Of a DNA stretch of 33,880 bases, positions 1 to 33,880 are shown piece by piece. A model generated the notes under the pieces. It made no database searches, was not told the DNA's origin, and was given only the letters and a program-made list of their open reading frames with translations. Position 1 is the first letter of the stretch; every line of letters starts with the position of its first letter. This DNA is from Brunnivagina elsteri CCALA 953 (lineage in GTDB: Bacteria; Cyanobacteriota; Cyanobacteriia; Cyanobacteriales; Nostocaceae): positions 1-33,880 of the forward strand of contig NZ_NTFS01000018.1 in the NCBI RefSeq assembly GCF_002289455.1, given 5' to 3'. The translations under genes were made by a program, and so were the position numbers.

Positions 1-188
1 GGTATATTCATTATGATATTACTTTTGGTAATTAAAATCTGTATAGAGGATATTTTAATTTGTGTGCCAAAGTATGATATATATTTCTGAGATTAGATGT
101 AAAATAATTTAAATTGAATTTAGGTTATAGTTTTAAGCTATGATACCCGACGCTTTTTGACTTTATTCGAGTTTGAAATACTTTATTT
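1..188. other. AT-rich upstream region
   Basis: No gene seen. It probably contains the Nudix gene promoter. The preceding gene lies outside the window. Confidence 0.4.
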
Positions 189-740
189 ATGACAAAACTT
201 GATAAATGGAAACTTATAAAATCTGAAATGGTTTTAAATCATCGCTGGTGTCAGGTGAGAAAGGATGAAATTGAGTTACCTAATGGTAAATTTATAGATG
301 ATTTTTTTGTACATGTTAAGCCTGATGTAGCTTTGGTTTTACCAATTACTATAAATAATGAAATTGTATTTGTAAGGCAATATCGACATGCGGTAGATGA
401 CTTTTTTATGGAACTTCCCGCAGGTGGTTTTAATCCGGAAAAAGAAAGTGCTGAATCGGCAGCTTTAAGGGAGTTGGAAGAGGAAACTGGATATGTGGTA
501 GGGGAAATTAAGAAGATAGCGACACTCTATGATCGACCGAGTAAGGATACTAATAGAACCCATTTATTTTTAGCAGAAAATGTGGTTAAGGTGGGTGAAC
601 AAAATTTAGATGTTACGGAAGAAATTGAGGTTATATTAATTCCTGTTGATGAGGTTTCAGGGAAGATTGAAAATGGGGAAATTTGTGTTGCTGGAACTGT
701 GGCAGCTTTGTTATTGGGGTTGAATTATTTGAGGAAGTAA
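189..740 (+). CDS. Nudix hydrolase, ADP-ribose pyrophosphatase-like
   Basis: 183 residues. A complete Nudix box (G-x5-E-x7-REL-x-EE-x-G-Y) lies at residues 80-102, starting GGFNPEKE and ending RELEEETGY; its glutamates bind the catalytic Mg2+. The preceding VFVRQYRHAVDDFFMELPAG stretch is typical of the ADP-ribose/nucleotide-sugar pyrophosphatase subgroup, which cleaves NDP-X diphosphates to NMP and a phosphorylated product. Length matches that subgroup. The protein should be soluble and cytoplasmic. The start is the first ATG; the ribosome-binding site is weak and the upstream DNA is AT-rich. It stands alone, about 180 bp before hemJ. Exact substrate cannot be read from the sequence. Confidence 0.9.
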   Translation: MTKLDKWKLIKSEMVLNHRWCQVRKDEIELPNGKFIDDFFVHVKPDVALVLPITINNEIVFVRQYRHAVDDFFMELPAGGFNPEKESAESAALRELEEETGYVVGEIKKIATLYDRPSKDTNRTHLFLAENVVKVGEQNLDVTEEIEVILIPVDEVSGKIENGEICVAGTVAALLLGLNYLRK

Positions 741-920
741 ATTCATATAGATGAATGTGGTGGTATTATCGTAAATCATGAAATGTTGGGTTACGCAAAG
801 CCTCCACCCAACCTACAATTTTATTAACCCAACCCATATAATTCTCCAAAATTCCCCCTTCCCCTGTAATCTAGTATTTAACAGCCTCAAAACGAGGATA
901 ATAAAAGGCAGGTTACATTA

Positions 921-1511
921 ATGGCATATCAATGGTTTAAAGCATTTCATATCATTGGCGTTGTCGTGTGGTTCGCTGGATTATTCTATTTAGTACGTCT
1001 CTTTATCTATCATATCGAAGCCGAACAGGAACCCGAACCCGCAAAAAGCATCCTCCAAAAGCAATACACCATTATGGAGAAGCGACTTTACGGCATCATT
1101 ACCACACCAGGTATGCTAGTCACTGTTGCTTGTGCGATCGCATTATTGGTGACGCAACCGGAATGGCTACATCAAACTTGGATGCATGTAAAACTTGGTT
1201 TTGTTGTCTTATTATTGGGTTATCACCACTACTGTAAACGCTTAATGCGACAACTCGATCAAGGTACTTGTAAGTGGACAAGTCAGCAAATGCGGGCAAT
1301 GAATGAAGCACCTACAATATTACTTGTAATTATTGTTATGTTGGTGATTTTCAAAAATAGTCTTCCTGTAGATATGACAACCTGGGTAATCTTTGGTTTA
1401 GTTTTGCTTATGGCAGTAACAATACAACTTTATGCCCGTAAGCGTCGTCTTGACAAAGAAAAAGAATTAGCGCAAATGGCAAATACCCAAGCACTTCAAG
1501 AACAAGCATAA
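921..1511 (+). CDS. hemJ: Protoporphyrinogen IX oxidase HemJ
   Basis: 196 residues, very hydrophobic, with about four to five membrane helices. The N-terminus (AYQWFKAFHIIGVVVWFAG), the KRLYGIITTPGM segment and the HVKLGFVVLLLGYHHYCKR segment are hallmarks of the HemJ family; the conserved His in helix 1 and the Lys/His of the third segment are visible. HemJ oxidises protoporphyrinogen IX to protoporphyrin IX, the last step shared by heme and chlorophyll synthesis, in the membrane; it replaces HemG/HemY in most cyanobacteria. The ATG follows an AAGGCAGG ribosome-binding site. The C-terminal tail (about residues 172-196) is charged and probably cytoplasmic. It looks like a single-gene unit. 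Confidence 0.93.
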   Translation: MAYQWFKAFHIIGVVVWFAGLFYLVRLFIYHIEAEQEPEPAKSILQKQYTIMEKRLYGIITTPGMLVTVACAIALLVTQPEWLHQTWMHVKLGFVVLLLGYHHYCKRLMRQLDQGTCKWTSQQMRAMNEAPTILLVIIVMLVIFKNSLPVDMTTWVIFGLVLLMAVTIQLYARKRRLDKEKELAQMANTQALQEQA

Positions 1512-1524
1512 TATTTTATGGAAA

Positions 1525-1560
1525 GTTAGGAGTTAGGAGTTAGTAATTACGAATTACGAA
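1525..1560. repeat. Heptamer-type short tandem repeat
   Basis: Just after hemJ the DNA reads as overlapping units of gttagga followed by two copies of an attacgaa unit. Such heptanucleotide arrays (STRR-type) are common between genes of heterocystous cyanobacteria. Related GGAGTTA/CCACTAA units recur around 26189, 26245, 26357, 27303 and 33181 in this window. Confidence 0.6.
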
Positions 1561-1582
1561 TAATCCTTTCTCCCTTCCCCTA

Positions 1583-1750
1583 CTATTTTGAGATTAAAGA
1601 TTGAATAATGCCTGCGATCGCACCTAAAAGTAGCACAATCCCAGGCATGGAACCAATGGCAAAACCGATCCCTCTTTTTTCAGCAGCTTGATAATATCCC
1701 CAAGCATAGATAATACGTCCTAAGAGAACCCCACAGAATAATTGATCCTG
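1583..1750 (-). pseudogene. MAPEG (microsomal GST-like) gene remnant, C-terminal part only
   Basis: The minus strand encodes 55 residues without its own start codon, beginning QDQLFCGVLLGRIIYAWGYY and ending LISK before a TAG stop. The GRIIYAWGYY...AEKRG pattern resembles the end of MGST3-type MAPEG proteins (membrane glutathione transferases/peroxidases, normally about 130-150 residues). The N-terminal half is absent: immediately upstream, in the same frame, is the TGA stop of the 76-residue gene at 1751-1981. This is what a deletion that removed the 5' half of a MAPEG gene would leave. Family assignment is from recalled motifs. Confidence 0.6.
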
Positions 1751-1981
1751 TCATAAATGTTGCTGTTTGGGCGAGGGATACTCTGCTTCAGACATCTCAG
1801 GCTCAATTGCATAGTTATTGACAATTCCCTCATAGTCTACTGTGTAACCAGCCCCTAATGGCTCATTAAGCGATTTTCCGGCTTCTTGCCGTGCATGTGC
1901 TTGAACCTCTGCGGGGATTAGCTCACTACCATCACTAGGAGGATGTGTTGCTGCTTTCTTCTCTTTATCGGTGTAAGTCAT
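1751..1981 (-). CDS. Small hydrophilic conserved-type protein, possibly 3'-truncated
   Basis: 76 residues, acidic and soluble (HPPSDGSELIPAEVQAHARQ..., ending YPSPKQQHL). It resembles a family of small cyanobacterial proteins that, as I recall, continue after the SPKQQ motif into a single membrane helix; here the frame stops two residues after that motif, where the MAPEG remnant begins in the same frame. The tail may therefore have been lost in the same deletion that beheaded the MAPEG gene. The ATG has a GAGG ribosome-binding site about 11 bases upstream. Function unknown. Whether it is still functional cannot be judged from the sequence. Confidence 0.6.
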   Translation of the reverse strand: MTYTDKEKKAATHPPSDGSELIPAEVQAHARQEAGKSLNEPLGAGYTVDYEGIVNNYAIEPEMSEAEYPSPKQQHL

Positions 1982-2204
1982 AGTTATATTGCCTCATAAG
2001 GTTAATTTTAAAAGCTGAGTACTGGTAGGCATTACCCAACTCTGTCTTAAGTAGTCGGGCATTCATTAATTCTGCTAATCTGCACTCAATACAGATGGAT
2101 ACTTAGTAAAAAGGCTTTGCTCATGAGTCCCTTTTGACTCTAAGGCTACTCAAAAAATTTGAGGAACTTGTGAGTAATCGCCGATATACTTCTACTACAA
2201 TGGA

Positions 2205-2396
2205 TCACTTACCGATACGAATTCCATGGAGAGAACTAAGCACTCCGAACACATTCAGCACCCACACAACGACGGCGACGACAACTGCAATGTTCAGGAT
2301 TTGCTTGATCTTCCTATCCATCGGAATGTAGTTGTTCACGAGCCACAATAGAACCCCAACCACAATGAGAACTATCACAAATTGGACTAGATCCAT
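2205..2396 (-). CDS. Thivi_2564-family small membrane protein
   Basis: 63 residues with two membrane helices, roughly residues 4-22 and 33-53, separated by the loop NNYIPMDRKIK. The pattern VGVLLWLVNNYIPMD...ILN...VWVLNVFG matches small two-helix membrane proteins annotated as Thivi_2564 family, of unknown role but often near other envelope-stress genes. The start follows GAGG nine bases upstream. The next gene on this strand upstream is the lmo0937-like protein, 69 bp away, so both may share a transcript. Confidence 0.8.
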   Translation of the reverse strand: MDLVQFVIVLIVVGVLLWLVNNYIPMDRKIKQILNIAVVVAVVVWVLNVFGVLSSLHGIRIGK

Positions 2397-2465
2397 GATG
2401 AATAACCTCTTTTTTACTATCTAAGGAGTACGGTTTTATGCTTGCAAGCCAAGCCACAATGGTAA

Positions 2466-2621
2466 TTAAAAACTACGACGACCTATAAACAAGTTGTAGA
2501 CAATGCCAATCAGTGCCAAAATCAAAAGCAGGTGGATTAAGCTACCACCGATGTGAATTGAGAATCCTAACAACCAGAGCACGAAAAGCACAACAACGGC
2601 AGTCCAGATGAGATTCAACAT
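2466..2621 (-). CDS. lmo0937-family small membrane protein
   Basis: 51 residues, starting MLNLIWTAVVVLFVLWLLGF and ending FIGRRSF, with two membrane helices around the HIGGSLIH loop. This is the layout of lmo0937-family proteins, tiny envelope proteins of unknown function found in many bacteria and often stress-induced. A strong ribosome-binding site (GGGAGG) sits eight bases before the ATG. It is easily missed because it is so short. It lies between the Thivi_2564-like gene and the broken CsbD-like gene, all on the minus strand. Confidence 0.8.
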   Translation of the reverse strand: MLNLIWTAVVVLFVLWLLGFSIHIGGSLIHLLLILALIGIVYNLFIGRRSF

Positions 2622-3079
2622 ATTTTCCTCCCGTATTTTTAGATAAAAGTGGTGAAAATCCAGCCAGAGTAAAAGGTTATTAGAAACTATGACGGGTCTT
2701 AGGCTACCTTGCCATTTACCGTCATTGCGAATGGAGCGAAGCGGAATGAAGGTAAATTTTTTTTGTCCACTTACTTAATACTTGACGGCGTAAATTTATC
2801 GATGGATAGTTCCTCCGCTTCTTTGAGAAGCTAGAAATCTGGTAACATTGGGTTTACTTATACCAATTCAATATGAAAATGCATATAATTTGCCTGACTC
2901 CGCAGGCTTTGTTTATTTAGCCCCAGGCTTCCAGCCTGAGGGCGTTAATGTGCAGCCTCACATAGAATTGCGATTACGCCGCTTTGTACTATAGCGGTTC
3001 ACTTGTGTCGAAAGAAGCTATTCTTTGAGGAAGGTTTCAATTATTTGCCTGAATAGCGATCGCCATAATAAATGATCAA
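2622..3079. other. Gene-free spacer with palindromic repeats
   Basis: No coding region is seen. It holds an imperfect palindrome at 2717-2755 (gtcattgcgaatggagcg...), a hairpin at 2891-2907 (gcctg/caggc) and a second at 2920-2943 (caggct/agcctg). These look like dispersed cyanobacterial palindromic repeats; none resembles an RNA gene I know. Confidence 0.5.
2717..2755. repeat. Imperfect palindromic intergenic repeat
   Basis: Outer arms tacc-tcatt / aatga-ggta enclose gcgaatggagcgaagcgg, itself rich in short self-complementary words. The sequence resembles the widespread 'gtcattgcgaatggagcgaa' dispersed repeat of bacterial genomes. It would fold into a hairpin in RNA. Confidence 0.5.
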
Positions 3080-3262
3080 CTAGTCAACAATTTTTTTGAC
3101 TTCATCTTTCACATCTTCGATAATGTGACGAACTTTTGCCTCTGTCTGTTTTGCTTTGCCCTCTGCCTAAGCTTTAGGATCACCAGTTAGATACCCTACT
3201 GCTTCTTGAAGTTTACCTTCGATATTTTTGGCGGTTGCCTTGACTTTATCGTTTAAACTCAT
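3080..3262 (-). pseudogene. CsbD-like stress protein gene with a nonsense codon
   Basis: The minus strand encodes a full-length, 60-codon CsbD-family protein starting MSLNDKVKATAKNIEGKLQE and ending DEVKKIVD, except that codon 32 (3167-3169) is TAG. The context GDPKA-stop-AEGKAKQTEAK suggests a CAG (Gln) or AAG (Lys) codon changed by one base. CsbD-like proteins are small, lysine-rich, stress-induced proteins of unknown mechanism. The frame is open on both sides of the stop, so the lesion is probably recent, or is a sequencing error. The start has a GGAGA-type ribosome-binding site. The truncated 31-residue product would lack the second half of the domain. Confidence 0.8.
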
Positions 3263-3596
3263 GATTCTCTCCTGATTGAATTTGAGAACTACTTGCTACA
3301 AACGAGTTAACTATTCTGCTTCTAGTAGTCTGTCAACTTTATTTTGACGGATGTTAGTAGTGCGGGCATCCTGCCCACGTAAGAGTTTTAATCACAATAT
3401 ATCCGTCATTTTTATCTTGACAGAGTACTAGTACTAGTGTAAGAGATGGTTGTTTTATTTCCTGAATGAATTGATTCAACACGATACAAAACGTAACTGA
3501 AAATACAATGTAAATGACATATGTAATAAGATGTTTATGTTTATGAAGCTAGGTTAATTTTAGAGCTTATTTTCCTATTTTTGAGCAGGGGTAAAA
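3263..3596. other. Spacer between csbD remnant and DUF6671 gene
   Basis: Apart from the MITE-like element at 3323-3430 I see no gene. The last 150 bases are AT-rich and presumably carry the promoter of the gene starting at 3597, but no convincing -35/-10 pair was identified. Confidence 0.4.
3323..3430. mobile_element. MITE-like element with ~30-bp inverted ends
   Basis: A 108-bp unit is bounded by 3323-3352 (tagtagtctgtcaac...tgacggat) and 3401-3430, which reads as the near-perfect reverse complement. The two arms match at the great majority of positions. The centre contains a small palindrome (gcgggcatcctgcccac). There is no coding capacity. This is the structure of a miniature inverted-repeat transposable element. 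The flanking ctag/actag words may include the target duplication, but its limits are unclear. Confidence 0.65.
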
Positions 3597-4463
3597 ATGC
3601 AAACTCAAGATTCATTATTTACCAATCGGAACGCGATACTAGCGACTATGCATAAAAAAGAGCAAGTTATCGCACCAATCTTAGAACAAGAATTAGGAAT
3701 TAAACTCATAATTCGGGCAGATTTGAATACCGATAGTTTTGGTACTTTTAGTCGGGATATTAAAAGAGCAGGAACACAAATTGAAGCAGCACGATTAAAA
3801 GCAGAAAAAGCCTTAGAAATTACAGGTGAAAAAATTGCGATCGCAAGTGAAGGTAGTTTTGCTCCACATCCCCATCTGCCTTACATTTCTAGCAATAAGG
3901 AAATAGTTATTTTTATTGATCGAGAACTTGATTTAGAAATAATTGGTGAGGAATTTTCAACTGACACCAATCATAATCATCAAGCCATACAAAATTTAGA
4001 GTCAGCTTTTGATTTTGCCAAAAAGGTAGGTTTTCCCGAACATGGTTTAATTGTCATGTTGAATGAAAACCCTAAAGATAGCAGTGAAGTTTTTAAAGGG
4101 ATTAATACTGAATCAAAACTGATTGAAGCAGTTAATCTAATTCTGAAAAACTCCTCGACAGGTAAAGCTCATATGGAAACAGATATGAGAGCAATGTATA
4201 ACCCAACTCGGATGAAAAATATTGAAAAAGCTACTCGCAATTTAATTAGTAAAATTAAAAGTTGTTGTCCCAAATGTTCCACTCCTGGTTTTACAATTAC
4301 TCAACGAATCCAAGGTTTACCTTGTGGAATGTGTTATGCACCAACTTTATTAACTAAAGCTGTAATTTATGAATGTAAAAAATGCGGTTTTAGGAAAGAA
4401 AGATTATTTCCTGATGGCATAGAACTTGCCGATCCAGGACAATGTACGTATTGTAATCCTTAA
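3597..4463 (+). CDS. DUF6671-type protein with C-terminal zinc-binding cysteines
   Basis: 288 residues, soluble. The first ~210 residues form an alpha/beta domain (NAILATMHKKEQVIAPILEQ at the start; HPHLPYISSNKEIVIFIDRE in the middle). Residues ~223-288 carry four CxxC-type pairs (CPKC, CGMC, CKKC, CTYC), suggesting two zinc ribbons. The layout fits DUF6671, a family with no established function. The ribosome-binding site is AGGGG. The downstream neighbour is convergent, separated by a strong hairpin. The zinc ribbons hint at nucleic-acid or protein binding, but that is inference. Confidence 0.75.
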   Translation: MQTQDSLFTNRNAILATMHKKEQVIAPILEQELGIKLIIRADLNTDSFGTFSRDIKRAGTQIEAARLKAEKALEITGEKIAIASEGSFAPHPHLPYISSNKEIVIFIDRELDLEIIGEEFSTDTNHNHQAIQNLESAFDFAKKVGFPEHGLIVMLNENPKDSSEVFKGINTESKLIEAVNLILKNSSTGKAHMETDMRAMYNPTRMKNIEKATRNLISKIKSCCPKCSTPGFTITQRIQGLPCGMCYAPTLLTKAVIYECKKCGFRKERLFPDGIELADPGQCTYCNP

Positions 4464-4470
4464 ATAAAAT

Positions 4471-4512
4471 TATCCCCATATCCCCGACTTCTTAAAGGGG
4501 GATATGGGGATA
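4471..4512. terminator. Shared hairpin between convergent genes
   Basis: A perfect 15-bp stem (4471-4485 with 4498-4512; left arm tatccccatatcccc) closes a 12-base loop. It sits between the stops of the DUF6671 gene and the converging acyltransferase gene. There is no long T-run on either strand, so it may end transcription from both sides imperfectly, or act as a 3' stabiliser. The arm sequence is also seen in dispersed cyanobacterial repeats. Confidence 0.55.
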
Positions 4513-4525
4513 TGGGGGGAATAAA

Positions 4526-5500
4526 TTACCAAAATAAATGATTTAAAAAGTTCCGCAAAGGTTTTTTTCCAACTGGTTCAGAATAATCCATTGGCAATAA
4601 GTTTTGAATTGCTACTTGTAGTTCATCTATTACTGCTTGAATTTGTTCAGCTTTGATTCGATTACACTTAGGAAATACTAAAGGCTCTCCAATTCTTACT
4701 ATTAACTCCTTGCGGAAAAATAAGTCTTTAGTTCCAACAAGTGCAATAGGTAAAATCGGAACACCAGAACGCAATGCATAAATTGCAGCACCACGTTTTA
4801 AAGGTAATACTTGTCCTTCAACAGCACCTAACTTACCTTCAGGAAACAGTAAAACACTATCACCACGATTAAAAATTCCTTGGACAATTCTGTCTAATCT
4901 TCGCATTGATTCAATCGAATTACCTTTAGGGACATATTTTTCAATATCCGCAGCAAGTTCCCCTAAATCTTCACATCCTGCTTTTGCTGCTTCAACTACC
5001 GCTATTTCTTCTTTCCACATTCTTTCCAGGGGAATAACTCCCTTAGCAAAACGTAGTAATATACGCTTCCAATTGTTGTTATATAAGGTACGAGCATCAC
5101 CCAAAATATGAAAATATGGTTTTGCAGGTAATTCCGATAATAGTAAAAATGGGTCAATATGGTTGAGGTGATTTACTGCTATCAATACAGGAATATTGGG
5201 AATTCTTTCGGAATTTTCAACTTTCACACAAAATAGGGTATTTATGATTATTCGCATTACCATACGTCGAATGTAACCGCTAATTTTGCGCTCTGTACCA
5301 CCTTCTAACAAAGCTTCCTGCGATAATAGGGTTTGTTGAATCATCTGATTAGAAGTGCGATCGCGTGCAAATTCTAAACCTTCACCAGCACGTTTAATTG
5401 CTTCTTCGGTTAATTCTGTTTGGTTATTAAATTGATTATTAACAATTAGTGCTGAATTAGCTGAATTAAATTTCTGTTCACAATGCAAAGTAGATGTCAT
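4526..5500 (-). CDS. 1-acyl-sn-glycerol-3-phosphate acyltransferase-like protein (PlsC family)
   Basis: 324 residues. The acyltransferase motif H-x4-D is at residues 111-116 (NHLNHIDPF) and the acceptor-binding FPEG at 219-222. PlsC enzymes add the second acyl chain to lysophosphatidic acid at the inner membrane. The ~95-residue N-terminal extension before the catalytic domain is unusual for PlsC, and there is a ~60-residue stretch between the first motif and FPEG containing VIPLER. Without a strong ribosome-binding site at the first ATG, an internal start is possible (Met53 or Met80). It may be a divergent member acting on another glycerolipid acceptor. No operon partners are visible. Confidence 0.82.
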   Translation of the reverse strand: MTSTLHCEQKFNSANSALIVNNQFNNQTELTEEAIKRAGEGLEFARDRTSNQMIQQTLLSQEALLEGGTERKISGYIRRMVMRIIINTLFCVKVENSERIPNIPVLIAVNHLNHIDPFLLLSELPAKPYFHILGDARTLYNNNWKRILLRFAKGVIPLERMWKEEIAVVEAAKAGCEDLGELAADIEKYVPKGNSIESMRRLDRIVQGIFNRGDSVLLFPEGKLGAVEGQVLPLKRGAAIYALRSGVPILPIALVGTKDLFFRKELIVRIGEPLVFPKCNRIKAEQIQAVIDELQVAIQNLLPMDYSEPVGKKPLRNFLNHLFW

Positions 5501-5893
5501 TTCGATTTTGGATTGGGATTTTTACTAAGAATTAATTATTTGGGAACATCAAAAAATAAATATTCCCAATATACAAGGGGTGGGATTTTTTACTTTCTAG
5601 AAGTTCTTTAAATAAGGTGTGCTGTTCGCTATGTAATTACACTAGCTGAAGACAAACTACAAAAGTTAATTACTGAGACAGTTTTTTTCAATGTCCTCAA
5701 ATAAACCTGTTCTAGCTCAATAAATACAGCTATTTGCACTTATTTTGGTGGACAGACGCTTAATTGTCATATGTGGCAGAATATATTTTCATATTAATTT
5801 TTCATCTAGAGAGACGTGACATATCTCATCTCTACAAGATTTTGGATATTCTAAATTCTAAATTCCAACTTCTGATTTCTGATTTATTCCTTA
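5501..5893. other. Gene-free spacer
   Basis: 393 AT-rich bases. No gene or RNA is recognised. Around 5809-5847 lies a degraded copy of an 'agagacgt...tctctac' palindrome of the kind often dispersed in cyanobacteria. Confidence 0.4.
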
Positions 5894-6547
5894 TTAAAAT
5901 TCCTTCCAAGCAAAATCCCGCATAGATTTTCGTGATTTATCGTTGTATCCAACTCTATTTTCCCGTTTAGCTTTCAAAACCGTTTCTAACGACTTAACTA
6001 TTTGAGATATTTCTGGAACAGCACGCTTTTTCGGATGATTATTCAGATACAAACACTCCTTAGTTGCTGATAACTCATCTTTGCGGGGAGATGCATAAAA
6101 ACTTAAAGCATCACTTGCCAAACAAGCACCAACTATCTCCACATAGTTTAGATAAGTTACACAAAAAACCAAAATTTCATCCTCTTCCGGTTCATATACA
6201 ACCGGATCTGTTTTTTGAAAAACCCATGACTTTTCGGCGCGATCGCAATGTACACTTTTAACATGGAGTCTTGCATTTACAGTTTTGATATCCGCATCAA
6301 AACTTTTCTGATGTCTCTGATGAATGGAAAAATCCACCTCTTCAGTAATCTTTACCCCTATTCTCCCTATTTCCCTCTCAACAGCGACTTCTGCCAACTT
6401 TGCCCAATATGCCTGATTTATAATAATTTCGATATCCGTTTGATTTCTATCCTTGGCATAAATATCACCAACGGTATCGGCATAAATCTCCGCAAACTCT
6501 CTACAATCTTGTTTATTCTGCTCTGTAATACTTATTTTTATAGCCAT
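5894..6547 (-). CDS. Uncharacterised protein, possible PD-(D/E)XK nuclease fold
   Basis: 217 residues, soluble, not assigned to a named family. A helix with Glu (KLAEVAVEREIG, about residues 50-61) is followed by FDADIKT and then LHVKSV, which has the spacing of a PD-(D/E)XK nuclease core (Glu helix, Asp, then x-x-Lys on the next strand). The canonical D/E two residues before the Lys is His here, so activity is uncertain. No methyltransferase or other restriction partner is adjacent. The C-terminal ~50 residues are basic (NHPKKRAVPEI..., KAKRENRVGYNDKSRKSM). The start is the first ATG; no good ribosome-binding site is seen. It could instead be a non-enzymatic relative. Confidence 0.6.
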   Translation of the reverse strand: MAIKISITEQNKQDCREFAEIYADTVGDIYAKDRNQTDIEIIINQAYWAKLAEVAVEREIGRIGVKITEEVDFSIHQRHQKSFDADIKTVNARLHVKSVHCDRAEKSWVFQKTDPVVYEPEEDEILVFCVTYLNYVEIVGACLASDALSFYASPRKDELSATKECLYLNNHPKKRAVPEISQIVKSLETVLKAKRENRVGYNDKSRKSMRDFAWKEF

Positions 6548-6798
6548 TTTAGAAAATTTGCCAGCAACAGCCTATCACTCAACACTAGTATAAAAAAGTG
6601 TAGTTATGCAAATAAACCTTATCTAAGTAAGTTAGCATCAATAAATTCAACTATATTTATTTTATTCTCTCTGCGTCCTCCGCGTCTTGGCGGTTCACTA
6701 ATATTTTATTTAATTAATTCTGACAGATTCCCGACTTCGATCGAAAAGCCGGAAATCTTCTATTCCACTAAGTAAAAACTCGGAAGCAAAAAATCTAA
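6548..6798. other. Spacer with a dispersed-repeat fragment and a hairpin
   Basis: Contains ctctgcgtcctccgcgtctt near 6668, a fragment of a common cyanobacterial intergenic repeat, and at about 6722-6757 an imperfect stem (gattcccgactt with aagccggaaatc) that could end transcription of the flavoprotein gene on the minus strand. No gene is seen. Confidence 0.4.
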
Positions 6799-8523
6799 TT
6801 AATACTTCCGCTCCAGTGGTTCAAACATCCCCACATTCACCGGAACATATTGAATATCAATCCCCGCAGGTGAATAATAGGCAAACGTATGCTGTAAAAA
6901 ATTACTATCATCACGCTGTGAATAATCTTCGCGAAAATGCGCTCCTCGGCTTTCCTTCCGCTTAAAAGCTGAATTCAGAATAACCTGCCCAACCAACATC
7001 AAGCTGCGTAATTCCAACGCTTCAACCAACTCCGTATTCCAATCTTTGCCTTTATCATCTAAGTAAATTTGCGAATATTGCTGCTGATATTCTTGTGCTT
7101 TTTGTAATCCCTGCTCCATCAATTCCGCAGTCCGAAATACCCCGCAATATTCCGTCATTGCATCTTGGAAACCCTGCCGAACTTGATTAATCCGCAATTT
7201 TCCTGGTTGGTCAATTAAAGCTTGAATTTCCTGCTTTGCCTCATTAATATACTTCTGCTCATTAATTGTGGGTAACTTGCGGTTTTCCACATAACGAGCA
7301 ATACTTGCTCCCGCTCTTCTGCCATAAACAACACATTCCAACAGCGAATTACTACCGAGACGATTTGCACCATGAACCGACACACAAGATGTCTCCCCAG
7401 CCGAGAAAAAGGCTTCAATCACACCATCAGCACTACTACGAACTTGACAGTCAGTGTTAACAGGAATACCACCCATACAGTAATGAATTGTCGGACGCAC
7501 GGGCATTGGTTGGGTAACAGCATCCACCCCAACTAAACGATGTGCTTCTTCCCAACAAAAAGGAACCCGACTCATGATTTTTTCCTTACCCATGTGCCGC
7601 AAATCCAGATATACAAAGCCTCCCCCCGCACTCCCATCCAGATTAACACCACGTCCAGCGCGAATTTCATATGCGATCGCACGGGATGTAATATCTCTAG
7701 GTGCAAGTTCCATTCGACTAGGTGCGTATTGCGACATGAATCGTTCACCTTCACTGTTGATTAAATACGCCCCTTCTCCCCGCACTGCTTCGGAAATCAA
7801 CACACCAACGGGTAATCCTGTGGGATGGAACTGGACAAATTCCATATCTTCCAACGGTAAACCAGCTTGTGCAGTCATTGCTAAACCGTCACCTGCGGAA
7901 GCATAATCATTCGATGTGGTGTTATAAACGCGACCATAGCCACCTGTAGCAAACATCACAGCCTTTGCCCGCACGACTTCAATATGTCCGTCCTGAATAC
8001 GGAACATAACAACACCTTTCGCTACGCCATCTTCCAATATCAGGCGCATTACGTACCACTCTTGATAAACTTTTACACCATTACGCCGTAGATTATTGAC
8101 TAGTTCGTGTAAAATTGCATGTCCCGTTTTATCCGCAGCGTAACAAGTGCGATTGTGGGAATGTCCACCAAATGCCCGTTGAGCAATTCTGCCATCAGGA
8201 AGTCGGGAAAACAGCACTCCCATATGTTCCAAATCGATCACAACATCGGCAGCTTCCTGAGTCAAAATCGCAACCGCATCTTGGTCAGCTAAATAATCGG
8301 AACCCTTGACAGTATCAAACGCATGTGCTTTCCAGCTATCCTCCGCATCAACATTTTTTAAACTTGCTGCCATTCCCCCCTGAGCAGCGACAGAGTGCGA
8401 TCGTATCGGGTGGGTTTTTGCAACTACGGCAACATTCAAACTGGGGTTAGTACGAGCAATTTCCACAGCCGCACGACATCCAGCTAATCCACCACCAACG
8501 ATAATTACATCATGTTCGAGCAT
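6799..8523 (-). CDS. sdhA: Succinate dehydrogenase/fumarate reductase flavoprotein subunit
   Basis: 574 residues, close to the usual SdhA length. The FAD-binding GGGLAG is at residues 10-15, the HSVAAQGG segment with the covalent-FAD histidine at 43-50, FGGHSHNRT at 118-126 and HPTG of the dicarboxylate site at 233-236; MGGIPVNTD follows further on. The subunit oxidises succinate to fumarate and passes electrons to the Fe-S subunit and plastoquinone in the thylakoid membrane. No sdhB is nearby; in cyanobacteria the subunits are usually unlinked and the anchor proteins are unclear. Two small membrane-protein genes lie upstream on the same strand. Related L-aspartate oxidase is excluded by the SdhA-like C-terminal region. 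Confidence 0.92.
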
Positions 8524-8750
8524 AATTTATTATTTTAAGTAATTTGGCATACAAATATATAAGTTTATTTTACGTGGGAAAAGGGAAGAAGGTTGGTAAG
8601 CAGCAAAATTCCATAGGGGCAAACGGTTATTTCCCCTCATTTGTATTACATCCAAAGGAAAAACATGATATTACAATCCCCAATCCCCAATATAAAAACC
8701 CTGCCAATTCGACAAGGTTTTAATATTAAGAATCATGAACTTTAGCTTAT

Positions 8751-9065
8751 TTAATTTGTAGCTTGTACAGGTTGTTGCTGGGAAACATTACCAGGCATTG
8801 GTTCCATCTTCATTCCTGGTTCAAATGGTGCGACTTCAATATGATTTAATAGGGTGGTTACAAATGCGAAGAGTAGAAATGGCAGCGACAACAAGACAAC
8901 GAGTCCGACTGTAACTAAAGCATAAACTGGTCTTCTCGCACCCATAAGCGCCAATGCCGCAGCTAAACTAATGGTGATAGTAATTAACCAAACCATGATT
9001 TGACCGTAAACGTCACCAAATGTGAGAGTGCAGATAAACCGATATTTTTGAATATTATTATTCAT
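8751..9065 (-). CDS. Small membrane protein, two predicted helices
   Basis: 104 residues. Helices at about 24-41 (MVWLITITISLAAALALMG) and 46-72 (PVYALVTVGLVVLLSLPFLL) are joined by a short arginine-containing turn (ARRP); the C-terminal tail is Pro/Gln-rich. No family recognised. The first ATG has a GAGAGAA ribosome-binding site; the internal Met24 (MVWLIT) would also give a natural membrane protein. It lies 227 bp upstream of sdhA in the same direction. A link to the SDH complex is only a guess. Confidence 0.65.
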   Translation of the reverse strand: MNNNIQKYRFICTLTFGDVYGQIMVWLITITISLAAALALMGARRPVYALVTVGLVVLLSLPFLLFAFVTTLLNHIEVAPFEPGMKMEPMPGNVSQQQPVQATN

Positions 9066-9214
9066 GATATTTCTCTCAATTCTTCCTTAATTTCTAGATT
9101 AGAACTATGTTTTTTATTTTGACGATTTCTAAATATTTTTGAAACAATCGTAACATTGCTTCATACATTTCTGAGCAACCCGATAAAAAGCTTAAGTCAT
9201 CTGGGCTTATATTT

Positions 9215-9574
9215 CTATTTGTTACGAAATTTCTTATTACGATTTTTATTGTTATTGCTTGATTTTAACTGCTTTAAGTCATAATCCTCGCTAATAACAA
9301 TTGTTTCTAAATCTCGGATGCGTTGTTCGAGTAATTCAACTTGCTGGGTTGCAAAATAACTACCTTTAGATTTCTTATTGTCAGAACCCCAAACCGCTAC
9401 AGTACAGATGCTTGCCCCAGCCAAAGCTGCTAATGGAATAATGGGATTGCGAAGGAGAATAGCTAGTGGAGCACTAATCGTTAAAATAGCAGTTGTCCAT
9501 CCCCAAATTTGCTTAGTGGCAGCAAGACGTACATCTTTTTCTGGTTCTTTTTCTTGTTCCGATTTCTTTCCCAT
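9215..9574 (-). CDS. Small membrane protein with C-terminal coiled coil
   Basis: 119 residues. A charged N-terminus (KKSEQEKEPEKDVR) leads to two hydrophobic segments (about 22-42 and 45-64), then a helix with heptad character (QQVELLEQRIRDLETIVISE) and a basic, asparagine-rich tail (NNNKNRNKKFRNK). No family recognised. The ribosome-binding site GGGGAAAAT is next to the ATG. It lies 149 bp upstream of the other small membrane-protein gene and could be co-transcribed with it. Confidence 0.65.
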   Translation of the reverse strand: MGKKSEQEKEPEKDVRLAATKQIWGWTTAILTISAPLAILLRNPIIPLAALAGASICTVAVWGSDNKKSKGSYFATQQVELLEQRIRDLETIVISEDYDLKQLKSSNNNKNRNKKFRNK

Positions 9575-9931
9575 ATTTTCCCCAATCTGATATTTTTCTA
9601 AGTTTTGATTTTTACATTGACATATCTAAGTCAAATCAGCTTCACACTTTTGGGTTAAGTAAAATTGCTCAAAGCTTGTTTTAGGCAGGTTAAGAATAAT
9701 AGACATCTCCGGAAAAGATGTAGAACGTAGAGCTTAGGGACTTCCAATTTTTGAAAATGCCTGAAAAGCTTAGAGAATAATTTTTCTTTCTTTTGTCCTA
9801 TTGTACTACTCCCTGAAAGCTACGTTTATGGCAACACAATATATCCTCCTCAAAAAAACGTCACAACATTCCCCTCTCATAATTGATACAATAGTTTATC
9901 AAAATCAAAATCCCCCAACTTCCCATAGCCC
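9575..9931. other. Divergent promoter spacer
   Basis: 357 bases between a minus-strand and a plus-strand gene. No gene or structured RNA is recognised. It must hold promoters for both neighbours; no unambiguous -35/-10 pair was found. Confidence 0.4.
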
Positions 9932-11302
9932 ATGCTAGAAGGTTCAATACTACAAAAGCTTGAAACATCCCACCGTCAGAGTCAACGACCAATTCGATTT
10001 GGGGTGTACTTTAAAAATACCCTGGTTGCCTTGTGTCACGCTCTCGAAGACCATATTCTCAGTCATGACGATTCACCACTAGTAATTACAGCCTTCCAGC
10101 AGGGTAAATGGTATCTTCAAGAAGCCGATCGCTATGCAGATATTGCCAAAATCGCAAAACAAGTCGTAATTATGGCTTCTGCTGATAGCGGTTGGGCAGA
10201 ACACCCCACCAGTCAATTACCAAATGTCGATTTGGTAGGATTAAAACCAGAAGATGCAGTATCAGAAGAATGGCATTTAATTATTCTGTCGCCAAATTAC
10301 ACAGCAATGGTACTTTGTCAAGAGCTTAGTCAGGCTGATTATGGGGTGGCAGGGCAACCAGAAGCGGATTTAGAACGGAAATTTTATGGTTTGTGGACAT
10401 TTGAGCCAGAATTAGTCAAAGAAACAGTCACGTTAGCAATTTCCCACATCAACGATTACAATCCCGAATTAGCCAAAAGACTAACTGAGTATCAAAAAGA
10501 GATACGATCGCACTTAGTGACAGGGGAAGAGTTGAGTGCAGTTGTCACCCGTGTTGTCGATTACTTACAAACTGGACAGAAAAATACGACTCATAAAATT
10601 TTAGACCGTAACTTGGTTTCCAACGAAATTCAAGCCTTTTTACGGATGGCACAAATAATGGATGCAGCTGATATTACGAATCCAATGGCAGCATCCGAAG
10701 TCGTCGCACTTACCGAAACAATTTGTCAACTATTAGATTTACCCGCTTGGCAAATTAAGCGATCGCGTTTGGCAGCATTATTACATCGAATAGACCCATT
10801 ACAACGCGCCGAAAGTATCCTCACGGCTGGAAGTGCCCATCGTTACCAAGATGATACACCGGATATTCCCCCTTCTTGCCCGTTAGTACCGGGGGCACAA
10901 GTATTACGAACCATGCCGAGATTGCGTGCGATCGCACAAATTATTACCCACCAAACCGAGTCATGGGATGGTAGGGGGGAACCAGCAAGATTGGCAGGTG
11001 ATGAAATCCCTTTAGAATCGAGGATTTTGGCATTAGCGGCAGACTTTCAACATCGGGTAAATCAGAAAAAATCTACTAATTTGAGTCAAGAGGAAATATT
11101 TGCCCAAGCTTTGGAAGAATGTAAGCAGCAATCGACACGTTTCGATCCTAAATTGGTGGAAGTATTAACTTTACTGGTTATGGGGTTACAACAGGGGCTA
11201 GAGTTACCACTAATGACGGCAAAAGTTACTTCTGGAATGTGGTTGCTCGATTTTAGACTAGATAATGAGGAAAAGACTGGAGTGGAAGCTACTAGTCGTT
11301 AA
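9932..11302 (+). CDS. DICT sensory domain joined to a degenerate HD-GYP domain
   Basis: 456 residues. Residues ~1-190 match the DICT domain (FGVYFKNTLVALCHALEDHI, VVIMASADSGWAEHP, FYGLWTFEPELV), a sensor domain seen with cyclases and two-component proteins. Residues ~230-445 follow the outline of an HD-GYP c-di-GMP phosphodiesterase: ALLHRIDP at 282-289 in place of LLHDIGK, HQTESWDGRGEP at 340-351 in place of HHERWDGxGYP, then ILALAADF. The HD pair and the second His of HH are lost, so it is probably catalytically dead and may bind ligand or partners. The start ATG has a weak ribosome-binding site. The pentapeptide-repeat gene follows 82 bp downstream. Confidence 0.8.
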   Translation: MLEGSILQKLETSHRQSQRPIRFGVYFKNTLVALCHALEDHILSHDDSPLVITAFQQGKWYLQEADRYADIAKIAKQVVIMASADSGWAEHPTSQLPNVDLVGLKPEDAVSEEWHLIILSPNYTAMVLCQELSQADYGVAGQPEADLERKFYGLWTFEPELVKETVTLAISHINDYNPELAKRLTEYQKEIRSHLVTGEELSAVVTRVVDYLQTGQKNTTHKILDRNLVSNEIQAFLRMAQIMDAADITNPMAASEVVALTETICQLLDLPAWQIKRSRLAALLHRIDPLQRAESILTAGSAHRYQDDTPDIPPSCPLVPGAQVLRTMPRLRAIAQIITHQTESWDGRGEPARLAGDEIPLESRILALAADFQHRVNQKKSTNLSQEEIFAQALEECKQQSTRFDPKLVEVLTLLVMGLQQGLELPLMTAKVTSGMWLLDFRLDNEEKTGVEATSR

Positions 11303-11384
11303 AAATATCAGGATAAGAAGCTCACACCAAACTGCAAAACACCAATAAAAACTTTGCGACTCTGCGGCAAACATTCTAAAACTT

Positions 11385-12026
11385 ATGAATATAAATGAAA
11401 TTCGTAGCGGAACTCTCAAAAATCTACCAGGTTCTAATTTAGAAGATGAGGATTTATCAAAGCTTGATTTAACCCGCATTAATTTGGCTGGAGCAAACCT
11501 CATTGGTACTAATTTTGCAGCATCAAAACTCGAAGGTGGACGCTTGGAAGGTGCTAATCTAATGGGTGCTAACCTCCAAGCAACCGATTTACGGGCAAAT
11601 TTAATGGGTGCAAATTTGATGCAAGCTGATTTAACAGGTGCAGATTTGCGCGGTAGCAACTTACGCGGTGCTAATTTAATGGGGGCAACATTAAGTGATG
11701 CAACCCTTGCTGGCGCATTTTTGGGTGGAGCCAATTTGATAAATGTAAATTTACAGGGGGTTGATTTGCGCGGTGCCGATTTGCGCGGTGTAAACCTTAC
11801 GGGGGCAAATCTTAAGGGTGCAGATATCAGTCGTGCAGATTTGCAGGGTGCTTTGTTGAGTGAAGCTAATTTAGAGGAAGCTGATTTACGGGGTGCTAAT
11901 TTGGCGGGGGCTAATTTTACAGGAGCTAATTTGCTTTGTGCGGAATTGGAAGGGGCTAATTTAAATGGCGTGAATTTGGAAAGAGCTTGTTTGTTAGGTA
12001 CTGTGATGGCTGAAAAGGTTGGTTAA
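11385..12026 (+). CDS. Pentapeptide-repeat protein
   Basis: 213 residues made almost entirely of A(D/N)LxG/x pentapeptides from about residue 25 to 205, which fold into a right-handed quadrilateral beta helix. An example run is LRGADLRGVNLTGANLKG. There is no signal peptide or membrane segment, so it is probably cytoplasmic. Some family members mimic DNA and protect gyrase, but most cyanobacterial ones have no known role. The short N-terminal cap (MNINEIRSGTLKNLPGSNLE) is not repeat-like. It is in the same direction as the DICT gene; the ribosome-binding site is weak. Confidence 0.9.
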   Translation: MNINEIRSGTLKNLPGSNLEDEDLSKLDLTRINLAGANLIGTNFAASKLEGGRLEGANLMGANLQATDLRANLMGANLMQADLTGADLRGSNLRGANLMGATLSDATLAGAFLGGANLINVNLQGVDLRGADLRGVNLTGANLKGADISRADLQGALLSEANLEEADLRGANLAGANFTGANLLCAELEGANLNGVNLERACLLGTVMAEKVG

Positions 12027-12225
12027 CGTTTATTATCCCACGCGGAGAGGAATGTAAGAATGGTCTGTTTTTGGTGAGGTGCTTGTCTACTTTGTGCGAT
12101 CGCATTTTCACCATATCCTTTTAATTACTTAGTTCAAGAGTAATTTATAGTACTTATAAATCTAGTCGTAATTACTCAAATATTTTCGTAACCCGTTGTG
12201 CCAAGCTTGATAGACTATTATATCA

Positions 12226-13329
12226 ATGTATATCATGGCACGCAAAATTAGACAAATATTACTGAAACGACTTCAATGGGCAATAACTACACTCGTAGTT
12301 GTAGGAATGCCCATAGTTATACCTCTGTCTCCCACATTAGCGAATACTGCAAATAGCTCTTTTGCACCAAGTATTAAGAATATCCGCTACAGAATACCAG
12401 CAAAATTTAATAATGGTTCGGAATTTTCGGAAGGGTTAGCACCAGTTAAAATTGGTAAAAAGTACGGTTTTATTAATAAAGGGGGTAAACTCGTTATTCA
12501 AGCTAACTTTGATGAAGTTTGGGCTTTTTCTGACGGTTTAGCAGCAGTAAAATTCGATTCCAAATGGGGTTATATCAACAAAAGAGGTAGATTTATAATT
12601 CAACCACAATTTGATGAACCAGATTTCTTTGACGACGGTTTAGCATCGATAAAAGTTGGGAATAAATACGGTTTTATCAATAAAAAGGGTAAGCTTGTCA
12701 TTCAACCAAAATTTGATGCGATCGCTTCGCATAACTTCGTTAACGCATCTTCATTTACAGAAGGATTGGCATCGGTAAAGATGGGTGAAAAATACGGATT
12801 CATCAATAAAAAGGGAGAATTAACAATTCCTGTACAATTTGAAGAGACTTCTTTCTTTAAAGATGGATTAGCAGCAGTTAAAGTTGATGGCAAATGGGGT
12901 TTTATTAATAAACAAGGAAAGTTTGCTATTCAACCTCAGTACGATTCCGCAAATTTCTTTCGAGAAGAATTGACATCTGTGAAAATCGGTGAAAAATATG
13001 GTTTTATTAATAAGCAAGGCAAACTCGTAATTGCAGCTAAATTTGATGCTGCTACTCCATTTCAGGAAAACTTAGCAAGGGTGAAAATAAGTGAAAAATA
13101 CGGTTACATCAACCATAAAGGTGATTTAGTCATCGAGCCAAAATTTGCAGATGCGACAGTTTTTTATGAAGGATTGGCACAAGTCAAAGTAGCTTCAAAA
13201 TGGGGTTATATAAATAAAAACGGAGAACTAGTCATCGAACCCCAATTTGATGAAGTCAAGCCTTTTTCAGAAGGATTAGCGAATGTTTGTATTAGCAATA
13301 AATGCGGTTTTATCCGTAATCCATTATAA
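12226..13329 (+). CDS. Exported WG-repeat protein
   Basis: 367 residues. The N-terminus has basic residues, a hydrophobic stretch (ITTLVVVGMPIVIPL) and an ALA-like site (TLANTANS), consistent with a signal peptide ending near residue 40-43. The rest is about nine WG repeats of the form KYGFINKxGKLVIQPxFDE...F.EGLA.VK, alternating YGF and WGY/WGF. WG-repeat domains are beta-rich and usually secreted, periplasmic or surface-exposed; function here unknown. Two in-frame ATGs (12226 and 12235) are possible; the second gives MARKIRQ. A HIP1-containing insert within the fourth repeat (near 12718) lengthens that unit. Confidence 0.88.
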   Translation: MYIMARKIRQILLKRLQWAITTLVVVGMPIVIPLSPTLANTANSSFAPSIKNIRYRIPAKFNNGSEFSEGLAPVKIGKKYGFINKGGKLVIQANFDEVWAFSDGLAAVKFDSKWGYINKRGRFIIQPQFDEPDFFDDGLASIKVGNKYGFINKKGKLVIQPKFDAIASHNFVNASSFTEGLASVKMGEKYGFINKKGELTIPVQFEETSFFKDGLAAVKVDGKWGFINKQGKFAIQPQYDSANFFREELTSVKIGEKYGFINKQGKLVIAAKFDAATPFQENLARVKISEKYGYINHKGDLVIEPKFADATVFYEGLAQVKVASKWGYINKNGELVIEPQFDEVKPFSEGLANVCISNKCGFIRNPL

Positions 13330-13420
13330 TAACTTTTTTAATGTTTATAAGGAAAATGCTGAAAACCCCTGAGAAACAGCAACACAGTTGCATATTTCGT
13401 GCTTTAGACAGGGGATGTAC

Positions 13421-13632
13421 GCGCTTCGCGTTCCCGTAGGGTAAGCTAGTGGCAGGATTTATCCTGCTTTGATGGTAGAATAGTACCAACAGGAACGGTA
13501 ATCAACCTGTATAAAAACCCAACTGCCTAACAGCAATCTGTACCTTGACAATTGAAGATATGGGGTTCTATTCCATAGTTTTAGTTCCTTCCCAGGAATA
13601 GGTAAAATCTACCCTTCGGGAACGCGAAGCGC
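13421..13632. repeat. Inverted pair of 23-bp repeats
   Basis: The word gcgcttcgcgttcccgtagg at 13421 returns inverted at 13610-13632 with one mismatch over 23 bp. Both copies belong to the common cyanobacterial gaacgcgaagcgc repeat class. The 166 bases between them have no open gene. Confidence 0.55.
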
Positions 13633-13636
13633 GAAC

Positions 13637-13825
13637 ATGGGGACTAAACGACACAGAATTAACTCAAACAAATTTTGGAATAATCCAACTACCGAGGGGC
13701 ACTCGGTAAGTAACGCTTGGGGAGAGAACCACCTCTGGCTTAGATACCGCAAGGGGTCTAAGCTAAGTGGACTCGTTGAACCAAGAATCTCCGTGTCTTT
13801 AGACCGGAGAGTGTCAAATTCCTAA
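13637..13825 (+). pseudogene. tnpB (IS200/IS605) 3' remnant with right-end/omega-RNA-like hairpin
   Basis: The reading frame includes EGHSVSNAWGENHLWLRY and later LVEPRISVSLDRRV, which match the C-terminal tail that follows the zinc finger in many cyanobacterial TnpB proteins. Everything upstream (RuvC domain, CxxC pairs) is missing, so it is a remnant, not a gene. Positions 13788-13810 form a hairpin (tctccg/cggaga with an inner gtc/gac stem) directly followed by gtgtcaa; such a subterminal hairpin and TCAA-type end is expected of the element's right end and the 3' part of its guide (omega) RNA. No tnpA is present. Confidence 0.6.
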
Positions 13826-13924
13826 CTTATTTCGTTCCCATACTTGATATGGGAACAGATTATTTATCCGTATTTATCCGCGTTTATCTGCGGTTCTTAT
13901 CTCCATATTTCCCTTGAGTCTGTA

Positions 13925-14764
13925 CTAAACTGAATTACGGGAAAAAGTTAAATTCTTTCTCCACATCCACAGACTCAAAATTAATAAAAAAATTAAACCC
14001 ATAATTCCAGCAAGGGGATTCTCATTAACCCCAGTTATCCAAACTGGAACATTACCCGTATATTTAATCAATCTTCCCACATTAACAACATACCAACCCC
14101 AAACTAATCCTGCATGAATCCCAATCGATAAACCCAAACGTCCACGACAAAGACGTTTTGCCCAAATACAAGTTAATGCTAGCAGCAATAAACCAAAAAA
14201 TTGCGGTGAAGTCCGAATTATCTCTGGGATGGGCTTAATAAAGTGGGAAACTGGAAACAGAATTGCACCACCCCAAAGTACTATACTGGGCTTATAATCA
14301 CGTTCCAATTCGTCATATATCCAGCCACGAAATAATAATTCCTCTGCCAACCCCGTACCCAAAGCCGTAGGAATTGCTTCTATAATAAGTTTTGTTAACG
14401 ATGTACTAGGTTTTTGCCATTCTAACCACCCTAATCCACCTTGAATCAAAAATAATAATTGAATACTAATTAAACCGATCGCTAAACCCCGTATTAATTC
14501 AACACCATTTTTACGGGTAAATTCCAAGCCAACATGACTATACATGTGGGGTTCCTGGTGAACCATTTTACCCCAATGAGGCAGGAAAATGAAAAATGCG
14601 ATCGCAAGCAATCCCATTGTTAAAATAGTAACTAAATTATAATCTTTGATAAGTAAATATATAGGTATGGCTATAGGCAACCATACCACTAGTAAGCACG
14701 ATAGAAAAGCAATTATGCGGATAGGGGCTGGACGATGAGCTAAATTACCTAAGTTAATTTTCAT
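13925..14764 (-). CDS. CPBP-family intramembrane glutamic protease
   Basis: 279 residues with about eight membrane helices. The family motifs are present: EELLFRGWIYDE (the EExxxR motif), FPVSHF (FxxxH) and the final HAGLVWGW. CPBP (CAAX protease/bacteriocin-processing, ABI) proteins are membrane glutamic proteases related to Rce1; targets in cyanobacteria are mostly unknown. The start codon lies inside one arm of a 12-bp inverted repeat (14762-14773 with 14881-14892). clpS is 140 bp upstream on the same strand, so the two may be co-transcribed. Confidence 0.88.
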   Translation of the reverse strand: MKINLGNLAHRPAPIRIIAFLSCLLVVWLPIAIPIYLLIKDYNLVTILTMGLLAIAFFIFLPHWGKMVHQEPHMYSHVGLEFTRKNGVELIRGLAIGLISIQLLFLIQGGLGWLEWQKPSTSLTKLIIEAIPTALGTGLAEELLFRGWIYDELERDYKPSIVLWGGAILFPVSHFIKPIPEIIRTSPQFFGLLLLALTCIWAKRLCRGRLGLSIGIHAGLVWGWYVVNVGRLIKYTGNVPVWITGVNENPLAGIMGLIFLLILSLWMWRKNLTFSRNSV

Positions 14765-14892
14765 ACCAAGTTTACGAGCATCTACTGAAGAAACGATTTT
14801 AAAGCCATTGGGTTAAATTTGGCTATTCGCGTCTTCAACAAGATTATTTTGCTTTAATCACACTAATTCAACTTTGACCGAAACTTGGTATG
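14762..14892. repeat. 12-bp inverted repeat spanning the clpS-CPBP gap
   Basis: cataccaagttt at 14762-14773 is the perfect inverse of aaacttggtatg at 14881-14892. The 131-bp unit between and including the arms has no open frame. It may be a miniature element that now supplies the CPBP start codon, or a chance pair. Confidence 0.45.
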
Positions 14893-14904
14893 CAGGTTTT
14901 CTTT

Positions 14905-15186
14905 TTATTGATCAGGTTCGATAGAACTGCTTAAACCTTTTTCTTTTAGGCTTTCGCAATAAAACTCGGCATGTTCCTGAGCGCAAGTAATAACTAGGGC
15001 AGTACCATTACTATGAGCTTCCATCATAATGCTGACAGCTTGCGGTTGGCTAAGACTTGTGACTGTGGTGATAAGGGTTTGCACCACATACTCCATCGAG
15101 TTGTAGTCGTCGTTATGGAGTAAAACGCGATACCGAGGAGCTATCTTTCTAGTTGTTGAAGGCTTTTGAATAGTTTCGACTGACAC
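14905..15186 (-). CDS. clpS: ATP-dependent Clp protease adaptor ClpS
   Basis: 93 residues, the usual length. YRVLLHNDDYNSMEYVVQTL is the ClpS core that binds N-degron substrates, and EAHSNGTALVITCAQEHAEFY follows as in other ClpS proteins. It docks on ClpC/ClpA and delivers proteins with destabilising N-termini to ClpP. Translation starts at GTG (15186) with GAGAAT upstream. Cyanobacteria often have two ClpS forms; this one has the standard fold elements. The CPBP protease gene follows. Confidence 0.93.
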   Translation of the reverse strand: MSVETIQKPSTTRKIAPRYRVLLHNDDYNSMEYVVQTLITTVTSLSQPQAVSIMMEAHSNGTALVITCAQEHAEFYCESLKEKGLSSSIEPDQ

Positions 15187-15377
15187 AATTCTCTACTATG
15201 AAAGTTTTTCTATGACTACAGAAAAGGCTTTGCTCAAATTTTTGAACAGTTGCTATTTTATTCTATAACATTAGATTGTAAATGCTGACAAAGCTAAAAT
15301 TATTATTCCTTTAGGTTGATTATTACGAATAAAATGGAAATAGCAACAATATTTTTAGCCTCTATCCCCAGTTGAGT

Positions 15378-15779
15378 ATGGATGATAACCTAAATTTCCA
15401 ATCAGGACAAATTTTATTTTTAGAATGCGATACTTCTTTGGAGTCACGAAGCTGCGGCAATATCAAAGACATACGCGATCGCTCTCGTTTATATGCTGAA
15501 CTGATTCAAGTTGTTGTTTCTCGCCAACTTTGCTGGGTACGTCCATTATTACTGGTAGACTTTACCCAGGAAATTCCATTGGTTAACGATTTGCGTGGTG
15601 CAAACGATATATTATGGTCGGTAGATTCATTTCGCCCAGCTTTAGATACTGATACGATTGAGTTTTTAAGTCAAGTAATATTTAAAGAGCCAAAGCCAGA
15701 ACTCTTAGGAGTCGCAAAACAGCAGTTAAACCAATTTATTCAACAATTATGGCAATATTCCCAAAACAAAATTAGATAA
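15378..15779 (+). CDS. Cyanobacterial hypothetical protein
   Basis: 133 residues from ATG 15378 (a TTG two codons upstream at 15372 is possible). Soluble, mixed alpha/beta. Noticeable stretches are LFLECDTSLE near the N-terminus, SRLYAELIQVVVSRQLCWVRPLLLV in the middle, and a C-terminal helix (QQLNQFIQQLWQYSQ). I believe it belongs to a conserved cyanobacterial family without known function. It is divergent from clpS, sharing a 190-bp promoter region. No motif identifies an activity. Confidence 0.65.
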   Translation: MDDNLNFQSGQILFLECDTSLESRSCGNIKDIRDRSRLYAELIQVVVSRQLCWVRPLLLVDFTQEIPLVNDLRGANDILWSVDSFRPALDTDTIEFLSQVIFKEPKPELLGVAKQQLNQFIQQLWQYSQNKIR

Positions 15780-16087
15780 ATGCTGTGATGCGATCGCATT
15801 TATTCATCATTTCTATGTCTCTATACAATACATAGAATTTACCAAGAATCTCCATACCGATACTGAAATCATACTTACGACAGAAAAAAATCACTAGTTA
15901 GGAGTAACCAAAATAAAGCTATCATCTAAACAAATAGCTGAAAAATTTATGAAATAATCTGTCTTTACTAGTAATTTTTACTTAAAGAACCTTCTACTTT
16001 TTACTTTTGCCTGGTTATAGTTAGTTAGCAATTTATCAACAACCATACCCAATCAAGTAAGTTAAAAATTTCACCATCAAAATATAA
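15780..16087. other. Gene-free spacer between convergent genes
   Basis: 308 AT-rich bases with one HIP1 octamer near 15790. No gene, RNA or strong terminator hairpin seen. Confidence 0.4.
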
Positions 16088-16282
16088 TCAACGACTAGAG
16101 ACTAACTGAACTCTTCCAGCATCCATTTCTGACATTAGTAATTCCAACGCTTCATAGTCAACGTCAGAAATATAACCCATTGCTGTTAACTCATAATTTA
16201 TTTCATTCTCAATCTCCGGAGTTAATTTTTTAATATCTAGAGCCTTTTCTACCAATTGACGGATAGCATATTTTGTGTACAT
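16088..16282 (-). CDS. Small conserved-type cyanobacterial protein
   Basis: 64 residues, acidic and helical (YAIRQLVEKALDIKKLTPEI; then DYEALELLMSEMDAGRVQLV). No membrane segment. It resembles short cyanobacterial proteins of unknown role; no motif reveals an activity. The ATG is preceded by AGGCTTGATGCT, a moderate ribosome-binding site. It stands alone, flanked by two long spacers. Confidence 0.7.
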   Translation of the reverse strand: MYTKYAIRQLVEKALDIKKLTPEIENEINYELTAMGYISDVDYEALELLMSEMDAGRVQLVSSR

Positions 16283-16763
16283 AGCATCAAGCCTAAACTA
16301 GTTTTATAGTCATTATCCCAGGTGCGACTAGGTATAAAATGTGATGCATTTATCTTTCTATCTGTGATTGCGATCGCAGCTATTAAGTGATTTAACCCAT
16401 AACCAAGATACTATATTTACCAGGTGTCACCAACATCAGAAGTCACTATTTTCCAATTACAATAAAAGTCTTTCAAAATCAACCAGTGATAAGAAAAGGT
16501 TTAGTTAATTAGCCATTAAATTAAGATTAAGCGAAGGCGGTTTATTTCAACTGTGTTATTCTTGGTCGAATGTCAACTTAAAAAAGTATCTGAAAATACA
16601 ATTTCCCCAATGGCGATCGTAATCTTTAAACTAAAACTATCAAGTAATAAAGATTCAACAAAGATATGTCAAACGAATGGTCGATGACAAGGAAAACAGT
16701 TTATGGTCAAATACATCTATCTTTAGAGTTTGAGAACTTTAAATAGGTACATAGGAATTAATT
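16283..16763. other. Long divergent spacer before the STAS gene
   Basis: 481 bases. One HIP1 octamer near 16371. No gene or known RNA is recognised; it is long enough to hold regulatory sites or a small RNA but nothing specific is visible. Confidence 0.4.
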
Positions 16764-17090
16764 ATGCAAGCAGTACTTAGTCAAACGAAATTTACAACAG
16801 TAGCTCCTCAAGGTAGCTTGAACGCGGCAAATGCCTTGGAATTTGAGCGCGACTTGACAACAGCCTTGAGACATGACGGAGTTCAAGCCTTACTAGTAAA
16901 CCTCAAGCATGTCGAATCCTTCGACAGCGCTGGTTTAATGTCACTAGTCTCATCTCTCAAACTTGCACAAGCTCTAAACAAGCGCTTTTGTCTCTGTTCT
17001 GTCTCCCCAGCACAGCGAATAATTTTTGAACTAACCCAACTCGATCGTGTATTTGAGATATTAGACGAAATATTAGACTCTGATGCTTAA
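16764..17090 (+). CDS. STAS-domain protein (anti-sigma factor antagonist-like)
   Basis: 108 residues forming one STAS domain. The phosphorylatable serine sits in the usual DS motif, Asp54-Ser55 (FDSAGLMSLV). Such proteins bind or release an anti-sigma factor kinase according to the phosphorylation state of that serine. No RsbW-type kinase or PP2C phosphatase is in this window, so partners are elsewhere. The ribosome-binding site AGGAA is well placed. The gene is followed by the radical SAM gene 207 bp on. Confidence 0.88.
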   Translation: MQAVLSQTKFTTVAPQGSLNAANALEFERDLTTALRHDGVQALLVNLKHVESFDSAGLMSLVSSLKLAQALNKRFCLCSVSPAQRIIFELTQLDRVFEILDEILDSDA

Positions 17091-17297
17091 TTATCTATCT
17101 AGCATCCTTCTTGACAAGGGTGTAATTAAGTGTAGGATGAGAAAACCATTTGGTGCAGCGACAGTTTCACCCCAAATAGAGCAAAAAATACTAATCCAGT
17201 ATCAAAGGGATAACTTGAGATATCTCAACACCCCGAATAAATGCTAAGTTGGATGTGGAGCGCCCTAACTTTTAAATTAGCTAGAAGATAGCGAGAC

Positions 17298-19934
17298 GTG
17301 GCAGTTGCAGTAAAAGAATTAATCACACCGGATATTCTCAAGCCAGGACGTTACTTAGGCAACGAACTTGGCTCAATTCATAAACCTTGGCACCAAGCTG
17401 AGGTTCGCTGGGTACTAACCTATCCAGAAATTTATGAAGTTGGTGCATCAAACTTAGGGCATATCATCCTCTATAATATCCTGAATGCCCAACCCAGACA
17501 ATTGTGCGATCGCGCTTATTTACCAGCACCTGACTTAGCAAGCAAATTACGGACAACCGAAACACCATTGTTTGCAGTCGAGTCCAAGCGATCGCTACGT
17601 GAATTTGATATTTTAGGCTTTAGTCTCAGTTATGAGCTAGGGGCAACAAATATCCTGGAAATGCTGGATTTGGCAGGCATTCCCCTCATCGGGGAAGAAC
17701 GCGACGCTGGCAATTACCCCCTGATTTTTGCAGGTGGTCAAACAGCAACATCAAATCCCGAACCATACAGTGACTTCTTCGATTTTATCGCCTTGGGTGA
17801 CGGCGAAGAACTTTTACCGGAAATCGGTTTAGTTCTGGAAGAAGGTAAGACCAATTGTTTGAGTCGCGAAGAGTTATTACTCGACTTGGCACAAATACCT
17901 GGTGTTTACGTACCCAGATTCTACAACTTAGCCCCAAATGGCTCGGTTCACCCAAACCGTACCGATGTACCCAAACGAATTTTACGCCGAGTCGCAACTC
18001 CAATTCCAGCATACTCAATCGGACTTGTTCCCTACGTTGAAACTGTCCACGACCGCTTGACAATAGAGATTCGTCGTGGTTGTACCAGGGGATGTCGTTT
18101 CTGCCAACCAGGAATGCTTACCCGTCCAGCCCGCGATGTCGAACCCGAAAAGGTTGTGGAAGCCATCACCAAGGGAATGAGGGACACTGGTTATAACGAG
18201 TTTTCCTTACTATCCCTATCCTGCTCCGATTATCTAGCCCTACCAGCAGTAGGAATGGAAATCAAAAACCGCTTAAAAGATGAAAATATATCGCTTTCGT
18301 TGCCCAGCCAAAGGGTAGATCGGTTTGACGAAAATATTGCCAACATATTGGGTGGAACGCGACAAGGTAGTTTAACCTTTGCCCCAGAAGCCGGAACGCA
18401 ACGGATGCGCGATATTGTCAATAAGGGTTTAACCAACGAAGAATTATTACGCGGAGTCAAAACAGCTTGGGAACAAGGCTGGGACAAAATCAAGCTTTAC
18501 TTCATGATTGGTTTACCTGGCGAAACCGACATTGATGTTTTGGGAATCGTGGAAACAGTCGCTTGGTTGCAACGGGAATGTCGAGGCAGAGGTAGAAAGC
18601 CGTTAAACTTTAACTTAACAATTTCTAACTTTACCCCCAAACCCCATACCCCATTTCAATGGCATTCCGTAGCCACAGGCGAATTTGAACGCAAGCAAAA
18701 ATTATTGCGTCGAGAATTCCGCAACCTACGCGGGGTAAAAGTCAACTACACCGACGTTCGGATTTCCGCAATGGAAGACTTTATCGGACGGGGCGATCGC
18801 ACTCTCGGTACAGTAGTCAAAAGAGCCTGGGAACTAGGTGCTGGTATGGATTCTTGGTATGAAAGCGCAGATAAAGCTTTTGCTGCCTGGGAACAAGCCA
18901 TTACCGAAGCCGGTTTATCATTCAAATATCGCCAAGTCGAAAATGGTGAGTGGAATTTATTTAGCGATGGGCAAACAGTTGGAGAAAATGCGGAAAAGCA
19001 AAATATTCCCAATTCCCTACTCCCCCACTCCCTCAATTATCCCCTCCCCTGGGACCACATCGACACCGGGATAGAGAAAAAATGGCTCCAAGAAGACTTA
19101 CAACGTGCCCTGGAAGCCGCAACAATTCCCGATTGTTCCTTTGAAGGATGTTCTCACTGTGGTGTTTGTGGAACTGACTTCGGTCATAATATCGTCATCG
19201 AAGCCCTTCCCATTCCCAAATTTGCAGGTGATTTTGTCCCCAATACCAACAAAGTTCAGCGTTTGCGGATTTGGTTTGGTAAACTTGGAGATATGTCATT
19301 GATTGGACACTTGGACATCATGCGGTTATTCGATCGCGTCGTGCGACGGGCAGGATTACCAATTGCATTTACAGGTGGATTCCATCCCAATCCCCGCATA
19401 TGTTTAGCAAATGCCCTACCATTAGGTGCAACCAGTAGCGGTGAAGTCGTCGATTTTGAGCTAACACAAATTGTTGATGTCGAAAATTTCCGCACACAAC
19501 TTGTAAAAGCACTACCTGACGATATCCCAATCTATAATGTGGTAGAACTCGATTTGAAAGCACCTGCCGCAACCCAGGTTCTCGAAGCTGCCGAATATGA
19601 GATTACCATCGCCGTAACCGAGCAAATACCCTCGACACAGTGGCAGCTTTGGATTGATACAATCAAAGCAAAACCGGAAATTTGGTGCGAACAAACAACC
19701 AAATCTGGAAAAACCCACTCAGTTAACCTACGCGATCGCCTGTTTGAATTAGAATTAGTCGAAAATTCAACAAGCATTGTCGATTATGCAGTCAAACTGC
19801 GATATATGGGTAGCTGTCGTAACGATGGTACTCTGTTGCGTCCCGAACAAATCCTGTTTATGCTAGAAGAAATCACAGGCGGTGAATTCCAACTCCTGCA
19901 TGTACATCGATGTACTCTGATTTTGCGGGATTAA
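17298..19934 (+). CDS. B12-binding-type radical SAM protein with DUF2344/TIGR03936 domain
   Basis: 878 residues. The radical SAM cluster motif is CTRGCRFC, with Cys262, Cys266 and Cys269. The N-terminal ~200 residues resemble the B12-binding half of TIGR03960 proteins. The C-terminal ~220 residues (from about LRIWFGKLGDMSLIGHLDIM) match TIGR03936/DUF2344, a domain often encoded beside or fused to RNase E/G. A cysteine-rich linker (CSFEGCSHCGVCG) joins the parts. The reaction is unknown; a role in ribosome or RNA modification is inferred from its neighbours. Translation starts at GTG; rne follows after a 1.38-kb gap. Confidence 0.87.
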   Translation: MAVAVKELITPDILKPGRYLGNELGSIHKPWHQAEVRWVLTYPEIYEVGASNLGHIILYNILNAQPRQLCDRAYLPAPDLASKLRTTETPLFAVESKRSLREFDILGFSLSYELGATNILEMLDLAGIPLIGEERDAGNYPLIFAGGQTATSNPEPYSDFFDFIALGDGEELLPEIGLVLEEGKTNCLSREELLLDLAQIPGVYVPRFYNLAPNGSVHPNRTDVPKRILRRVATPIPAYSIGLVPYVETVHDRLTIEIRRGCTRGCRFCQPGMLTRPARDVEPEKVVEAITKGMRDTGYNEFSLLSLSCSDYLALPAVGMEIKNRLKDENISLSLPSQRVDRFDENIANILGGTRQGSLTFAPEAGTQRMRDIVNKGLTNEELLRGVKTAWEQGWDKIKLYFMIGLPGETDIDVLGIVETVAWLQRECRGRGRKPLNFNLTISNFTPKPHTPFQWHSVATGEFERKQKLLRREFRNLRGVKVNYTDVRISAMEDFIGRGDRTLGTVVKRAWELGAGMDSWYESADKAFAAWEQAITEAGLSFKYRQVENGEWNLFSDGQTVGENAEKQNIPNSLLPHSLNYPLPWDHIDTGIEKKWLQEDLQRALEAATIPDCSFEGCSHCGVCGTDFGHNIVIEALPIPKFAGDFVPNTNKVQRLRIWFGKLGDMSLIGHLDIMRLFDRVVRRAGLPIAFTGGFHPNPRICLANALPLGATSSGEVVDFELTQIVDVENFRTQLVKALPDDIPIYNVVELDLKAPAATQVLEAAEYEITIAVTEQIPSTQWQLWIDTIKAKPEIWCEQTTKSGKTHSVNLRDRLFELELVENSTSIVDYAVKLRYMGSCRNDGTLLRPEQILFMLEEITGGEFQLLHVHRCTLILRD

Positions 19935-21313
19935 ACTAAAAGAAGGCAACGGCTCAATTTGTTGTCATCTAAATTTGAGATGAAGGAATTGATTTTTTGC
20001 AAGGTTGCGTTAGAATGGGATGAAGAGAAATTTTCTGGCGATGCATTGAGCGAACTGATTCATTAACCCTAATATTCAGGGCAGAAGAGCAAAGATTTCA
20101 GAGTGTAATTTCTAGGATTTTTCCCGGATATCAGCCGTGTAGATTAGATAGCACTCTCTCGCTTACAGCTATTTTTATGAATCAGTAAGCTAAATTACGC
20201 TCCGTCAGCAATTCTCGCTATATCTTTTTAAAACAATTGCTGAATGTCGAATCCACACTTGGTCAATAACTCAGCCCTAAAGGGACTGAGCTTGTAAGTA
20301 ACAGGGCTTACGTGTTTGACTAGCTCACTAAGACACAGTTTGGTACGAACTTCCGAATGTTTCCCTAGTTCGGACTATCTTCAAACTATCTTGTTAATAG
20401 TGTTGGTTTGAGCCAAGACATCTTAACTGTGTTGAGCGAGGGGACTTAAACAGGTTTGCTGGTGAGTCCACTTGGCGGTGTCGGTTTCCGTCCCGCCAAA
20501 GTGGCGAACCCGTAAGGGTTCCTGGGATTATATCCATTTAAAAACCAGCATAAAAAATACTGTAGTTAAAATCACTCGTGTCGCTTCCCTAGGAAGCACT
20601 AAAAGTGACTTAAGTTTCCCGCATCCCGCGAGGTTTTATGAGTTCTATAAGTATTTTTACTAATACCTCATCTTATCGGGTGTGAAAATTTCTGTAAACG
20701 AGGCAGTGACTGTAGTCCAACCTGCGGGTACAGTAAAATGATTGCCGCTTTGCTGTAATCCTTTCCGTAGAGTTTAAGCTAGTCTAAAGCGAAAAGACAG
20801 CTACCGACTCCGGTTTCTTCCGACTTTGCAGACTGGATATTATCGATTTAATGTGCCTAAGGAGCAATCCTGGGAACAAAGAAAGAAAGAAAGAATTAGT
20901 TTGTATTGTTTGGTGACTTTAGTCTGTCATCACAGCCTGCCACCACCATAACAAGCTTTTGGCTCTGAAACGTTCTCAAAACCACTTATCCGAAAGGACA
21001 AGCTTCTGCTTTTTGCAACGAACAGAACTTTTTACTGAGACTATTTTAGATACAGCATTGCAGCAAAAATAACCACGAGTAGATGATTATTATTGCTTAA
21101 AACTTTATGCAGCCGTTCTGGAACGTAGGTGTAATTAAGCGTAGTTAGACGATGCTCCTTGCGAGCAAATGCGCTTGCCGTTGTGTCGATAGCTTCCCCC
21201 ATATAACTTGAGACAAGCACTTGTTATTACTAGCAGCAAAACATCGAAGTAGAGGGAAAGATGGATAACCAACCTCCAGAATCGATTGCGCTGCCAATTT
21301 TTAAGGAAATTGA
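19935..21313 (+). promoter_or_regulatory. 1.38-kb gap containing the probable rne leader
   Basis: No convincing gene is present. It contains hairpins at 20270-20290 (ctcag/ctgag around ccct-aggg), 20468-20504 (ccacttggcgg with ccgccaaagtgg) and 20506-20521 (gaaccc-gtaa-gggttc, a GNRA-type loop), and an A/G-rich gaaagaaagaaa run near 20880. Long rne 5' leaders that RNase E itself cleaves to control its level are known in E. coli and reported in cyanobacteria. Whether all of this is leader, or part is repeat-derived (the 20468-20521 hairpins resemble dispersed palindromes), cannot be decided by eye. Confidence 0.5.
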
Positions 21314-23470
21314 ATGCCAAAACAAATTATCATTGCCGAGCAGCATCAAATTGCTGCGGTCTTTTCTGAAGACCAAATACAAGAACTCGTAGTTGCTACG
21401 GGACATCACCAAATTGGTGATATTTACTTAGGTGTTGTCGAAAACGTTTTACCTGGTATTGATGCTGCGTTCGTAAATATCGGCGACCCCGAACGTAATG
21501 GTTTTATTCACGTTACTGATTTAGGACCGTTACGATTAAAACGCAGTGCTGCGGCAATTACTGAATTATTAACACCACAACAGAAAGTTTTGGTGCAGGT
21601 AATGAAGGAGCCGACAGGCAGCAAGGGACCAAGATTAACAGGTAACATTACCTTACCGGGTCGTTACGTTGTTTTGATGCCCTACGGTAGAGGTGTCAAT
21701 TTATCCCGTCGGATCAAAAACGAGAACGAGCGCAACCGTTTACGGGCACTAGCGATTTTAATTAAACCTGCGGGAATGGGTTTACTTGTTCGTACCGAAG
21801 CCGAAGGCAAACCTGAAGAAGCAATTATTGAAGACTTAGAAGTTTTACAAAAGCAGTGGGAAGTAATTCAGCAAGAAGCACAGTCAACCCGTGCCCCAGC
21901 ATTGCTCAACCGCGATGACGACTTTATTCAGCGTGTTCTTCGAGATATGTACGGTGCAGATGTCAACCGAATTGTCGTTGATTCTAGTACCGGATTGAAG
22001 CGAGTCAAGCAGTACTTGCAGAACTGGAGTGGAGGACAAACACCACAAGGATTATTGATTGACCACCATCGCGATCGCACTCCCATACTCGAGTACTTCC
22101 GCATCAGTGCCGCCATTAAAGAAGCTCTCAAACCGAGAGTCGATTTACCTTCCGGTGGTTATATCATTATCGAACCGACCGAAGCATTAACAGTAATTGA
22201 TGTCAACTCCGGTTCCTTTACCCGCTCCGCAACCGCGAGGGAAACTGTACTCTGGACAAACTGCGAAGCCGCAACCGAGATAGCCCGTCAATTGCGTTTG
22301 CGTAATATTGCGGGTGTGATTGTAGTCGATTTCATTGATATGGAATCGCGACGCGACCAGTTACAGGTTCTCGAGCACTTTAATAAAGCCCTAAAAGCCG
22401 ACAAAGCACGTCCTCAGATTGCCCAGTTAACCGAATTAGGTTTAGTCGAACTTACACGTAAACGCCAAGGTCAAAATATTTACGAGTTATTCGGTCAAAC
22501 TTGCCAGACATGTGGTGGTTTAGGACATATCGTGAATTTGCCTGGAGAAGGAGAAAGCCGCAATGCTCCCTCCCCAGTAGAAATACCCGAACGTTTCGTC
22601 TCGCCATCACCAATGCCGCAACCGCGTGAAACTAGGATGCCAGTTGCCCGCATCAACAGCGAACCACGGGAAAACTATCCACGGGAAAACTACGACTCCT
22701 ATAATGAAGGGTTTGATACTGCTGCCGAACCAGAGTTTAATTCTTTAAGTCTTGTCAACCATCCCAGCTATCAAGAATTAGGCGATAAAAATCGTCGTGT
22801 CCGTCGTCGCCAGCGAATTGGAGGTATAAACGGAGGCACACTAAAAGAAGAACAACGGGTAGCGGGAACCCCCGTATCGTTTGTAAAAGATTCCGACTTC
22901 GATGATGATACGGATACCGAAATGGGAGGAGTGACAGAACTACCAACCTTGGGTGTTAGTAAATCACCTTGGGGCGATCGCATTGATGCTCCAAAAGCAA
23001 CAATCTACGACAACCGTACGAAAACAAAGCTTGAGCCAATCAAGCCAGTCGTCGAACCACCGGAAATTGTTTCGGTAGAAATGACCACAGACGAACAGGA
23101 TGTCTACGCATTGATGGGAGTTTCGCCATTAATCCGCTTAAATCGGGAAGTCAAAAGTCCTAAATCGGTTATTATTAACGTCACCTTACCAGGTCAAACT
23201 TCTTCCTCAGAACCTCCGGAACCACAAGAAACATCTGCATCTATCTCAACTTTACCAATACCTGCCCCAGTCAAATTTTCTAGGGAACCTGAACCTGAAC
23301 CTTTAATAGAAATTGATGATGAGGAACCAATTGAAGTCGAAATTGAAGCCGAAATTGAAGTCCAACCAATTCCGCAACAAGAAGAAACTTTTAATGCGAT
23401 CGATGACAGCGAAGCAAGTGGAACACCCAATCGTCGTCGTCGTCGTCGTTCCTCTGCTGGAGATGATTGA
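21314..23470 (+). CDS. rne: Ribonuclease E/G
   Basis: 718 residues. The S1 domain is near residues 35-120; the catalytic Asp residues are D296 (VIDVNSGSF) and D339 (VVDFIDMESR); the zinc link is Cys397/Cys400 (CQTCGG). Residues ~415-718 are a low-complexity, acidic tail. The C-terminus carries RRRRRRSSA, the cyanobacterial nonapeptide reported to bind PNPase. RNase E makes the rate-limiting cuts in mRNA decay and matures rRNA. The ribosome-binding site AAGGAA precedes the ATG. rnhB starts 21 bases after the stop, so they form an operon. Confidence 0.96.
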   Translation: MPKQIIIAEQHQIAAVFSEDQIQELVVATGHHQIGDIYLGVVENVLPGIDAAFVNIGDPERNGFIHVTDLGPLRLKRSAAAITELLTPQQKVLVQVMKEPTGSKGPRLTGNITLPGRYVVLMPYGRGVNLSRRIKNENERNRLRALAILIKPAGMGLLVRTEAEGKPEEAIIEDLEVLQKQWEVIQQEAQSTRAPALLNRDDDFIQRVLRDMYGADVNRIVVDSSTGLKRVKQYLQNWSGGQTPQGLLIDHHRDRTPILEYFRISAAIKEALKPRVDLPSGGYIIIEPTEALTVIDVNSGSFTRSATARETVLWTNCEAATEIARQLRLRNIAGVIVVDFIDMESRRDQLQVLEHFNKALKADKARPQIAQLTELGLVELTRKRQGQNIYELFGQTCQTCGGLGHIVNLPGEGESRNAPSPVEIPERFVSPSPMPQPRETRMPVARINSEPRENYPRENYDSYNEGFDTAAEPEFNSLSLVNHPSYQELGDKNRRVRRRQRIGGINGGTLKEEQRVAGTPVSFVKDSDFDDDTDTEMGGVTELPTLGVSKSPWGDRIDAPKATIYDNRTKTKLEPIKPVVEPPEIVSVEMTTDEQDVYALMGVSPLIRLNREVKSPKSVIINVTLPGQTSSSEPPEPQETSASISTLPIPAPVKFSREPEPEPLIEIDDEEPIEVEIEAEIEVQPIPQQEETFNAIDDSEASGTPNRRRRRRSSAGDD

Positions 23471-23491
23471 TGTTGGCATCCAATAGTCGTT

Positions 23492-24151
23492 ATGGTTAAA
23501 AAAAGGCAAACAACTGTTGTTGAATTACCTCTATTTCCAACTGAATCACACTGGTTAGAATTATCTACTTTGTGGAATACACAAGGAATAATTGCAGGTG
23601 TTGATGAAGTTGGACGAGGGGCATTATTTGGTCCTGTAGTTGCAGCAGCAGTTGTATTGCCGCAAAGTGCTTTGCTTTCCCTGATGACAGCAGGAATCAA
23701 TGACAGTAAAAAATTGTCGCCATCGCGCCGAAATCAGCTAGCTCGCCAGATTGCTACGCTAGCTTGCGATTGGAGAATTGGTTTTGCTTCAACTGCTGAA
23801 ATTGACCAACTAAACATCTTGCAGGCATCTTTATTAGCAATGAAACGGGCTGTACTCAAACTTTCAGTACAGCCCACACTTTGTTTAATTGATGGAAATC
23901 AGCTTGTTACTGGTTTACCAATGTCACAGCAAACAATTGTTAAGGGTGATTCTCTATCTCTTGCGATCGCAGCAGCAAGTATTCTTGCAAAAGTATGGCG
24001 TGATGATTTGATATTGCGACTAGCTGTTAATTATCCTATGTACGATTTAGCACGTAATAAAGGTTACGGCAGCCAACGTCATTTAGCAGCATTACAGGAG
24101 CATGGAGTTTCACGCTTACATCGCAAATCCTTCAGCCCCTGTCAAAATTAG
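23492..24151 (+). CDS. rnhB: Ribonuclease HII
   Basis: 219 residues. GVDEVGRG (residues 36-43; D38 and E39 catalytic), NDSKKLSPSRR, and the later LIDG and AAASILAKVWRD motifs identify RNase HII. It nicks RNA-DNA hybrids and single ribonucleotides in DNA, acting with two metal ions. It follows rne directly, so it should be co-transcribed. The N-terminal ~30 residues (up to NTQG) extend beyond the catalytic core, as is common in cyanobacteria. Confidence 0.95.
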   Translation: MVKKRQTTVVELPLFPTESHWLELSTLWNTQGIIAGVDEVGRGALFGPVVAAAVVLPQSALLSLMTAGINDSKKLSPSRRNQLARQIATLACDWRIGFASTAEIDQLNILQASLLAMKRAVLKLSVQPTLCLIDGNQLVTGLPMSQQTIVKGDSLSLAIAAASILAKVWRDDLILRLAVNYPMYDLARNKGYGSQRHLAALQEHGVSRLHRKSFSPCQN

Positions 24152-24352
24152 GGATTGGGCAAAATCCAATGTATCTTAAACTTACCCAAGGCTTGATAAG
24201 CTGAAAATCTTTTAAAAGTATTGTGGTGCGGAGAGAAGTTTCCGGGGAGACATACTTCACGAAAAACTCTAGGGTATTTTGCCCAGGTATTCGGATGTAA
24301 ATTTAATGCGCGATCGCTCAACATATCTCCGCATCCAAATCAACCCTGAATC

Positions 24353-24955
24353 CTATTCGATATTTAGTATTGGCAATTCTTGACAATTGCCATTAGTTGT
24401 TATACCAGTAGTTTGCACATTTTTAGTCTGTGACTCTACCCAACGGCTATAGTCTGCTAGTAATTGATATAATAATCTTTGTTTAATTGTTAATAAGACA
24501 CTTTTAAGCAAACCATTACCAGCCGTTTCCAAAATTGCTTTCGGAGTGAAGCAGAATGGTGCAGGTAAATCTATTGTTACCTGTAAGTCAGCCCTCCCTT
24601 TCAAGTTTGTTACGGATAAATTTTCTTCTAGGGATAAATATCCTTCTAAATTGAGACTAAAGCGTTGGTTAATATATTCAAAACCCAATATTTCACAAGC
24701 TATAGATTGTAGTCTAATAACTCCACTTGGTTCTGCCCAAACCCTCATATCAACTGTCGGTTGAATGCTGATGGAAATAAAAGTAAGTGGACGCATTTTC
24801 AGGCGAAACACTTCTTCCGAAAGCTGCTTAATTCTGTCAGTTTCAACAAGAGCATAAACTAAGCGCTGGGGTTGGCGAAGATAATGCTGAATGTGAATTG
24901 GCTGCTCTGGAACAGTCATTTCTACCGATTGTAAGGCGTTAAAGGTGGTAGCCAT
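24353..24955 (-). CDS. DUF1997 domain protein
   Basis: 200 residues, soluble. The sequence (e.g. FRLKMRPLTFISISIQPTVD, CEILGFEYINQRFSLNLEG, GRADLQVTIDLPAPFCFTPK) fits DUF1997, a family found in cyanobacteria and plant chloroplasts. The fold is probably a START/SRPBCC-like lipid- or ligand-binding barrel, though that is inference. Function unknown. It is convergent with rnhB and divergent from pheA. Confidence 0.85.
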   Translation of the reverse strand: MATTFNALQSVEMTVPEQPIHIQHYLRQPQRLVYALVETDRIKQLSEEVFRLKMRPLTFISISIQPTVDMRVWAEPSGVIRLQSIACEILGFEYINQRFSLNLEGYLSLEENLSVTNLKGRADLQVTIDLPAPFCFTPKAILETAGNGLLKSVLLTIKQRLLYQLLADYSRWVESQTKNVQTTGITTNGNCQELPILNIE

Positions 24956-25277
24956 GAAATTATTAAATTACCTGTTTAATATTTTAATATTTTTGACTGT
25001 ATGTTTGTGGCTCAAAATCTTCTTTTCCCTACAAGCAAAAAAATAGATCAAGCCATATCCGCACTTTATAAAAATTAGAAAACATTATTACTGGAATTTA
25101 ATCAACTTTTAGTAATAAAATTTTATAATTAAATTACTATCAATAGAATAAGTATTAACAGCACTATACAGTCAAAATCGACACAGCTAAAATCCAAGTA
25201 AAATATGGATTAAAAATAGTGTATCAGAACATCTAAGCTAAATTTATGAATTAAGTTTTTAATTTAGGCAAAAATAT
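24956..25277. other. Divergent AT-rich spacer before pheA
   Basis: 322 very AT-rich bases between two divergent genes. No gene or RNA seen. Several TATAAT-like words occur but none has a convincing -35 partner. Confidence 0.4.
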
Positions 25278-26183
25278 ATGAATCTATCAATTGCACATTT
25301 AGGACCATCAGGAAACCATAGCGAACAAGCAGCCCTTTTTTATGTAAATTGGTTGACAAAAACAACAAGAGAGCAAGCTATTCTGTGTCCTTATCCGAGT
25401 ATTGCCCAATCAATCAGAGCAGTTGCAGAGGGAAAGGTACAATTAGCTGTGGTTCCTGCTGAAAATTCGATTGAAGGTAGCGTCACAATGACAATGGATG
25501 CTATGTGGCAGCTAGATAATTTGCAAATTCGTTTGGCTTTGGTTATGCCCATTGTTCACGTACTCATTTCCTGTGCTACCGATTTAGGGAATATCAAAAT
25601 CGTATACTCGCATCCGCAAGCTTTGGCACAATGTCAGGGATGGTTGGAACGTTTTCTTCCTAATGTACAATTAATGGCAACTAATTCGACAACTGAAGCA
25701 TTAGAAAGGCTGGAAACAGATTTAAGTGCGGCTGCTATCTCTTCAGAAAGGGCAGCACAGCTTTATAATTTACCAACATTGGCTAGCGGCATAAATGACC
25801 GTCCTGAAAACTTTACTCGCTTTTGGGTGGTTAGTCAAAACAAAATTAGTCAAAACAAAGTTAGCCAAAACAAAAATTTAGAAGAACAGTCTTTAATATC
25901 CCAATCAGATGCCAGTCACACTTCCTTAGCATTCAGCGTTGCCGCTAACGTTCCTGGTGCATTAGCAAAAACACTGCAAGTATTCGCGCACTTAGGAATT
26001 AATCTAAGTCGAATTGAGTCACGTCCAACTAAGCGTTCTTTAGGGGAGTATTTGTTTTTTATTGATATTGAAGCAAATTTTAAGGAACCACTACTACAAT
26101 CGGCACTAACAGAATTGTTAACCTACACCGAAGTCCTCAAAATTTTTGGTAGCTATAACGTTTTGTCAACCGATGTAATTTAG
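25278..26183 (+). CDS. pheA: Prephenate dehydratase
   Basis: 301 residues. The N-terminal PDT domain (LGPSGNHSEQAA; VVPAENSIEGSV; NFTRFWVVS, the TRF motif) is followed by a C-terminal ACT domain with LGINLSRIESRPTKR, the ESRP phenylalanine-binding motif. It converts prephenate to phenylpyruvate for phenylalanine and should be feedback-inhibited by Phe. The linker holds three tandem copies of SQNK(I/V/N), encoded by a 15-bp repeat at 25833-25877, a feature not needed for either domain. AGG lies before the ATG. Confidence 0.95.
   Translation: MNLSIAHLGPSGNHSEQAALFYVNWLTKTTREQAILCPYPSIAQSIRAVAEGKVQLAVVPAENSIEGSVTMTMDAMWQLDNLQIRLALVMPIVHVLISCATDLGNIKIVYSHPQALAQCQGWLERFLPNVQLMATNSTTEALERLETDLSAAAISSERAAQLYNLPTLASGINDRPENFTRFWVVSQNKISQNKVSQNKNLEEQSLISQSDASHTSLAFSVAANVPGALAKTLQVFAHLGINLSRIESRPTKRSLGEYLFFIDIEANFKEPLLQSALTELLTYTEVLKIFGSYNVLSTDVI
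25833..25877 (+). repeat. Three tandem 15-bp units inside pheA
   Basis: Units agtcaaaacaaaatt, agtcaaaacaaagtt and agccaaaacaaaaat lie head to tail and in frame, adding SQNKI-SQNKV-SQNKN to the linker between catalytic and ACT domains. The near-identity points to slippage expansion. Confidence 0.85.
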
Positions 26184-26188
26184 TTAAT

Positions 26189-26385
26189 AGTTAGGAGTTT
26201 TGAGTTAGTTGTTTTTTGTTCTGAACTAAAAAATCAATTAATTCACCATTAACCACTAACCACTAAGAGTAAGCCACAAAATAAAAAATGATCCTGTGTT
26301 GTCATGCTGTAGCTTGCTACAGAATCACCGAAGAGCATTTCTTTATGTGGAGTTCTCTAACCACTAACCACTAACCACTAACCAA
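26189..26385. repeat. Heptamer repeats between pheA and LON gene
   Basis: Two blocks of the heptamer ccactaa occur: 26245-26266 and 26357-26385 (four units). A GTTAGGAGTT-type unit lies at 26189. These are STRR-like arrays of the kind typical in Nostocales. Confidence 0.7.
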
Positions 26386-27033
26386 TTATAACTTTTGATT
26401 AAAGGTGTCCTTGAGAACAGTACGGGCAGCGAGATGATTACGAGTTGATGTCAAAATTTCCGCTTCCCGTTCTAAACGTGTAGCAGTACTACGCATTTCT
26501 AATAATGCTTGCTGTTCGAGGGGTACACCATGTAAATTATGTGCAACCCAGTAAGATAATTCCACTGCTAAATTTGGTAAATCTTCAGGTAATTCAATAC
26601 TCTTGTCGGTTAGCTTGGCAGATAAACGGACAACATCTCGTAAAAGTTGTTCAACATCTGTTGCTATCGGCTCTAAATCCTTAGTTGGTGGCTCGTCTTC
26701 TATCCACTCAACCAAGCCAACTCGGTAAGGCTTTTCACGAACGTATTCCAGAACTCGAAACCTTTGCTGTCCTAATGTTACTACATGCATCCGGTCATCG
26801 GGTAGGCGCTGATGGTGAACTATTTCCGCACAACAGCCAACATCTGCTATTTTGCCTTTAACTGGATCGATCATCAACACTCCAAACCTGCGATCGCTCT
26901 CCAAAACCGTATTCATCATGATTCGGTAACGATACTCGAAAATATGCAGGGGTAAAGGTCTTGTGGGAAACAAAACTACTTCCGGCAACGGGAATAAAGG
27001 TAGCTCGCAAACTGCTATTTTAGATGAAGCCAT
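26386..27033 (-). CDS. LON substrate-binding domain protein
   Basis: 215 residues with the LON N-terminal domain (LPLFPLPEVVLFPTRPLPLHIFEYRYR at the start, and GVLMID, VGCCAEI later). There is no AAA+ or protease part, so this is the stand-alone form. Such proteins may bind substrates for proteolysis but their role is not established. A HIP1-like site lies inside. It is preceded by rpsJ and a terminator hairpin, so it probably has its own transcript. Confidence 0.9.
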   Translation of the reverse strand: MASSKIAVCELPLFPLPEVVLFPTRPLPLHIFEYRYRIMMNTVLESDRRFGVLMIDPVKGKIADVGCCAEIVHHQRLPDDRMHVVTLGQQRFRVLEYVREKPYRVGLVEWIEDEPPTKDLEPIATDVEQLLRDVVRLSAKLTDKSIELPEDLPNLAVELSYWVAHNLHGVPLEQQALLEMRSTATRLEREAEILTSTRNHLAARTVLKDTFNQKL

Positions 27034-27334
27034 TTTTACTTTGGTATAAATTTAATCTTTAATTAGGTATAAGTCTTTAATCTTTCCGTATTCCTTTTCA
27101 ATTTTATCATTTTGTTCTGCTGCAATGAAAAAGCCCTGAGAAATATTTCTCAGGGTCTTGTAATAATTCACACTATGTATTGTTAATCATTATTTATTAC
27201 TGAGTAGTAGCTAATACTAAAGTTATTAAAAGTAGCAGTTAAAAGTCTAATAACTCTTAATTCCTGTACAAACGACCCATCAGGTCGTCTCTATTTTCTA
27301 ACTATATAACTCCTAACTCCTAACTTCTAACGAA
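27034..27334. other. Spacer with rpsJ terminator and small palindrome
   Basis: 301 bases. It contains the terminator at 27128-27155, a small palindrome at 27272-27288 (acgacc/ggtcgt) and heptamer-type repeats (aactcctaactcctaac) near 27308-27325 abutting the rpsJ stop. No gene seen. Confidence 0.5.
27128..27155 (-). terminator. Rho-independent terminator of the str operon
   Basis: A perfect 22-base palindrome at 27134-27155 (ccctgaga...tctcaggg) is followed on the minus strand by gcTTTTT (27128-27133). It lies 180 bp past rpsJ and just before the LON gene, and should end the rpsL-rpsJ transcript. Confidence 0.8.
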
Positions 27335-27652
27335 TTACAACTTAACTTCAATATCAACACCTGATGGCAAATCTAGCTTCATTAGCGCGTCGATTGTTTT
27401 AGAAGAGGGTTGATAAATATCGATAATGCGACGGTGAGTACGGGTTTCAAAGTGTTCGCGAGAATCTTTATCAACGTGGGGCGATCGCAATACACAATAA
27501 ATTTTGCGTTTGGTTGGTAGAGGAATCGGACCAATTGCTGTCGCATTTGTGCGGTTAGCGGTGTCTACAATCTTTTCGCAAGAGGTGTCTAATAAGCGTC
27601 GGTCAAAAGCTTGCAAACGAATTCTGATTTTTTGCTGTTGTAGCGTTGCCAT
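27335..27652 (-). CDS. rpsJ: Ribosomal protein S10
   Basis: 105 residues; [20 protein letters not shown] and the [13 protein letters not shown] motif are diagnostic. S10 is part of the 30S head and also serves as NusE in antitermination. It follows tuf, the cyanobacterial str-operon order. AGGAAAATTTGAG lies before the ATG. Confidence 0.97.
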
Positions 27653-27689
27653 CTCAAATTTTCCTGGTTCTACAGATGTTAGATTTTGG

Positions 27690-27731
27690 ATTTTGGATTC
27701 TGGATTTATGCCAGAATCTAGAATCCAAAAT
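27690..27731 (-). repeat. Hairpin repeat between tuf and rpsJ
   Basis: Arms attttggattct (27690-27701) and agaatccaaaat (27720-27731) pair perfectly; further pairs, with wobbles, extend the stem to about 17 bp with a short loop. It resembles dispersed 'attttggattttggatt' repeats. It could modulate tuf-rpsJ read-through or RNA processing. Confidence 0.6.
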
Positions 27732-27804
27732 GCGATTTGGGGACATAAAAAGAGCAGAGACGTATTATATCATCCCCGCTCCTTTTTAACGAAGGTGCAA
27801 AGTG

Positions 27805-29034
27805 TTATTTAATAATCTTGGAAACAACACCAGCACCGATGGTACGACCACCTTCACGAATTGCGAAACGCATACCTTGTTCGATTGCGATCGCATTGAT
27901 TAATTTCACAGTCATTTTGATGCGGTCTCCAGGCATTACCATTTCGGCTGCACTACCATCATCGGAAGTGAAGGCATCGATAGTACCAGTTACGTCGGTT
28001 GTACGCACATAAAACTGGGGACGATAACCTGCAAAGAAAGGAGTCTTACGACCACCTTCTTTCTCGGTCAAAACGTACACTTCGCCTTCAAATTCGGTGT
28101 GAGGAGTTATGGAACCAGCCTTAGCCAGCACCATTCCACGCTCGATTTCTTCCTTTTTCAAACCGCGAAGTAAAAGACCTGCATTGTCACCAGCCATACC
28201 TTCTTCGAGACTCTTCTTGAACATCTCGATCCCAGTTACGGTAGTAGCACGGGTATCTTTAATCCCTACCAACTCAACGTTATCACCAACTTTAACTTTT
28301 CCACGTTCGATCCGTCCGGTTGCGACTGTACCACGACCGGAGATGGAGAAAACGTCTTCTACAGCCATCAAGAAAGGTTTGTCAATATCGCGTTCGGGGG
28401 TAGGAATGTAAGAATCTACAGCATCCATCAATTCGTAGATTTTATCTACCCACTTGTCTTCACCACGCTTTGTTTTAGGAGCAGCAGTCATTTTTTCCAA
28501 TGCTTGCAGACCAGAACCTTTAACGATGGGGATGTCATCACCAGGGAAATCATAGCTGGAAAGCAGCTCGCGCACTTCTAATTCTACGAGTTCCAAAAGC
28601 TCTTCGTCGTCCACCATGTCTTCTTTATTCAAGAAAACAACGAGGCTAGGTACACCAACCTGTTTCGCTAACAAAATATGTTCGCGGGTTTGGGGCATTG
28701 GACCGTCAGCAGCAGAGCAAACTAAAATGCCTCCGTCCATTTGTGCCGCACCTGTAATCATGTTTTTCACATAATCGGCGTGTCCAGGACAGTCTACGTG
28801 GGCATAATGACGATTTTCAGTTTCGTACTCCACGTGAGCAGTGTTAATCGTAATCCCACGTTGCCGCTCTTCGGGTGCTGCATCGATTTGGTCATAAGCC
28901 TTTGCCACCGCTCCCCCCATTGCTGCCAGGGTCATTGTAATTGCAGCTGTTAGCGTGGTTTTACCGTGGTCAACGTGACCAATTGTACCGATATTAACGT
29001 GGGGTTTATTCCGTTCAAACTTTGCGCGTGCCAT
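27805..29034 (-). CDS. tuf: Elongation factor Tu
   Basis: 409 residues. GTP-binding motifs are [13 protein letters not shown] and NKED; domains 2 and 3 follow ([27 protein letters not shown]). It carries aminoacyl-tRNA to the ribosome. The ribosome-binding site GGAAAGGAAA is strong. It starts 27 bp after fusA ends. The ~10-residue insertion in the G domain ([11 protein letters not shown]) is the form usual in cyanobacteria and plastids. Confidence 0.98.
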
Positions 29035-29061
29035 GAATACTTGTTTCCTTTCCTTTTTTAG

Positions 29062-31140
29062 TTATGCGGTCCCTTTGTTTTTAGCGATGATTGCCTCTGC
29101 GACGTTGCGAGGCACCTCTTCGTAACGGCTAAACTCCATCGAGAAGATACCACGACCTTGGGTTTTTGACCGAATGTCAGTAGCGTAGCCAAACATTTCT
29201 GCTAATGGGACTTTAGCAGTTACCTTCGCAAGACCCTCTTCTGACCCCATTCCTTCGATTTGTCCTCGACGGGAGTTGAGGTCACCCATTACGTCCCCAA
29301 GGTAGTCTTCAGGTACTTCTACCTCAACTTTCATCATGGGTTCTAATAGTACGGGCGAAGCTTTCATCACAGCTTCTTTCATCGCCATTGAACCAGCGAT
29401 TTTAAAAGCCATTTCTGAAGAGTCTACATCATGGTAAGACCCATCAACCAGAGTCGCTTTGACATCGATCAGGGGATAGCCTGCAATTACGCCAGATTCG
29501 CAACTTTCTTTCATCCCCGCTTCTGCTGGTCCAACGTACTCTTTAGGTATAGTTCCACCAACAATTTTGGAGACAAATTCAAAACCGCTTCCTGGTTCTC
29601 CTGGTTGGAGGTCAATGACTACGTGACCATACTGACCTTTTCCACCGCTCTGACGAATGAATTTCCCTTCTATCTTGGTAACGGCTTTGCGGATTGTTTC
29701 TCGGTAAGCGACTTGTGGCGCACCCACATTAGCTTCTACTTTAAACTCGCGCAACATCCGGTCTACAAGAATTTCCAGGTGTAGTTCTCCCATTCCGGCA
29801 ATTACGGTCTGGTTGGTTTCCGGGTCAATACTGACGCGGAAGGTTGGGTCTTCTTCCGATAGTGATTGTAGAGCTTTGGACAGCTTGTCCATGTCATTCT
29901 TGGTTTTTGGTTCTACCGCAACCGAGATTACCGGCTCTGGAATAAACAGCGATTCTAGGATTACTGGCGAGTTCTCATCAGTAATTGTATCACCAGTTAG
30001 TGTGTCTTTTAGCCCTAATGCTGCCCCCAAATCCCCAGCCCGCAGTTCATCAACATCTTGTCGCTCATCTGCTTTTAATATCACCAGCCGGGAAATACGT
30101 TCTTTCTTGCCTTTTGTCGCATTGAGAACGTAACTACCTTTTTTCAATATGCCAGAATAAACGCGAACAAACGTGAGGCGACCATAAGGGTCAGCCATAA
30201 TCTTGAACGCAAGTGCTGATAGTGGTTCGTTGTCGTCCGCATGACGTTCAACGGTATCACCGTTTAGCAGGAGACCTTGGATTGCTGGGACTTCTAAGGG
30301 GGATGGCAAATAATCAACAACTGCGTCAAGCAGCAGTTGTATGCCTTTATTCTTGAAGGCTGAACCGCAAAGCATGGGCACAATTCTGCCCGATACAGTA
30401 CTTTTACGTAGTGCTGTATGAATTTCCTCTTCAGTAAGTGCTTGACCTTCAAAGTACTTGTTCATCAGGTCGTCGCTGGTTTCCGATACCGCTTCAATCA
30501 GCTTGGTGCGGTATTCTGCTGCGACTTCCTGCATATCTGCGGGGATGTCTTGTTCTTGAATATCAGTACCTTTATCGTTGGTATAGATGTATGCACGCAT
30601 CTTTACCAAGTCAACTAAGCCTAAAAATTCTGTTTCGGCTCCAATGGGCAACTGAATGGGAATCGCATTTGTACGAAGGCGATCGCGGACCTGTTCGTAA
30701 ACCTTATAAAAGTTTGCACCAGTACGATCCATTTTGTTTACAAAAACAATCCGGGGTACTTTGTAACGGTCAGCCTGTCTCCATACAGTTTCGGTTTGGG
30801 GCTGTACGCCACCTACCGAACACAAAACAGTAATTACACCGTCTAATACCCGCATCGAACGTTCAACTTCAATTGTAAAGTCTACGTGACCGGGAGTATC
30901 GATAATGTTAATTTGATGATTTTTCCAGGTGGTGCTAATCGCCGCAGCTGTGATCGTAATACCCCGTTCCCGCTCCTGTTCCATCCAGTCGGTAACGGCA
31001 GTACCTTGATGTACTTCACCAATTTTATGAATTATCCCAGAATAAAATAATATTCTCTCCGTTGTTGTCGTTTTACCCGCGTCTATATGTGCCGCAATCC
31101 CAATATTGCGTACTTTCTCTAGCGGGGTGGTACGTGCCAC
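29062..31140 (-). CDS. fusA: Elongation factor G
   Basis: 692 residues. [19 protein letters not shown] and NKMD form the GTPase site; domains II to V follow in full length. EF-G drives translocation and, with RRF, recycling. The start is GTG (31140) with a strong GGAGG seven bases upstream. It is 184 bp from rpsG. Confidence 0.98.
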
Positions 31141-31324
31141 GGCTGCCTCCTATATTTTTCGCCCATGATATCTTGCATATTACACTTTGTTAAGTTTTTA
31201 TCCTTTTACGGAAAACCGACTTTTTTGTAAATCCGGCATACCGCAATTCAGCCAGTGCGATATGTCGGTTATCAATTCAAAGAGACGATAAAACTCTATC
31301 TTTCGAGCTAGGAGTACAGCCAGC

Positions 31325-31795
31325 TTAATAACGGTAATGGGCGAAGGCTTTGTTTGCTTCTGCCATCCGGTGTGTTTCTTCACGCTTTTTAATTGCGCTT
31401 CCACTTTCGTTAGCAGCATCCATCAACTCGTTGGCGAGTCTACCTGCCATTGTCCGACCAGCACGTTGGCGAGAATACTGTACTAACCAGCGTAATGCGA
31501 GGGTTGTACCGCGTTCATTACGCACTTCCATTGGCACCTGGTAGGTCGCACCACCTACTCGTCGTGCCTTAACCTCAACCAATGGAGTGGCATTCCGTAC
31601 TGCTCTTTCAAATGTTTCGAGGGGGTCGCCACCAGTGCGCTCTCCAATTGTTTTCATTGCATCGTAAACAATCCGCGCAGCTAGAGATTTCTTACCGTGA
31701 CGCATAATCCGGCGAATAATCATGCTAACCAAACGGCTATTGTATACGGAGTCAGGCGGAACTGGTCGCCTTTGAATAACACCACGACGAGACAT
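31325..31795 (-). CDS. rpsG: Ribosomal protein S7
   Basis: 156 residues, the usual length; [20 protein letters not shown] and [16 protein letters not shown] are diagnostic. S7 nucleates 30S head assembly on 16S rRNA and lines the E site. Second gene of the str operon. Confidence 0.98.
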
Positions 31796-32154
31796 ATTTA
31801 ACCCTTAAATTTCCGATGAAAGCAACGAGACTATCTAGAATATTACCTTGGAAGTTTTATAATTAGTGGCAGTTGCCGTTAATTCAATACTTCTGGTTTC
31901 AACTTCTGACTACAGTTGCAGCGACGCTGACTTCAATAATTTGCTGTCTTCAATTCAGACAAGCAAGGCGACAGTGACATATTCCTACACTGCTTACAAG
32001 CACTACAGTGTAGGCTTCTCAGCGACTCCCGGTATCCCGTTGGACATTAACTGAGCTTTGTTTAGACTGCACGAGATGCCCCTCCGCACAGTTTGAGCAA
32101 GCTATCCCCATCAGCTACAAATACAAAAATGTATTTGCTAAAATCGGTTGCGTT
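31796..32154. other. Long gap between rpsL and rpsG
   Basis: 359 bases, longer than usual between these two genes. A GTG-started plus-strand frame (31866-32054, 62 codons) is present but has no supporting features. Short palindromic bits occur near 31988-32012 (cctacactgc...cagtgtagg, arms of about 8 bp) and 32117-32133 (aaatacaaaaatgtattt). On the transcript these would sit between the S12 and S7 messages. Confidence 0.45.
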
Positions 32155-32538
32155 CTAGCTCTTTGCTGGTTTGGGACGTTTAGTTCCATATTTTGAACGA
32201 CCCTGCTTGCGGTCTTTGACTCCGGCAGTATCTAATGTGCCGCGAATAATGTGGTATCTCACACCTGGCAAGTCCTTAACCCGACCACCACGAATCATGA
32301 CAACTGAGTGTTCCTGTAAGTTGTGACCAATACCGGGAATGTAAGCTGTGACTTCAAAGCCAGAAGTTAGACGTACCCGTGCTACTTTACGAAGCGCGGA
32401 GTTAGGTTTTTTAGGAGTAGTCGTATATACCCTGGTACAAACTCCCCGGCGTTGCGGGCATTGTTTCAGGGCTGGCGACTTGGTTTTCTGACGCGCGTTT
32501 TCGCGTTCGGTTCTAATAAGCTGCTGTATTGTTGGCAT
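32155..32538 (-). CDS. rpsL: Ribosomal protein S12
   Basis: 127 residues. [11 protein letters not shown] holds the lysine of streptomycin sensitivity, and [17 protein letters not shown] the second decoding loop. S12 monitors codon-anticodon pairing. First gene of the str operon; its promoter is visible upstream. Confidence 0.98.
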
Positions 32539-32588
32539 GAGTTACAGCGAGTGAAGCTGTTTAATGGTCTAAGTTTTAACAAATCCTG

Positions 32589-32617
32589 ATTATATCTTTT
32601 CCAAGAGTTTTATGCAA
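32589..32617 (-). promoter_or_regulatory. Predicted sigma-70-type promoter of the str operon
   Basis: On the minus strand TTGCAT (32612-32617) and a perfect TATAAT (32589-32594) are separated by 17 bases, 50 bases before the rpsL start. The -10 is ideal and the -35 partial. Expected transcription start is near 32581-32583. Confidence 0.65.
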
Positions 32618-32688
32618 ACTATTTTTTATTTGGGTAATTTGGAATCGAGGATTAAGAGATTAAAAATTTTTTCAATGCTCAATGTCCA

Positions 32689-33018
32689 TTAACCATCTAT
32701 CGAAAACGAATTTCCGCAGCCACAAGTGGAGGTGGCTTGGGGATTGTGAAAGCGAAACGCCCCACCAACTAGGTCTTCGGAATAATCGAGGGTTAGCCCA
32801 TTGAGATAATTTAAGCTTCCAGTATCGATCGCAATTTGAATGTCGTTGCAGTTGAAAGTTTGTTCTGAGTCCGCAAGATTCTTGGCAAATGACATGTCGT
32901 AAAACAAACCAAAACAACCGCCAGACTGAACCGCTAAACGAAGCCAAATGTTTGCTTCCTGACGCTTTGACTGCATTCGCTTGATTTCTGTAGTAGCTGT
33001 TGGACTCAAATTAATCAT
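32689..33018 (-). CDS. A-type iron-sulfur carrier (HesB/IscA/SufA family)
   Basis: 109 residues. The three cluster-binding cysteines are Cys35, Cys99 and Cys101 (GGCFG ... TCGCGNSF). A-type carriers bind Fe-S clusters or iron for delivery to target proteins. Length is standard. Which subtype (SufA, IscA, or ErpA-like) cannot be decided by eye. It lies directly upstream of the str promoter region, separated from rpsL by 150 bp. Confidence 0.93.
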   Translation of the reverse strand: MINLSPTATTEIKRMQSKRQEANIWLRLAVQSGGCFGLFYDMSFAKNLADSEQTFNCNDIQIAIDTGSLNYLNGLTLDYSEDLVGGAFRFHNPQATSTCGCGNSFSIDG

Positions 33019-33154
33019 GGGAAAAAGGCAAAAATAATTTCTTCTTCAAAATAGGAAAGTTAAAATACTATCTTAAACATTAAAATGCGCGATCGCTATT
33101 ATTTCGCAAACAAAAATTATAAATTATAAAAATTAAATTACACAACACAGGTAG

Positions 33155-33175
33155 AGACGACCCACCGGGTCGTCT
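33155..33175. repeat. Small perfect palindrome
   Basis: agacgaccc-acc-gggtcgtct forms a 9-bp stem with a three-base loop. A degraded relative lies at 27272-27288. It lies between the Fe-S carrier gene and the end of the cupin gene, and could help terminate the cupin transcript. Confidence 0.6.
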
Positions 33176-33187
33176 AGAATTCAGGAA

Positions 33188-33616
33188 TTAGGAGTTATTT
33201 TCCCCTTTCCCCATACGAGAATAATCATCTTGGAAGCGAATAATATCGTCTTCGCCCAAGTATTCCCCATTTTGTACTTCAATCAAAACAAGGGGAATGA
33301 CACCAGGATTCTCTAAACGGTGTGCTGTGCATTGGGGAACATAGGTTGATTGGTTATTGCTAAGTAGCACTTCTGCATCGCCACAAACAACCTTAGCAGT
33401 ACCGGAAACCACAATCCAATGCTCGCTGCGGTGATGGTGCATTTGTAAGCTGAGACGATGCCCTGGCTTGACTTCAATGCGTTTAATCTTGTAGCCACGT
33501 CCTTCTTCCAAAATGGTAAAGGAACCCCAAGGACGCAACTCTGTGGCTGCTACACCTCGCGGAGTCACGGAGGTTGGAAGGGTCATTGTGTTTACTTGCG
33601 CTGTTTCTTGAGCCAT
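33188..33616 (-). CDS. Stand-alone mannose-6-phosphate isomerase-type cupin
   Basis: 142 residues from ATG 33616, chosen because GAGGT sits just upstream; the longer frame from 33664 has no such site. The single cupin domain carries PGHRLSLQMHHHRSEHWIVVSG, in which the HxH...E metal ligands are visible, and matches the C-terminal isomerase domain of bifunctional GDP-mannose pyrophosphorylase/phosphomannose isomerases. It may interconvert mannose-6-P and fructose-6-P for polysaccharides, or be a sugar-binding cupin. Confidence 0.88.
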   Translation of the reverse strand: MAQETAQVNTMTLPTSVTPRGVAATELRPWGSFTILEEGRGYKIKRIEVKPGHRLSLQMHHHRSEHWIVVSGTAKVVCGDAEVLLSNNQSTYVPQCTAHRLENPGVIPLVLIEVQNGEYLGEDDIIRFQDDYSRMGKGENNS

Positions 33617-33880
33617 AGTTACCTCTTTTCTGGGGGACATAAAATTTTGATTACCTAAAGTCACTAATCAATTGATGAAAAAATATAACGCAATATCGCA
33701 ACCGTAGAAATCAGCAATTTATTAGTCTTTGGTAAACATAGCAAAATCAAAATAAACAGTGAAATCAACGCCTGATATATTTACGGTGTCTATACCAAGT
33801 CTTCATGAACTTAATTGAAACTTGTTCTTGATTTTAAAAAGCAAGTGGGGAAATCAGGAGTTTTAAGCGGGGAGTTAATA

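Follow-up and report, generated by a model that had tools for sequence, protein, structure and literature searches.

What does the gene on the reverse strand at positions 5894–6547 of this window (the whole stretch of 33,880 nucleotides analysed here) encode, and what might its product do in a cyanobacterium? A first-pass annotation, made from the letters alone, had read it as an orphan nuclease-like protein of the PD-(D/E)XK type and left open whether it was a solitary restriction-like nuclease, a repair nuclease or a defence protein of unknown type. The analysis below supports the reading as a PD-(D/E)XK restriction-like nuclease. The first of the three options fits best, given that members of a related clade are paired with a GGCC methylase and that most of the phage DNA carrying the solitary gene is free of GGCC.

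A conserved gene in an unannotated family

The frame is intact from its ATG to its stop codon and encodes a protein of 217 amino acids (P0001). Its neighbours are an acyltransferase gene (4526–5500) and a gene for a flavoprotein of the succinate dehydrogenase/fumarate reductase type (6799–8523), and within its own genome (G000; 7.0 Mb in 801 contigs) the protein matches only itself. An intact orthologue with 83% identity is found in Calothrix NIES-4101 beside the same acyltransferase gene (85% identical), and another, 72% identical, is present in different surroundings in the MAG MO_167.B47. Three pairs of intact orthologues give pN/pS values of 0.20–0.24 over the 217 codons, compared with 0.16 for the adjoining acyltransferase (one pair). 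As far as sequence comparison can establish it, the intact homologues and these ratios confirm a real gene and not a chance frame. In a further genome (G002), only a decayed 3' end covering residues 165–217 remains (L007, 1501–1656), with flanks that by eye resemble the same two neighbour genes as in the window.

P0001 has no significant match in Pfam, PADLOC, NCBIfam or the PDB, and thus none in Pfam to an N-terminal EAD1 domain. Six family members likewise yield no NCBIfam match above the cut-off (the best, at E 0.022, is far below threshold), and a profile search of the PDB with the family returned one chance match only. Weak PHROGs matches of unknown function were discounted, and a Pfam VirArc_Nuclease match for P0007 (E 0.017), which lies below the cut-off, was not used. 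The nuclease family is undescribed and unannotated.

Searches with single proteins found matches in 4 of 60 relatives and, among 386 cyanobacterial genomes, in 3. With the family profile, 7 of the 386 give a match, four of them weakly or in part, as do 5 of the 217 genomes of the window organism's own family, one of these as a 72-amino-acid fragment. Among 50,697 phage records, tblastn gave a sole match, Rm378p099 of Rhodothermus phage RM378 (30% identity, E 2e-7). Further members were found in the cyanobacterial genomes G318 and G130 and on many IMG/VR contigs, although one IMG/VR scan that used the G130 member returned no matches. The G130 member led to one on a plasmid of Calothrix NIES-4105 (L026, 4668–5564; P0013), which is fused to an N-terminal EAD1 domain (5.3e-21). 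In G467, which we take to be the NIES-4105 strain, a member has identical coordinates on its contig. A Bradyrhizobium match (L004) was rejected as chance, as it falls within what we read as a gene for the gamma subunit of ATP synthase. A fragment of another member (G034:C1:357436-357618; L068) was also noted, as were three remote proteins with a GE...D...VK pattern (L069 in G187, L070 in G365 and L071 in G027; E 2e-7 to 5e-5) that may be a further branch of the family.

The 59 matches collapse to 37 distinct proteins, of which 35 were placed in a tree, two fragments being excluded. Five members (L014, L026, L010, L009 and L029) form a clade with support of 100/99 in which Ala or Ser precedes Val-Lys, the residue being His in all other members; the fragment in G034 is of this AVK type. 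Because the tree has no outgroup, the AVK clade is called no more than a related clade. The window protein falls with the cyanobacterial trio on a separate branch (100/100) with a long stem of 2.69 changes per column. Among the aligned members, only the three cyanobacterial orthologues have a long C-terminal tail (about residues 168–217; 5894–6046, reverse strand), which is modelled with low confidence from residue 199.

Predicted fold and active site

The AlphaFold2 model of the window protein, built with nine sequences, has a pLDDT of 81.5 and a pTM of 0.82, and so furnishes the PD-(D/E)XK core that had been expected of a structure prediction. A helix at residues 39–63 is followed by strands at 67–69, 87–89, 93–100, 107–111, 124–131 and 135–143, with pLDDT below 50 at residues 77–83 and 199–217. 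The model of the phage member L014 (21 sequences) reaches a pLDDT of 89.5 and a pTM of 0.88. In VIA-align, the closest structure to the window model is I-Ssp6803I (Z 9.4, rmsd 4.0, 131 residues aligned), followed by Eco15I (8.1), Hjc (8.0), NhoI (7.7), SPARDA (7.5) and DpnI (7.2); the best score of the L014 model is 7.8, with NhoI. VIA warns that Z values of 7 to 8 are common by chance for models without relatives, and for the window model only 9.4, 8.1 and 8.0 are at or above this range. The accord among the rows carries more weight for these models than any single score: the 50 rows listed per model consist entirely of nucleases (restriction enzymes, resolvases, homing enzymes and defence nucleases), which we take to be proteins of the PD-(D/E)XK fold. 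The predicted core is common to I-Ssp6803I, Hjc, DpnI, NhoI/Eco15I, EcoRV and PvuII, albeit at only 7–16% identity in the listed rows. Foldseek found nothing in the PDB below E 0.001 for either model (window best E 0.03; weak and mixed matches for L014). Against predicted viral proteins, the window model gave 39 matches at E ≤0.001, mostly to unnamed phage proteins. The PD-(D/E)XK core is thus a prediction, without a solved structure.

The first-pass annotation had recognized a Glu-bearing helix, FDADIKT and LHVKSV as following the order of this core, and both the alignment and the predicted fold bear this out. Glu53 (codon 6389–6391; this and the following codons are on the reverse strand) lies in the long helix, Asp86 (6290–6292) in FDADIKT just before the strand at 87–89, and Lys97 (6257–6259) in LHVKSV on the strand at 93–100, together with His95 (6263–6265). 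The region around Asp84 and Lys96 had been named as the likely cluster of active-site residues; the motifs were placed correctly and the numbering was slightly off, the invariant residues being Asp86 and Lys97. Across the alignment of 37 proteins, Asp72 (6332–6334), a second invariant Asp ahead of strand 2, Lys81, Ser82, Asp86 and Lys97 are each conserved in 36 of 36 rows, Asp84 in 35 of 36, and Glu53 in all 35 rows that cover it. Neither of the results named beforehand as refuting, a fold without the central sheet and helix or a lack of conservation of the Asp and Lys, was obtained.

The His that had been seen in place of the usual acid before Lys is genuine: position 95 is His in 31 rows, Ala in four and Ser in one, and never Asp or Glu. 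The protein therefore fails the test for an orthodox (D/E)XK enzyme and is not filed as one, and the aligned sequences indicate that loss of this acid is a trait of the whole family. Archaeal-type Hjc, for all its similarity of fold, differs in this respect, as the motif acid is missing from the nuclease family. PD-(D/E)XK enzymes in which the acid has been lost or has migrated have precedent in PMC551604, which includes Cfr10I, NgoMIV and Vsr among enzymes without Asp or Glu at this position. What distinguishes the present nuclease from these three is the likely substitute, the Glu of helix A ahead of the Asp, and the presence of His, Ala or Ser at the vacated position. Judging from conservation, the metal would probably be held by Glu53 and Asp86, and Lys97 would activate the water, with His95 not serving as an acid ligand.

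A probable GGCC methylase adjoins the nuclease in a related clade

No methylase had been noticed near the gene, and none was found in the window: there is no match to an M.CbeI-type methylase profile and no stop-to-stop frame of at least 120 amino acids that contains a motif typical of methylases (DPPY or PPCQ, for example), in a scan that used a profile and motifs and did not compare each frame with Pfam. As no linked cognate methylase was found in the window, the gene is not filed as part of a type II restriction-modification system. Among homologues, whose neighbours the first-pass annotation had proposed to check, the result is different. Three of the five AVK members (G130, L014 and L029) adjoin a D12-class methylase; in G130 an ATG of the methylase frame and the stop of the nuclease share a 4-base overlap, the two frames overlap on the L014 phage contig, and in L029 the methylase lies 23 bases from the nuclease in a different gene order. 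Among the matches listed for the five AVK surroundings, the methylase is the sole other common frame (42–54% identity, three pairs). Of the remaining members, G318 has such a methylase elsewhere in its genome, and the other is the EAD1 fusion on the NIES-4105 plasmid.

In the PDB, the L014 methylase matches 7m6b with E 7.9e-69, the next best match being at 2.4e-15. PMC8616854 identifies 7m6b as M.CbeI, and PMC3425538 describes M.CbeI as an alpha-class N4-cytosine methylase with the target GGCC; it shares 57% identity with Anabaena DmtB, by which the inner C of the same sequence is modified. From this match and these specificities, the target of the paired methylase is likely to be GGCC and not GATC, a candidate suggested by the Dam-like family name and dropped on this evidence. 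The arrangement in G130, L014 and L029 resembles CbeI/M.CbeI of Caldicellulosiruptor bescii and DmtB of Anabaena, in that a methylase of the same subfamily adjoins the nuclease and the inferred target of the nuclease is also GGCC. It differs from CbeI-type pairs in that the cyanobacterial methylase often has another partner and the present nuclease is mostly solitary.

This other partner is seen in the window genome itself, where an M.CbeI-type methylase, unlinked to the nuclease, is encoded on contig C787 (194–1018, reverse strand; L028) beside a 379-amino-acid frame without a Pfam or NCBIfam match (1015–2154, reverse strand). The pairing of the methylase with a frame of 361–379 amino acids recurs in cyanobacteria, at 10 of 29 short loci and also in G011 and G467. 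This frame may be the CbeI-type restriction enzyme, an inference made without comparison to the CbeI sequence; no kinship is detectable between this frame and the nuclease studied here. M.CbeI-like methylases are found in 74 of 386 cyanobacterial genomes (E 1e-45), 41 of which, by a count of the listing, belong to the window organism's family. Because they are this common, their presence in five of the six cyanobacterial genomes with an intact nuclease (G000, G033, G130, G318 and G467, where it is unlinked, but not G001) is not taken as evidence. Nothing closer to M.CbeI than 22% identity was found in NIES-4101, which does have three matches to C5 methylases, their target being unknown. The stretch of L029 at 1261–7381, filed as viral, resembles a defence island, with an N6/N4 methylase, a 361-amino-acid partner frame, the M.CbeI-type methylase, the nuclease, a TIR protein and a 498-amino-acid frame without a Pfam match that by eye is like a short Argonaute.

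Most phage DNA with the solitary gene lacks GGCC

Since the paired methylase points to GGCC, this sequence was counted in the DNA around the nuclease genes and compared with a second-order Markov expectation. In 11 of 13 phage contexts with a solitary nuclease GGCC is wholly absent, with about 7 to 201 sites expected, and the pooled count is 21 against 746. These contexts comprise 742,717 bases; several are only parts of contigs, and three (G426, G427 and L202) are one PolA group. The counts against expectation include 0 of 201 in G428 (160 of 301 kb counted), 0 of 56 in G425, 0 of 35 in G427, 0 of 32 in G424, 0 of 31 in G419 and 0 of 23 in G426. The whole 130-kb genome of RM378 has no GGCC for 158.5 expected, which makes it the second lowest tetramer there after CTAG. 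No other tetramer is at zero in more than two of the 13 contexts (CATG, CTAG and CCGG in two each), and related words are abundant (GGCT 1776, GGNCC 330). GATC, CCGG and other palindromes were counted beside GGCC, and GGCC alone tracks the gene. The exceptions are two solitary phage contigs, G421 (14 sites for 135 expected, two of them within 1.5 kb of the nuclease gene) and G423 (7 for 38).

Other words are missing from some of these genomes. RM378 (L117–L123) has no CTAG for 115 expected; CTAG is presumably the site of RmaI, an enzyme of its host. G421 (L137–L141) has no CCGG for 63 expected and one CGCG for 71. The 7966-base contig L045 also lacks CATG, CCGG, CGCG, CTAG and GCGC, as if many palindromic tetramers were avoided.

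Control contigs without the nuclease, collected with a DnaB helicase query, retain the site: none of 23 is at zero, and together they have 1189 of 1455 expected sites, whereas two DnaB-query contigs with the nuclease have none of 19.6. As the controls are on the whole richer in G+C, the eight AT-rich ones were taken separately; these have 123 sites for 173.2 expected. Each control was counted over at most about 21 kb, and a nuclease gene further away is not excluded. Fisher's test for 11 of 13 against 0 of 23 gives 1.3e-7, or 3.2e-6 after a rough collapse of the PolA group; both values ignore the remaining kinship among phages and are a guide only. A query with the PolA that neighbours the gene returned 30 contigs, 29 of which carry the nuclease and have no GGCC at all (0 of 295.8); the lone contig without it, matched through a remote PolA, has 5 for 3.8 expected. 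The 29 represent one lineage, overlap in several cases with the contigs already assigned to the nuclease family, and offer no real control without the gene. The solitary nuclease gene is associated with GGCC-free phage DNA. A phrase-based search of the open-access literature found no published description of phages that lack GGCC and carry a solitary enzyme.

When the paired methylase is present, the L014 phage (G418) has 7 sites for 7.1 expected in 63.5 kb and G130 has 35 for 103, yet L029 (G422) is depleted, with 3 for 60. In G318, where the methylase is unlinked, the count is 98 for 135, and the stretch of NIES-4105 plasmid has 1 for 13. For the phage and methylase-paired clades, the specificity of the methylase's relatives and the loss of sites in phages are strong indirect support for GGCC specificity.

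Phage copies that are 68–83% identical occur in surroundings (L019, L034, L021–L024 and L035–L039) that, among the matches listed, share nothing else but a weak 34% methylase match (L034/L039). Scattered copies of this kind, combined with the loss of sites, fit a mobile weapon. Some solitary phage copies do have a methylase in their vicinity: a C5 methylase frame overlaps the nuclease gene in L045, and a distant D12 methylase frame lies 1.7 kb from it in L034. In the loci listed for the PolA group the order is PolA, small frames, the nuclease and a dATP/dGTP diphosphohydrolase (identified by Pfam on L050 and L055).

GGCC in the window genome and its relatives

The window itself (1–33,880) contains no GGCC for 39.1 expected, the lowest of all 256 tetramers, and 211 kb of its genome contain 4 for 217.9. 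G033 has 5 for 117. In G002, where the nuclease has decayed, GGCC is still nearly absent (2 of 82 in the stretches counted), and NIES-4101 has 28 for 196.9 in 137 kb despite its intact, 83% identical gene. Fifteen control genomes of the same family, sampled over 20 kb each, have 196 of 526 expected sites and a median ratio of 0.36; the ratio of the window genome is below that of 14 of them. The remaining one, G011, has no GGCC for 18.5 expected, and it has an M.CbeI-type methylase. These controls include the genomes with the nuclease-family fragment (G034) and one of the remote matches (G027). Relatives that lack the gene are short of GGCC too, and M.CbeI/DmtB-type methylases are widespread among them, so that the cyanobacterial counts do not point to the nuclease gene in particular: the low count in the window genome is consistent with a GGCC-cutting nuclease but is not decisive. 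GGCC specificity of the window protein itself is inferred, the data for its own clade being no more than consistent with it.

Discussion

We consider it probable that the window gene encodes a solitary PD-(D/E)XK endonuclease that recognizes unmethylated GGCC and acts by the mechanism proposed here. A restriction-type endonuclease for GGCC is the most likely identity of the protein, although there is no assay and cutting is inferred. In the related clade, adjacency and the kinship of the methylase suggest that the nuclease and an alpha-class N4-cytosine methylase for GGCC would together form a two-gene restriction-modification unit. In phages, to judge from the loss of sites, it would work without a methylase in a genome purged of GGCC; having lost the site, the phage genome would need no methylase, and the enzyme would spare that genome while cutting the DNA of the host or of rivals. 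The absence of GGCC suggests that these phages distinguish self from non-self by this sequence, and whether the enzyme serves in host DNA breakdown, in the exclusion of rival phages or in both is a matter of inference. In the window cyanobacterium, the nuclease most likely restricts incoming DNA, the host being protected, by inference, through its very few GGCC sites and probably also through the unlinked M.CbeI/DmtB-type methylase on C787.

The association with GGCC-free DNA could also arise if the nuclease had another task, such as that of a Holliday-junction or recombination nuclease in phage replication, and the sites had been removed by GGCC restriction in the hosts. Host restriction could in principle have done so, since RM378 also lacks CTAG; the Hjc resolvases rank high among the fold matches (Z 8.0), and in the PolA-group loci listed the gene adjoins those for PolA and dATP/dGTP diphosphohydrolase. 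We nevertheless find this improbable, because GGCC is the one tetramer at zero in 11 of 13 contexts from unrelated phages, with no other exceeding two, and 23 contigs without the gene keep it; moreover, neither the common GGCC methylase of the related clade nor the undepleted L014 phage, small as its numbers are, would be explained. No more credence can be given to a modification-dependent nuclease (type IIM/IV-like) that cuts methylated GGCC and whose bearers must lack any GGCC the host could mark. NhoI and Eco15I, both solved with methylated DNA, and DpnI, a methyl-dependent nuclease, are among the closest folds, and M.CbeI/DmtB-type methylases are common in cyanobacteria, but the pairing with a GGCC methylase in three of five related-clade members would then be suicidal, and the L014 phage retains GGCC beside both genes.

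A free-standing homing endonuclease moving between phages would account for I-Ssp6803I, itself a homing endonuclease, as the best fold match, for the closely similar copies in surroundings otherwise unrelated among the matches listed, apart from one weak methylase match, and perhaps for a GIY-YIG-like frame seen by eye near the L021 copy. Homing enzymes have long targets, however, which would not empty a genome of one four-base word, and neither the conserved neighbours of the PolA group (among the matches listed) nor the pairing with a methylase would be expected, so that this reading is very hard to sustain. A concern of another kind is that the window copy, irrespective of the rest of the family, has lost its nuclease activity or acquired a different target. 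The long cyanobacterial stem, the additional C-terminal tail, the decayed copy in G002 and the GGCC retained by NIES-4101 all permit this, but the invariant residues are intact and pN/pS is near 0.2, and we regard such a change as unlikely, though not negligible.

With the GGCC endonuclease as the preferred reading, the nearest parallel for its solitary state is PacI. PacI recognizes a rare 8-bp site and has a fold other than PD-(D/E)XK. The present nuclease would share with it self-protection by missing sites, and would differ in that the absent site has only four bases and the DNA that lacks it is that of phages, which for RM378 means the whole 130-kb genome. PMC3488263 presents PacI as a solitary restriction enzyme whose host genome is protected by lacking the site. 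For cyanobacterial conflict systems, PMC7159879 describes EAD1-linked effectors and effectors with a restriction-endonuclease fold; the NIES-4105 plasmid member is like the former in its N-terminal EAD1, and the window protein, which has none, is not.

We put at about even the wider proposal that phages carry solitary four-base cutters without a methylase, purge the site from their entire genomes and destroy host or rival DNA, while in bacteria the same enzyme serves as half of a restriction-modification pair, as an EAD1-tethered effector or as a stand-alone chromosomal gene. A previously unannotated nuclease family thereby gains a testable target, GGCC, and an unusual active site, and missing sites offer a simple means by which a genome can harbour a frequent cutter and dispense with methylation. 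Confirmation would make this a clear case of viral base composition reshaped to suit a carried weapon, and would make a single tetramer at zero a marker for finding more such enzymes together with their targets.
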